A DNA stretch of 64,000 nt, taken from NCBI GenBank assembly GCA_902573735.1, contig CACGLH010000003.1, forward strand, positions 1 through 64,000. The letters run 5' to 3'. The position numbers were made by a program, and so were the translations under genes. Source of the stretch: an uncultured Alphaproteobacteria bacterium (GTDB lineage Bacteria; Pseudomonadota; Alphaproteobacteria; Rhodobacterales; Rhodobacteraceae). Shown here in pieces: positions 1 through 64,000 of the stretch; the stretch's first letter is position 1; every line of letters starts with the position of its first letter. The notes under the pieces were generated by a model that was not told the origin of the DNA, ran no database searches, and saw only the letters and a list, made by a program, of their open reading frames with translations.

Positions 1-884
1 CCCTTAAAATTCCCATACTTTTTACAATCACTGATAGGAATTTCAGTATAAAGTAGTAAAAATTTCTCTACATCCTCATCAGAGGTATTTCGCCAAAATT
101 GCCAGAATTCATATGGAGAAAGTAATTCTGATTTTAACCATATAGCTTGACCTTGTGATTTTCCCATTTTTTTACCATCTGAGGTTGTAATTAGGGGAGT
201 AGTAAGCCCAAATGATTTTTCGCTAGTTAGTTTTCTTATAAGTTCAATTCCTGACACTATATTTCCCCATTGATCTGAACCACCAAATTGAATCAAACAA
301 TTATAATCTTTATTTAAAATGTAAAAATCATAAGCTTGAAGCAGCATATAATTAAATTCCAAGAAACTTAATGATTGTTCTCTGTCTAGTCTAGTTTTAA
401 CGGAATCGAATGAAAGCATTCTATTTATAGAAAAGTGTTTTCCATATTCTCTCAAGAAATCAAGATAATTAAGTTTCGGTAACCAATTAGAGTTATCTAA
501 CATAAGTGCTTTGTTTTTATTAAAGTCATAATCAATGTAGTTTTTGAATATTGCCTTAAGTGAGGATGTATTTTTTTTTATTTCACTTATATCCAGTAAA
601 GGGCGTTCGTCAGATCTGAATGAAGGGTCTCCAACCCTAGTTGTTCCTCCACCAATAAGAGTGATAGGAATACCACCACATTTTTGAAACCATCTGAGCA
701 TCATTATATTCACTAGATGTCCTACATGTAGTGATTCAGCAGTAGCGTCATAACCAACATAAGCAGTTTTTGCTTCATTATTATTTAATAATAAATCTAA
801 CCCATCCAGGTCCGTACAATCATTAATGAAACCACGATTAAATAAAGTAGAAAGAAATTGAGATTTTAGGTTTTGATTTTGCAT
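1..884 (-). CDS. tyrS: Tyrosyl-tRNA synthetase (C-terminal part missing, runs off window start)
   Basis: Reverse-strand translation gives [20 protein letters not shown] and a KMGKS-type motif ([15 protein letters not shown]); start ATG at 882-884 on the minus strand. Not in the ORF track. Confidence 0.93.
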
Positions 885-888
885 AAAA

Positions 889-1539
889 TTAGCGAGTATT
901 TTCTACTAGTCTTTTTTGAACATAATTTTGAGTAAAACTTAACATTTCTTCCATTCCAGGGTCAAAAAAGTGATTTGCGTTTTTGATAGTTTCGTGTGTT
1001 ATTGTAATTCCTTTTTGTTGCTGTAATTTAGTTACAAGTTCATTTACTTTTATACACGGAACTACTCTATCATTTGCACCATTGATTATTAACCCTGATG
1101 AAGGACAAGGAGCTAAAAATGAAAAATCATAGGTATTTGCAGGAGGAGATACAGCTATGAACCCTGTAACTTCTGGCCTTCTCATTAAGATTTGCATACC
1201 AATCCAAGCTCCAAAGGAAAACCCAACAACCCAGCAAGCCCTAGCATTAGGAACATTGGACTGTAAATAATCTAAGGCTGATGTGGCATCTGCTAATTCT
1301 CCAACCCCTTGATCATATGTTCCTTCACTTTTTCCAACACCTCTAAAGTTAAACCTAAGACAAGAAAATCCCATTTTATAAAACAAATAATGAAGGTTAT
1401 ACACTACTTTATTATTCATTGTTCCGCTATATTCAGGGTGCGGGTGCAATATAATTGCAATTGGTGAGTCAAGATTTCCTTGTGGGTGAAATCTTCCTTC
1501 TAAACGACCCTCTGGACCTTGAAATATAACTTCAGGCAT
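889..1539 (-). CDS. Alpha/beta hydrolase, small serine hydrolase family
   Basis: ORF with [15 protein letters not shown] and nucleophile elbow GFSFGAW; C-terminal NANHFF histidine region. Confidence 0.85.
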
Positions 1540-1588
1540 TTTTTCTCCCTATTATTTTTCTAGCTTATTGACCATATTATTTAAGTAA

Positions 1589-1605
1589 CCTAGAATGGTT
1601 CTAAA
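1589..1605. promoter_or_regulatory. Candidate Irr/ICE-like iron control element upstream of the iscR-suf locus
   Basis: CCTAGAATGGTTCTAAA: palindrome TAGAA-N3-TTCTA close to the alphaproteobacterial ICE consensus TTTAGAA-N3-TTCTAAA, about 75 bp before the Rrf2 gene. Confidence 0.55.
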
Positions 1606-1679
1606 TTATCTTCTTTATATTTTCAATATTGAGTTAAGTGTTTATAATGTTTTAGTCAACTATTTAGGTAAATTTTGAA

Positions 1680-2135
1680 ATGAAGTTGAATACACAAGGA
1701 AGATATGCGCTAATTGCCCTAGTAGACTTGTCTTCTAGAAGTAATTCTAGAAATATAAGTTTATCTTCGATTTCTGCTAGGCAGAATATTTCATTACCTT
1801 ACCTTGAACAATTGTTCTTAAAATTGAGAAAAGCAGGAATAGTAAAGTCCTTTAGAGGATCTTCTGGTGGTTATGCAATTGCTAAATCACCTGACTTAAT
1901 CAGGATTACTGAAATTTTAAAAGCCGTTGATCAAGATTTAGATCTTGGCTCTGAAAAAGGTTCAATCTTTAATAAATCTAAAACTAAAGAAGACATTTTA
2001 TCAAGCAAAATGTGGGAACAATTATCCGCAAATATTTATGTTTTTTTGCATCAAATGAGATTATCTGATATTACTGCTGATCAGTTGAATCCATGTCCTG
2101 CAGTACCTAATTTTGTTACTATTTCTGATAATTAG
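1680..2135 (+). CDS. iscR: Rrf2 family transcriptional regulator (IscR-like)
   Basis: N-terminal wHTH MKLNTQGRYALIALVDLS...LPYLEQLFLKLRKAGIVKSFRGSSGGYAIAK; first gene of the suf locus. Confidence 0.85.
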   Translation: MKLNTQGRYALIALVDLSSRSNSRNISLSSISARQNISLPYLEQLFLKLRKAGIVKSFRGSSGGYAIAKSPDLIRITEILKAVDQDLDLGSEKGSIFNKSKTKEDILSSKMWEQLSANIYVFLHQMRLSDITADQLNPCPAVPNFVTISDN

Positions 2136-2136
2136 T

Positions 2137-3171
2137 ATGCAAAAGAGAATATATTTAGATTGGAACGCTTCAAGCCCACTGTCTAAAAATGCTTTTTTAG
2201 CGATGAAAAGTACTTTTGAAAATTTTGCTAATCCATCTTCATCTCATTATGAGGGTAGGGCCGCAAAGAAAGCTATAGAGAAGGCTCGAGATAAAATAGC
2301 AGAAATAATTGGTTTAAATACACGTTTTAATATTATTTTTACCTCTGGTGCTACAGAATCAGCTGCAATGGTTTTACATCATAAAAATTTAAATTGTGCA
2401 CCAATTGAGCATGAATGTGTAAAAGTTTGGTCATGTTCAAACCTTGTTGTAAATGAAAATGGTAAAGTAATGGTTGATGACCCACCAAATTCAACTTTGC
2501 AGTCAGCCAATTCAGAAACGGGTATTATTCAACAGCTTCCTAATGGAATTTATTTTACTGATGCAGCACAAGCATTTGGAAAAATTTTTACAGATTTTTC
2601 TAAATTTGATTTTCAATTTTCATCAATATCTTCTCACAAAATTGGAGGACCAAAAGGTATAGGTGCTTTGATAGTAAAAGATATAAATGAATTAAATTCT
2701 TTTATAAAGGGTGGTGGACAGGAATTTGGTAAAAGATCAGGAACTGAAAATTTAATGAATATTCAGGGTTTTGCAAAATCTATTGAAGACAGAATATTTG
2801 AAATTAATTCAGGGAAATGGGACGAAATCAAATCAAATCGAGATTATTTGGAAGAAATGATATTGAATGAAAGTTATGAGACCCTTATTGTAGGCAAGAA
2901 AGTTAATAGATTGCCAAACACTAGTTTTTTTATTACACCTGGCTGGAAAAATGATCTGCAGGTTGCTACACTTGACTTAGAAGGTTTTTCTGTTTCCTCT
3001 GGAATGGCTTGTTCTAGTGGAAAAAAAATTAAAAATAATTCCTTATTAAGTATGGGCTATTCAAGTTCTGAAGCTGATTGTGCAATTAGGGTGTCCATAG
3101 GTGAAACAACAAAAAAAAAGGATTTAGAAAAATTTGTAAGTGTATGGTCTAGTTATAATAAAAAAAGATAA
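2137..3171 (+). CDS. Cysteine desulfurase, NifS/IscS-like (class V aminotransferase)
   Basis: RIYLDWNASSPLS, SSHKIGGPKGIGAL (PLP Lys), GKRSGTENL, GMACSSG (active Cys). Start moved from 2113 to ATG 2137, one nt after the upstream TAG. Confidence 0.9.
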   Translation: MQKRIYLDWNASSPLSKNAFLAMKSTFENFANPSSSHYEGRAAKKAIEKARDKIAEIIGLNTRFNIIFTSGATESAAMVLHHKNLNCAPIEHECVKVWSCSNLVVNENGKVMVDDPPNSTLQSANSETGIIQQLPNGIYFTDAAQAFGKIFTDFSKFDFQFSSISSHKIGGPKGIGALIVKDINELNSFIKGGGQEFGKRSGTENLMNIQGFAKSIEDRIFEINSGKWDEIKSNRDYLEEMILNESYETLIVGKKVNRLPNTSFFITPGWKNDLQVATLDLEGFSVSSGMACSSGKKIKNNSLLSMGYSSSEADCAIRVSIGETTKKKDLEKFVSVWSSYNKKR

Positions 3172-3202
3172 TAAATAAGAGTAAATTAACAATGAGTTTA
3201 AT

Positions 3203-4726
3203 ATGTCTGAACTAAAATTAGAAGCAAAAGAAGGAATTGATCAACAAACGATTAATTCAGTAAAATCACTTGGTGAAAGTTATAAGTATGGTTTTACTAC
3301 TGATATTGATATGGAATATGCTCCAAAAGGACTTTCAGAGGAGATTGTCAAATTAATTTCCAAAAAAAATGATGAACCTGTTTGGATGCTAAACTGGAGG
3401 TTAGAAGCATACAAGCGTTGGGTTAAAATGGATGAACCAAATTGGCCTATGTTAAATTATAAAGGTATAGATTATAATGATCAGTATTACTATGCCAAAC
3501 CGAAATCATTGGAAAAAAAACCTAAGTCACTTGATGAGGTAGAACCTGCCTTGTTAGAAACATATGCTAAACTTGGTATTCCTCTCAAAGAACAGGAATT
3601 CCTTGCTGGAGTGATAGGTGCTGAAAATAATATGGATACCAAACCAAAAAAGGTTGCAGTTGACGCTGTTTTTGATAGTGTTTCAGTTGGTACTACATTT
3701 AAAGATGAGCTAGAAAAATTAGGAATAATTTTTTGTTCAATATCTGAAGCCATAAAATTATACCCTGATTTGGTTAAAAAATATATTGGAACTGTTGTTC
3801 CGAGAACTGACAACTATTTTGCCACTTTGAATTCTGCTGTCTTTTCAGATGGATCTTTTGTTTATATTCCTGAAGGTGTTAAATGCCCAATGGAACTTAG
3901 TACATATTTCAGAATTAATGCAGAAAATACTGGTCAATTTGAACGAACACTTATAATTGCGGATAAAAAATCTTATGTCAGTTACTTAGAAGGATGTACT
4001 GCTCCAATGAGAGATACCCATCAGCTGCATGCTGCTGTAGTTGAACTTGTTGTGCTTGATGAAGCAAATATTAAATATTCTACTGTTCAGAATTGGTATC
4101 CAGGTGATGAGAATGGTAAAGGTGGGATCTACAATTTTGTCACCAAAAGAGCAGATTGTCGTGGAGTAAACTCTAAAGTCATGTGGACACAGATAGAAAC
4201 TGGTTCTGCAGTTACTTGGAAATATCCTTCTTGCATACTTAGAGGTGATAATAGTCAGGGGGAATTTTATTCAGTAGCAATTGCAAACAACTATCAACAA
4301 GCCGATACTGGAACAAAGATGATCCATCTTGGCAAAGGTACCAGGAGTAGAATAGTTTCAAAAGGTATTTCTGCTGGTAAAGCACAGAATACTTATAGAG
4401 GATTGGTTAATATTCATCCTAAAGCTGCAAATAGTAGAAATTTCACACAATGTGATAGTTTGCTTATCGGAAATAAGTGTGGGGCTCATACTGTGCCATA
4501 TATTGAAAATAAAAATAATTCGTCAAGAACAGAACATGAGGCAACCACTTCAAAAATAGACGATGATCAGTTGTTTTATTGCTTGCAAAGAGGAATTAAT
4601 GAGGAAGATGCTGTTGCTCTTATTATTAATGGATTTTGCAAAGAGGTATTGCAAGCTTTACCAATGGAATTTGCTCTTGAAGCACAAAAATTAGTTGCTA
4701 TCAGTTTAGAAGGATCAGTTGGTTAG
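3203..4726 (+). CDS. sufB: Fe-S cluster assembly protein SufB
   Basis: 507 aa; typical SufB sequence ([53 protein letters not shown]). Confidence 0.97.
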
Positions 4727-4727
4727 T

Positions 4728-5474
4728 ATGTTTGAAATTAAAAATTTACATGTAAATATTTCTGAAGTTGAAAAAAAAATTATCAGTGGCATAAACCTCA
4801 AAATTAATCCAGGTGAAGTCCATGCTATTATGGGACCAAATGGGTCTGGAAAGTCTACTTTATCCTATACTTTATCAGGTAAAGAAGGTTATGAAATTGA
4901 AAAAGGTGACATAGAGCTTGATGGTGAAAGCATATTAGATGATGAGCCTGACGAAAGAGCCGCAAAAGGTATTTTTCTGGCTTTTCAATATCCAATAGAA
5001 ATTCCTGGGGTTGGTAACTTATCGTTTATAAGAACCGCATTAAACTCTCAAAGAAAATTTAATGGCAAAGACGAATTAAACCCAGCTGAATTTTTGAAAA
5101 TTTTAAGAGAAAAAGCAGATTTTCTTAATGTAGATATGGAAATGCTAAAAAGGCCTCTCAATGTTGGCTTTTCGGGTGGAGAAAAGAAAAGGAATGAAAT
5201 ATTACAAATGGCTTTATTAGAGCCACGGTTTTGCATCCTAGATGAAACAGATAGCGGTTTAGATGTTGATGCTATGAAACAAGTTTCTAAAGGTGTTAAT
5301 TTTTTACGATCAGAAAATAGATCTTTTTTAATAATTACTCACTATCAGAGACTTTTGAATTACATAAAACCGGATTTTGTCCATATTATGGCTAAAGGTA
5401 AGATAATCAAAACTGGGGGACCAGAGTTAGCTTTAGAAGTTGAAAATCAGGGATATACTCATTTACTGAATTAA
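4728..5474 (+). CDS. sufC: Fe-S cluster assembly ATPase SufC
   Basis: ABC ATPase: GPNGSGKSTLSYTLSG, FSGGEKKRNEILQMALLEPRFCILDETDSGLD; start at ATG 4728 preferred. Confidence 0.97.
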   Translation: MFEIKNLHVNISEVEKKIISGINLKINPGEVHAIMGPNGSGKSTLSYTLSGKEGYEIEKGDIELDGESILDDEPDERAAKGIFLAFQYPIEIPGVGNLSFIRTALNSQRKFNGKDELNPAEFLKILREKADFLNVDMEMLKRPLNVGFSGGEKKRNEILQMALLEPRFCILDETDSGLDVDAMKQVSKGVNFLRSENRSFLIITHYQRLLNYIKPDFVHIMAKGKIIKTGGPELALEVENQGYTHLLN

Positions 5475-5482
5475 CTTAATTT

Positions 5483-6745
5483 GTGAAATATCCTCAAGGT
5501 AAAAACATGGTTTTTGAAAATAAAAATAGTCATTGGATTGACGCTTACACTCGTAAATTTGAAGAATCATTTAAAAGTATAAATTTACTTGATAAAAAAA
5601 AGGAATACTGGAGATTTGCTTCTCCTTTAATTTGGCACGATAAATTACCTACTAAAAAGTTTCAAGAAACAAGATCATCACAATCATTAAAATTTGATGT
5701 AACTAAGTATAGTTTTTTAAGGTTTAATGACGGTATTCTTGATATAGAGACCTTAAAAAATTTTATTAATGAAAATAAAAATATAGAGATATGTAGTTTC
5801 AAAGATATATTTTTAAAAAAAGATCATTGGAGTAGTTTGAAATTTAGTATGGCTCAATTAAAAGCAGAAAAATCTTATGAAAGACCATTAGCATTATTTA
5901 ATGGATTTAACGCTAGAGATGGTGTGTTCATTAAATTTAAAAAAGGTGTTAAGAAAAATTTACATATTATTTATGAGGGGAAATACGAAAAAAATATTTG
6001 TATCAGAAACTTATTTGATTTAGAGGAAAATTCAGAAATAAAAGTTTTTGAACACTTTTATGGTAATTCAAAATACAACATTGTTTCTGAATTATTTGCA
6101 GCTGATAATTCTAAGTTAGAGCATTATAAAATAATAAACCAAGATATATCTAATTCTGTAATTTATCATTTTTTTGGAAATTGTAAAAAAAATTCTAAAA
6201 TCAAAACAGTAAATTTTTCTTTTAGTGATAACCCAGTTAGAAATGAAATAAATCTTTATTTAGAAGGTACTAATTGTGACACAACAGTTGCTAGTATGGG
6301 TTTTGGAAAAAAAGAAACCTCTATTTGTGACAATACCGTTTTTATTTCTCATCAAGAAGAGTCTTGTAAAAGTCGCCAAATTATTAAAAATGCTTTAAAA
6401 AATGGTGCTAAAGCAATATTTCAAGGAAAGATTTTTGTTGATTCAAAAGCACAAAAAACTGATGGTTATCAAATGAGCAATGGTTTAATTTTATCTGATG
6501 ATTGTGAATTTTTAGTTAAACCTGAATTAGAAATATATGCAGATGATGTGGTCTGTTCACATGGCTCAATTTCTGGAACATTAAACGAAGATCATTTGTT
6601 TTATCTAAGATCTAGGGGAATTCCTTTAATCGAGGCCCAAAAAAAATTAATTCAAGCTTTTTATTCTGAAATTTTGGATGAAGTTAGTGAGGATAACATA
6701 GTTTATTACATACAAAATCAAATTTCTGAAATGATAACTTTATAA
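5483..6745 (+). CDS. sufD: Fe-S cluster assembly protein SufD
   Basis: SufB/D C-terminal domain (AIFQGKIFVDSKAQKTDGYQMSNGLILSDDCEFLVKPELEIYADDVVCSHGSISG); start may be ATG 5507. Confidence 0.92.
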   Translation: MKYPQGKNMVFENKNSHWIDAYTRKFEESFKSINLLDKKKEYWRFASPLIWHDKLPTKKFQETRSSQSLKFDVTKYSFLRFNDGILDIETLKNFINENKNIEICSFKDIFLKKDHWSSLKFSMAQLKAEKSYERPLALFNGFNARDGVFIKFKKGVKKNLHIIYEGKYEKNICIRNLFDLEENSEIKVFEHFYGNSKYNIVSELFAADNSKLEHYKIINQDISNSVIYHFFGNCKKNSKIKTVNFSFSDNPVRNEINLYLEGTNCDTTVASMGFGKKETSICDNTVFISHQEESCKSRQIIKNALKNGAKAIFQGKIFVDSKAQKTDGYQMSNGLILSDDCEFLVKPELEIYADDVVCSHGSISGTLNEDHLFYLRSRGIPLIEAQKKLIQAFYSEILDEVSEDNIVYYIQNQISEMITL

Positions 6746-6749
6746 AACT

Positions 6750-7358
6750 GTGCCAGATTCTACTAAAATTACATTAAAATATTTTTTGCAGTTATTTATG
6801 ACTAAAGGTTTTGTATCTGAAATTTTTTATGCATATACAGGATTAAAGAGATCATATAATACTCAATTATCTAATGGTATCAATGAGAGTAGGCTTTTGG
6901 CGTATTCTTTTTTTATTTCTTTAGTTCTATTTCTTCATAGATTACCAGACAAATTAACTCATAATCAAAAATTTAATACTAAAATTAGTCTTAATGATCA
7001 GATAGGTATTGATTTATTTGCTTCCCTTTTTTTTGTTCCAATATTTCTTTACATTATTGCTTTCTTCATTCATCTTTTATGGTTGCCATTTGGAAGTAAG
7101 GCTACTTATTTTGAAACTAGGTTAGCTTTTTTTTGGGCGACTATTATATCAAGTCCAGTTTTATTATCATTATCCCTTATCGAAGGTATCTATTATAGTT
7201 CCTGGTTGTCTTGGATCTTAAATTTTTTCTCTGTTGTTTTCTATTCATGGATTTTTTCATCAATTTTATGTGCAGCCCATAAAATTCAATCAAATTTATA
7301 TCTTTTTTTTCTCTTGATAATTATTTATTTAATTTTGTCTTATCTTAATATCCGTTAG
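6750..7358 (+). CDS. Multi-pass membrane protein, probable Yip1-like, in suf operon
   Basis: GTG start 5 nt after sufD; several hydrophobic helices; Yip1-like assignment by general appearance only. Confidence 0.6.
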   Translation: MPDSTKITLKYFLQLFMTKGFVSEIFYAYTGLKRSYNTQLSNGINESRLLAYSFFISLVLFLHRLPDKLTHNQKFNTKISLNDQIGIDLFASLFFVPIFLYIIAFFIHLLWLPFGSKATYFETRLAFFWATIISSPVLLSLSLIEGIYYSSWLSWILNFFSVVFYSWIFSSILCAAHKIQSNLYLFFLLIIIYLILSYLNIR

Positions 7359-7362
7359 TATT

Positions 7363-7974
7363 ATGATTAATTTTAAATTGATATTGGACAGTATACTTTC
7401 CCCGAAATTAGTTTTTCAAAAAGTATTAAATTATGAAATTAAACCTTCTATATTGATAGAAGCAGTTCTTTTTATTTCTATTATCAATGCTTTATTTACA
7501 TATACTTCCAATTATTTAATTTATTCAAATAGTCAATTTGATGAAAGTATTTTTATGCTTTATTATGAAAATATTTTAAAAAAACCCATTTTATTAGTTT
7601 TTTTAGAAGTTTTTAAAATTCTTATAATTACAAGTTTAGCTACTTATATTGGCAAATTTTTTGGAGGAAAAGGCACATTTTTTAGTTTATTAAAGTGTGT
7701 AGCTTGGATTCATTATATTCTTTTATTTATTAATATTTTATTATTTGTTTTAATTATATTGAATGTATATGTCGCTAGTTATTTAATAATGTTAACAAAT
7801 ATCTGGATTATATGGGCTTTATCAGAGTGCGCTGCTAGAGCGCATGGTTTCAGTTCCACATTTTTGGTATTTGTAACAGGTATTTTCATTTTATTACTAT
7901 TTATAGTTTTTTTATTACAAATTTTAAATTCGAGTGAATTTATTTTGCTAGAAAGAGTTGGTTCCAATGCTTGA
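7363..7974 (+). CDS. Yip1-domain-like membrane protein in suf operon
   Basis: Multi-pass; FGGKGTFFSLLKCVAWIHYILL...NIWIIWALSECAARAHGFSS resembles Yip1 family proteins; overlaps sufS start by 8 nt. Confidence 0.7.
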   Translation: MINFKLILDSILSPKLVFQKVLNYEIKPSILIEAVLFISIINALFTYTSNYLIYSNSQFDESIFMLYYENILKKPILLVFLEVFKILIITSLATYIGKFFGGKGTFFSLLKCVAWIHYILLFINILLFVLIILNVYVASYLIMLTNIWIIWALSECAARAHGFSSTFLVFVTGIFILLLFIVFLLQILNSSEFILLERVGSNA

Positions 7975-9190
7975 TATCAATACGATAAGGAAGGATTTTC
8001 CAATTTTGGACAAAAAAATTAGGGGAAAACCACTGTGTTACCTTGATAATGGTGCTTCTGCTCAAAAACCTAAAGTTGTTATCGAAGCTGTAAAGAATGG
8101 ATATGAAGATGAGTATGCTAATGTACATCGTGGCTTACATTTTTTATCAAATATAGCAACAGAGAAGTTTGAGGCTGTGCGAGGTAAGATACAAAATTTT
8201 TTAGGAGCTAAGAGTGAAAATGAAATTATTTTTACTTCGGGATCTACAGAGGGTATTAATCTAGTCGCATATGCTTGGGCTCAATATAACTTAAAAAAAA
8301 ATGATGAAATACTTTTATCTCTGGCTGAACATCACTCAAATATTGTACCATGGCATTTTCTTAGAGAGAAAATTGGAGTTAATTTAAGATGGATTGAGCC
8401 AAAAGAAGATGGTTCTATAAGTGCTGATGATGTTATAAATTCTATAAGTGAAAATACAAAATTAATTGCAATTACTCAAATGTCTAATGTTTTGGGTAGT
8501 ATTGTTGATGTAAAAAAAATATGTATGTCAGCTCAAAAAAAACAAATTGTAACGTTAGTAGACGGGTCACAATCTGTAGTTCATATGCCAGTCAATGTAT
8601 CTGATATTTGTTGTGATTTTTTTGTTTTTACAGGTCACAAATTGTATGGTCCTTCAGCATCCGGTGCTCTTTATATTAATGAAAATAGATTTGACGAAAT
8701 GAAACCGTTCATTGGTGGGGGCTCAATGATTAATTATGTAGGAAAAGAAAGCATAACATATAATAATATACCTCATAAATTTGAAGCAGGTACTCCTGCT
8801 ATAATTCCTATAATAGGATTAGGAGCTGCTATAGATTTTATACAATCTTTAGGGCATAAAAACATAACTGAGTATGAGAGTAAATTAGTCAATTATGCCA
8901 AGGAAAGTTTGTATGATTTAGATTTTCTAGATTTTCAAGGTAAAGCTAGTAATAAAGGAGGTATTTTCTCTTTTACAATGAAAGAAAACAAGTTACATGC
9001 TCATGATATTGCTACTATTGTTGACCAAAAAGGGGTTGCAGTAAGAGCAGGTCACCATTGCGCCCAACCACTTTTAGACCATTTAGGTTTAAATGCTACA
9101 TGTAGAGCATCATTAGCTCTATATAATAATGAAGAAGACATAGACCAATTAGTAGATGCACTAAAGTTTGCTTTTACCCTAATCGACTGA
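7967..9190 (+). CDS. sufS: Cysteine desulfurase SufS
   Basis: DFPILDKKIRGKPLCYLDNGASAQKP, FTGHKLYGPSASGALY, GVAVRAGHHCAQPLL; start ATG 7967. Confidence 0.95.
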   Translation: MLDINTIRKDFPILDKKIRGKPLCYLDNGASAQKPKVVIEAVKNGYEDEYANVHRGLHFLSNIATEKFEAVRGKIQNFLGAKSENEIIFTSGSTEGINLVAYAWAQYNLKKNDEILLSLAEHHSNIVPWHFLREKIGVNLRWIEPKEDGSISADDVINSISENTKLIAITQMSNVLGSIVDVKKICMSAQKKQIVTLVDGSQSVVHMPVNVSDICCDFFVFTGHKLYGPSASGALYINENRFDEMKPFIGGGSMINYVGKESITYNNIPHKFEAGTPAIIPIIGLGAAIDFIQSLGHKNITEYESKLVNYAKESLYDLDFLDFQGKASNKGGIFSFTMKENKLHAHDIATIVDQKGVAVRAGHHCAQPLLDHLGLNATCRASLALYNNEEDIDQLVDALKFAFTLID

Positions 9191-11659
9191 TTTAGATATC
9201 AGCATTAAGTCACTTTTCTTATTTAACATTTCTTCTTCAAAAAGCGGTATTTTAACATATTCATTTCTTAACCATAAATTAGTAAAATCATCATAATTTC
9301 TTGATAAGAAATGACCGCTTTGTCCTGTAGGAATTGAAAAAAAGGTAGAACCATTATCAGAAAAGTCTATAATAATTCTTAAAGTACTTCCATAATTTAC
9401 GTTATAGTTATTATTTATAGAATTAATTGCTTTATTCATTGATAATGTATCATCGCCTCCTGAAACTTCAAAAACTATATTCGTCAAATAAGAAATTATT
9501 GGATACTTCCCAAGTACTTTATCGATGAAATAAGCTTTATGATAGTTACCCCAAAGCCATTTTTTAATATCTTGTCCATATTTATTGGAAATAATAACTA
9601 ATGCATTATCTAATGCATTTAAGGATATTTCCTCACAGGTCTCTAACTTATTTGTTTGTTTTATATCACACCACGCAGATGCGCCATTTATATTTCTTAA
9701 TACCCTTTCTAGGAAATTAGAATTTACTGAATTAAACCAATTAACATTTTTACCAATTTCATCTTGCATTACCATTTTTTGAAATTGAGCAGCCCAAGTA
9801 TAAAAAATAAGAGGTTGGGGTAAATATATCGACATTTCTCCATTCCATTCAGCTAATAAATCGATAGCTTCTTTACGGAGATTTAAAAATTTATTATCAA
9901 TTTCTAAAACTTGTGAATACCAAAGATCTTTTGCTAATAGAGGAATTAATATCCGGGCACTTGGTGATATATTATCAATTTGAATTTCTTTAAAGCTTTC
10001 TAAAGTATGATATTCTCTCTTTGTAAATAAGTTTTGCATTCTAAAAAATCTGTGATTATCAACTAAATCATAACTTATGTGCAGTGGGAATTCTTTATTT
10101 GATAGTTTATTATTTGTATTGTAAATTACGCCATTATTTAGTATTTCAATTTCAGGCAGTTGACTAAAATCAGGTTTTTCTGTCCAACTTTTTGGTTGGA
10201 AAATACCTAATGATGGTATAGCACCAAAGTACAAAGGATATATTTGATCCCTATCAGGAATTTTTCCTGCACTAATAATTTGCACCTTATTATTATTTGC
10301 AAATAAAATATTGTAAGCTGGCACAATAAGAGAATGTAGAGACTTTTTTGCTTGCTTTATATTTGTTGACAACATGATATTTAATAATGATTCCAATGAT
10401 TTATCATTTTTACTTAACCCTGTCCATTTTAAAGCTACAGCAATTTTATCTGACTGTATTGATTTAATTCCATAGGCAGTAACAGGAAGAATTGGCCCAT
10501 TTTCTGAGGATAATATCTTATGGGTGATACCGGGTTTATCTTTTATTTCTATTAAAATATTTTTTGATTTAAATTTTTTAAATCCATTTTTACTTTTATA
10601 TTCATTATTATTTTTTGTATTTAAAACTTCTATTACTAAATCTTGATTATCTAATTTAGAGCTTGTTATACCCCAGGAAAAATATTGAGATCTTCCACTA
10701 AATATTAATGGTATTCCAGGTATTGTTGCTCCAACTACTGGCCCAGTTTCGAGTACTAATTTTACCAGCATCCAATTTATGGGAATATCAAAATTTGTAT
10801 GAAGATTATGACCAACCAGTGAATTGCCTGTAGCCGTTCTAGAACCAAGTGCAGCCCATGAATTTGAAGCATTACTTAATTTAGAAACTTGGCTATTGAT
10901 ATTTTTAGTGTAATTAATTTCAGATTGATTTACTGAGTTAAAATTTTTAAAAATATTTTTTTTTGAAAAAAGGTTATAATTTAACAAGTCATTTATATTT
11001 TTAATTTCGGGTATATTTGGGTAAATGTCCAACAACCTATCATATGGGACACCGGTATTTAGTAGACTTAATCTTATTACTTCATTTTTAGCACTTTGAT
11101 TATTCATTAAATCTTGAAGTTTTAAAATTGCTATACTATCTGCTGGTGTCCATGGAGATATTTGGGGGGGAAACATAAAAAGAATAGGTGAACCTCTACC
11201 TAACCCTTTTTCTTTTATATCTAACAATCTTTTATTAATACCGTTTGAATATGACACTAAAATACTTTTTGTATTTTTACTTAAAGAATTAAAGCTTTTT
11301 TGAGAATTATTATAAATATCAAGAGTTCTCATGAATTTATCAGTCTCTAGATAATCCTCACCAAAAATTTCAGATAACTTTCCCTTTGCAGTTTTCCTTA
11401 ATAAAATCATTTGCCATAATCTGTCTTGTGCGTGTACATATCCTAATGCATAGAAAGTATCTTCATTCGATTGACCAATAATATTTGGTATAGCATAGTC
11501 ATTTCTTATTATTTTGACGTCATTTTCAACAAAGGAGCTTGTTACAACTTTGTTATAATTAGGTATTGATTTAAATGTTAATAATGCAATAAATAAAATA
11601 GCAGATACTAAAACAGTAATTGAGAAAATTATAAATATCTTTATAGGTTTTTTTAACAT
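9179..11659 (-). CDS. Penicillin acylase family protein (Ntn hydrolase)
   Basis: 826 aa, N-terminal TM/signal, RNDYAIPNIIGQSNEDTFYALGYVHAQDRLWQM, SNASNSWAALGSRTATG nucleophile region. Confidence 0.92.
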   Translation of the reverse strand: MLKKPIKIFIIFSITVLVSAILFIALLTFKSIPNYNKVVTSSFVENDVKIIRNDYAIPNIIGQSNEDTFYALGYVHAQDRLWQMILLRKTAKGKLSEIFGEDYLETDKFMRTLDIYNNSQKSFNSLSKNTKSILVSYSNGINKRLLDIKEKGLGRGSPILFMFPPQISPWTPADSIAILKLQDLMNNQSAKNEVIRLSLLNTGVPYDRLLDIYPNIPEIKNINDLLNYNLFSKKNIFKNFNSVNQSEINYTKNINSQVSKLSNASNSWAALGSRTATGNSLVGHNLHTNFDIPINWMLVKLVLETGPVVGATIPGIPLIFSGRSQYFSWGITSSKLDNQDLVIEVLNTKNNNEYKSKNGFKKFKSKNILIEIKDKPGITHKILSSENGPILPVTAYGIKSIQSDKIAVALKWTGLSKNDKSLESLLNIMLSTNIKQAKKSLHSLIVPAYNILFANNNKVQIISAGKIPDRDQIYPLYFGAIPSLGIFQPKSWTEKPDFSQLPEIEILNNGVIYNTNNKLSNKEFPLHISYDLVDNHRFFRMQNLFTKREYHTLESFKEIQIDNISPSARILIPLLAKDLWYSQVLEIDNKFLNLRKEAIDLLAEWNGEMSIYLPQPLIFYTWAAQFQKMVMQDEIGKNVNWFNSVNSNFLERVLRNINGASAWCDIKQTNKLETCEEISLNALDNALVIISNKYGQDIKKWLWGNYHKAYFIDKVLGKYPIISYLTNIVFEVSGGDDTLSMNKAINSINNNYNVNYGSTLRIIIDFSDNGSTFFSIPTGQSGHFLSRNYDDFTNLWLRNEYVKIPLFEEEMLNKKSDLMLISKSVD

Positions 11660-11736
11660 ATTCTTTTAAAAAGAGTTACTTGATCAGAATCTTAAAATAA
11701 TTAAATGTTATGATCTTTTAAATTTGGGAGTTAAAT

Positions 11737-12594
11737 ATGTCAAAGGTTGCTTTTATTGGATTGGGGGTAATGGGTTACCCTATGGCTGGACACTTGTCAA
11801 AAAATTATAATACAACCGTTTTTAATAGAAATACAGAAAAATCAAAGAAATGGACAAGTTATTATAACGGTAAAATGGAACTTTCAATTCATAATACAGT
11901 AAAAGATGCTGATTTTGTTTTTTGCTGTGTTGGAAACGATAATGATTTATATTCAATTCTTCTAGGGGAAAATGGTGTTATTAACTCCATGAAAAAAGGA
12001 TCTATTTTAGTTGACCATACAACATGCTCTGCTAAAATTTCTAAAGAAATCTTTGATATTGCAAAAAACAAAGGAATACAATTTATGGATGCTCCTGTTT
12101 CTGGAGGGCAAATCGGTGCAGAAAATGGTAAATTAACTATCATGTGTGGGGGAAATAAAAATACTTATGATTTGGTAGAACCTAAAATCTCGTGTTATTC
12201 AAAATTTTCATTACTTATGGGTCCCGTAGGTTCTGGTCAATTAACAAAAATGGTAAATCAAATATGTATAGCTGGATTGGTTCAGGGGCTTGCAGAGGGT
12301 TTGAATTTTTCAAAAAAAGCAAAATTAAACGGAAGAAAAGTTCTTGATGTAATTTCCAAAGGTGCGGCTGGTAGCTGGCAAATGGATAATCGTGGTGAAA
12401 CTATGTTGAATGACGAATTTGACTTTGGTTTCGCAGTAGATTGGATGAGAAAAGATTTGAATATTTGCTTAGATGAAGCAAACAATAATAAAGCTAAATT
12501 ACCAATAACAGCGCTTATAAATCAATTTTATTGTGATTTGCAAGATATGGGGGGCGGCCGTTTTGATACCTCTAGTTTGATTAAGAGGCTATAA
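11737..12594 (+). CDS. NAD(P)-dependent oxidoreductase, 3-hydroxyisobutyrate dehydrogenase family
   Basis: VAFIGLGVMGYPMAGHLSK, FMDAPVSGGQIGAENGKLTIMCGG, GSGQLTKMVNQ, KDLNICLDEA. Confidence 0.92.
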   Translation: MSKVAFIGLGVMGYPMAGHLSKNYNTTVFNRNTEKSKKWTSYYNGKMELSIHNTVKDADFVFCCVGNDNDLYSILLGENGVINSMKKGSILVDHTTCSAKISKEIFDIAKNKGIQFMDAPVSGGQIGAENGKLTIMCGGNKNTYDLVEPKISCYSKFSLLMGPVGSGQLTKMVNQICIAGLVQGLAEGLNFSKKAKLNGRKVLDVISKGAAGSWQMDNRGETMLNDEFDFGFAVDWMRKDLNICLDEANNNKAKLPITALINQFYCDLQDMGGGRFDTSSLIKRL

Positions 12595-12603
12595 ATAATT
12601 CTA

Positions 12604-13182
12604 TCACCTTATGAGTCTAGAATATTTTGCCCCCTCTAGAGAGGCTCCTGCAATAACACCTTTTTGTCCAAATACTATAGCATATATAGGCTTTGTTAAG
12701 GTATTATTTGTAAAACCAAGTGATCCACCTTTCTTTCTAAAAAAAACTTCAGCATCAGCTCCAATCTCCCATCCGTCAGTTATGCGAAATGTTTTTAAAG
12801 CATCTTCTGTCATGAAAAAAATTACATGGCTATATTGCAAAGCTCCTATTTGATATCCATAAGAAGCAGATGCTACAGAATAGAAATCAACGGGAGCCCC
12901 GCCAATTTTTAAAACTCCTTCACCATAAGATCCGCCAAAAATAAATCCTGCCTTAGTTATTTTGGGGATAATTAAAGTACCTGCAGATTTTTCATAAATT
13001 GAATAAGAATCTGGAGCAATAGAAAATAAATTATCTAATGCCTCATCTGCGTTTTCAATAATTTTTCCTCCTGTATTTGTTGAATTTCTCGTGGAACATC
13101 CAACAAGTGAATTTAAAAAAAATGCAGAACTGCCTAAAATTAATAATCTTCTGCTTGAATTATTCATTTTATTTTTCCTCAA
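12604..13182 (-). CDS. YSC84/SYLF-domain lipoprotein
   Basis: Lipobox-like LVGC near N-terminus; SAGTLIIPKITKAGFIFGGSYGEGVLKIGG SYLF signature. Confidence 0.85.
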   Translation of the reverse strand: MRKNKMNNSSRRLLILGSSAFFLNSLVGCSTRNSTNTGGKIIENADEALDNLFSIAPDSYSIYEKSAGTLIIPKITKAGFIFGGSYGEGVLKIGGAPVDFYSVASASYGYQIGALQYSHVIFFMTEDALKTFRITDGWEIGADAEVFFRKKGGSLGFTNNTLTKPIYAIVFGQKGVIAGASLEGAKYSRLIR

Positions 13183-13240
13183 TTATTTTAATGTTGAAAA
13201 AATTGTTTAAGGTTTTGGTATCAATCTTACTCATAATTTT

Positions 13241-14248
13241 CTAAAAGTCTTTGCTATCTAAAAGTTTTGCAATTTCATAGGCAAAATATGTTAAAATTCC
13301 GTTACATCCAGCTCTTTTAAAACAAGAGATGGTTTCAATCAAAATATTTTTTTTATCAAATATTCCATTTTCGATCCCTTGCGCAAGCATAGCGTATTCA
13401 CCAGATACTTGGTAAGCAAAAGTGGGTACTTTAAATGTATCACTTATTTGCCTACATAAATCAAGGTAGGGCATTCCAGGTTTCACCATTACCATATCTG
13501 CTCCTTCTTTTAAATCTAAAGCCACATCTTTCAAGGCCTCATTGCTATTTAAATAATTTAATTGATAAGATTTTTTATCGCCTTTTAAATTACCAGAAGA
13601 TCCAATTGCAGCTCTAAATGGACCATAAAATCCAGAAGAAAACTTAGCAGAATAACTTAAAATTAAAGTATTTTTAAAATTATTTTTTTCCAAATTTTCT
13701 CGAATTAATTTTACTCTACCATCCATCATATCCGATGGACCTAAAATATCAGCACCAGATTCTGCTTGAACTAGTGACTGCTTTATCAAAATCTCAAGTG
13801 TTTCATCATTTAAAATTTTATCATCTTTCACTAACCCATCGTGCCCTAAAGAATTATATGGATCTAAAGCTACATCTAACATTATTCCAAGATCTGGAAT
13901 TTTCTTTTTTAATAATCTTGTAGCTCTATTAACAAGATTTTCAGGATTGTATGCCTCTTCACAATTTTGAGTTTTTAGATTTGTTGGTGTTCTAGGGAAC
14001 AAAGCAACGCATTTTATACCTAATTCAAAAGCATTACTTGCTATTTCAATTAACTTATCAACTGTATAACGATTAACTCCCGGAAGCTCATTAATTGGTT
14101 CAATCTTATCTCTCCCCTCTATTAAAAATATGGGCCATATCAAATCATTGACTGACACATTATTTTCTGCAACAAGATCTCTAATCCAAAAGTTATTTCT
14201 TAATCTTCTTCCTCGATGGTTTGGAAAATCGGCCACATAGTTAAACAT
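13241..14248 (-). CDS. hemB: Delta-aminolevulinic acid dehydratase (porphobilinogen synthase)
   Basis: RNNFWIRDLVAENNVSVNDLIWPIF, ADMVMVKPGMPYLDLCRQ, ESGADILGPSDMMDGRV. Confidence 0.95.
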   Translation of the reverse strand: MFNYVADFPNHRGRRLRNNFWIRDLVAENNVSVNDLIWPIFLIEGRDKIEPINELPGVNRYTVDKLIEIASNAFELGIKCVALFPRTPTNLKTQNCEEAYNPENLVNRATRLLKKKIPDLGIMLDVALDPYNSLGHDGLVKDDKILNDETLEILIKQSLVQAESGADILGPSDMMDGRVKLIRENLEKNNFKNTLILSYSAKFSSGFYGPFRAAIGSSGNLKGDKKSYQLNYLNSNEALKDVALDLKEGADMVMVKPGMPYLDLCRQISDTFKVPTFAYQVSGEYAMLAQGIENGIFDKKNILIETISCFKRAGCNGILTYFAYEIAKLLDSKDF

Positions 14249-14362
14249 TGATATTATCCTTTAACAGAAAATTCACCATAATTTAAATGCTAAAGTATTA
14301 AAAATATATTTCAAGTATTAGCTAAAGTTGTACAATTTTAAATTTTCTAATTGTACATATTA

Positions 14363-17300
14363 ATGATAAACAAAAACATGCTTAAAATTGATAAGTCCAA
14401 AAAAAATGAAGTTTATGGAATACCTGTCGGTTTTGAAGGACATGTAATAAATAATATTTTGTCTATAAACAAAAGAAACATTATTTATTTAGCCAAAGAT
14501 GATAAAGACGCTGAAATTATAAGAACTTCATTATTGTTTTTTAATTCAAAAACAGAAATTCATAATTTTCCAGCTTGGGATTGCTTACCTTACGATAGAT
14601 CAGGTCCAAAACTTAAAATACAATCACAACGATTATCAATATTAACCAAATTAAGTTTAGAAAGTAATGTAAATAAGGTAATTATTACTACAGTAAATGC
14701 TATTACTCAAAGAGTCATTCCTAGAATTAAACTTCAACAATTAAGCTTTGAATTAACTATAGGAAAATCGATAAATATTAATGAATTAAAAAACTTTCTT
14801 GTAAATTCTGGATATATAGAAACTGGTAAAGTATTAGAACTTGGGGATTTTTCAATTAGGGGTGGAATTATAGATATATTTCCAGCCTCATTTGAAAATC
14901 CAGTTCGATTGGATTTTTTTGGTGATTTTTTAGAGAATATGAGGTTTTTTCTTGTAGAAGATCAAAAAAGTATTGAAGGAAAATTGAATAACCTTACTAT
15001 TTTTGCAGTAAGAGAAGTATGTTTAAATCAATCTAGTATTGATCTGTTCAAAAAAAATTATTTAAAAAATTTTGGTTTACCAGATAAAACTGATTATCTC
15101 TATCATTCAATAATTTCTGGCCAAATCTTTCCAAGTTACGAACATTGGATCCCTTTTTTTTATGAGTCAATGGATACTATTTTTGATTATGTAATTGATC
15201 CAATATTAATTATCCCGTCACATTTTCAAAACACAAATGAAACAAGATCAAAGATTGTAACGGAGTATTTCGAAACTAGAAAAAATGTTCAAAAAATAGG
15301 TTCTAAGTTTAATTCCACCTATAATCCAATAGACAGTAAATTACTTTATATTAATCCCTCAGAATGGGATAAAATTATTACAAATCTTGATGTAATAAAT
15401 TTTTTTGAGTTTCAAAACCCAAAAAAGGAAAACTGGATAGATTATAAAGGTGTAATATCCAAAAACTTCGTTATTGAAAGACAAACACATGGATTAGATC
15501 TATTTGAACATGTTGTTATTCATTTAAAAGAACTATTGAATAAGAATAATGTTATAGCAATTGCTGCTTATTCAAATGCCTCAATGGAAAGATTAGAAAA
15601 AATTTTCAATGATTATGGATTGAAAAATATAAATAAATTTCAGTCATGTAATTACAATCAAGAAAAAAATAATTTTGAGTTTTTGCCAGCCAAAAAAACC
15701 TTAAATATAGGTGTTTTACCTTTAGAGCATGGATTTTCAGTTCCTGGATTAGTAGTTATTTCAGAGCAAGATATTCTAGGCAATAGGTTATACAGACAAA
15801 AAAAATATAATAAAAAAATCAAAAATCCATTACAAAATTTTTCAGAGATTAATATTGGTGATTTGGTAGTCCATATTGATCATGGAATAGGTAAATATAT
15901 AGGATTTAAATCGATTTTCGCTAATAATATTCCGCATGACTGTTTGATTATAGAATATGCTGGTGGAGATAAATTATTTTTACCTATAGAAAATCTGAGT
16001 CTTCTCTCAAAATATGGTCAAGAAGTTGGTGAGATCGATAAATTAGGAACTCTTTCCTGGCAAAATAAAAGATCAAAAGCCAAAGAGAGAATTAAAGAAA
16101 TAGCTCATGCCTTAATTTCTATTGCTGCAAAAAGGTATTTAAAAAAAGGAACAGTTCATAAAAAAGAATATTTTTCATGGAATAAATTTTGTTCAGGGTT
16201 TCAATTCGAAGAAACTGACGATCAAAATTCAGCAATTTCTGATATTCTCAAAGACCTTTCTTCAGGCTCACCAATGGATCGTCTTATTTGTGGGGATGTT
16301 GGCTTTGGTAAAACTGAGATTGCATTAAGAGCTTCAATGATAGTTGCGAACGATGGTTATCAAGTTGTTTTACTAACACCTACAACTTTACTTGCTAGAC
16401 AACATTATGAAACATTTAAAATGCGATTTAATGATTTCCCTTTTTTTATAGAAAAACTTACACGTTTCGAAAGTTTTAAACAAAGAAAGAACATAATTTA
16501 TAAATTAAAACGTGGAAAGATTGATATAATAATTGGCACACATGCTTTACTATCATCTGATATTAATTTCAAAAATTTAGGATTACTAATAGTAGATGAG
16601 GAACAACATTTTGGGGTAACCCATAAAGAGACAATAAAAAAACTCAAGGCTAATGTTCATGTGTTAACCTTGACTGCAACACCAATTCCAAGAACACTTC
16701 AATTAGCTTTTACCGGTGTAAGGGATCTTTCCATAATTAATACACCTCCAATTGATCGGTTATTAGTTAGAACTTTTGTTATGGAGTTTGATGGGGTAGT
16801 AATTCGTGAAGCATTAATGAGAGAAAAAAGTAGGGGAGGACAGAGTTTTTTTGTGGTTCCAAGAATTGCAGATATGGACAATATTATCAGTTTTTTGGAA
16901 AATGAAGTTCCTGAAATAAATTTTAAAATTGCTCATGGTCAATTAGTAGGAAGCAATTTAGACAATGTTATTGAAGAATTTATAACTAATAAGATTGATT
17001 TATTACTTTCTACTTCAATAGTTGAAAGTGGTTTAGATTTTCCTAATGCTAATACCTTAATAGTTCACCGGGCTAATATGTTTGGTTTATCACAGCTTTA
17101 TCAAATAAGAGGTAGGGTAGGTCGCTCAAAAATAAGAGCATATTGTTATTTAACTTATGAACAAAAGAATAAAATTACAAAACAAAGTGAAAAAAGATTA
17201 AAAATTCTTGCAAATATTAATTCTTTGGGCCAAGGATTTTCTTTAGCAAGTCAAGATCTTGATATTCGTGGTGCTGGAAATATTTTAGGTGATGAACAAT

Positions 17301-17878
17301 CAGGAGATATAAAAGAGGTGGGATTTGAACTTTACCAGAATATGTTAAAAGATGAAATCGATAAATTGAAAGACAACCAGTTAGAGGATAAAGCAACAGT
17401 TAATTCTTTTGTACCACAGCTTGATTTAAATGTACCAATGCTTATTCCAGAAATCTATGTTAAAGATCTAACAAGTAGATTAAGTTTATATAGAGAATTA
17501 GCTCTTTTAAAAAATGATGAGGAATTAAATGAATTTTCTGAAAGGCTTGTTGATAGGTTTGGTTCACTTCCTAACGAAGTAGAGATTCTTTTAAAAGTAA
17601 CATCAATTAAAAATATGTGTATTTCAACAGGTATTGATTTGCTAAAAATAGGATACAGTAGAATATTGATAGGTTTCTATGAAAATAACTTTTCAAATCC
17701 AAAAGCACTTATGGAATTCATTCAAAAGAATAAAAACTTTATAAAAGTAAAAGAGGATAAAATAGTCATTACAAAATCATTTATAAATGATCATAAGAAA
17801 TTAGATTTTATAAAAATGTTGGTTAAAAATTTTTACAAATTAAAAAAAACGCCCTCCAGAGAGGGCGCTAGTTATTGA
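14363..17878 (+). CDS. mfd: Transcription-repair coupling factor Mfd
   Basis: 1171-1175 aa; RecG-like helicase motifs (CGDVGFGKTEIALRA, DEEQHFGV, TATPIPRTL, QIRGRVGRS), CarD-like RID (INIGDLVVHIDHGIGKYIG). ATG 14363 preferred over TTG 14351. Confidence 0.96.
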   Translation: MINKNMLKIDKSKKNEVYGIPVGFEGHVINNILSINKRNIIYLAKDDKDAEIIRTSLLFFNSKTEIHNFPAWDCLPYDRSGPKLKIQSQRLSILTKLSLESNVNKVIITTVNAITQRVIPRIKLQQLSFELTIGKSININELKNFLVNSGYIETGKVLELGDFSIRGGIIDIFPASFENPVRLDFFGDFLENMRFFLVEDQKSIEGKLNNLTIFAVREVCLNQSSIDLFKKNYLKNFGLPDKTDYLYHSIISGQIFPSYEHWIPFFYESMDTIFDYVIDPILIIPSHFQNTNETRSKIVTEYFETRKNVQKIGSKFNSTYNPIDSKLLYINPSEWDKIITNLDVINFFEFQNPKKENWIDYKGVISKNFVIERQTHGLDLFEHVVIHLKELLNKNNVIAIAAYSNASMERLEKIFNDYGLKNINKFQSCNYNQEKNNFEFLPAKKTLNIGVLPLEHGFSVPGLVVISEQDILGNRLYRQKKYNKKIKNPLQNFSEINIGDLVVHIDHGIGKYIGFKSIFANNIPHDCLIIEYAGGDKLFLPIENLSLLSKYGQEVGEIDKLGTLSWQNKRSKAKERIKEIAHALISIAAKRYLKKGTVHKKEYFSWNKFCSGFQFEETDDQNSAISDILKDLSSGSPMDRLICGDVGFGKTEIALRASMIVANDGYQVVLLTPTTLLARQHYETFKMRFNDFPFFIEKLTRFESFKQRKNIIYKLKRGKIDIIIGTHALLSSDINFKNLGLLIVDEEQHFGVTHKETIKKLKANVHVLTLTATPIPRTLQLAFTGVRDLSIINTPPIDRLLVRTFVMEFDGVVIREALMREKSRGGQSFFVVPRIADMDNIISFLENEVPEINFKIAHGQLVGSNLDNVIEEFITNKIDLLLSTSIVESGLDFPNANTLIVHRANMFGLSQLYQIRGRVGRSKIRAYCYLTYEQKNKITKQSEKRLKILANINSLGQGFSLASQDLDIRGAGNILGDEQSGDIKEVGFELYQNMLKDEIDKLKDNQLEDKATVNSFVPQLDLNVPMLIPEIYVKDLTSRLSLYRELALLKNDEELNEFSERLVDRFGSLPNEVEILLKVTSIKNMCISTGIDLLKIGYSRILIGFYENNFSNPKALMEFIQKNKNFIKVKEDKIVITKSFINDHKKLDFIKMLVKNFYKLKKTPSREGASY
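17842..17867 (-). terminator. Intrinsic terminator, minus strand
   Basis: Minus strand reads CGCCCTC-TCTG-GAGGGCG followed by TTTTTTTT; 7-bp GC-rich perfect stem in an AT-rich context, overlapping the last codons of mfd. Confidence 0.85.
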
Positions 17879-18103
17879 GGCAGGTTTCATACAGGCAAGA
17901 AACCTATCGAGCAGTAATTCATTATTATCTAACTTCAACTGTTGCGTAAAGGTAATAATTTAAATAACTGTCTTTATATTGTAATTTTCTATCAGGTACA
18001 CAATATTTATTAATGAAATCATAATTGGGTACTGTATGTAGATGTCTTAATTTTAAATTAATTTCCAATTTGGAAAGTTTTATAATCAGCTAAATGATTC
18101 GTA

Positions 18104-18781
18104 TTAATCTTTTTTAATTAAATTGCTTTTTTCCTCATACTCTGGAACTACAAGTCCAGCTGAAATCACTAACTTTGCGGCGTTTTCAACTGTCATGTTT
18201 AACAATATTACGTCTTTTCTGGGAACAAATAGTAAAAACCCAGAAGTTGGATTAGGTGTGGTTGGAACAAATACTGTCAAAATTTCATCTTTATTAATTT
18301 TTTTTAATATTTCACCTTTTGTAACTGTAGAAATAAAAGCTATTACCCATATGCCTTTTCTTGGATATTCTACCAAACAGGCACTCTTGAATGTTTGATC
18401 TGACTTTGTAAAAACTGTTTCGGCTATTTGTTTTACTGCATTATATATTGATCTAAATACGGGTGTTCTATCAACCAAACTTTCCCAAAATTTAATAAGT
18501 TGCCTTCCAAAAAAACCTTTGGTAACCATTCCTATGATTGTTGTAAATATGAGGAAAGTTAATACACCTAGTCCCGGAATGTCCTTTCCTAGATATGTAG
18601 AAGGATTATATTTATTTGGTAACCACGGCACCACTTTATCGTCTATAAAATTTATTGCACCCCACAATAAATAAATAGTTAAAACTATGGGTGTGATTAA
18701 AACTAAACCAGTTAAAAAATTAGAACGTAATTTTTGAAATAAATTTTGATTTTTCTTTATTTTCATAATAGGTCTGATCAA
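18104..18781 (-). CDS. DUF502 family membrane protein
   Basis: LRSNFLTGLVLITPIVLTIYLLW...GRQLIKFWESLVDRTPVFRSIYNAVKQIAET typical DUF502. Confidence 0.9.
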   Translation of the reverse strand: MIRPIMKIKKNQNLFQKLRSNFLTGLVLITPIVLTIYLLWGAINFIDDKVVPWLPNKYNPSTYLGKDIPGLGVLTFLIFTTIIGMVTKGFFGRQLIKFWESLVDRTPVFRSIYNAVKQIAETVFTKSDQTFKSACLVEYPRKGIWVIAFISTVTKGEILKKINKDEILTVFVPTTPNPTSGFLLFVPRKDVILLNMTVENAAKLVISAGLVVPEYEEKSNLIKKD

Positions 18782-18891
18782 TCTCTCATATTTTGTGATT
18801 ATAGCATTATTTTTTATTTTTAGTTTTTTATTTTTAAAACATGCTTGAAATATAATTTTTTATAGTATATGTCGACTAAAAAAAATTCACA

Positions 18892-18975
18892 GATGAGATG
18901 AAGATTATTTTAAATCTAACCGGTTGCTAGATTGCATCTCATCGAGGTTATAAACCGGAAAGGAAATAATTATGG
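18892..18975 (+). ncRNA. Candidate structured rpsB mRNA leader with pseudoknot
   Basis: Outer stem GATGAGATG (18892-18900)/CATCTCATC (18935-18943); inner stem AATCTA (18913-18918)/TAGATT (18928-18933); loop CCGGTT (18920-18925) complementary to AACCGG (18953-18958) just before the AAAGGA SD. Confidence 0.8.
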
Positions 18976-20060
18976 CTTTGCCTGAATATACTTTAAAAGA
19001 CTTATTAGAGTCTGGTGTTCATTTTGGTCACCAAACACACCGCTGGAATCCCCTAATGCAACAATATATATATGGGGTTAGGAATGGAATTCATATTATT
19101 GACTTGACCCAAACCTTTCAATTATTAGATGTTGCTTTAAATTATGTCCAAGATACTGTTTCTAAAGGTGGATCAATACTTTTTGTTGGTACAAAAAGAC
19201 AAGCTCAAAAACCAATTTCAGAAGCTGCAGAAAGAAGTGCCCAGTATTATATGAATCATAGGTGGCTAGGAGGTACTCTCACTAATTGGAAAACAGTTTC
19301 AAATTCTATCTCAAGATTAAAAAAATTAGATGAGCAATTGTCTGATGGTGCCACAGGTCTTACAAAAAAAGAAAGACTTAATTTGGAAAGAGAACAGTCT
19401 AAGCTGAATGCTTCTTTAGGTGGTATCAGAGAAATGGGTGGTACTCCTGATTTATTATTTGTAATTGATACAAATAAAGAGGCTTTGGCGATTCAGGAAG
19501 CGAAAAAGCTTGGGATTCCAGTTATTGCTATAATTGATACAAATTCTGATCCTTCTTTCATAGATTATCCAATCCCAGGTAATGATGATGCTGCCAGATC
19601 AATTGGCTTATATTGTGATCTTATAGCAAAAGCTGCTTTAGAAGGGATGACTAATCAACTTACTACAGCAGGAGTTGATATAGGTGCTTCCATAGATCCT
19701 CCAAATGAAGAAATTCAATTAAATAATAATAAAAATAATAATATTAAAAAAACAAAAGAAGAAAACTTAGAATCCCCTAGTGAGATCATTCCAAATAAGG
19801 ATAATTCGGAGGATGATAATAAAGACACTACTAACTTAGCAGAAAATGATATTGTTGAAAAAAAAGAAAGCGTAGCTGCTGAAAATGAAAATAATACTGA
19901 TCTAGCTGAAAGTAACTCTGATAATGCTAAAACTACACCTCCAGTAGATAACTCAAGAAAAGAAACTTCTTTAAAAGTTGTAAAATCTATTAAATCACCC
20001 AAAGCTACAAATGTTCTCAAAAAAGAAGAAAAGAATAAAAAAAAGAATGAAACTGAATAA
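18972..20060 (+). CDS. rpsB: 30S ribosomal protein S2 with long charged C-terminal extension
   Basis: [29 protein letters not shown]...; core S2 followed by about 110 aa low-complexity acidic/Lys/Asn/Ser tail. Confidence 0.97.
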
Positions 20061-20164
20061 TAATTATCTGAATGATTTTAACTTTTATACACTTTTAACA
20101 TCATATTGAAATTTTGCAATTTACTTTATTTACTTGAAATTATTATTACTAAGGAGTGTCAAAT

Positions 20165-21040
20165 ATGACAATAACCGCTAAAATGGTAAAAGATTTAAGA
20201 GATATCACTGGTGTTGGAATGATGGATGCTAAAAAAGCTTTAATTGAAACCAATGGTGATTTTGAGAATGCTACTGACTGGCTTAGACAAAAAGGTTTAG
20301 CAAAAGCACAAAAAAAATCTGGGAGAATTGCAGCTGAGGGTCTTATTGGTATAAAAAATATAAATAATTCATCTATATTAATTGAAGCGAATTGTGAAAC
20401 TGACTTTGTTGCAAGAAATGAAGAATTTCAGAATATGATAAACAATATATTGGATCATTCTTCAGATAAAAATACCTTGGATGAAATATTAAATACAAAG
20501 ATTGAAGGTAGAAATGTAGACCAAATATTAATTGAAAAAGTATCATCTATTGGTGAAAATATTTCAATAAGAAGAATGAAAAAAATATCTGGAAATAATA
20601 TTGGATTTTATGTCCATAACTCTGTTTCACCTAATCTAGGAAAAATAATAGTTGCTGTTTCTTTGTCTAATAATGATGAAGAATTAGCTAAACAGATCGC
20701 TATGCACATCGCTGCATCAAATCCTGTTGCTCTTTCTGAAAAACAACTTCCTGATGAGTTAATTAAAAGGGAAGAGAAATTATATTTTGAACAAGTAAGG
20801 GAAAGTGGGAAGCCTGAAAATATTATAGAAAATATTGTAAAAGGTAAGATGAAAAAATTCATTAATGAAGTTACACTTTTAAATCAAAATTTTGTTATCG
20901 ATCCTGATAACACTATAAAACAGGTTTTATATAATAAAAATAATGATATTTTAGATTTTGTAAGATTTGAAGTTGGTGAAGGTATAGAAAAAAATACTGA
21001 AGATTTTGCTAACGAAGTAATGAAAACAATTTCAAATTAA
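20165..21040 (+). CDS. tsf: Elongation factor Ts
   Basis: [26 protein letters not shown]...; ATG 20165 after AAGGAG. Confidence 0.96.
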
Positions 21041-21054
21041 ATTATGTAATTTCT

Positions 21055-21795
21055 TTGGAGGATATAGTTATTAATTCAAAAATAAAATATACCAGAGTTT
21101 TAATCAAAATTTCAGGAGAAACTTTAATGGGAGATTCTGAGTATGGGTTAGATCCTCCAACAGTTGATTTAGTAGCAAAAGATATAATAAGTGTACATAA
21201 ACTTGGCGTTGAAATTTGTCTCGTTATAGGTGGTGGAAATATATTTAGAGGTTTACAAGGAAGCGCTAAAGGAATGGAGCGAACAACTGCTGACTATATG
21301 GGAATGTTAGCAACTATAATGAATGCCCTTGCAATGCAATCAGCCCTTGAAAGTTATAATGTTAATACAAGAGTAATGTCAGCAATTTCAGTAGATCAAA
21401 TCTGTGAACCATATATAAGAAGAAGAGCAGTGAGGCATCTTGAGAAAAAAAGGGTTTGTATTTTTGCTGCTGGTACAGGCAATCCTTACTTTACCACTGA
21501 TACTGCTGCAACCCTTAGAGCTACTGAAATGAATTGTGGAGCAATATTTAAAGGTACAAAAGTTGATGGTGTTTACGATATGGATCCAAAAACTAATAGC
21601 AATGCTATCAAATATGACAAAGTGACATATGACCAAATACTTCAAAAAAATTTAAAGGTAATGGATGCTTCTGCAGTTGCTTTAGCAAGAGATAATAAAA
21701 TACCTATCATAGTATTTTCATTAAAAAACTTTGGAAATATGAAAGAAGTAATTCAAGGGTTTGGTAAATTTACGTTAGTATCACCTTATGCTTAA
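21055..21795 (+). CDS. pyrH: UMP kinase
   Basis: [50 protein letters not shown]; start codon uncertain. Confidence 0.95.
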
Positions 21796-21810
21796 AAATG
21801 GAATATTAAA

Positions 21811-22368
21811 ATGAATGAAGATTTTGATATAGAAAATATTAGAAAGAGAATGAATGGGGCTCTAGAATCTGTAAAAAATGATTTTAAATCTTTAAGAACT
21901 GGGAGAGCGTCCTCTTCTATTTTAGATAATATTACTGTAGAAGTTTATGGTAGTATAATGCCAATAAGCCAGTGTGCAACTATAAATGTTCCTGAGCCTA
22001 GGTTAATTACCATTAATGTCTGGGATAAAGAAAATATAGTTGCAATAGAAAAGTCGATTCAAAATTCAGGATTAGGTATAAATCCAGTGACCGAAGGTAA
22101 TCTTTTACGTCTTCCGTTACCTGAGCTTAATGAAGAAAGAAGAAAAGAAATTTCAAAATTAGCTGCGCAATTTGCTGAACAGGCTAGAGTTGCTGTAAGA
22201 AATGTAAGAAAAGATGGAATGGACAAAATTAAAAAACTTAAATCTGAAGGTATGTCTGAAGATGATGAAAAGTTTTGGTCAGATGAAGTTCAAAACTTAA
22301 CTAATGATTTTATAAAACAAATAGATGAAATCTTAAAGATTAAACAGGATGATATTTTGAAAGTCTAA
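21811..22368 (+). CDS. frr: Ribosome recycling factor
   Basis: DFKSLRTGRASSSILDNITVEVYG, RRKEISKLAAQFAEQARVAVRNVRKDG. Confidence 0.97.
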   Translation: MNEDFDIENIRKRMNGALESVKNDFKSLRTGRASSSILDNITVEVYGSIMPISQCATINVPEPRLITINVWDKENIVAIEKSIQNSGLGINPVTEGNLLRLPLPELNEERRKEISKLAAQFAEQARVAVRNVRKDGMDKIKKLKSEGMSEDDEKFWSDEVQNLTNDFIKQIDEILKIKQDDILKV

Positions 22369-22372
22369 TATA

Positions 22373-23146
22373 TTGTCAAACCTTATTGTTAGATTTATAT
22401 CATCGGTTATTATTTTAGCTTTTACTTTTTTGGCATTTAATATTGGCAGTCACCTTGTTTTAATTTTTTGTAGCTTAATTATTTTTCTTTTATTTCTTGA
22501 AGTCAACTTGGCAACATTAGACTTTTCAAAAAAAATTAATATATCAATTCTCCCATTATTTAGTGCTATTACCCCTTTTTTTACAAATGATGGTACTCTT
22601 TTTTTAGTTGTTAGTTTAATTATCTTATTCATAGATATTATCTACGAAAATCGTAAATATTTGAGAATGTTTGTTCATTCTTATGTATTAATTTCTATGT
22701 ACCTTTTTCTTGAACTTATCTGTGAAATATCCGAAACATTGAACTTAGATAAACCATTATTTCTTTTATTAATGGTGATTTCCTCGGATATTGGAGGTTA
22801 TATAATTGGTAAATTATTTGGAAATATAAAAATATTCCCAAATATCTCACCAAATAAAACAATTGAGGGTACAGTTGGATCTATTTTTTTTACTTTAATA
22901 ATTTGGATTATATTTTTTAAAGGATTTGCATCTAATTTTATCATTGAGATTATTTATGTAGTTATAATTAGTTTGTGTGCTCAGTTAGGAGATTTAGTTG
23001 TAAGTTTTGGGAAAAGAAGATTATCTTTAAAAGATAGTAGTTTTTTTATTCCTGGTCATGGAGGTGTATTTGACAGAATGGATTCTATTATTGGTGGTAT
23101 TTTGGGATATAGTCTTATTTTATATATTGATTTTGGATTAAATTGA
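22373..23146 (+). CDS. cdsA: Phosphatidate cytidylyltransferase
   Basis: Multi-pass; SDIGGYIIGKLFGNIKIFPNISPNKTIEGTVGS and QLGDLVVSFGKRRLSLKDSSFFIPGHGGVFDRMDS signature. Confidence 0.94.
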   Translation: MSNLIVRFISSVIILAFTFLAFNIGSHLVLIFCSLIIFLLFLEVNLATLDFSKKINISILPLFSAITPFFTNDGTLFLVVSLIILFIDIIYENRKYLRMFVHSYVLISMYLFLELICEISETLNLDKPLFLLLMVISSDIGGYIIGKLFGNIKIFPNISPNKTIEGTVGSIFFTLIIWIIFFKGFASNFIIEIIYVVIISLCAQLGDLVVSFGKRRLSLKDSSFFIPGHGGVFDRMDSIIGGILGYSLILYIDFGLN

Positions 23147-23162
23147 TTATGAGTATATTATT

Positions 23163-24326
23163 ATGAAAATTATAATTTTTGGTTCAACAGGGTCAATTGG
23201 GCAGAGTACACTTAGCTTATTACGAATTTTAAAGAAAAATCTTGATTTTGAAATATTAGCAATTACTGGAAATGAAAATATTGATCAACTATGTAAAGAC
23301 GCAATTGAATTTAAAGTTAAAAGAGTTGTAACAGCTGATGTCAAAAAGATTGACGAGTTAAAACAAAAACTATCATCACACGAAATAGAATTTTATGCTG
23401 GGGAAGAAGCAATTTTAGATACTGCAAGAATGGGTGCAGATTGGGTAATCTCAGCAATTGTTGGTTTTCCAGGTGTTCCTCCAACATTAGAATCTGTAAA
23501 ATTCTCTAAAATTGTAGCGATAGCGAATAAAGAATCATTAGTTTGTGCAGGAAATTTATTAATGGAAACTGCAAAAAAATTTCAAACTAAACTTTTACCA
23601 GTTGATAGTGAACATAATGCTATTTTTCAATGTATAAATTGTGAGAATTTAAAAACAATTAAAAAAGTAATTTTAACTGCTAGTGGAGGCCCATTTCGAA
23701 CCTTAAGTCTCAGTGAAATGGAAAATGTAACTGTTGACCAAGCAATAAATCATCCTACTTGGGATATGGGTAAAAGAATATCAATAGATAGTGCTTCTAT
23801 GTTTAATAAAGCTTTAGAAATTATTGAAGCTAAACACTTTTTTGACTTAAGTCCAAACCAAATAGAAGTTATTATTCATCCAGAATCAATTATTCATTCA
23901 ATGGTAACATTTATAGATAATTCAACTTTAGCTCAATTATGCCCAAATGATATGAGACATGCTATTGCATATACTTTAAATTACCCTGAAAGAAGAAATA
24001 TCCCTATTAATGATTTGGACATTACTGAATTAAAGAATCTTTCATTCGAAAAAGTTGATGTAAATAAATTTCCCGCTATAAATTTAGCAAGAATGGTTTT
24101 AAAAACGTCTGGTAGTTTAGGAGTGGTATTTAATGCAGCTAAAGAAATAGCATTGGATCGTTTTATCCTAAAAGATATAAAATTTTTAGATATGAGTAAT
24201 TTAGTTGATAAAGTACTACATTTACCTGAAATGATGGAATATGAAAATAATTCATTAAATACAATTGATGAAATAAAATTATTAAATAAAAAAGCAAGAA
24301 ATTTTGCTCAACAAATAAACATTTAG
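23163..24326 (+). CDS. dxr: 1-deoxy-D-xylulose 5-phosphate reductoisomerase
   Basis: IFGSTGSIGQSTLSLL, ANKESLVCAGNLLM, LPVDSEHNAIFQ, ILTASGGPFR. Confidence 0.97.
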   Translation: MKIIIFGSTGSIGQSTLSLLRILKKNLDFEILAITGNENIDQLCKDAIEFKVKRVVTADVKKIDELKQKLSSHEIEFYAGEEAILDTARMGADWVISAIVGFPGVPPTLESVKFSKIVAIANKESLVCAGNLLMETAKKFQTKLLPVDSEHNAIFQCINCENLKTIKKVILTASGGPFRTLSLSEMENVTVDQAINHPTWDMGKRISIDSASMFNKALEIIEAKHFFDLSPNQIEVIIHPESIIHSMVTFIDNSTLAQLCPNDMRHAIAYTLNYPERRNIPINDLDITELKNLSFEKVDVNKFPAINLARMVLKTSGSLGVVFNAAKEIALDRFILKDIKFLDMSNLVDKVLHLPEMMEYENNSLNTIDEIKLLNKKARNFAQQINI

Positions 24327-24339
24327 GAAAGTTATAATT

Positions 24340-25656
24340 TTGGTCGAATTTTTTATAAGTGCTATATCAAATATTTTTTATATATTTTTTGCTTTTTCAT
24401 TAGTAATTTTTATACATGAATTTGGTCATTATTATATAGGAAAAAAATGTGGTATAGGGGTGCGTGAATTTAGCATTGGATTTGGCCCAAAATTACTTGG
24501 GTTTAGGGATAAATCTGGTGTTCTTTGGAAAATTTGTATACTTCCTTTTGGTGGATTTGTTAAATTTGAAGGAGATTTGGATCCTAGTTCTTTATCTTCT
24601 AAAAATAATAATTTAACAAAAAATACTAATCAATTTAATAATGCATCAGTAATATCCAGAGCTTTGACTGTTTCAGCAGGTCCAGTAGCTAATTTTTTAC
24701 TTTCAATTATTATATTTACTTCGATTATATTGGTTAATGGGACAGCTAGTGATAAACCAAGAATAGGTAATATAAACAATATTCCTTTTCAAGAATTTAA
24801 ATTAAAGACTGGAGATTTAGTTTTAGAAATAAACGGTAAACCAATTAATTATTTTTCTGATATATTTGTAAAATACAATGAAATTAATGAAGATGAAGAT
24901 ATTGTTTTCTTAGTAAAAAGAAACGAAGAAATTATCAAATTTTTAGTTCCAAATTTATTTCAACCATTAATTAAAAGTATTGAACCTTTGTCTCCAGCCT
25001 CCAAAGCCGGCTTACTACCTGGTGATTTTATTTTAAAAGTTAATGGTAATAATATATTAAGTTTTAATGAATTGAAAAAAATAGTTAATGCATCAAATGG
25101 TGCTTCAATAGAGTTAGATGTATATAGGAATGGTACTATTTTCAAAAGTATTTTATCTCCAGAAAAACGACCAATTGAAAATCAGGATGGTAGTTTTTCA
25201 GAAACTCTGAGGATTGGTATCATTGGTGGGTTTGCTTTGGAACCACAAAAAATTACACCTAATCCTTTAAATGCTATACAATTTGGTTTTTTAGCAACAT
25301 ATAGAGTTATTAATGGTTCACTTAGAGGATTATTTGAGATGATAAATGGTTCTATTAGTGCAAAACATGTATCTGGACCGATTGGTATTGCTCATGCAAT
25401 ATCAGATGTATCTAAAAACGGTTTTGTATCTTTTTTAAGTCTTGTGGGTCTTATTTCAACTGGTATTGGAATTATTAACCTTTTCCCACTACCTATATTG
25501 GATGGAGGTCACTTATTATTATTATTGTATGAGAAAGTTTTTTCAAAAAAACCATCTCCTAATTTTATGCAATTTTTCACTTTTATTGGTATTTTCTTAC
25601 TTTTAAGTTTAATGATATTTGCAACATATAATGATTTATTGCGTATTATTTTATAA
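24340..25656 (+). CDS. rseP: Site-2 protease RseP family (M50 metalloprotease, PDZ)
   Basis: FIHEFGHYYIGKKCGIGVREFSIGFGPKLL; PDZ region; NLFPLPILDGGHLL; TTG start. Confidence 0.93.
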   Translation: MVEFFISAISNIFYIFFAFSLVIFIHEFGHYYIGKKCGIGVREFSIGFGPKLLGFRDKSGVLWKICILPFGGFVKFEGDLDPSSLSSKNNNLTKNTNQFNNASVISRALTVSAGPVANFLLSIIIFTSIILVNGTASDKPRIGNINNIPFQEFKLKTGDLVLEINGKPINYFSDIFVKYNEINEDEDIVFLVKRNEEIIKFLVPNLFQPLIKSIEPLSPASKAGLLPGDFILKVNGNNILSFNELKKIVNASNGASIELDVYRNGTIFKSILSPEKRPIENQDGSFSETLRIGIIGGFALEPQKITPNPLNAIQFGFLATYRVINGSLRGLFEMINGSISAKHVSGPIGIAHAISDVSKNGFVSFLSLVGLISTGIGIINLFPLPILDGGHLLLLLYEKVFSKKPSPNFMQFFTFIGIFLLLSLMIFATYNDLLRIIL

Positions 25657-25699
25657 TTATTTGTTTTATAATATAAATTATGTTTGAGGAAAATTAAAT

Positions 25700-27997
25700 A
25701 TGTTTCATAAATCACTTTTGAAAAAAATATTTTGCAATGCAATCATCCTATTTTTTCTAATATCACCAAATTTTGCTCTTTCTCAGTTTAACATAAAAGA
25801 AATCATAGTTTCAGGAAACAGCGAAGTTTCTGCTGAAACAATAATTGCCATATCTGGTCTCTCAAATTCAAATAATATGTCTGCAAATTCAATAAATGAA
25901 GGCTTTCGTAGACTTAGTGACTCTGGGCTTTTTCAAAATGTTGTTCTTAATCCTGTAGGAACTCGTCTTATAATCTCTGTAGTTGAAAATCCCATTATCA
26001 GTAATGTTGATTTTGAAGGTAATAAAATCTTTAAAGACCAGTTTTTGTTTTCTATTATTTCAAGTCAGTCTAGAACACCTTTTAGTAAAGGTATTATTGA
26101 TGAAGATATTCGTAAAATTTTGCAAATTTATAGAGAAAAAGGCAGATTTAAAGCAACAATAGTTCCTCAAAAAGTTCTTTTAAAAGAAGGTGGTATAGGG
26201 TTGATCTTTTCAATTAATGAGGGCCCAAGGACTGAAATAAAATCGATAAATTTTATTGGAAACAAAGAATTTAATGATTCTAGACTAAGGTCAGTGATAG
26301 AGTCTTCACAAAAGAGTTTGTTTTCATTCATTTCTACAAGTGATGATTATTCTGAACTACGTCAAGAAAAAGACAGAAAACTTTTAGAAGAATTCTACAG
26401 TGATAAAGGGTTTGCTAATGCTAAAGTCAAAAGTTCTGTTGGAACATTATCTGATGATGGTAAAAGCTTTAATATAACATACACTATATTTGAAGGTAAT
26501 AGGACTTCAATATCTGAAGTAAAATTTGAGAATAAAATTTCAACCTTAGATCTTTCTGATATTAGATATCTAGTTAAAACAAAAAAAGGTGATTTATATG
26601 TGGGATCAGAAATTGAAAAAATAAGAAAATCATTGGAAAAAAAAGTTATTGATTTGGGCTTTCCTTTTGCAAAGGTTTCATTAAAAAAAATAAATATTAA
26701 TGAAAAACAATCAGTCGATATAGTTTTCATGATTTTTAATGGTCCAAGTCTTTATGTCGAAAGAATTGATATTAAGGGCAATAATCAAACCCTTGATAAA
26801 GTAATAAGAAGAGAGTTTTCTATTTCAGAAGGTGATGCATTTAACCCAGCCTTGATTAGAAAATCTGAAGAAAAACTACGAGCATTAGGTTTTTTTAAAA
26901 ACTTGTCTGTATCAGTTTTACCAGGTAGTTCTTCTGATAAGGCTGTTCTAACTGTAGATGTAGAGGAGGCACCAACTGGATCTTTAAATTTTGGAGCAGG
27001 TTACTCTACAGATACTGAGCTTTCTGGTACTATATCTCTTTCAGAAAGAAATTTTTTGGGAAAGGGACAGCGATTATTGTTTGAAGTTCTTACATCTGAA
27101 AGTAATAAAAGCATCAAATTTGGATTTACTGAACCGGCCTTATTAAATCGGGATCTCTCTGCAAGTATTGATCTAACTTACCTAGATTTAGAGCCTCGAC
27201 AATCATCTTTTACTTCAAATGAAAGTTCTATAAGAACTGGTTTTGGGTTTAAATTGGGTAATGATACTAGACTTATTACTTCATTAAAAATTTTAGAAGA
27301 AAAAATTTCGGTACCTATCTCCTCTAACTCCTTAATTCTAAAAGAAGACCAAGGTAAAATATCAAAATCTGAATTGTCTTTTGATTATTTAATTGATGGA
27401 AGAGATTCTATTATCAAACCTAAAAATGGATTTCTTTTAAGGTCAGATATTACCATTTCTGGTTACGGTTCAAGAAATTCATTTATCAAAGCTTCTGCAA
27501 GAGGAAAAATTTATAATTCATTTTTTGATGATCTGATTACCTTAACTGGTGAATTAGAAGGTGGTGTTATGCAAATGCAAAATGGATTTTCTAGAACTGT
27601 TGATAGATTTTCTTTAGGTGGAAGGAGCTTAAGAGGATTTCAATATGGTCAAATTGGTCCTAGAGAAGGTGATGAACCCCTTGGTGGTGAAAATTATGCA
27701 GTAAGTAGAATTGAAGCTAATTTTCCAATTGGTTTACCAAAAGAGTTAGGTTTTTACGGTGGAATATTTGCTGAGGCTGGATCCTTATGGGGGTTAAATT
27801 ATGATAAAGAAAAAATAGAAATTGATGCTATTGACTTAAAAAGTGTCGATAGTAAAATTAGAAGTTCAGTTGGTTTTACACTTTACTGGTCAACTCCAAT
27901 TGGTCCATTACAATTTAATTGGGCAAAACCACAGCAGTATTTGTCTGGGGTAGATAAGACTGAAAATTTTAGTTTCAATATAGCTTCTCAATTTTAG
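25700..27997 (+). CDS. bamA: Outer membrane assembly factor BamA
   Basis: Signal peptide, POTRA repeats, C-terminal barrel with GGRSLRGF and terminal F. Confidence 0.94.
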   Translation: MFHKSLLKKIFCNAIILFFLISPNFALSQFNIKEIIVSGNSEVSAETIIAISGLSNSNNMSANSINEGFRRLSDSGLFQNVVLNPVGTRLIISVVENPIISNVDFEGNKIFKDQFLFSIISSQSRTPFSKGIIDEDIRKILQIYREKGRFKATIVPQKVLLKEGGIGLIFSINEGPRTEIKSINFIGNKEFNDSRLRSVIESSQKSLFSFISTSDDYSELRQEKDRKLLEEFYSDKGFANAKVKSSVGTLSDDGKSFNITYTIFEGNRTSISEVKFENKISTLDLSDIRYLVKTKKGDLYVGSEIEKIRKSLEKKVIDLGFPFAKVSLKKININEKQSVDIVFMIFNGPSLYVERIDIKGNNQTLDKVIRREFSISEGDAFNPALIRKSEEKLRALGFFKNLSVSVLPGSSSDKAVLTVDVEEAPTGSLNFGAGYSTDTELSGTISLSERNFLGKGQRLLFEVLTSESNKSIKFGFTEPALLNRDLSASIDLTYLDLEPRQSSFTSNESSIRTGFGFKLGNDTRLITSLKILEEKISVPISSNSLILKEDQGKISKSELSFDYLIDGRDSIIKPKNGFLLRSDITISGYGSRNSFIKASARGKIYNSFFDDLITLTGELEGGVMQMQNGFSRTVDRFSLGGRSLRGFQYGQIGPREGDEPLGGENYAVSRIEANFPIGLPKELGFYGGIFAEAGSLWGLNYDKEKIEIDAIDLKSVDSKIRSSVGFTLYWSTPIGPLQFNWAKPQQYLSGVDKTENFSFNIASQF

Positions 27998-27998
27998 G

Positions 27999-28619
27999 AT
28001 GTTTAAAACTAATAAGACTAACTTTATTCAATATTTGCTTAATATACTCATAATATTTTTTTTATTTCCGTCTTTTTCTTTAAGTCAAACTAAAAACATA
28101 CCATTAGAAAGTAATAGAGAAAATTTTAAACGAAGCGTCTTAGTTATATCACATGAAAAAATTTTTAATGATACGAATTTAGGTAAAGCAATCTTTAAAA
28201 AATTTAAAGATAAAGAAAAAATTTTGTTAATTGATGCTGAAAGAATAGAAAAATTATTTATTAAGGAAGAAAAAGAACTTACTTTGAGCAGACCAAATTT
28301 AGATACTAACGAATTTTTGAACTTAGCTAATGATTTTGATAAAAGAGTAGAGTTAGAGAGGGTTAATCAGAGAAATAAAGAGGCTGTAATTAACGAAAAT
28401 TTAAAAAAATGGAAAAAAAATTTTTTTAATACCTTTATGATACCTATCATTCAAGATTTTATGAAAATTTATGAGGCCTCAATTGTTATTGATATAGATA
28501 GTAATGCATTCAAATTGGTTATTTTTGATTCAAGAATAAATATTACAGATGGTGTGATAAAACGGATGAACAACTTGTATAAAAATATTGATGAATTGAC
28601 AATAAAAATAACTTCATAA
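27999..28619 (+). CDS. OmpH/Skp-like periplasmic chaperone
   Basis: Signal peptide, charged helical region, position directly after bamA. Confidence 0.7.
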   Translation: MFKTNKTNFIQYLLNILIIFFLFPSFSLSQTKNIPLESNRENFKRSVLVISHEKIFNDTNLGKAIFKKFKDKEKILLIDAERIEKLFIKEEKELTLSRPNLDTNEFLNLANDFDKRVELERVNQRNKEAVINENLKKWKKNFFNTFMIPIIQDFMKIYEASIVIDIDSNAFKLVIFDSRINITDGVIKRMNNLYKNIDELTIKITS

Positions 28620-28646
28620 TCAATTATTAAAAAAGAGATTTATGAA

Positions 28647-29099
28647 ATGACAATAACTGAACATACAGCTAATCTTGAAGAAATAAAAAGATTAATACCA
28701 CACAGGTATCCATTTTTACTAATTGATAAAGTAGAAAATATTAAAATTGGAAAATCTGCATTGGGTATAAAAAATGTTACTGTGAATGAACCCTATTTCC
28801 AAGGACATTTTCCTTCAAAACCTATTATGCCAGGAGTTCTTATTGTAGAGGCTATGGCACAAACAGCAGCAATTTTAGTTTCAAAAACAATAAAAATTGT
28901 TGATCATGACTTTTTAGTATATTTCATGACAATAAATAATGCAAAATTTAGAAAATTAGTTCAACCAGGAGATGTTTTACAACTCAAGGTTTTAGTTGAA
29001 AGAAATCGGGGAAATACTTGGAAATTTTCTGGGAATGCTTTTGTAGAAGAAAATCTAGTCACAGAAGCAAATTTTACTGCTATGATGATTGAAAATTAA
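28647..29099 (+). CDS. fabZ: 3-hydroxyacyl-ACP dehydratase FabZ
   Basis: IPHRYPFLLIDKVENI, GHFPSKPIMPGVLIVEAMAQ. Confidence 0.96.
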   Translation: MTITEHTANLEEIKRLIPHRYPFLLIDKVENIKIGKSALGIKNVTVNEPYFQGHFPSKPIMPGVLIVEAMAQTAAILVSKTIKIVDHDFLVYFMTINNAKFRKLVQPGDVLQLKVLVERNRGNTWKFSGNAFVEENLVTEANFTAMMIEN

Positions 29100-29114
29100 A
29101 TAATTTGTATATAA

Positions 29115-29909
29115 ATGCCAATTCATAATTCAAGTATAATTCATTCAAATTCTTTAATTGAGGAAAATGCAATTATAGGAAAAAATTGTAAGGTAGGTCC
29201 TTATTGTTATGTTTCCTCAGACTGTGTTTTAGAAGATAACATTGAATTATTTAGTCATGTTTCAATAGTAGGTAAAACATTAATAGGAAAAAATACAAAA
29301 GTTTGGCCATTTGCTTCTATTGGGCATTATCCGCAAGATTTGAAATATAAAGGAGAAAATAATGAATTAATTATTGGTACTGACAATAAAATTAGAGAGA
29401 GTGTTTCGATAAATCCAGGTACTTTGGGTGGAGGAGGCATTACCAAAATTGGAAATAATTGCTTATTTATGCTGGGCAGTCATATAGGTCATGATTGCCA
29501 ATTAGGTAATGGAATTATTTTAGCAAATAACGCGGCATTAGCAGGTCATGTGTCTTTAGGGGATAATGTAACTATTGGAGGATTATCTGGAGTTCATCAG
29601 TTTGTTAGAATAGGTGAAGGGGCTTTTATTGGCGCTCTTTCCATGGTTGCAAAGGATGTTATTCCTTTCGGTATGGTTTATGGTGAAAGAGCAAAATTGA
29701 TGGGATTAAATTTAGTTGGGTTACGAAGGTCAGGTACAAATAATAAACAAATAAAAGAATTAAAATCAGTTTATGATAATATTTTTTTTAATCAAAAAAC
29801 ATTCAATAAAAAAATATCAAATATTAATGACATAAATAATCCATTAGTAAAAAAATTAATAAACTTTCTCAATGCTGAAAAAGATAGGGCAATTTTAAGC
29901 CCAAAGTGA
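29115..29909 (+). CDS. lpxA: UDP-N-acetylglucosamine acyltransferase
   Basis: Hexapeptide repeats; GTLGGGGITKIGNNCLFMLGSHIGHDCQLGNGIILANNAALAGHV. Confidence 0.95.
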   Translation: MPIHNSSIIHSNSLIEENAIIGKNCKVGPYCYVSSDCVLEDNIELFSHVSIVGKTLIGKNTKVWPFASIGHYPQDLKYKGENNELIIGTDNKIRESVSINPGTLGGGGITKIGNNCLFMLGSHIGHDCQLGNGIILANNAALAGHVSLGDNVTIGGLSGVHQFVRIGEGAFIGALSMVAKDVIPFGMVYGERAKLMGLNLVGLRRSGTNNKQIKELKSVYDNIFFNQKTFNKKISNINDINNPLVKKLINFLNAEKDRAILSPK

Positions 29910-29912
29910 TTA

Positions 29913-30770
29913 ATGATTAAAAATATAGACAAATTTAAAGAAACAAAAAATAGAATAGCAGTAATCTCGGGTGAAGGAAATCTTCCTAATCAAATAATAA
30001 AAGAATTAATACTTAATAATATTCATCCTATTGCTTTTTTTCCTAAAAATTTTAATTTATCTCTTCCCATTAATGTAAAAAAAATAGCTTTTGATTTATA
30101 TAACCTTGAAAATTTGATTTATGAATTAAAAAGTAGAGCTGTTAAATACCTCATTTTTGCGGGTAAAATTACCAGATATAATGATTTTGAAACTTCCAAT
30201 AATTTGAAAAATATTGATCTTATGACAGATTATAAAATTGATTTACAAAATACTGATGATAAATTATTGAGAAGTGTTGGTGATTTTTTTGAAAAACAAG
30301 GTTTTGAGATTTTATCAGTACAAAATATATTGCCTAATTTTTTTTTGGAAAAAGGTGTTCCGTCAAAAAGAAAACCTTCTATACAGGACAGAAAAGATAT
30401 AGAAAAGGCAATTAACATCCATAATCTTATGTCAGAAGCTGATATAGGGCAATCTATAGTTGTGGTGAATGGATTATGTATAGGATTAGAGACCCTTCCA
30501 GGAACTGATGCCATGATTGAATTTGTTAAAAATTTTAAGAGAAAAAATAATATTCTTAAAAAACTGTCAGGTGGAATTTTATTTAAATGTTTAAAAAAAA
30601 ATCAAGATGTGCGTTTTGATTTCCCTGTGATTGGTGAAAATACTTTATTAAATATAAAAAAAGCAGAACTTAATGGTTTAGCTCTTGTTGAAAATAAATT
30701 AATTACTTTGAATAAAGATAAATTAATCAAAATTGCAAATAAATTAGATCTTTTTATTTCAATTGATTAA
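29913..30770 (+). CDS. lpxI: UDP-2,3-diacylglucosamine pyrophosphatase LpxI (DUF1009)
   Basis: AVISGEGNLPNQIIKE, DIGQSIVVVNGLCIGLETLPGTDAMI. Confidence 0.92.
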   Translation: MIKNIDKFKETKNRIAVISGEGNLPNQIIKELILNNIHPIAFFPKNFNLSLPINVKKIAFDLYNLENLIYELKSRAVKYLIFAGKITRYNDFETSNNLKNIDLMTDYKIDLQNTDDKLLRSVGDFFEKQGFEILSVQNILPNFFLEKGVPSKRKPSIQDRKDIEKAINIHNLMSEADIGQSIVVVNGLCIGLETLPGTDAMIEFVKNFKRKNNILKKLSGGILFKCLKKNQDVRFDFPVIGENTLLNIKKAELNGLALVENKLITLNKDKLIKIANKLDLFISID

Positions 30771-30788
30771 TAACTTATTGGATTGATT

Positions 30789-32006
30789 ATGTATAAAATT
30801 TTAATAATTGCCGGGGAACCATCTGGTGATAATTTAGGATCAAAATTAATAAAAGAAATGAAAATTCAGTTTGAAGAAAAGTTTCATTCAAATAATTCCA
30901 AAAAACAAGAATTACTTTTTCAAGGAATTGGTGGTCTTAAGATGCAAAATGAAGGATTTGTATGTCTTTATAAAATTGAAGAATTATCAATAATGGGTTT
31001 TTTTGATGTTTTTAAAAGAATTCGAAAAATTTATTCTATTATTTTTGCTTTAAGTAATTACACCAAAGTATGGAAACCAGATTTAATTATTACTATAGAT
31101 AGTCCTGATTTCTGTTTCAGGTTAGTAAATAAAATAAGAAAAATAGACAAATTTGTTCCAATTATTCATTATGTTGCTCCATCAGTTTGGGCTTGGAGAC
31201 CTAAGAGAGCAAAACAAATGTCATTATTGTATGACAAAGTTTTAGCTCTATTTCCCTTTGAAAAACCATATTTTGAAAAATATGGTTTAAGTTGCGATTT
31301 TGTAGGACACCCAATCTCTAAAGCAAGTATACCTTTGGATAGTGAAAGAGAAAATTTTTTTAAAACTATGGAGATTGATGATTCCAATGAAATTATAACA
31401 ATTTTACCAGGCTCAAGAAAATCAGAAATAAAATCCTTACTTCCAATTTATTCAAAATTAATAAATAACTTATGTATACAGTTTAATAATATTAGTTTTG
31501 TAATTCCCATTCCCGAAAATGTAAGTCACTATATGAGACCAAAATTAAATTATAACAAATCAAGGGTTAAAATATTATCAGAATCTAAGATTGGTGTTGA
31601 TAAGTTTGATTCTTTAAAATTTTCTCTTTTTAAATTCTCAACTTTGGCAATTAATACTTCTGGGTCAGTTTCATTAGAGCTTGCTAAAACTGGGACTCCG
31701 ATGGTTTCAATTTATAAATGTGGTTGGTTGTTTGAAAAAATAATCAAATCATTTGTAAAGCTTAAATCAGCAAATCTAATCAATATCATTCTAAAAAAAC
31801 AGGTTATTCCAGAATTTTTATTTGAAAAATGTAAAGTATTAGCAATTGAGAGTTCAGTGAAAGATCTTTTATCAAATCCGTTGTTGCAAAAAGAGCAAAA
31901 AGAAGCCTTTAACAAAGTAATTAAACTTATTTCAACCGATGAGTATAAACAAAGTGAAAAAGCTGCAAAAATTTCATTACAATATTTAAAGGAAGGAATT
32001 TTATAA
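30789..32006 (+). CDS. lpxB: Lipid-A-disaccharide synthase
   Basis: ILIIAGEPSGDNLGSKLIKE, HYVAPSVWAWRPKRAKQ, LPGSRKSEI; ATG 30789. Confidence 0.94.
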   Translation: MYKILIIAGEPSGDNLGSKLIKEMKIQFEEKFHSNNSKKQELLFQGIGGLKMQNEGFVCLYKIEELSIMGFFDVFKRIRKIYSIIFALSNYTKVWKPDLIITIDSPDFCFRLVNKIRKIDKFVPIIHYVAPSVWAWRPKRAKQMSLLYDKVLALFPFEKPYFEKYGLSCDFVGHPISKASIPLDSERENFFKTMEIDDSNEIITILPGSRKSEIKSLLPIYSKLINNLCIQFNNISFVIPIPENVSHYMRPKLNYNKSRVKILSESKIGVDKFDSLKFSLFKFSTLAINTSGSVSLELAKTGTPMVSIYKCGWLFEKIIKSFVKLKSANLINIILKKQVIPEFLFEKCKVLAIESSVKDLLSNPLLQKEQKEAFNKVIKLISTDEYKQSEKAAKISLQYLKEGIL

Positions 32007-32014
32007 ACTTTTAA

Positions 32015-33313
32015 TTAGCGGTCTTTTATTAATACAAATGGTCTTTCAAGATCGCCTGTATAAAGTTGTCTAGGCCTTCCTATTTTTTTGTTAGGATCAG
32101 AATGCATTTCTATCCAATGAGAAATCCAGCCTACCGTTCTTGCAAGAGCAAATATTGGTGTAAACATTGATGTAGGAAATCCCATAGCTTCTAAAATAAT
32201 TCCAGAATAAAAATCTACATTAGGGTACAATTTTTTTTCTATGAAATACTCATCTTCTAATGCAATTTTTTCTAGTTCTTTTGCAACTTGAAGAGTTCTA
32301 TTATTACTTATTCCAAGAAGTTCTAGCACTTCATCTGCACTTTCTTTCATAACTTTGGCTCTGGGATCAAAATTTTTATAAACTCTATGGCCAAATCCCA
32401 TTAACCTAAATGGATCATTTTTGTCTTTTGCTCTTTTTATAAAATCTGGAATTCGATCAACTGATCCAATTTCTTTTAACATATCAAGACAAGCTTCATT
32501 TGCTCCACCATGTGCAGGCCCCCATAAGCATGCAATTCCTGCAGCAATACAGGCAAAAGGATTTGCTCCAGATGAACCAGCAAGACGAACAGTAGAAGTT
32601 GACGCATTTTGTTCATGGTCAGCATGTAATATAAAAATTCGATCCATTGCTTTATTTAAAATTGGGTTTGATTTATATTGTTCTGCTGGAACTGAAAAAC
32701 ACATATATAAAAAGTTTTCAGCATAATCTAAGGAATTATTCGGATATACAAAAGGTTGTCCCATAGAATATTTATAAGCATAAGCAACAATAGTAGGTAG
32801 CTTTGCAATCATTCTTATAGAAGCGACTTCTCTTTGCCAAGCATCGTTAACATCTAAGCTGTCATGATAAAATGAAGACATTGCCCCTTGAACACCACAA
32901 ATTATGGCCATTGGATGAGCATCTCTTCTAAACCCTCTAAAAAAATAAATCATTTGTTCATGCAGCATGGTATGATTAGTTACTCTTTGAGTAAAATCAT
33001 CAAGTTGATTTTTTTGAGGAAGGTTTCCATAAAGAAGTAAAAAACATACTTCGAGAAATGTTGATTTAACAGCTAATTCACCTATATCAAAACCTCTATA
33101 AAGTAGCTTTCCTTTATCACCATCTATGAATGTAATAGAGCTTTCACAAGAAGCTGTTGAAGTAAATCCTGGATCAAAAGTAAAAAGATTACTTATCGTA
33201 TATAAAGATCTTATATCTACTACGTCTGGACCAGTAGATCCTGTTATCACCGGCAAATCAAATTTTTTATTGTTTATATCTAGTAAGACTTTATTTCTAT
33301 TTCTATTTTCCAT
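32015..33313 (-). CDS. gltA: Citrate synthase
   Basis: [65 protein letters not shown]; start MENRNRNK at 33313. Confidence 0.97.
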
Positions 33314-33314
33314 A

Positions 33315-34724
33315 CTACCTTTCCAAAATAGCAAACCTTCGAACTACCTCTAATTTTCCTAAAACCAACATCATATCATATATTCCAGGTGAATTAGTTG
33401 TACCCACTATAGCGATTCTAATTAATTTGGCCACATCTTTAAAACCTATGTTCTTTTCAGAAGAAAAGGTTTTGATTGTTTCAATAATGTTTTCTTTTGA
33501 CCATTTGATATTTTTTAACTTATCTGCAAGGTTTTTAATTATTAATAAATTTTGATTATTTAAATGTTTTTTATTCTCTTTACTAATTTTTATGTTATCT
33601 CTTATTAATATAAATTCTGATTGTTGATAAAGTTCATTAAAATTTTTAGATCTAATTTTTAGAAATGGTAAAGCCACTTTTATTTTATTTTGCTGATCTT
33701 TTGTCAAGACAGGTAGACTACTGGATTTTATGAAATAATTAAAATCATTGATTATTTTTTCATCACATGTATGTCTTATAATTTTTCCACATATGTCATT
33801 CAATTTGATTGGGTCAAATCTTGCAGGGCTCTTCACAATTTTTTTTATCGCAAAATCTTTTATTATTTCATCAATACCTTTTAATTCATCATTGCCAGTG
33901 TTTATACCTAATTGACACAAATAACGGACTAAAGCAGAAGACTTAATGCCTTCAATGATATAGGAATTGACACCAACAGCACCATGCCTTTTTGATAATT
34001 TTTTCCCATCAAGACCATGTATAAGTGGTATATGTGAAAATCTTGGTATTTGCCAATCAAGTGCATTATATATAAGTTTTTGTCTAGCTGTATTTGTTAA
34101 ATGATCATCACCTCTTATTACGTCAGTTATTTTAAAATCATGATCATCAACAACTGCTGCAAGATTGTATGTTGCTGATCCGTCAGATCTTGACAAAACA
34201 AGATCATCTAAGTCTTTACAGTTCCAATTTATTTCTCCCTGAACTTCATCATGAATAGTAATTTTACCTATATCTGGGACTTTAAGTCTTACAACATATT
34301 GGTCATTTTTGTTTTTATTTACTTTTTCTCTCCAGGGTGAAATAAATTTTGTTGTTTTTCCAAGTTTTAATAGTTTTTTTTTATAATTATTGATTTCATT
34401 TTGTGTCGAATAACATTTATAAGCTAATTTATTTTCTAATAATTTTGAAATGACATCTTTATAGGTTTTATTTCTTTTTGATTGATAAATTACCTCATTA
34501 TCCCAGTTGATACCTAACCATTTAAGTCCTTCAAATATTGCAGATAATGCATCTTTATTTAAACGAGATTTATCAGTATCTTCTATTCTTAGTAGAAACT
34601 TACCTTTACATTTTTTGGCAAAAATCCAGTTAAACAGTGCTGTACGTGCTCCTCCAATATGAAGATAACCCGTTGGTGATGGTGCAAACCTAGTTATAAT
34701 ATCAGTTTTTTTAAATTTATTCAT
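33315..34724 (-). CDS. gltX: Glutamyl-tRNA synthetase
   Basis: [37 protein letters not shown]. Confidence 0.96.
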
Positions 34725-34753
34725 TTTTTATAAACATAGACTATACAATTTTA

Positions 34754-35425
34754 TTAATTATATCTTCTAATTAAACCGGATAATATACCTTGAATTTTTA
34801 TATTTGACCCAGATTTATATACCTGTGATTTATAGTTTTTATTTTCTGCTTCAAGTACTACTTCTTTACCATTTTTTCTAAACCTTTTAAGTGTGGTTTC
34901 TGTCTCATCAATTAGAGCTACAACTAAATCTCCATCTTTTGCATCATTTTTTTGTTTTATGATTGCAATGTCTCCTTCATTTATTCCAATATCAATCATT
35001 GAATCACCAATTATATTAAGAGCAAAATAATTTCCTTCACCCATTAGATAATTTGGAACATTCAATTTTTCATTATCGTTATAAATAGCATCAATTGGTA
35101 AACCAGCTGCTATATTGCCAACAAGTGGTATATTTAAAGAATTTATATTATTTTCACTTTTCTTATTTAAATTAATTTGATTAAAATTATCTATTGATAA
35201 TTCACTTATTGATTTATAAGACTTCAAAATTTCAATTGATCTTGCCCTATGTGGCAATCTTCTTAAAAAACCTCTTTCTTCAAGAGCACTTATAAGTCGA
35301 TGTATTCCTGATTTGGATTTAAGATTTAATGCAGATTTCATTTCTTCGAATGAAGGAGGTATAGCTGAATGTGTTATTTTTTTTTCAAGAAAAATTAATA
35401 ATTCTAATTGTTTTTTTGTAAGCAT
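34754..35425 (-). CDS. lexA: LexA repressor
   Basis: MLTKKQLELLIFLEKKI wHTH; cleavage region NIAAGLPIDA; catalytic GDSMIDIGINEGD and Lys in TTLKRF. Confidence 0.95.
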   Translation of the reverse strand: MLTKKQLELLIFLEKKITHSAIPPSFEEMKSALNLKSKSGIHRLISALEERGFLRRLPHRARSIEILKSYKSISELSIDNFNQINLNKKSENNINSLNIPLVGNIAAGLPIDAIYNDNEKLNVPNYLMGEGNYFALNIIGDSMIDIGINEGDIAIIKQKNDAKDGDLVVALIDETETTLKRFRKNGKEVVLEAENKNYKSQVYKSGSNIKIQGILSGLIRRYN

Positions 35426-35445
35426 AAAATTTCTTTCTAATTAAT

Positions 35446-35460
35446 GTTCTATAATTGTTC
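35446..35460. promoter_or_regulatory. SOS box (alphaproteobacterial LexA site GTTC-N7-GTTC)
   Basis: GTTCTATAATTGTTC, 21-35 bp upstream of lexA ATG. Confidence 0.85.
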
Positions 35461-35488
35461 TTTTTTTATGTCAAGAAATCTTAAATAA

Positions 35489-36733
35489 TTAAATCAATTT
35501 AATGATATCTACTTTATCTCCTTTTACTTTAGCAGGGTCAAATGGTGGTCTTATGACTAAACAATTTGATTCTTGTAACGTTTTTGTTAAAGAACTATCT
35601 TGTTCATTCTTTAACGAAACGATCTTTTTTTGATTTATATCAAATACATTTCCTCTCATAAAATGCATTCTTGAACCATTTGCTTGTATATCTGAATTTA
35701 AGTGTACAGATGACAATGAAAATTTTTTAGGTCTTAAATTAAATATTTCTTCAATTAATGGAATTACAAATAATTGTGTACATACATAAGAAGAAACAGG
35801 ATTTCCAGGTAATCCAATTATTGGTTTTTTATTTAAAATTCCAGCAAAAGTTGGTTTGCCAGGTCTGATATTTACTTTTTCAAAAATAAACTTTCCCCCC
35901 ATTTTTTTTATTGCATCTTTTACAAGGTCATAGTTTCCAACTGATGCTCCACCAATTGTTATAATTAAATCTGAATTTTTAAGGGCATTGATTAAATTTT
36001 TTGATATTGAGAGGATAGTATCCTCTGCAATGGGTAAAATTTCACATTTGCAGGAGTATTTTTTTAATAAACCACTAATTCCATAAGCATTAGACGCATA
36101 TATCTTATTTCTTTTAATTTTTTTCCCTGGCTCAAGTAATTCATTACCAATTGAAAGTATTGAAATTTTAAGTTTTTTATAAACTTCAAACTTTCCATAT
36201 CCCATAGAAGCAAAAAGTAATAAATCTCTTGGTGAAAGTATGGTGCAACCTTCGATAAAGTTTCCTTTTTTAAAATCAGTACCTTTTTTTCTAATAAAAG
36301 TATTTTCTGAATTATTACATTTTATAATTCTAATTTTATTTTCGCTTAATATTTTAACATTTTCTTGAATAATTACTTTATTTGTACCTTCAGGAATTAT
36401 ACCACCAGTAAATATTCTTACAGCTTGTCCTGTTGATACTTTTTTTTTGCTAGGAGAACCAGCAGATGATTCATCAATTACTTGAAGAATTTTTTCTCTA
36501 TGAGAATCTCTTTTTTTAATTGCATATCCATCCATAGATGAAATATCTGCAGGGGGGTTATCACATAAAGTAATCAATTTTTTCGATAAAATTCGTCCAA
36601 TAGATTTGCTTAAAGTTATTTTATCAGTTTTGACTATTATATATTTCTTTAGAGATAAAATTAAATTTATTGCTTCATCGAAGTTGATTAATTTTTGATT
36701 AATCCCTGACAAATTTACCAGACCTTCCACCAT
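35489..36733 (-). CDS. moeA: Molybdopterin molybdenumtransferase MoeA
   Basis: DNPPADISSMDGYAIK, GNELLEPG, ITIGGASVGNYDLVKDA, GLPGNPVSSYVC; start chosen at MVEGLV. Confidence 0.93.
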   Translation of the reverse strand: MVEGLVNLSGINQKLINFDEAINLILSLKKYIIVKTDKITLSKSIGRILSKKLITLCDNPPADISSMDGYAIKKRDSHREKILQVIDESSAGSPSKKKVSTGQAVRIFTGGIIPEGTNKVIIQENVKILSENKIRIIKCNNSENTFIRKKGTDFKKGNFIEGCTILSPRDLLLFASMGYGKFEVYKKLKISILSIGNELLEPGKKIKRNKIYASNAYGISGLLKKYSCKCEILPIAEDTILSISKNLINALKNSDLIITIGGASVGNYDLVKDAIKKMGGKFIFEKVNIRPGKPTFAGILNKKPIIGLPGNPVSSYVCTQLFVIPLIEEIFNLRPKKFSLSSVHLNSDIQANGSRMHFMRGNVFDINQKKIVSLKNEQDSSLTKTLQESNCLVIRPPFDPAKVKGDKVDIIKLI

Positions 36734-37190
36734 CTTTATAATCAAGCCAAATATCACTAATCTTTATTTTTTTATCAACAGCTTTTAACATATCATATAT
36801 AGTTAATCCTGCTATCGTAGTAGCTACAAGAGCTTCCATTTCAACTCCTGTTTTATCAGATGCAATTGACGTTGACTTTATCACTATGCAATTTTCTTTA
36901 TCATAAAAATTATAACTAATATCAACTTTTTCTAAATTTAATTGATGACATAGTGGAATTAATTCCGAAGTTTTTTTTGAAGCCATTATACCTGCTACCC
37001 TTGCAGTATTTAATATATCGCCCTTTTTTGATTTATTTTTTTTTAGCAACTTATAGGATGTATTATTTAGAAAAACCTTTGAACTAGCTATCGCTTTCCT
37101 TTTAGTAATATCTTTTCCATTAACATCCACCATCGATGCTTTTTCGTATTCATCTATATGACTAAGTGTGGCTTCTTTTTTTTTGATCAT
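36699..37190 (-). CDS. moaC: Cyclic pyranopterin monophosphate synthase accessory protein MoaC
   Basis: LSHIDEYEKASMVDVNGKDITKRKAIA, TARVAGIMASKKTSELIPLCHQLNLEKV, GVEMEALVATTIAGLTIYDMLKAVDK. Confidence 0.95.
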   Translation of the reverse strand: MIKKKEATLSHIDEYEKASMVDVNGKDITKRKAIASSKVFLNNTSYKLLKKNKSKKGDILNTARVAGIMASKKTSELIPLCHQLNLEKVDISYNFYDKENCIVIKSTSIASDKTGVEMEALVATTIAGLTIYDMLKAVDKKIKISDIWLDYKDGGRSGKFVRD

Positions 37191-37982
37191 TTATTTAACT
37201 AATAGTTTTGAAAATTCATTTTCTATATTTTTAGATTTCATAAAATTTTCTCCAATGAGGAAAGAATTAACACCACAGCCCATTATTAATTCAATATCTT
37301 GTCTAGTAAAAATACCACTTTCAGAAATAACCTTGTGGTCGTTTGGAATTTGTTTTGCAAGATTTAAAGTTGTACCCAAATCAGTTTGGAAGGAATTCAA
37401 ATCCCTATTGTTAATTCCAATTAATTTTGAATTCATACACAATGCTCTATCTAATTCTTCTTGATTATGAATTTCTAAAATTACATCCATGCCTAGTTCT
37501 AAGGCTTTACTTTCTATAAAAGAGGCCTCTTTATTAGTTAATGCTGCCATTATTATCAAAATACAATCTGATCCTATAGATCTACTTTCATAAACTTGAA
37601 TTTCATCAAAAATAAATTCTTTTCTTAATATTGGAATATTTGAATTTTCTCTTACAGCTATTAAATCTTCGTTTTTCCCTTGAAAGCTAGGTTCATCAGT
37701 AAGAATAGATATACATGAAGCTCCACACTTTTCATAAGATTGAGCAATATCTACAGGAGCAAAATCTTTTCGGAATATACCTTTTGAAGGTGATGCTTTT
37801 TTTATTTCAGCGATGATATTTATGTTTGGTAGATTAGTAGTATTAAGCTTATTAAAGAACCCAATAGGTGGTGTTGTATTAAAAGCTTTTTTTTCAAAAG
37901 AAGCTATCCCAACATGGTCCTTTAAAGTTTGGATTTCTTTAATTTTATATTTTTTAATTTTTTGTAATATTGACGGTTTCAT
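37191..37982 (-). CDS. trpC: Indole-3-glycerol phosphate synthase
   Basis: IIAEIKKASPSKGIFRKDFAP, LIGINNRDLNSFQTDL, ISESGIFTRQDI. Confidence 0.96.
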   Translation of the reverse strand: MKPSILQKIKKYKIKEIQTLKDHVGIASFEKKAFNTTPPIGFFNKLNTTNLPNINIIAEIKKASPSKGIFRKDFAPVDIAQSYEKCGASCISILTDEPSFQGKNEDLIAVRENSNIPILRKEFIFDEIQVYESRSIGSDCILIIMAALTNKEASFIESKALELGMDVILEIHNQEELDRALCMNSKLIGINNRDLNSFQTDLGTTLNLAKQIPNDHKVISESGIFTRQDIELIMGCGVNSFLIGENFMKSKNIENEFSKLLVK

Positions 37983-38998
37983 TAGCTTTCTTTAGAAAAG
38001 TTTCTAAGTTCATTAAGTTTACAAAGTGCAAAACCATTATCAAGAGAATTTGTTGCTTCAATTATTCCAGCTTCTAGGTTTTCTACTACTCCTGATAAAT
38101 ATATTGCAGCAGCAGAATTTAATATTACCGAATCTCTGTACGCACTTTTTTTACCTGATAAAAGAGCCATAAATTCAGATGCATTATATTTGGGGTCTCC
38201 TCCAACTAACTCACTAAATGGGTGTGTTGTAAACCCTAAGTCTTTTGGATTAACCTTAAATTTACTAATAAGACCATTTTTTATTTCTACAACATAACTT
38301 ATTCCTGATATTGATAATTCATCAGTACCATCACCTCCATGAACTAGCCAAGCCGATTTAGTTCCTAATGATAATAAAGTTTGAGCCATTGGTTCTAACA
38401 ATTTTTTATCAAAAGCTCCTGTCAATTGAATTTTAACACCAGCTGGATTTGTCATAGGACCTAAAATATTAAAAATAGTTCTAATTCCTAATTCTGTACG
38501 AACTGGCATAACATTTTTCATTGCTGGATGATATAAAGGAGCCATCATAAAACAAATACCTATTTGATCCAGACTTTGTTTAGCTGTCTTTGGTTCCATC
38601 ATTATATCTATTCCTAATTCTTCTAATATATTTGCAGCACCAGATTTTGATGAAATATTTTTATTTCCGTGTTTTGCAACCTTTATTCCTACACCAGCTG
38701 TAACTAGAGCACTCGCAGTAGAAATATTTAAAGTTCCTTTTCCATCTCCACCTGTTCCTACAATATCTATAGTATTTTCATCTGATATGATTTTTTTGCT
38801 ATGTTTTCTCATAGCTTTTGTTGCCCCAATAATTTCATCAATGGTCTCACCTCTGGATCGAAGAGTTGATAAAATAGCACTTAATTTTATGTCAGAAAAT
38901 TCACCTGACATTATATAATTGAAAAGAATTTCTGACTTTTCTACAGAAAGACTTTTTTCTAAAGCTTCAAAAAAGACCTTGTTTTTACTTTCCGTCAT
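37982..38998 (-). CDS. trpD: Anthranilate phosphoribosyltransferase
   Basis: DIVGTGGDGKGTLNISTASALVTAGVGIKVAKHGNKNISSKSGAANILEELGI. Confidence 0.97.
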   Translation of the reverse strand: MTESKNKVFFEALEKSLSVEKSEILFNYIMSGEFSDIKLSAILSTLRSRGETIDEIIGATKAMRKHSKKIISDENTIDIVGTGGDGKGTLNISTASALVTAGVGIKVAKHGNKNISSKSGAANILEELGIDIMMEPKTAKQSLDQIGICFMMAPLYHPAMKNVMPVRTELGIRTIFNILGPMTNPAGVKIQLTGAFDKKLLEPMAQTLLSLGTKSAWLVHGGDGTDELSISGISYVVEIKNGLISKFKVNPKDLGFTTHPFSELVGGDPKYNASEFMALLSGKKSAYRDSVILNSAAAIYLSGVVENLEAGIIEATNSLDNGFALCKLNELRNFSKES

Positions 38999-39575
38999 AA
39001 ATACTTTCCATAATTTTTATAAAATTTTTTAATAATTTATGTCCATGTTCACTCATAATAGATTCTGGGTGGAATTGAACACCATAAACCGGCAATTTTT
39101 TATGCTGTATCGCCATAATCTCGCCACAATCTGTTTCAGCTGTTATCTCTAAATTATTTGGAAAGTTTTTTTTTGATATTGATAATGAATGATATCTTGT
39201 AGCATTAAAGGGGGAGGGTAATTCATTAAAAATTCCTCTACAAATATGATTAATTTTATCAGTCTTTCCATGTACGATATTTTTAGCAGAAATAATATTC
39301 GCTCCAAACACTTGTCCAATAGTTTGATGTCCTAAACATACGCCTAGGATTGGAATTTTTTTTAAAGCTGCTTTTTTAGCTATATCAAGTGATACTCCCG
39401 CTTTATCTGGATTGCAAGGACCGGGAGAAATTACTATGGCTTTAGGTTTCAAATCTAGTAATTCGTTAGCATTTTTCTCATCATTCTTAAATAATGTAAC
39501 ATTATTACCTATTTCACCAAAATAGTGAACTAGATTATATGTAAAACTATCGTAATTATCTATTAAAATTATCAT
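38985..39575 (-). CDS. trpG: Anthranilate synthase glutamine amidotransferase component
   Basis: IDNYDSFTYNLVHYFGE, GVCLGHQTIGQVFG, YGVQFHPESIMSEHG. Confidence 0.96.
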   Translation of the reverse strand: MIILIDNYDSFTYNLVHYFGEIGNNVTLFKNDEKNANELLDLKPKAIVISPGPCNPDKAGVSLDIAKKAALKKIPILGVCLGHQTIGQVFGANIISAKNIVHGKTDKINHICRGIFNELPSPFNATRYHSLSISKKNFPNNLEITAETDCGEIMAIQHKKLPVYGVQFHPESIMSEHGHKLLKNFIKIMESIYDGK

Positions 39576-39638
39576 GAAAAAACTTTAAAAACTTTTGTTA
39601 ATTTGATATTAGAAAAAAAACTTTTTGAAAAGAGATTA

Positions 39639-39755
39639 ATGAATAATGTTAATAAAAAAAATGGTAGTCTTTTTAAAGGAATTTTTTTTGGTATTCTATT
39701 TTGGGTAGTGATAGTTTTAGTATTTATAATAGTAAGAATATTTTTGAATTTATAA
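39639..39755 (+). CDS. Putative 38-aa single-pass membrane microprotein
   Basis: ORF MNNVNKKNGSLFKGIFFGILFWVVIVLVFIIVRIFLNL*, Lys/Asn N-terminus then one hydrophobic helix; fills the trpE-trpG gap on the opposite strand; below the ORF-track length cutoff. Confidence 0.4.
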   Translation: MNNVNKKNGSLFKGIFFGILFWVVIVLVFIIVRIFLNL

Positions 39756-39757
39756 AA

Positions 39758-41278
39758 TTAATCTGAAAAATGCTGATTTGTTATATCTACTGCTTCAAAA
39801 AGAGCTTTAGCTTTATTTAATGTTTCTTCATATTCTTTTTCAGGTATGCTATCAAAAACAACACCAGCTCCCGCCTGAATATATATATTATTGTTTTTGA
39901 TTATTGCTGTTCTTAAAGCAATGCAAATGTCCATTTCATTTGATGCCCCGAAATATCCAACCCCACCAGCATAAACGCCTCGATTTTGATTTTCCAATTC
40001 ATCAATTATTTCCATTGCTCTTATTTTAGGTGCACCAGAAACAGTACCGGCTGGAAGTCCTGCAAATAATGCATCAACATTATCATTTTTAGAATTTAGT
40101 TTTCCTTCAACATTTGAAACTATATGCATGACATGACTATATTTTTCAACTATGAAACTTTCTGTAGTCTTAACTGATCCAATGTCGCTTACCTTTGATA
40201 CATCATTTCTACCCAAATCAAGAAGCATTAAATGCTCTGATTTTTCTTTTGGATCATTTAATAAATCTGTTTCGTATTTACTATCCTCAATTATATTTTT
40301 TCCTCTTGGTCTTGTTCCAGCTATTGGTCTAATTGTAACCTTATTTTTTGATACTTTTACTAATATTTCCGGACTTGCACCTACTATTTGGAAGTCTCCA
40401 AAATTAAAATAGAACATATATGGAGAAGGATTTGTTTTTCTCAAAGCCCTGTAAAAAGAAAAAGATTTGTTTTTATATTTTAATTTCCAACGTTGACTTA
40501 AAACTACTTGAAGTATGTCACCTAAACGAATGTATTCAATTGCTTTATTAACACTATTTAAAAATTCTTTTTTTGTAAAATTACTCTTTGCCTTAGTTAT
40601 TTTTCTATCTTCTTTATTGAAGTTAAAATTATATGCTTTTAATGGCATTGATATCTTTTTAATAACTTTATTTAGAGTTTTTATTGATTTTTTGTAAAGA
40701 TTTTTTGAAGAAATTTTTAAAGAATTATTATTGTTAGCCCAAATTGGATTTATAGCAATTATTTCACCTTTAACATTATCTATAATTATTATTATTGATG
40801 GTCTAAATAATATTGATTGAGGTGAACTAAGTTCATTTTTTTTTATTTCACTTATTTTTTTTACAAAATTAATCATTTCATAACTGAGATAACCAAATAA
40901 CCCAGCCGACATGGCAGGTAAATTATCAGGAATTTGTAGGTAACTTTCTTTTATTAGGGACTTCAATTCTGATACTGGTGGATTAGATTGCTTAATAAAA
41001 TTATTTGATTTTTCTAATACTTTTCTATTGATTTCAGATTCTTCAAGATTACACTTCCAAATTAAATCAGGTTTCATCCCAATAACTGAATATCTACCTT
41101 TTATTTCACCTCCAGTCACAGACTCTAAGAGAAATGAATTTTTTTCCTCTTTGGCCAATTTCATCATCAAAGAAACGGGAGTATCTAAATCAGCAGAAAA
41201 TTTAGTATAAACTATTTGATTCTTATTTTTTTTTAAGTTTTCACTAAATTCGCTTAATGATGGAAGAAAATCCATAGT
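39758..41278 (-). CDS. trpE: Anthranilate synthase component I
   Basis: FLLESVTGGEIKGRYSVIG, IAGTRPRGK, LLDLGRNDVSKV, GLPAGTVSGAPKIRAMEIID; start MDFLPS at 41278. Confidence 0.95.
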   Translation of the reverse strand, partial: TMDFLPSLSEFSENLKKNKNQIVYTKFSADLDTPVSLMMKLAKEEKNSFLLESVTGGEIKGRYSVIGMKPDLIWKCNLEESEINRKVLEKSNNFIKQSNPPVSELKSLIKESYLQIPDNLPAMSAGLFGYLSYEMINFVKKISEIKKNELSSPQSILFRPSIIIIIDNVKGEIIAINPIWANNNNSLKISSKNLYKKSIKTLNKVIKKISMPLKAYNFNFNKEDRKITKAKSNFTKKEFLNSVNKAIEYIRLGDILQVVLSQRWKLKYKNKSFSFYRALRKTNPSPYMFYFNFGDFQIVGASPEILVKVSKNKVTIRPIAGTRPRGKNIIEDSKYETDLLNDPKEKSEHLMLLDLGRNDVSKVSDIGSVKTTESFIVEKYSHVMHIVSNVEGKLNSKNDNVDALFAGLPAGTVSGAPKIRAMEIIDELENQNRGVYAGGVGYFGASNEMDICIALRTAIIKNNNIYIQAGAGVVFDSIPEKEYEETLNKAKALFEAVDITNQHFSD

Positions 41279-41279
41279 A

Positions 41280-43142
41280 TTATTGTATATTATCAATTAT
41301 TTGGTTAAGTAATTCAAAATTTACTTTTGGTTCATACTTTTGTCTCAGAGAGTTTAATAATGACGTTATTAAATCATTATTAACTTGTTCGTTGACCTGA
41401 TTTTGTATGTTATTTAATACTTTGTCATAAGCAGTTTTGGAACTTGCGGAAATTATTTTTGTAGTTTCTATTAATATCAAGTAGGGATTTTTCTTCTCAT
41501 TTATTTTTTGTATTACAAAATCACCAACAGAATTTTGGAAAACATTTTCAATAGTTAGTTTATTCAAGATCTTAAGATTATCATTCGTCTCTCTATTAAT
41601 TTTATCTTCAAACAAATAAATTATTTCATTAAGTTCAACTGCCTCATCAAGGGTGTATTCAGTGATTACTTTATTAATTTTTTTTTCCATAAATTTCAAT
41701 GTTTGAGAAATTTTATAGTCATCTACTAATTGATCATAAATTTCCTCAAACCTTGGTATTTTAGGTTCAATCTCACTGTCCAACCTTATAGAAATAAAGG
41801 TATTATCTTCAATTTGTAATAAATCTGAATTTTCATTAATTGCCTCGTCAAAATAACTTTTTAAATTTTTATTCCTATATTTTTTTGGAAGCTCATCACC
41901 TTTTGATATCTCGACATTTTCAATATCAATTTCATATTTTTTTGTTATTTCTTCAAAAGTTTCACCTGATGCGATCATATCTTCTACTTCTGGGATTATT
42001 TCAGATAATTTATTTAATGAATTTTCTAATTGAATTTCATTTATGATTTTTGATTTGGCTTTTTCTTCGCTTAATACAACCTCTGGAATTATTTTAGTAA
42101 CTTTATACAATTCAAACCCTAATTCGCCATTAATTGGTCCAACAATCGAATTTTTTTTAATTTTATTATCAAAAATTAAGCCACTTAATTCATTATCTAA
42201 ATCTATTTTAGAATAAGTGCCAAAATTTATTTCTCTGTTGTTTAAATTTAAATCCAAACCAATTTGTTCAAACGTTTTCTCATTGTTTAAAATTTTATTT
42301 AGTGCTTCAGTAGCTAAATCTGAGGTTTGAAAAATTATCCTACTCAATTCCCTAAACTCTGGTTGAGTAAAATTTTGTTTCCTATCTTCATAAATATTTT
42401 GAATCTCTTCTTCAGTTGTCTCAATTTCATTTAAAAATTGAGATTGATTTATATTCATTACAGAATACTTCCTAATAGATTTAGAGGAGTAATTTTTTTT
42501 ATTATTTTCATAAAATTTTCTAACTTCATCTTTATTAACTTGTAAGGAAGTATTAGTAATATACCTCAGCTTATATAGTGTGACTTCACGCTCTTCACCG
42601 ATATAATCTGCAATTGTTTTAACAATATTTTGGTTATGATTAAACTTTCCATCAAGTATTTGGGTAAATAATCTTCTAGATAAATCATTTCTTAATATTT
42701 TTTCAAATTCATTCTCCGACAAGTTAATTTTACTTAAGTAATCATTATAATTTTTACGATTAAAATTACCTTCAATATCATTAAAATTTGGATTTCTTTT
42801 TAGACTCTTAAGTAAAGAAGCGTCACCTACAGAAATTTTAAGATCACTTAAAAATTGATCCAGCAGAGATCTATTTATTAATCTTTCCATTATTTGCAAA
42901 TGAAGACCGACCGATTTTGCCTCTTCAATAGTAAGATTTTTTCCTATATTTTGAGAAATGTAGTTAATTTCTCTAATAAAACTTTGTGCAAATTCCTCTG
43001 AAGATATTTCTACTTCACCAATTGAAGCTAACTTTGAAGTACCCCACCTTGAAAGTACATCTTGCAAGCCAAAACCTACAAGCCCTAAAACTAGCAAAAG
43101 TACAATTATCCAAGCAAAAAATTTATTAATTTTAGATTTCAT
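41280..43142 (-). CDS. PpiD-like membrane-anchored peptidyl-prolyl isomerase (SurA N-terminal fold)
   Basis: N-terminal TM FFAWIIVLLLVLGLVGFGLQDVL; long periplasmic helical protein with PpiC-like centre; immediately upstream of trpE. Confidence 0.8.
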   Translation of the reverse strand: MKSKINKFFAWIIVLLLVLGLVGFGLQDVLSRWGTSKLASIGEVEISSEEFAQSFIREINYISQNIGKNLTIEEAKSVGLHLQIMERLINRSLLDQFLSDLKISVGDASLLKSLKRNPNFNDIEGNFNRKNYNDYLSKINLSENEFEKILRNDLSRRLFTQILDGKFNHNQNIVKTIADYIGEEREVTLYKLRYITNTSLQVNKDEVRKFYENNKKNYSSKSIRKYSVMNINQSQFLNEIETTEEEIQNIYEDRKQNFTQPEFRELSRIIFQTSDLATEALNKILNNEKTFEQIGLDLNLNNREINFGTYSKIDLDNELSGLIFDNKIKKNSIVGPINGELGFELYKVTKIIPEVVLSEEKAKSKIINEIQLENSLNKLSEIIPEVEDMIASGETFEEITKKYEIDIENVEISKGDELPKKYRNKNLKSYFDEAINENSDLLQIEDNTFISIRLDSEIEPKIPRFEEIYDQLVDDYKISQTLKFMEKKINKVITEYTLDEAVELNEIIYLFEDKINRETNDNLKILNKLTIENVFQNSVGDFVIQKINEKKNPYLILIETTKIISASSKTAYDKVLNNIQNQVNEQVNNDLITSLLNSLRQKYEPKVNFELLNQIIDNIQ

Positions 43143-43246
43143 TGGAATGAAAATTTAGATTAAAATGTTAAGATTTGTTAATACAGGATAATTTTTTCTA
43201 TTCAAGTCAATAAAAAATTAATTTTGATATAAATTATATTTTAGTT

Positions 43247-45202
43247 CTAAATATATTTGGTTTCTATAAATTTTGCATTTTCAATTATATAATCAAATCT
43301 AGGTTCTGGATTTTTACCCATCAGTTTTTGAACTAATTCATTATTTGAGTAAAAATCAGCACTCTTAGAATTTATCAAAATTAATTTTCTTTTTTTAGGA
43401 TCCATGGTTGTTTGTTTTAATTGTATGGGATTCATCTCTCCTAAACCTTTAAACCTACTTATCTCTACTTTTCCTTTTCCAATCAAATTTGAGGATAAAA
43501 TATCATCTTTTTCTTCAATTGAACTTGCATATATAATTTTTGATCCAGTAGACAACCGAAACAAAGGTGGTACTGCCAAATATAAATTTTCATTTAAAAT
43601 TAATTCAGGCATTTTCGTAAAAAAGAATGTAAGCAAAAGAGCAGCAATATGTGCACCATCGACGTCTGCATCAGTCATAATAATAATTTTTTCATATCTA
43701 AGATTTTCATAATTAAATTTATCACCAACATCTACTCCTAAACATTTGCAAAGATCGTTTATTTCTTGGTTAAGTAGCATCTTTTCTGTTGTTGAGCTCA
43801 AAACATTTAAAATTTTACCTTTTAGTGGTAAAATAGCTTGAAAATTTCTGTCCCTAGCTTGTTTTGCACTACCACCAGCACTATCTCCCTCAACAATAAA
43901 TAACTCAGATCCTTGTTTAGCATTTTGTAAACAATCTGATAATTTACCTGGAAGGCGTAATTTTTTTATCGCTGATTTTCGTAAGGTCTCTTTTTCATTT
44001 TTTTTACGGATTCTTTCTTCAGATTTTGCTATGAAACTCTCAATAAGTTGATTTGCATTTTTGGGATCGTTAGTTAGCCAATTTTCAAAAAGACCTTTTA
44101 ATGAATTTTCAACTGCCTTTATAACTTCCTGAGTAGTTAATTTTTCTTTTGTTTGACCTGAAAAAGTGGGATTAGATATAAATAGAGAGATCATACCACA
44201 TAGGCATGAATTAATATCTTCTTTGATTATTTGAGCAACTTTTTTATTACCTATTAATTCTCCATATGATTTTACTCCTTTTAAAATAGCATTCCAAAAC
44301 CCAGTTTCATGCGTTCCACCATCAGATGTAGGAATTAAATTACAATAGGATCGAAAAAACTGAGTATAATTTAAACTCCAATTGCAAACCCAATTTATTG
44401 AACCATTCAAATTTCTATTATTTTTTTCCTTTAGTTTTACATTTCCTGTAAAATGAATTTTGTTAAATAAATAGTCAGAGGAAATGTTTGCGTTTAAATA
44501 ATCAATAATACCATTTGGATAACAAAAAATTTCATGTGTTGAAATATGTTCATTTTTCACTAGTTCTTTTTTGCAATTCCATTCTATTTTAACTCCTGAC
44601 AATAGATATGCTTTTGATTGACATTCTTTAAACAATTTATCTGATGAAAATGAAAAGTTTGCACCAAATATTTCAGGGTCGGGGGTAAATTTAACAATAG
44701 TTCCACTTTTTTTAGTTGTTTTTCCTATATATTCTAAATTTGATTCAACTATTCCTCGAGAATACTTTTGAGAATATATTTTTTTATTTCTCACAACAGT
44801 TACTTCTAAGTTTTCAGATAAGGCATTGACAACTGAAATACCCACTCCATGTAATCCCCCAGATGTTTTATATGCTCCATTTGAAAACTTTCCACCGGCG
44901 TGAAGCGTGCTTACTATTATCTCAAGAGCAGATTTTCCTGGAAATTTGGGATGATCATCGATAGGTATACCCCTGCCATTATCTTCAATTTGTAAAGTGC
45001 TATGCTCTATTAGTGATATTTTTATCAAATCTGCATGACCTGCAATTGCCTCGTCCATAGAATTATCGATTATTTCTAATGCTAAATGGTGAATTGCCTT
45101 ATCATCGGTACCTCCAATATACATTCCAGGACGTTTCCTTACTGGCTCCAGTCCTTCTAATACTTCAATATCTTTGGCTTCATAGGAAGTTTTAAGATTC
45201 AT
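43247..45202 (-). CDS. parE: DNA topoisomerase IV subunit B
   Basis: DIEVLEGLEPVRKRPGMYIGGTD, SGGLHGVGISVVNALSE, MTDADVDGAHIAALLLTFFF, RFKGLGEMNPIQLKQTTMDP. Confidence 0.92.
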   Translation of the reverse strand: MNLKTSYEAKDIEVLEGLEPVRKRPGMYIGGTDDKAIHHLALEIIDNSMDEAIAGHADLIKISLIEHSTLQIEDNGRGIPIDDHPKFPGKSALEIIVSTLHAGGKFSNGAYKTSGGLHGVGISVVNALSENLEVTVVRNKKIYSQKYSRGIVESNLEYIGKTTKKSGTIVKFTPDPEIFGANFSFSSDKLFKECQSKAYLLSGVKIEWNCKKELVKNEHISTHEIFCYPNGIIDYLNANISSDYLFNKIHFTGNVKLKEKNNRNLNGSINWVCNWSLNYTQFFRSYCNLIPTSDGGTHETGFWNAILKGVKSYGELIGNKKVAQIIKEDINSCLCGMISLFISNPTFSGQTKEKLTTQEVIKAVENSLKGLFENWLTNDPKNANQLIESFIAKSEERIRKKNEKETLRKSAIKKLRLPGKLSDCLQNAKQGSELFIVEGDSAGGSAKQARDRNFQAILPLKGKILNVLSSTTEKMLLNQEINDLCKCLGVDVGDKFNYENLRYEKIIIMTDADVDGAHIAALLLTFFFTKMPELILNENLYLAVPPLFRLSTGSKIIYASSIEEKDDILSSNLIGKGKVEISRFKGLGEMNPIQLKQTTMDPKKRKLILINSKSADFYSNNELVQKLMGKNPEPRFDYIIENAKFIETKYI

Positions 45203-45426
45203 ATATTTTCCAATTTATACTAAATGTAGTAATTTTTTACTTTTAATTTCAATATATATGAAAATACAAAAAATAAATAATAACTCAATACTTTAAAACT
45301 ATTATTTAATTAAAAAAAAATAATTTTTTTATAATAACTTTTGAAATAATGTAATACGTTATAAAAATAATAAAGAATATATCTCCCTAATTATATAACA
45401 TCTAAAAAGATAAATTTGGAATAATA

Positions 45427-46245
45427 ATGAAAGATATCTGCCAAAATTTTTTACCTTATAGTCCATGGGACAATAGAGCTACTTCTAGATTGCCTGGTAT
45501 TCAGCCTTTAGAAAACAAAGAAATGTTATTTATTAAAGATGAAGCTTTTAATGCACAAATGTCTTATAGAGATTTTTTAATAAAAGAAAAAAGATCTGAA
45601 GTCTTTTATTTAAATAAGGAATCAATATCAGCTGCTCAAGAATTATTAGAATTTATTTTAAGCATACTAAAAAATAACTCTGAATATAAAATTTATAATG
45701 ATCGTGTAAAAAGACCTGACAATAAAATAATTTTTTTAAATGAAGATAACCCAATTGTTGTTGCTGGTCGATTAGTGCAGGAAGATTTACTTATATTAAA
45801 TTGGAATAATTCATACAATGAGCACGTTCTTGATGGAGGTATTTTATGTTTTCCAGCTCTATGGAAGCTTAAAGAAAAAATTAATAAACCATTAAGTAGA
45901 ATTCATAGACCAGTCAAAATTTATGATATAAAAGTAACTAAGTCTGTGCAAAGAATGTTTAATAATTTACAAATAAATAAACCACTTTGGAGAGCAAATT
46001 GGTACTTATATCAGGATCCAGAACTTTTTTCTCCTTTATCAGAAGAGTTTTCACATACTACTAATAAGGATTTTTTGGATGAGGATTTCTGGGTGAGAGT
46101 AGAAAGACAAACATTAATGAGGCTACCTGACACTGAATCTATTATTTTTGGTATACATACTTATGTAGTCAAAAAAAACAATTTATTAAAAGATCAAGTA
46201 ACCTCACTAAAGCAATTTTCATCAAAGAATGATTATAAAGATTAG
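45427..46245 (+). CDS. DUF3445 family protein (heme-dependent oxidative N-demethylase-like)
   Basis: RLPGIQPLENKEMLFIKDEAFNAQMSYRDFLIKEKR; WVRVERQTLMRLPDTESIIFGIHTYVV. Confidence 0.8.
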   Translation: MKDICQNFLPYSPWDNRATSRLPGIQPLENKEMLFIKDEAFNAQMSYRDFLIKEKRSEVFYLNKESISAAQELLEFILSILKNNSEYKIYNDRVKRPDNKIIFLNEDNPIVVAGRLVQEDLLILNWNNSYNEHVLDGGILCFPALWKLKEKINKPLSRIHRPVKIYDIKVTKSVQRMFNNLQINKPLWRANWYLYQDPELFSPLSEEFSHTTNKDFLDEDFWVRVERQTLMRLPDTESIIFGIHTYVVKKNNLLKDQVTSLKQFSSKNDYKD

Positions 46246-47651
46246 CAAGAATAGTATAATTTATATTCAATAGGATGAGGAGTATGTTCAAATTCTTGAA
46301 TTTCTTCCTGCTTTAATTCAATATAAGCTTCGATTTGATCTTTAGTAAATACATCTCCTGCTAACATAAAATCATGATCAGCTTCTAAAGCTTCAATAGC
46401 TTCTCTGAGGCTACCACAAACAGTTGGTATTGATAAAAGCTCTTCAGGAGGTAAATCATAAAGATCCTTATCTGAAGGTTCACCTGGGTCCGTTTTTTTA
46501 TGAATTCCATCAAGTCCTGCCATTAAAAGAGCTGAAAAAGCTAGGTAGGGGTTTGCTGAAGGATCAGGAAATCTTGCTTCTACTCTCTTAGCCTTTGGAC
46601 TTTCTGTCCAAGGAATTCTTACACATCCTGATCTATTCCTGGCAGAGTATGCTCTTAAAACTGGTGCTTCAAATCCAGGGATTAATCTTTTGTATGAATT
46701 TGTTGCTGGATTAGTTATGGCATTAAGTGCTTTAGCATGTTTAAGAATCCCTCCAATAAAATAAAGAGCTTCATCCGAAAGATCAGCGTATTTATTACCA
46801 GCAAAAAGTGGATTACCGCTTTTCCAAATCGACATATTCACATGCATTCCAGTACCATTATCCCCAGCAATTGGTTTAGGCATAAAAGTAGCGGATTTCC
46901 CATAAGCGTGTGCAACATTATGTATAACGTATTTGTATTTTTGAAGCTCATCAGCCTGTTTGGTAAGTGAATTAAAAATAAGACCCAGTTCGTGTTGATT
47001 TGATGCAACTTCGTGATGATGTTTGTCAACAGCCATTCCCATTCTTTTCATGGTTGATAACATTTCTGAACGTATATCTTGACCAGCATCCACAGGATTT
47101 ACTGGAAAATATCCACCCTTAACTCCAGGCCTATGACCCATATTTCCCATTTCCAAATCTGCATCTGTATTCCAAGACGCATCAATCGCATCAACTTCAT
47201 AAGAAACTTTATTCATCGTGTTTGAAAATCTAACATCATCAAATAAAAAGAACTCAGCTTCAGGTCCGAAATATGATATGTCTCCAACACCTGAAGATTT
47301 CAAATAACTTTCAGCCTTTACTGCAGTTGATCGTGGATCTCTATTATATAATTCTCCTGTGTCTGGTTCTGCAACGTTGCAATGTATACACAATGTTTTT
47401 TCTGCATAAAATGGGTCAACATATGACGATGAACAATCAGGTACTAATTTCATATCAGATTGATCAATAGACTTCCAACCCGCTATTGAAGAACCATCAA
47501 ACATCCATCCATCATCTAATAAGTCTTCATCAACTCCATCCTTAAGGATTGAGACATGTTGTAATTTTCCCCTTGGGTCTGTAAATCTAAGGTCGACGTA
47601 TTCAATTTCCTCATCTTTTATTTTTTTTAAAATATCTGCACTTGAACTCAT
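46242..47651 (-). CDS. glnA: Glutamine synthetase type I
   Basis: DGSSIAGWKSIDQSDMKL, GPEAEFFLFDDV, KPIAGDNGTGMHVNMS, NPATNSYKRLIPGFEAP. Confidence 0.98.
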   Translation of the reverse strand: MSSSADILKKIKDEEIEYVDLRFTDPRGKLQHVSILKDGVDEDLLDDGWMFDGSSIAGWKSIDQSDMKLVPDCSSSYVDPFYAEKTLCIHCNVAEPDTGELYNRDPRSTAVKAESYLKSSGVGDISYFGPEAEFFLFDDVRFSNTMNKVSYEVDAIDASWNTDADLEMGNMGHRPGVKGGYFPVNPVDAGQDIRSEMLSTMKRMGMAVDKHHHEVASNQHELGLIFNSLTKQADELQKYKYVIHNVAHAYGKSATFMPKPIAGDNGTGMHVNMSIWKSGNPLFAGNKYADLSDEALYFIGGILKHAKALNAITNPATNSYKRLIPGFEAPVLRAYSARNRSGCVRIPWTESPKAKRVEARFPDPSANPYLAFSALLMAGLDGIHKKTDPGEPSDKDLYDLPPEELLSIPTVCGSLREAIEALEADHDFMLAGDVFTKDQIEAYIELKQEEIQEFEHTPHPIEYKLYYSC

Positions 47652-47704
47652 TTAAATTGATCTCCTTTATGTTTATACTAATTTAAATCCATAATATTTG
47701 TAAG

Positions 47705-48094
<390 letters not shown>

Positions 48095-48294
48095 TCAAAA
48101 AAAAAATGAAGTTAAATAGTTATATTTTAAATTACATCTATTATTTGCACAAATTTTAATCATTTTGGTTGTTCTTTGTGCTTTATTTAAATTGTAAAAA
48201 TAGATTAGGAGTTTAATTTTTTAAATATAATTCTTTACATTAATTTATTAACTAAGTATTACCCAATTATTCTGTAGAATAAAATAATCAATTT

Positions 48295-48379
48295 GCGGGT
48301 GTGGCGGAATTGGTAGACGCACCAGATTTAGGTTCTGGCGCCTTCTGGCGTGGGGGTTCAAGTCCCTCCACCCGCACCA
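48295..48379 (+). tRNA. tRNA-Leu(UAG), CCA encoded
   Basis: GCGGGTG...CACCCGCACCA acceptor; anticodon stem CCAGA/TCTGG with loop TTTAGGT (anticodon TAG); long variable arm; T-loop GGGGGTTCAAGTCCCTC. Confidence 0.95.
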
Positions 48380-48406
48380 ATTTAAATTATTTGTGATGAG
48401 GAAAAA

Positions 48407-49735
48407 ATGAACTTTAAAGAGATCGAGAATAAAAAATTAGTACGGTCTTATGAGTTTACTATAAAGAATACACTTTTGGATGAAAAAGTAGATGAAAAAC
48501 TTGAAAAAGCACGTCTTAATTTTCAAATGAAAGGTTTCAGAAAAGGGCGTACTCCTTTACATATGATGAAAAAGATGTTTGGGGATTCTACCAAAAATGA
48601 AATAATTCAAGAATTGATAGATACAAATTTAAAAAAACATCTAAATAAAAAAGGTCATAAGCCGGCATCTCAACCAAAAATTGACCTTAAGGAAGGCCAG
48701 TTAGATAAAAATTCTGATCTTACGTTTACTTTTAAATATGAAATTTTACCTGATATTCCAGAATTGAAATTAAATGAAATACATTTAAATCATTTTAAAA
48801 TTAGAGTAGATAATGAAGCCATACAAAAAGCATTACATGAACTTTCTAAATCTGCAAGTTCCTATGAACCAAGGAAAAAAAATGAAAAAACAAAACAAGG
48901 GGACCAAGTGATTATAGATTTTAAAGGTTCTATTAACGAAACCGAATTTGATGGTGGATCAGCAAATGACTATCCCCTTGTCATAGGTTCAAATAGTTTT
49001 ATTCCTGGTTTTGAAGAACAGCTTATCGATTGCAAAGTCAACGATGATAAAATAATAAAAGTTAATTTTCCGGATAATTATAACAGCAAAGATTTGGCGG
49101 GTAAGGAAGCAATTTTTAAGTGCAAAATAAAAAAACTAAATAAACCAATTCCTGCAAAAATTAATGATGATTTAGCTATAAAATTTTCAGCTAAAAATTT
49201 AATTGAACTTAAGAAAAATATTAAAGAACGCCTTTCCAACGAATATGAATCTTTTTCTAAGTCTTTAATGAAGAAAGAGCTAATGGATGAAATTGAGAAA
49301 AGGATTAAATTTGATTTACCACAATCTTTAATTGATTCTGAATTAAATCAAATAACTCAACAATCCTCTTTAAATAGTGTTTCAACTGATAAAAATAAAA
49401 TTAATAATAAGAAAAAACCTACTAAAGAAGAAAAAAATCTTGCTATTAGACGTGTTTCCTTAGGACTATTTTTTGCTGAAGAAGGTAATAGGAATAAGAT
49501 TTCAGTTTCAGAAAAAGAATATCAAGATGCTGTTTACAGAGAATCAATGAATTATCCAGGAAAAGAACAAGAATTTATCAATTTTCTTGATAAAAATCCT
49601 GTAGCAAAAGAACAAATAAGCGCACCTATATTTGAAAATAAAGTTTTTGATCACATAGTAAAATCAGTCAAAAAAATAGAAAAGGCTATTTCTTTTGAGG
49701 AGTTTAAGAAAAAATTTGATGCCAATATGCAATGA
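48407..49735 (+). CDS. tig: Trigger factor
   Basis: FQMKGFRKGRTPLHMMKKMFG; FKBP domain QGDQVIIDFKGSINETEFDGG; upstream of clpP-clpX. Confidence 0.93.
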   Translation: MNFKEIENKKLVRSYEFTIKNTLLDEKVDEKLEKARLNFQMKGFRKGRTPLHMMKKMFGDSTKNEIIQELIDTNLKKHLNKKGHKPASQPKIDLKEGQLDKNSDLTFTFKYEILPDIPELKLNEIHLNHFKIRVDNEAIQKALHELSKSASSYEPRKKNEKTKQGDQVIIDFKGSINETEFDGGSANDYPLVIGSNSFIPGFEEQLIDCKVNDDKIIKVNFPDNYNSKDLAGKEAIFKCKIKKLNKPIPAKINDDLAIKFSAKNLIELKKNIKERLSNEYESFSKSLMKKELMDEIEKRIKFDLPQSLIDSELNQITQQSSLNSVSTDKNKINNKKKPTKEEKNLAIRRVSLGLFFAEEGNRNKISVSEKEYQDAVYRESMNYPGKEQEFINFLDKNPVAKEQISAPIFENKVFDHIVKSVKKIEKAISFEEFKKKFDANMQ

Positions 49736-49770
49736 TTATTACCTAAATTAAATTAAGAAAGGTCGGGTAG

Positions 49771-50385
49771 ATGAACACATTAGTTCCTATGGTTGTTGAG
49801 CAATCAGCTAGAGGTGAAAGAGCGTATGATATTTACTCTCGATTACTTAAGGAAAGAATTATTTTTATTTCAGGTCCTATAAATGATGCAGTTTCCACAT
49901 TGGTAGTTGCTCAATTGTTGTTTTTAGAGGCTGAAAATCCAAAAAAAGAGATTTCTATGTATATTAATAGTCCAGGGGGTATTGTTACCTCTGGTTTATC
50001 CATATATGATACAATGCAGTACATAAGGCCTGAAATTAGTACTTTATGTATTGGTCAAGCGGCTTCAATGGGCTCTTTGTTGTTAGCAGCTGGTCATCCC
50101 GGGAAAAGGTTTTCTTTGCCAAATAGTAGGATAATGCTTCACCAACCTTCCGGAGGTTTTCAGGGTCAGGCTTCTGATATTGCTTTGCATGCTGAAGAAA
50201 TATTAAACTTGAAGAAAAGGCTCAATTCGATTTATGTCAAACATTGCAAGCAAAAATTATCAAAAGTTGAGACTACCCTTGATCGAGATAATTTTATGAC
50301 AGCTGAGGATGCTAAAAGTTGGGGAATTATTGATAATATAGTAAACACAAGAAAAAATATGGAATCATCAGAAAAAAATAAATGA
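49771..50385 (+). CDS. clpP: ATP-dependent Clp protease proteolytic subunit
   Basis: [56 protein letters not shown]. Confidence 0.98.
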
Positions 50386-50482
50386 TATAAACATTTATAT
50401 TATTAAATTTTTCATTTTACTCTTGTAATTTGTTTGCACTAATGATTCAATAAGTTATTCTTCTATCAAATGGTGCAGTTTT

Positions 50483-51736
50483 ATGAAAAAAACAGATAAA
50501 CCTGAAAAAAATGATTTATTCTGTTCTTTTTGTGGAAAAAGTCAGCACGAAGTTAAAAAGTTAATTGCTGGTCCTACAGTCTTCATATGCGATGAATGTG
50601 TAGAATTATGTATGGACATAATTAAAGAAGAAAATAGAACAAACATTGTAAGATCAAAGGTTGGTGTTCCTTCACCAAAAGATATTTGTGATGTTTTAAA
50701 TGATTATGTTATAGGACAATCGCTAGCAAAAAAGGTTTTATCTGTGGCAGTCCATAATCATTATAAAAGATTAAACAATCCACCAAAATCAGAAGATGTT
50801 GAACTTCAAAAATCAAATATTTTACTAATTGGTCCAACGGGTTGTGGCAAAACTTTGTTGGCTCAAACTCTTGCCAGGATTTTAGATGTGCCTTTTACAA
50901 TGGCTGATGCAACTACATTAACAGAAGCCGGTTATGTAGGTGAAGACGTAGAAAACATTATTTTAAAATTATTACAATCTGCAGATTATAATGTTGAGAA
51001 AGCGCAACGAGGAATTGTTTATATTGATGAAGTAGATAAAATTAGTAGAAAATCTGATAATCCTTCTATTACTAGGGATGTTTCTGGTGAAGGAGTACAG
51101 CAAGCTTTATTAAAAATAATGGAGGGTACTATAGCAAGTGTACCACCACAAGGAGGAAGGAAACATCCTCAACAAGAATTTCTTCAAGTAGATACAACTA
51201 ATATTTTGTTTATATGTGGAGGAGCTTTTGCGGGGTTAGATAAGGTCATAAATAAAAGAGGAAAAGGATCAGCTTTAGGATTTGGTGCAGATGTAAGAGA
51301 TACTGATGAAAGAAATATTGGAGACATATTCAAAGAAGTTGAACCTGAAGACCTATTGAAATTTGGTTTAATTCCTGAATTTGTTGGCAGACTTCCCGTT
51401 ATAGCAACATTAGAGGACTTAGATGTTAAATCGCTAGTTTCGATATTAACTAAGCCTAAGAATGCATTGATAAAACAGTACCAAAGATTATTTGAAATGG
51501 AAAATATAGAGCTTTCATTTACCAGTGAAGCTCTTTCATCTATTTCTGAAAAAGCAATTCAAAGAAAAACTGGGGCAAGGGGCTTGAGATCAATCTTAGA
51601 AGGTATTTTATTGAATTCAATGTTTGATTTACCAGGGATGAGTGGTATTTCAGAAGTAGTTGTTAATGAAGAAGCTGTGACTGGAAATGCTGAGCCCTTG
51701 CTTATATACCAGGATTTAAAAGAAAAACCAGCTTAG
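50483..51736 (+). CDS. clpX: ATP-dependent Clp protease ATP-binding subunit ClpX
   Basis: Zn finger [46 protein letters not shown]. Confidence 0.98.
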
Positions 51737-51759
51737 CAATATGAATAAATATTAAAAAT

Positions 51760-52131
51760 ATGGTATCAAATATTTCTAAATTATTCATCTGGTGGAATGG
51801 TCAAACTATTGGTACCACAATTTATACTAAATTTTTTGGAATATTTGTTGGTAAAGACGAATATGGTAATAATTATTTTAAATCTAGTGATGGTAGAAAA
51901 AGATGGGTTAATTATAAAGGGGCTTGTGATGCATCTAATATTCCACCAGCTTGGCATAGTTGGATACACAAAACTACCAATAAAGTACCATCATTAGAAA
52001 AAAATAATCATTCAAAGAGCAAAAGTGATATTCATTCCATGAAACAAAAATTATCAGAAAATTATCACCCCAATTCTTCCATTAATAATTCGATTTTTAA
52101 CGATTATGAACCTTGGAAGCCATCGGATTAA
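51760..52131 (+). CDS. NDUFA12/B17.2-type complex I accessory subunit
   Basis: FIWWNGQTIGTTIYTKFFGIFVGKDEYGNNYFKSSDGRKRWVNYKGACDASNIPPAWHSWIH. Confidence 0.9.
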   Translation: MVSNISKLFIWWNGQTIGTTIYTKFFGIFVGKDEYGNNYFKSSDGRKRWVNYKGACDASNIPPAWHSWIHKTTNKVPSLEKNNHSKSKSDIHSMKQKLSENYHPNSSINNSIFNDYEPWKPSD

Positions 52132-52149
52132 ATTATTTTTAATTTAAAA

Positions 52150-52590
52150 ATGAAAACTTATAGTTTTGAATTTCTTGTTGGATTATTAGTCATTTTAGTG
52201 GCAGGCTGGTTTTTAATTGGTGTTTTATTAAAATCTGAGGAACTTTCGAAATTAGGTCACGTTAATGAATATTTAGCTTCTTTTGATGATGTAAGTGGTA
52301 TCTCTATTGGTAGCGATGTAAAATTAGCTGGTGTTACCGTTGGAAGAGTTAAGAAACTACAGTTGGATAATTTTAGTTACACTGCAGAGATGGTTCTAGA
52401 AATAAGTAGTAAAATAAATTTACCAAGTGATTCAGAAATTGTTATTACTTCTGAAAGTTTATTAGGAGGAAGTTATGTATCAATTTCTCCTGGTGGTTCA
52501 GATACTTTTATGCAAGAAAATGAGAAATTTACATATACACAAAGTTCTTTAAGTTTAAACAACCTTCTTCAAAAATTTTTTAACAGATAA
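52150..52590 (+). CDS. mlaD: MlaD/MCE-domain lipid transport protein
   Basis: N-terminal TM; FDDVSGISIGSDVKLAGVTVGRVKKLQLD; SLLGGSYVSISPGG. Confidence 0.9.
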   Translation: MKTYSFEFLVGLLVILVAGWFLIGVLLKSEELSKLGHVNEYLASFDDVSGISIGSDVKLAGVTVGRVKKLQLDNFSYTAEMVLEISSKINLPSDSEIVITSESLLGGSYVSISPGGSDTFMQENEKFTYTQSSLSLNNLLQKFFNR

Positions 52591-52606
52591 AGTAAAACAT
52601 TTTCAA

Positions 52607-53185
52607 TTATTTAACTGTACCATAATATAGGAACTCCTCCCAGTTTTTTAAATAAGGGAAACGATCAAAATCTGCAGAAGTATCATTTGTATATTGTAAC
52701 TTTTCCTCAAATTCTTCTTTAGTAATTGATATCCCGCCAAGCGTGCTTAGATGTTTTGATGGAAATTGAGTATCAAAAACTTTGAAACCACCATAATTTA
52801 CTTTTCCCATCATTGCAATTAGTGCAAGTTTTGACGAATTAGGAAAAATAGAAAACATACTTTCAGCAAAAAAAACACTGCCTAAAGAAAGACCATATAA
52901 CCCTCCAACTAAAACTTTATTTCTGCTGACTTCTACTGAGTGGGCAAATCCCTTTTGATGAAGGTTAATGAATAAATCATAAATTGTTGAGTTTATCCAA
53001 GTTGTTTTTCTATTGGCGCAATTATTGATTACTTCATTAAAGTTTTTATTAAAACTTATACTAAATTCATTATTCCTTACAATTTTTTTTAATGATTTAG
53101 AGCAATATACTTTTCCTATAGGTATTATTCCACGATTTTTTGGTATTATCCACTCAATTTCTGGATTATTTTTATCCTTTCCCAT
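52607..53185 (-). CDS. aat: Leucyl/phenylalanyl-tRNA--protein transferase
   Basis: WIIPKNRGIIPIGK, GFAHSVEVSRNKVLVGGLYGLSLGSVFFAESMFS, FDTQFPSKHLSTLGG. Confidence 0.93.
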   Translation of the reverse strand: MGKDKNNPEIEWIIPKNRGIIPIGKVYCSKSLKKIVRNNEFSISFNKNFNEVINNCANRKTTWINSTIYDLFINLHQKGFAHSVEVSRNKVLVGGLYGLSLGSVFFAESMFSIFPNSSKLALIAMMGKVNYGGFKVFDTQFPSKHLSTLGGISITKEEFEEKLQYTNDTSADFDRFPYLKNWEEFLYYGTVK

Positions 53186-53246
53186 TGGAAAATAACCATT
53201 TGAATAAGCTATTAAAACTTGAAAAATATTTAAATTAGTATTTTTT

Positions 53247-54605
53247 TTAATTTTTTTTCACTTTTTTTTGTTCGTCTAGAAGATTTTCAAGCCAAGAAAT
53301 ATCATAAGATCCATCGATAAAATTTCTGTTTTTTAATATTATATTAAATATCTCTGTAGTAGTTGATATTCCATCTATTATTAATTCTGATAATGCTCTT
53401 TCTAACCTTTGAATAGCTTCTTGTCTATTTTCACCATGAATTATAAGTTTACAGATTAAACTGTCATAATAGGGTGGTACGATATAACCAGCATATAAAG
53501 CACTATCTATTCTTACCCCTAATCCACCAGGTGCATGATATGTATCAATTTTTCCTGGAGATGCACTAAATTCGGGGATCTTTTCAGCATTAATTCTACA
53601 TTCTATTGCATGTCCCTTTATTTGAAGATCTTCTTGCTTGAATGAAAGAGGGTAATTTGATGAGATTTTTAATTGTTCTTTTATTAAATCAATACCAAAT
53701 ATTTCTTCAGTTATTGGGTGTTCTACTTGAATTCTAGTATTCATTTCAATGAAATAAAACTCATTATTAGAATAAAGAAATTCTATTGTTCCTACTCCTG
53801 AATATTTTAGTTTAGAAATTGCATTAACACAAATCTTACCAATATCACTCCTTTCATTATTACTTAATATTGTAGATGGGGCTTCTTCAAGAATTTTTTG
53901 GTGTCTTCTTTGAATCGAGCAGTCTCTCTCTGCCAAATGAACAGCATTTCCTTTTCCATCACCAATAATTTGTATTTCAATGTGCTTTGGGTTAGTTAAA
54001 TATTTTTCTATATAAACTTCGTCGTTACCAAATGCTGCTTCTGCTTCTTTTTTTGCTGATTTAAAAGCACTCTCTAAACTACTATTATTTAATACTAGTT
54101 TCATTCCTTTGCCGCCGCCGCCTGCTGAAGCTTTTACAATGAGTGGGAAACCAATTTTGACAGCTACTTCTGATGCTTCTTCAAAATTTTTTATAACACC
54201 ATTAGATCCTGGAACACAAGGTACACCAAGATTTTGCATTGTCTTTTTTGCTGTTACTTTATCTCCCATTAACTCAATATGTTTTGCAGATGGACCAATA
54301 TAAGTAATTTTGTGATCTGATAAAACCTGAGCAAATTTTGGGTTCTCTGATAAAAATCCATAACCAGGATGAACTGCATCAGCACCACTAATTTCACAAG
54401 CTGCTATAATATTGGGTATTGCTAAGTAACTGTCCCCAGCTTTTGGTGGACCAATACAAACACTTTCATCTGCCATTCTTACGTGCATAGAATTTGTATC
54501 AGCAGTAGAGTGAATGGCTACAGTCGAAATCTTTAAATCTTTACAAGCTCTAATTATTCTTAGAGCTATTTCACCTCTGTTTGCAATAAGGACTTTCTTT
54601 AGCAT
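53247..54605 (-). CDS. accC: Biotin carboxylase subunit of acetyl-CoA carboxylase
   Basis: KVLIANRGEIALRIIRACKDL, HPGYGFLSENPKFAQ, VKASAGGGGKGM, FIEMNTRIQVEHPITEEIFGIDLI. Confidence 0.97.
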   Translation of the reverse strand: MLKKVLIANRGEIALRIIRACKDLKISTVAIHSTADTNSMHVRMADESVCIGPPKAGDSYLAIPNIIAACEISGADAVHPGYGFLSENPKFAQVLSDHKITYIGPSAKHIELMGDKVTAKKTMQNLGVPCVPGSNGVIKNFEEASEVAVKIGFPLIVKASAGGGGKGMKLVLNNSSLESAFKSAKKEAEAAFGNDEVYIEKYLTNPKHIEIQIIGDGKGNAVHLAERDCSIQRRHQKILEEAPSTILSNNERSDIGKICVNAISKLKYSGVGTIEFLYSNNEFYFIEMNTRIQVEHPITEEIFGIDLIKEQLKISSNYPLSFKQEDLQIKGHAIECRINAEKIPEFSASPGKIDTYHAPGGLGVRIDSALYAGYIVPPYYDSLICKLIIHGENRQEAIQRLERALSELIIDGISTTTEIFNIILKNRNFIDGSYDISWLENLLDEQKKVKKN

Positions 54606-54610
54606 TTTAC

Positions 54611-55102
54611 CTATTCTATTATAACTAAAGGACTATCAAACTCTACAGGCGTTGCATCATCGATAAGTATTCTTTTTACTATCCCAGATTTAGGAGAGGG
54701 TATTTGGTTCATAGTTTTCATTGCTTCTATAATAAATAATGTATCTCCGATATTTACATTTTGTCCAACCTTTATAAATGGATCGACTCCAGGTTCTGGT
54801 GAGAGATATACAGTCCCAACCATTGGGGATGATATAATTCCAGGTTGATTTTTTAACTCGTTAATTTCATCATCAAAAGATGAATTTACATTTTCCGATT
54901 TTTCTTTTTGTAAGTTAACAACTTTATCAGATCTAGGTTTTTCATAAATTAAATTTTTTTGCGTACTTGAGATTTTAATAAATATTTCAGTATCTTCTTT
55001 GATTTTTTTTTTAAATTCAATATCTGTAAGATTTTTTTGAGCTGCTAAATTAGCTATTTGTTCCAATAGATTAATATCTTCATCATATTTTTTATTTTTC
55101 AT
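54611..55102 (-). CDS. accB: Biotin carboxyl carrier protein of acetyl-CoA carboxylase
   Basis: [44 protein letters not shown] biotinylation motif. Confidence 0.95.
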
Positions 55103-55143
55103 TTAAACACCTGAAACATATCTAATTAAATATTTTTAATTTA

Positions 55144-55923
55144 TTACTTTTTTTTTCTTAAATTATCAATAATTTCTTGAAATTGATCAAATGAAATAAA
55201 TCCTCTGATAACGTTATTTTCAATTATGAAAGTAGGGGTTCCCTCAATAGAAAGTTTGTCAGCTAAAGAAAGATTTCTTAAAATAACATTATTCACTTCG
55301 TCTGAATTAAAGTAAGAATCAAAATTTTCAACAGAAGATCCTACTTTTTTTGATATTTTAGTTAAAATTTCGAAATTTAACTGACTATTATATCTCATTA
55401 ATGAATCAAAAAACTTTTCATAGATTTTGGGTCCATCAATTAAGTAAATAATTATTGCGAATTTTGAAGCTAATAGGGAACTTTCTCCTAATATTGGTAA
55501 CTCTTTAATTATGTATTTAATATCATTATTTTCTTCTAGGATATTCATTATGATTTCATGATTTTTTTTACAATACCCACAGTTATAATCAATGAATTCA
55601 ACAACTTTTAATTGGCTATTTTCGTTTCCAAAAAAATGAGAGTTTGAATCATTATAAAGTTCACTATTCAAACTTTTGATTATTTCTTTTTCTTTTTTTA
55701 GTGCATTGGAACTCTGTTTTTTTTGAAAAATTTCAATAGCTTCAATAATTATTTCTGGATTATCTAATATATAATTTTTTATTAATCCGTATAACTCCTC
55801 CTTTTTTCCTTCATCCAATTTAAGATTTGATGTTTCTTGTGAAAATAGCAACGGAGATAAATTAAAGAATAGTATTAAAGTTAATAAATATTTTATCAAA
55901 GTTATAATCCTTGTATAAATCAT
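55144..55923 (-). CDS. DsbA-family thiol:disulfide oxidoreductase
   Basis: VVEFIDYNCGYCKKNHEIIMNIL (CGYC), EGTPTFIIENNVIRGF; start probably 55923. Confidence 0.88.
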   Translation of the reverse strand: MIYTRIITLIKYLLTLILFFNLSPLLFSQETSNLKLDEGKKEELYGLIKNYILDNPEIIIEAIEIFQKKQSSNALKKEKEIIKSLNSELYNDSNSHFFGNENSQLKVVEFIDYNCGYCKKNHEIIMNILEENNDIKYIIKELPILGESSLLASKFAIIIYLIDGPKIYEKFFDSLMRYNSQLNFEILTKISKKVGSSVENFDSYFNSDEVNNVILRNLSLADKLSIEGTPTFIIENNVIRGFISFDQFQEIIDNLRKKK

Positions 55924-55936
55924 GAGGATAAAAAAA

Positions 55937-58363
55937 TTATATTTTTCTTTCCCACCAACCACTTTTTGAAGTTTTGCTTTCAGGATTGTTTTTTTTATCT
56001 GTGCTCTTTTCTTGAATTATTTCATGGTTATTTTCTAAAACTTCCTTAACTTTTTTCACAACCCTTTTTCTTACTGTATTTTTATTTTCTTTTACTGAGT
56101 TGTTAGAATTGAGTAAATTTTCAATTTTTTCAACTGGTTGTTTTGATTTAGTATTGTTATTTCTAATTTTATCTGGTTTTTTTCTTTTATTTTTATCTAT
56201 ATCAGTATAATTCACTTTTTTAATAATTTCTGAAACATTATTAACTTCTATTTCATCAGATTTAACATTTTTAATTATTGATTTATTTGTTTCTTCTGAA
56301 TTTTTATTTGTATTTTTGTCTTCTATATTAAAATCATATTTGCGAAATTTATTATTTTTTCTTCTACGTCTTTTTGAATACTTCAATTTGTTTTCTTTGT
56401 TATTTTCATTTGTTTGTAAATTATTATCTTGGATTATGGATTTATTTGTATCTTCTTTTATGTAATTTTTATTGCTACTATCAATAGTAATAACATTTGA
56501 TGAAGATGAAATTTCTTCTGAATTTATAAGATTTTTATTATACTCAATTAAATAGTTAGGATTATTTAATGACAAATCAGAAATTATAAAAATATTAGTA
56601 TTAATTTCCTTCTCGATTTCAGATAAATATCTCCTCTTTTGATTTAATATATAATTTGCAACATCTACAGGAACTTTTACATTAATTCCTGTTATGTTTT
56701 TTTCTAATTGTAAATTTTCTAATTTTCTTAAGATCGATAAAGATAAGTTCTCATTAGATCTTGTTAGGCCAGTTCCATGGCAATTGGTGCAAAGCATTGT
56801 CGTTGCTTCAATCATACCATATCTTAGTCTTTGACGTGACATTTCAAGTAAGCCGAATGAAGAAATTTTACCAACTTGTATTCTTGCTCTATCAATCTTG
56901 AGACTGTCTCTCATTCTTTTTTCAACTAGGATATTATTTTTTCTTTCTTCCATATCAATAAAATCTATTACAATTAATCCTGCAAGATCACGCATTCTTA
57001 ATTGTCTTGCTATTTCATCAGCCGCTTCAATATTTGTTCTTAAAGCAGTTTCTTCAATTCCACTTTCTTTGGTTGCTTTACCAGAATTTACATCTATTGC
57101 TACTAATGCTTCGGTTGTTCCTATAACTATATATCCACCTGATTTAAGCTGGACAGTAGGGTTAAACATTCCAGATAAATATTCTTCAACACTAAAAAAA
57201 GAAAAAATGGGTATTTTATCGTCATACTTTTTGATTTTTTTTGAATGAGTAGGCATAAGCATTTTCATATATTCTTTTGCTTCATTAAAACCAGTTTCAC
57301 CTTCCACTATTATCTCACTGATATCTTTAGAGTATAAATCTCTAATAGTTCTTTTTATAACACTTCCTTCTTCATAAATTGGACATGGAGCTATAGATTT
57401 GAGTGTAAGATTTCTTATTTGTTCCCATTGTCTCAAAAGATATTCATAATCTTTTCTTATTTCAGATTTTGTTTTTTTTGCACCTGCTGTTCTTATAATT
57501 AAACCCATTTTGTCAGGAATAGAAAATTCATTTGCAGTTTCTTTTAGTTTTTTTCTATCCCCCATATTAGTAATCTTTCTAGAAATACCGCCACCCCTTG
57601 CAGTATTCGGCATTAATACGCAATATCTACCAGCTAATGAAATATACGTTGTGAGAGCAGCTCCTTTATTTCCCCTTTCATCTTTAACAACTTGTATTAA
57701 CAAAACTTGTCTTACTTTAATCACTTCTTGGATCTTATATTTATTTTTAGTGAGTGATTTTTTTTGTTTTAAAAGTTTATTTACCTTAAAAGTGTTTTGC
57801 TCAAGCGAAATGGTTTTAGTTATGTTTGACTGATCATGATAATTTATATCAGAATTAAAATTGTCAGATTCTATATATTCAGTAATTTTTGCTTCTTTTT
57901 TTTCATCTGAATAAAACTTAAGAGTTTTTTTTGTGTCTTCATTATTGTTAAAATTTGAAGCTTTTTGAATTTGAGATAAATCTTTAGATAAAAAAACTTC
58001 ATTCTCAAATGAATCTAAGTTCTCTAAAGTAACATTCGAAAATTCAACTTCGATATTTTCATTCTTTTCATCTTCTAAATCAAATACATCTTCCAAAAGC
58101 AATTTTTTATCAGCTATAGGAATTTGGTAATAATCAGGATGAATTTCAGAGAATGCTAAAAACCCGTGCCGATTTCCACCATAATCTAAAAAAGCGGCTT
58201 GTAGAGATGGTTCTACTCTAGTAACTTTTGCTAAAAAAATATTTCCAGCAATTTGTTTTTTATTAATTGCTTCGAAATCAAATTCTTCAACTTGTTGATT
58301 ATTTAAAAGTACAATCCTTGTTTCTTCTTGATGAGAAGCGTCTATAAGCAATTTTTTTTGCAT
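55937..58363 (-). CDS. rne: Ribonuclease E/G
   Basis: S1 domain split by acidic insert; IVIDFIDMEERKN, FGLLEMSRQRLR, Zn-link CTNCHGTG; basic low-complexity C-terminus. Confidence 0.93.
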   Translation of the reverse strand: MQKKLLIDASHQEETRIVLLNNQQVEEFDFEAINKKQIAGNIFLAKVTRVEPSLQAAFLDYGGNRHGFLAFSEIHPDYYQIPIADKKLLLEDVFDLEDEKNENIEVEFSNVTLENLDSFENEVFLSKDLSQIQKASNFNNNEDTKKTLKFYSDEKKEAKITEYIESDNFNSDINYHDQSNITKTISLEQNTFKVNKLLKQKKSLTKNKYKIQEVIKVRQVLLIQVVKDERGNKGAALTTYISLAGRYCVLMPNTARGGGISRKITNMGDRKKLKETANEFSIPDKMGLIIRTAGAKKTKSEIRKDYEYLLRQWEQIRNLTLKSIAPCPIYEEGSVIKRTIRDLYSKDISEIIVEGETGFNEAKEYMKMLMPTHSKKIKKYDDKIPIFSFFSVEEYLSGMFNPTVQLKSGGYIVIGTTEALVAIDVNSGKATKESGIEETALRTNIEAADEIARQLRMRDLAGLIVIDFIDMEERKNNILVEKRMRDSLKIDRARIQVGKISSFGLLEMSRQRLRYGMIEATTMLCTNCHGTGLTRSNENLSLSILRKLENLQLEKNITGINVKVPVDVANYILNQKRRYLSEIEKEINTNIFIISDLSLNNPNYLIEYNKNLINSEEISSSSNVITIDSSNKNYIKEDTNKSIIQDNNLQTNENNKENKLKYSKRRRRKNNKFRKYDFNIEDKNTNKNSEETNKSIIKNVKSDEIEVNNVSEIIKKVNYTDIDKNKRKKPDKIRNNNTKSKQPVEKIENLLNSNNSVKENKNTVRKRVVKKVKEVLENNHEIIQEKSTDKKNNPESKTSKSGWWERKI

Positions 58364-58744
58364 AAAATACCACCTGTGAAATCTTCATAACTTGTCCATT
58401 CAATTTTTCTACAATTATTGATTTCACTTTCTAAATGTGATTAATTAAATTCAATAAATCTATCTAATTTTTATTATTTTACTGGTTTTTTAAATCACAA
58501 ATAATGTTAAAATTAATCTGATAAAATCAGATAGCTAAAAAATAAAGTCCTTTGAACTTTTTAAAATTAACAATAAAATTGTTAACAATAGAATTCCTTT
58601 AATATAATAATAGAGTTTATGATATACATGATAGTTAATTATAGATTTATTTACAACTTCAAATTACATTTGAGAAAATAAAAATGATGTATATTAAAAT
58701 TTAACTTATTTTTTCAGATTTCATATTTAATTAAATTAAGAACC

Positions 58745-60793
58745 ATGAGATCATTAGCAAAAATTTTTATACCACTGATTTTATTGAATTTTCTTGTAAT
58801 TATTTTTTTTTACTATGCATATATCTTTTATAGTAAAAATTTGCCTGATATTAATGAAATCACAAATTATGAACCTAAAACACTTATAAAAATTTATGAT
58901 AAACATGATAAGTTAATAGGATTATTTTTTGATGAAAAAAGGGAATTTATAAATATTAATAAAATACCGCCAACCATAATAAATGCATTTTTAAGTGCAG
59001 AAGATAAAAATTTTTTTAAACACCGTGGGTATGACCTTAGTGGTTATTTTAAAGCAATTATTAGTTTTTTAAAAGACGGTAATCTTAGAGGTGCATCAAC
59101 CATAACACAGCAATTAACCAAAGGATTTTTATTATCTGGTGAAAGAACCTTTGAAAGGAAAATCAAGGAATTTATTTTAGCTCTTCGTTTAGAAAATGCT
59201 TTATCAAAAAATGAAATATTGGAACTTTACTTAAATGAGGTTTATCTTGGTGAAAATTCTTATGGAGTTTTAGCAGCATCAAATACTTACTTTGCAAAAG
59301 ATCTTTATGAACTAACTCCAGGTGAAGCTGCTTTTTTAGCATCACTACCAAAATCACCTGATAATTATAATCCTAAGTTTAATATTACTAATGCAGTAAA
59401 TAGAAGAAATTTTGTGCTAAAAGAAATGTTTCAAAATAAATTCATAGATAAAAAAATTTTACAAAATGAATTAAATAGAGAACTCGTTACAAATTCCAAT
59501 AATAATTTTAATGATAAAAATAATTACAGATTACTAGAGGGATTTTTAGCAGATCAAATTAGATTAGATCTAAACTATCTGTTTGATAGTAATTTTTTGT
59601 CTAGGGGTAACGTAATAATTAAAACAAGTTTAGACTATGATCTTCAAATAGAAACAAACAAAATATTAAAAAATGAATTAATAAATTTAGATAAAAAAAA
59701 TAATCTTATACAACCACCTTTAAAATCAATAAATTCATTAAACTTTGATATTAACAATTGGAAAGAAATATTACAAAATTATGATAATCAGAAAATTATT
59801 TCTAGTTGGGATTTAGGAATAATAGCAAAAATAGATAATAGTAATTTTTATATAAAAACAAAAAGATCTAAAAAATTATTTAAGTTACATTTCCCATATA
59901 CAATTCAACCTACTTTTTCTGTTGGAGATATTGTTTATTTTAAAATTGAAAAAAATAGTGGTAAATTTATCTATCAGCAAGTACCAAATTTTGATGGTGG
60001 TGTTTTAATTCTAGAAAGGGATACTAATAAAATTTTAGCTTTGGATGGAGGGTTTAGCTATTTTTCTACTAGCCTAAATATGGTTACTGAAAAAAAACAA
60101 AATTTAAAAAAAGCATTATATCCTTTTTTAAATTTTCTTATACTTGATCCAAGTGTATTTTCTAACTCTAGTGAAGATTTACAATTTAATTTGAATAGAC
60201 TAGAAGAATTAAGTAATAAAATTTATTCAAATGATACCTATAAAAATAGAAATTTAGTTATTTTTAATACAAAGAATATAAATGAGCTTGGCTTAAATTT
60301 TATTTCAAAAATTATAAATACTAGTCTTTTCATAAGTGATAGTAATGAAATATTAATTAATTCAGAAATGTCATTATTTGATTTAATGTCTTTTTATAAA
60401 ATTTTACTTAGTAAAAATTATTCAACCAAAACTAGATTAATTGAAAATGTTTATAAAAATGAAAAAGAAGTAAACTTTATCGGAGAAATAAATCAAATAA
60501 ATCATAAATCGAATGAATTCATAGAAAATACTTTATTTAAAAATAAGGAAATTGTTAAATTTTTAAAATTACAAAATTTTATAACAAAAAATTTTGAAAA
60601 AAAATCAAACAATAAAATTTTTTATGGATGGAATATTTATGATAAAGAGAATGGGTTTACACTATTTATAGGTTTTAATAACAAAAAAATAATAGGGTGC
60701 TACATTAATCAAATAAATCCAATTATTTACAATAATGATAGTGATAGTTTAATTAATAATTCTTGTATAAATGTAGTAAAAAAACTATTTTAA
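58745..60793 (+). CDS. PBP1A-like class A penicillin-binding protein; glycosyltransferase (GT51) intact, transpeptidase domain degenerate
   Basis: GT51 motifs SAEDKNFFKHRGYDLSG, GASTITQQLTKGFLL, RKIKEFILALRLE, LYLNEVYLGENSYGVLAASNTYFAKD; no SxxK, SxN or KTG in the C-terminal half. Confidence 0.88.
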   Translation: MRSLAKIFIPLILLNFLVIIFFYYAYIFYSKNLPDINEITNYEPKTLIKIYDKHDKLIGLFFDEKREFININKIPPTIINAFLSAEDKNFFKHRGYDLSGYFKAIISFLKDGNLRGASTITQQLTKGFLLSGERTFERKIKEFILALRLENALSKNEILELYLNEVYLGENSYGVLAASNTYFAKDLYELTPGEAAFLASLPKSPDNYNPKFNITNAVNRRNFVLKEMFQNKFIDKKILQNELNRELVTNSNNNFNDKNNYRLLEGFLADQIRLDLNYLFDSNFLSRGNVIIKTSLDYDLQIETNKILKNELINLDKKNNLIQPPLKSINSLNFDINNWKEILQNYDNQKIISSWDLGIIAKIDNSNFYIKTKRSKKLFKLHFPYTIQPTFSVGDIVYFKIEKNSGKFIYQQVPNFDGGVLILERDTNKILALDGGFSYFSTSLNMVTEKKQNLKKALYPFLNFLILDPSVFSNSSEDLQFNLNRLEELSNKIYSNDTYKNRNLVIFNTKNINELGLNFISKIINTSLFISDSNEILINSEMSLFDLMSFYKILLSKNYSTKTRLIENVYKNEKEVNFIGEINQINHKSNEFIENTLFKNKEIVKFLKLQNFITKNFEKKSNNKIFYGWNIYDKENGFTLFIGFNNKKIIGCYINQINPIIYNNDSDSLINNSCINVVKKLF

Positions 60794-60872
60794 AAATAAT
60801 CTTATTTTAATAAAAAATATTTATATCTAAATATATTTTTAATTATTGTTTAAATTCTTTATGGTTCTTTAA

Positions 60873-61973
60873 ATGAGATCTGAAATTCAAGAATTAATAG
60901 ATTTAATAGAAAAGTCCTTGAATTTATTTTCTGAAAGAAAAAATATTGATGATTTAAAAAATAAATTAGAAGAATTAGAAATAATCTCCGGTAATTCAGA
61001 TTTTTGGAAAAACTCAAATAATGCTAAATCCATTATGAAGGAAAAGCAAACTATTGAGAGGAATATCTTAACTTATCAAAATTTAAAACAAAAATTAAAC
61101 GACAATATTGAACTCTATAAGCTTGCAATTGATGAAAATGATTTTGATATTCAGAGTGAAATAGAAAATGATTTGTTTAAACTTAAGTCAATTGCTTTAA
61201 ATGCAGAGCAGGAAGCATTGATGGATGGTGAAATTGATGGAAATGATACATTTTTAGAAATCAATGCTGGTGCTGGAGGAACTGAGAGCTGTGACTGGGC
61301 ATTGATGATATCCAGGATGTATTTAAGATGGTCCGAAAGGAAAGGTTTCAAAATAGAATTGGTTTCACAAAATTATGGTGATGAAGCAGGTATTAAGTCT
61401 GTAGCATATAAAATAATGGGCCTTAACGCTTATGGTTGGTTGAAAGTTGAAAGTGGAGTTCACAGGTTGGTTAGAATATCACCATTTGATAGTTCAGCAA
61501 GAAGACATACTTCATTTTGTTCAGTTTGGGTTTACCCTGTGATAGATGAAAGTTTCCAAATAGAAATAAATCCTTCAGATATTAGGGTTGATACTTATAG
61601 GTCTTCAGGAGCAGGTGGACAACATGTAAATACAACTGATTCAGCAGTAAGAATCACACATATACCTACAGGAATTGTAGTTACAAGTTCTGAAAAATCA
61701 CAACATCAAAATAGAACTAACTGCATGATGGCTCTTAAATCAAGGTTATATGATTTGGAGCTTAAAAAAATGAATAAAGATATTCAAGAAGCACATAATT
61801 CAAAAGGAGATGCAGGTTGGGGAAATCAAATAAGGTCATATATTCTTCAACCTTATCAAATGGTAAAAGACTTGAGAACCAATTACGAAACTTCAGACAC
61901 TCAAGGCGTTTTAGATGGTAAAATTGATGAGTTTATTTTAAGTGCACTTGCGAAAAGAATAAATAGTAAGTAA
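60873..61973 (+). CDS. prfB: Peptide chain release factor 2
   Basis: GGTESCDWALMISRMYLRW, SSGAGGQHVNTTDSAVRITHIPTG; single uninterrupted ORF. Confidence 0.96.
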   Translation: MRSEIQELIDLIEKSLNLFSERKNIDDLKNKLEELEIISGNSDFWKNSNNAKSIMKEKQTIERNILTYQNLKQKLNDNIELYKLAIDENDFDIQSEIENDLFKLKSIALNAEQEALMDGEIDGNDTFLEINAGAGGTESCDWALMISRMYLRWSERKGFKIELVSQNYGDEAGIKSVAYKIMGLNAYGWLKVESGVHRLVRISPFDSSARRHTSFCSVWVYPVIDESFQIEINPSDIRVDTYRSSGAGGQHVNTTDSAVRITHIPTGIVVTSSEKSQHQNRTNCMMALKSRLYDLELKKMNKDIQEAHNSKGDAGWGNQIRSYILQPYQMVKDLRTNYETSDTQGVLDGKIDEFILSALAKRINSK

Positions 61974-61982
61974 CTAAAAAAT

Positions 61983-62465
61983 TTAATTTACAAGTTTGCC
62001 ATTTTTTAAATCAGATTTTACGAGTGGATTTTCTGTTTTTTCAATTGAACCTTCAAAATGTGCTCCTGTTTCTATTGCAATTGTATTATGAATAATATCA
62101 CCTTCAACCTTAGCTGAGGATGTTAGAGTTACTTTTTTTGATCGTATTGTTCCAGAAACAAAACCATTAATAATTAGTTCATTTGTATTGATCTCACCTT
62201 TAATCTTTGCATTTTGGCCAACTGTTAAAAGGCTTGCCTTAATATTGCCTTCAACTTCTCCTTCTATTTGAATATCTCCAGTTGTAGTTAAGTTTCCCTT
62301 AATGAATAAATCAGTAGATAGTAGAGATGGTGGAGAGCTCTCAGAATTTTTCATAATATTTTTTTCTACATTATAAGATGTTTCAATTAAATCTGTTTCA
62401 ACTATTTCATTTGTAGGATTATTTGTTGCTTTTTTTATCTCATTTGATTTTGGTTTAGAAAACAT
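61983..62465 (-). CDS. Bactofilin family polymer-forming protein
   Basis: TDLFIKGNLTTTGDIQIEGEVEGNIKASLLTVGQNAKIKGEINTNELIINGFVSGTIRSKKVTLTSSAKVEGDI. Confidence 0.92.
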   Translation of the reverse strand: MFSKPKSNEIKKATNNPTNEIVETDLIETSYNVEKNIMKNSESSPPSLLSTDLFIKGNLTTTGDIQIEGEVEGNIKASLLTVGQNAKIKGEINTNELIINGFVSGTIRSKKVTLTSSAKVEGDIIHNTIAIETGAHFEGSIEKTENPLVKSDLKNGKLVN

Positions 62466-62545
62466 TTTTTCCTCATTATTAATTTTTTTGTATTATTATG
62501 ACTGAACGTCTTAATTTCAAATTTAGTTAATGTGTGATTATTAAT

Positions 62546-63016
62546 TTATTTTTTGTTACAAAAATCTAATACATTTTGAACATGTCCAGTTACTTTTACT
62601 TTTCTCCAAATTTCTCTTATTACATTATTTTCATCAATTAAAAAAGTAGATCTTTCTACTCCCAAATATTCTTTACCATACATTGATTTTTTTACCCAGG
62701 AACCTAATTGCTTAATCAAATGAATGTCAGGATCAGAAATAAGTTCAACTTCTAGATTATATTTATTTGTAAATTTTTGATGACTTTCAATACTATCTTT
62801 GCTAAGTCCAAAAATATTTATATTTAATCTATCAAATTCTTTAACATTTTCGGAAAAAGCAAGGTTTTCTTTTGTACAACTTGTCGTATCATTTTTTGGG
62901 TAAATAAAAATTATATTCTTTTTACCTAATAAGTCTGAAGAAGTTAAGGTATCTCTTTTTGAAGTCTTTAGATTAAAATTTGGCAATTTCCTTCCGACTA
63001 AAAAATTGTCATTCAT
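62546..63016 (-). CDS. bcp: Thioredoxin-dependent peroxiredoxin, Bcp/PrxQ type
   Basis: FIYPKNDTTSCTKENLAFSENVKEF; GVERSTFLIDENNVIREIWRKVKVTGH. Confidence 0.92.
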   Translation of the reverse strand: MNDNFLVGRKLPNFNLKTSKRDTLTSSDLLGKKNIIFIYPKNDTTSCTKENLAFSENVKEFDRLNINIFGLSKDSIESHQKFTNKYNLEVELISDPDIHLIKQLGSWVKKSMYGKEYLGVERSTFLIDENNVIREIWRKVKVTGHVQNVLDFCNKK

Positions 63017-63112
63017 GTGTCCCTCAAAGTTTATATTTGAAGAAATTTAATAACATGTTAACAAATACTAAACAACCAATAGTTTAACAATCTATATAGT
63101 TGATATAAAAAT

Positions 63113-64000
63113 ATGAATTTATCTAATTTTGATTTTGACCTCCCTAAAAGGTTAGTTGCCTCAAGACCTATAAGACCAAGATCAAATGCTAAGCTCCTCT
63201 TGTACCACAATAACTTAATCAAAGATTATAATTTTTTTAATTTACCAGAGTTATTATGTGAAAAAGATTTGCTCATATTTAATGATAGTAAAGTACTTCC
63301 AGCTCTTTTATATGGTTTTGTAAATAACGATAATATTTATAAAAAAAGAAAATTTGAGTTACTTCTTGTGAATCAAATAAATGACAAAAGTTGGTTTTGT
63401 TTTTGTAAACCTCTAAGGAAAATTAAATCGGGAAATTACATTTTTTTCTCTGATGAATTAATCGCTCAAGTTTTACATAAAAGTGATAAAGGTTTAACAT
63501 TAAAGTTTGAATTTAAAGGTAATTTTTTTTATCATTTATATAATGTTGGAATTATGCCTATTCCTCCTTATATCCGAAAAATAAGGAAAGCAGATAATTT
63601 TGATAAAAAAGATTATCAATCAATTTTTTCAAAAAAAATAGGTTCTATTGCTGCACCTACCGCTTCATTACATTTTGATAGTAAATTAATAAAAGAAATA
63701 AAAAAAAAGGGTATAAATTATGGGTTTTTAACATTGCATGTAGGAATTGGTACATTTAACCCCATTAGGTCTGAAAATATTAATGAACATAAAATGCATT
63801 CTGAATATGGAGAAATTAATAAGGAAACAGCAGATATGGTAACTAGAACATTAAAAACAGGTGGTAGAGTAATCCCTGTTGGTACTACAAGTTTACGTAT
63901 TTTGGAGTCCTTAGATTACCAAAACAAAATAGTTAAACCTTTTAGTGGTTCTACTGATATATTTATTAAACCAGGATATAAATTTAAAATAGCCTCAGGT
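63113..64000 (+). CDS. queA: S-adenosylmethionine:tRNA ribosyltransferase-isomerase (3' end outside window)
   Basis: Forward translation MNLSNFDFDLPKRLVASRPIRPRSNAKLLLY..., LLIFNDSKVLPALLYG, MPIPPYI, AAPTASLHFD, LHVGIGTFNPIR; not in ORF track because it runs off the window. Confidence 0.93.
   Translation, partial: MNLSNFDFDLPKRLVASRPIRPRSNAKLLLYHNNLIKDYNFFNLPELLCEKDLLIFNDSKVLPALLYGFVNNDNIYKKRKFELLLVNQINDKSWFCFCKPLRKIKSGNYIFFSDELIAQVLHKSDKGLTLKFEFKGNFFYHLYNVGIMPIPPYIRKIRKADNFDKKDYQSIFSKKIGSIAAPTASLHFDSKLIKEIKKKGINYGFLTLHVGIGTFNPIRSENINEHKMHSEYGEINKETADMVTRTLKTGGRVIPVGTTSLRILESLDYQNKIVKPFSGSTDIFIKPGYKFKIASG

Follow-up and report, generated by a model that had tools for sequence, protein, structure and literature searches.

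The window, a 64,000-nt stretch of a contig of the Rhodobacteraceae, carries between rne and prfB an open reading frame for a 682-aa protein that consists of a membrane-anchor helix, a GT51 glycosyltransferase (GT) domain, a linker or OB-like region with beta strands at residues 356–411 of the AF2 model, and a C-terminal remnant of a transpeptidase (TP) domain (Table 1). The preliminary description was centred on positions 59990–60793, which correspond to this C-terminal TP remnant. Pfam matched Transglycosylase (Transgly) at residues 62–228 with an E value of 7e-58, and Transpeptidase (PF00905), sought in the same protein, gave no match even at E ≤ 10. The NCBIfam model PBP_1a_fam (TIGR02074) was matched over profile positions 1–297 of 535 only, at 271.5 bits and below the cut-off of 508.75. 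The protein is not a monofunctional glycosyltransferase consisting of GT51 alone, as some 450 residues lie beyond the GT domain, and its score against the MtgA profile TIGR02070 was 128 bits, below the cut-off of 182.65. GT51 with conserved motifs, at a locus common to the orthologues of the family, identifies it as an orthologue of PBP1A. It lacks the PF00905 domain with SxxK, SxN and KTG that is expected of a bifunctional class A PBP, and it has the properties of a pseudoenzyme, with catalytic residues lost from a domain that is kept under selection in the clade. Length was previously described as conserved, which proved incorrect: at 682 aa the protein is about 100–200 aa shorter than its relatives (about 780–900 aa). 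The TP region measures 270 aa compared with about 296 aa in intact relatives, and alignment with intact PBP1A showed the C-terminal tail to be missing.

Table 1. Features of the PBP1A-type gene and its neighbours in window coordinates
Feature	Residues	Position	Strand	Basis
PBP1A orthologue with dead transpeptidase domain	682 aa	58745–60793	+	Open reading frame; TIGR02074 match; synteny with family orthologues
N-terminal membrane-anchor helix	2–30	58748–58834	+	Long helix in AF2 model, pLDDT 81–90
GT51 glycosyltransferase domain	62–228	58928–59428	+	Pfam Transgly; motifs invariant; dN/dS 0.12
Catalytic Glu of GT51	E86, E142	59000–59002, 59168–59170	+	Codons
Linker / OB-like region	236–412	59450–59980	+	Alignment to intact PBP1A
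Pseudo-transpeptidase domain, about 270 aa	413–682	59981–60790	+	Alignment with live TP; no PF00905; Foldseek; dN/dS 0.32
Former SxxK site, now KALY	K456–Y459	60110–60121	+	Alignment, codons
Former KTGT site, now WNIY	629–632	60629–60640	+	Alignment, codons
Kept cysteine pair	C652 (60698–60700), C674 (60764–60766)	60698–60766	+	Alignment, codons
rne, syntenic upstream marker		55937–58363	-	Neighbour conserved in dead-form genomes
prfB, syntenic downstream marker		60873–61973	+	Synteny

The GT motifs EDxxFxxHxG, GASTITQQ, RKxxE and ILxxYxN vary little or not at all between dead and live proteins and, together with the Transgly match, uphold the earlier assignment to the class A PBPs with an intact glycosyltransferase half. 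In the TP half, the columns that hold SxxK, SxN and KTG in all 26 intact relatives aligned are occupied in the window protein by KALY, a gap and WNIY. The catalytic serine is replaced by K456 (60110–60112) and the catalytic lysine by Y459 (60119–60121), and KTG has become WNI at 60629–60637. A pairwise alignment with PBP1A of H. influenzae (5u2g) placed the former SxxK segment in matching register. The exchanges of Ser for Lys and Lys for Tyr, and the lack of SxN and KTG(T/S), were therefore read correctly in the preliminary description. Among six dead orthologues, the window protein included, the position of the catalytic Ser is occupied by K, K, E, E, E and E, and that of the catalytic Lys by Y, F, M, E, N and N; as these residues differ between orthologues, the site has drifted after the loss. 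SxN is replaced or deleted and KTG lost in all six, with the K of KTG persisting in four. No invariant SxxK or KTG was found elsewhere in the six proteins, so that relocation of the catalytic residues was rejected, and the TP remnant holds only one invariant Ser (S540). With all three motifs gone in the six and present in the 26 live relatives, the TP half is read as catalytically dead, as had been proposed.

The genus, a group of small-genome, AT-rich Rhodobacteraceae, comprises 12 genomes, with the gene assembled in six; the remainder are uninformative, as four gave no prfB and in two the contig stops at prfB or within it. Every assembled copy is of the dead form, with identities to the window protein of 72% in L034 and 34–37% in L035–L038, and its frame is open, without stop or frameshift, in all six assemblies. 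The six proteins group as a single clade (support 0.999) in a tree built on the N-terminal and GT region, and in each genome the gene adjoins prfB and is divergent from rne, as in the window; the gene is also found upstream of prfB in the family genomes G048 and G038. A dead state shared by six independent assemblies is more than chance. Alignment of orthologues, which the preliminary description had put forward as a check, places the loss of SxxK as fixed in the genus down to about 35% identity. Strain-specific decay was rejected because the dead state is common to the six genomes, and a frameshift or assembly error was rejected on the strength of separate assemblies, open frames and codon-level constraint. 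The genus itself splits into a sublineage of 26–28% GC (the window and L034) and one of 35–36% GC (L035–L038), and the identity of about 36% between them in a PBP1A-type protein is unusually deep for a single genus. The CxxC pair of intact alphaproteobacterial PBP1A (e.g. ECVDC) is present as KCRQC in L035–L038 and lost in the sublineage of the window.

To define the distribution of the dead form, a profile of the TP remnant was searched over 397 genomes from 396 genera of Rhodobacteraceae. Scores were 350–438 bits within the genus and did not exceed 52 bits outside it, among ORFs that were nearly all about 840–960 aa. Within this set, the dead form is confined to one genus and PBP1A is full length elsewhere; 16 of the 397 genomes gave no match, four with PBP1A cut by contig ends and the rest without PBP1A in the assembly. 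A first search of the family covered 60 other genera, and the 29 loci retrieved from it all have SxxK and KTG. The nearest matches in a search of the contig database were for the most part proteins of SAR11 in which the motifs are intact. Over a 16S fragment, a member of the genus shares 92.5% identity with Sulfitobacter, which supports assignment to the family Rhodobacteraceae and no further.

In two other small-genome genera, represented by G183 and G392, the PBP1A gene is cleanly absent between rne and prfB, which face one another over an empty interval of 350–440 bases (8338–8686 in L242 of G183 and 5257–5697 in L240 of G392). Both are reduced genomes (2.1 and 2.3 Mb, local GC 35–36%) that keep another class A PBP, and both branch between the genus and other family members in a small tree of rne and prfB that may be distorted by shared AT-richness. 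Beside prfB, the window carries a bactofilin-like gene (61983–62465) that is conserved at the locus in the family members checked. Bactofilins are cytoskeletal and linked to the cell wall in other bacteria. At positions 767–3399 of L179 (G071), a prx-bactofilin-prfB block lies directly after dsbA in inverted order, on a contig that breaks off within prfB. This order suggests that the segment from rne to prx was inverted locally, or that the contig is misassembled.

Selection on the two halves was estimated as dN/dS for four pairs of dead proteins by NG86, a simple method that ignores composition bias. The GT domain gave 0.07–0.12, indicating strong constraint, and the TP remnant 0.32–0.43, with no bootstrap sample reaching 1. 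In live pairs the two domains gave equal values, 0.02–0.05 in the closest and 0.13 in two others. At a GT identity of about 0.66, TP identity was 0.74 in live pairs versus 0.23 in dead pairs. The remnant contains no stops across six lineages, with about 19–23 expected per 270 fully randomised codons of the same composition. Judged from these codon comparisons, the TP remnant is under relaxed yet real constraint by purifying selection, and the earlier observation of a reading frame open to the end holds for a domain that is maintained. The C-terminal segment G-x(4)-D-x(4)-F-x(3)-IG-x(7)-GC-x-I is invariant in all six dead orthologues, as are C652 and C674, which are also present in the live orthologues of Rhodobacteraceae and may form a disulfide.

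The AF2 model of the full protein (pLDDT 75.7) found matches along its length in the PBP1A proteins of H. influenzae and A. baumannii. Modelled alone, the TP remnant reached a pTM of 0.72 and a pLDDT of 69, with confident outer beta strands and a poorly predicted alpha subdomain; the AF2 alignment included live relatives, which may partly supply the fold. All of the top 50 Foldseek matches listed for this model were class A PBPs (best E value 4e-4), at TM-scores of about 0.4–0.46. The predicted TP fold is recognisable but eroded, with the beta-sheet core kept. Retention of the transpeptidase fold, as first suggested, is consequently supported in so far as the class A PBP topology can still be recognised in the models, and needs qualifying for the erosion reflected in the TM-scores.

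The preliminary description also raised the possibility of a lineage with reduced peptidoglycan cross-linking, which gene content does not support. The window genome (1.93 Mb, 77% complete) keeps an intact PBP2 adjoining a RodA-like gene, an intact FtsI, a second class A PBP (664 aa, intact, above the PBP_1a_fam cut-off) and three candidate YkuD L,D-transpeptidases; since cross-linking enzymes are present, a lower degree of cross-linking does not follow. For G061, G062 and G068, absence of the second class A PBP, which would have removed class A transpeptidation altogether, was considered and found to be unsupported, as its MlaC-like neighbour likewise is lacking there or lies at the edge of a contig.

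Motif loss, its fixation in the genus, constraint on the remnant and the presence of other transpeptidases are established at the level of sequence. The most probable interpretation is that the gene encodes a PBP1A-type glycan polymerase with a pseudo-transpeptidase domain, the strands of which are cross-linked by other enzymes. The GT51 domain would polymerise lipid II into glycan strands, and the TP domain, as a pseudoenzyme, would no longer cross-link them. A reduced TP fold, comprising the central beta-sheet and the cysteine pair, appears to be kept under moderate purifying selection, probably because it aids the synthase, as a scaffold, in stability, positioning or contact with partners. 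Cross-linking would then occur in trans through PBP2, FtsI, the second class A PBP and/or L,D-transpeptidases. Retention of the remnant is most simply explained by structural support, with slow decay as the main rival. That two related small-genome genera dropped the gene means it may be dispensable, and the models are of medium confidence (mean pLDDT 69–76).

Slow decay would mean that the protein is required for its GT activity alone, that the TP domain persists as a vestige because abrupt truncation would be destabilising, and that the gene is heading for loss, an outcome already reached in related reduced genera. The collapse of TP identity relative to GT fits this course, the rate of evolution of the remnant relative to GT being several-fold that in live proteins, as do catalytic replacements that differ between sublineages and the clean loss of the gene from G183 and G392, the neighbours of the genus in the small rne and prfB tree. 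However, TP dN/dS is well below 1 in all four pairs, with zero stops, the cysteine pair and beta strands are retained, and the dead state is common to lineages with only about 23% TP identity; decay is on the whole regarded as unlikely. Constraint without catalysis, and the invariant C-terminal segment, could instead reflect a new specific function, such as docking of a regulator or another transpeptidase, or peptidoglycan binding; as the invariant positions are in the main structural ones of ancestral origin, not newly conserved, we regard this as quite doubtful. A more pointed proposal, that the pseudo-TP was repurposed as a dedicated regulatory or docking module that passes nascent glycan strands on to another enzyme for transpeptidation, perhaps an L,D-transpeptidase, is doubtful as well; if true, this would be a class A PBP lineage in which polymerisation and cross-linking have been divided in nature. 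Persisting catalysis through displaced residues or unusual chemistry is highly improbable, with nothing positive to recommend it beyond the retained K of KTG in four orthologues, and against it S540 as the one invariant Ser, no invariant Ser-x-x-Lys, and SxN and KTG gone throughout. The genomes of the genus are all MAG-like and incomplete, as an artefact of assembly or frameshift would have it, but open frames under codon-level constraint in six separate assemblies make this explanation virtually untenable.

In class A PBPs, polymerisation and cross-linking are regarded as coupled activities. Here, the TP domain has been dead long enough to diverge to about 23% identity, the GT domain remaining near-normal, so that nature appears to have uncoupled them. 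No report of a natural class A PBP lineage with fixed loss of all three TP motifs was found in the open-licence PMC literature. A direct precedent is provided by PBP1b S510A of E. coli, which retains lipid II polymerisation and whose GT activity is sufficient by itself when the L,D-transpeptidase YcbB carries out cross-linking (PMC5089857). As would be the case here, a class A PBP with an inactive TP polymerises and another enzyme cross-links; S510A, however, is a laboratory point mutant with an intact fold, whereas the window form is natural, fixed and eroded. In C. difficile, septum synthesis needs the GT activity of PBP1 and its TP activity is dispensable for division, with both required for growth (PMC12539705). 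Natural class A PBPs without SxxK have been described in Streptomyces; in these, SxN and KTG are for the most part kept, and the two domains are reported as preserved (PMC6273383). The window protein likewise lacks the catalytic SxxK, but has lost the other two motifs as well.

The lineage could serve as natural material for finding out which non-catalytic contributions the TP domain makes, and for obtaining a polymerase insensitive to penicillin. Set beside the two genera without the gene, it provides comparison points for class A PBP erosion in reduced genomes. With PBP1A (MrcA/PonA) of Rhodobacteraceae, SAR11 and gammaproteobacteria the window protein shares the membrane anchor, GT51, linker and a still recognisable TP topology, and with that of Rhodobacteraceae also locus and gene order; it differs in the absence of SxxK, SxN and KTG, the shortened TP domain and the missing C-terminal tail. 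GT51 activity without transpeptidation is likewise expected of MtgA, which, unlike the window protein, measures about 230–275 aa and has no linker or TP region. Several members of the genus carry both MtgA and the dead PBP1A.
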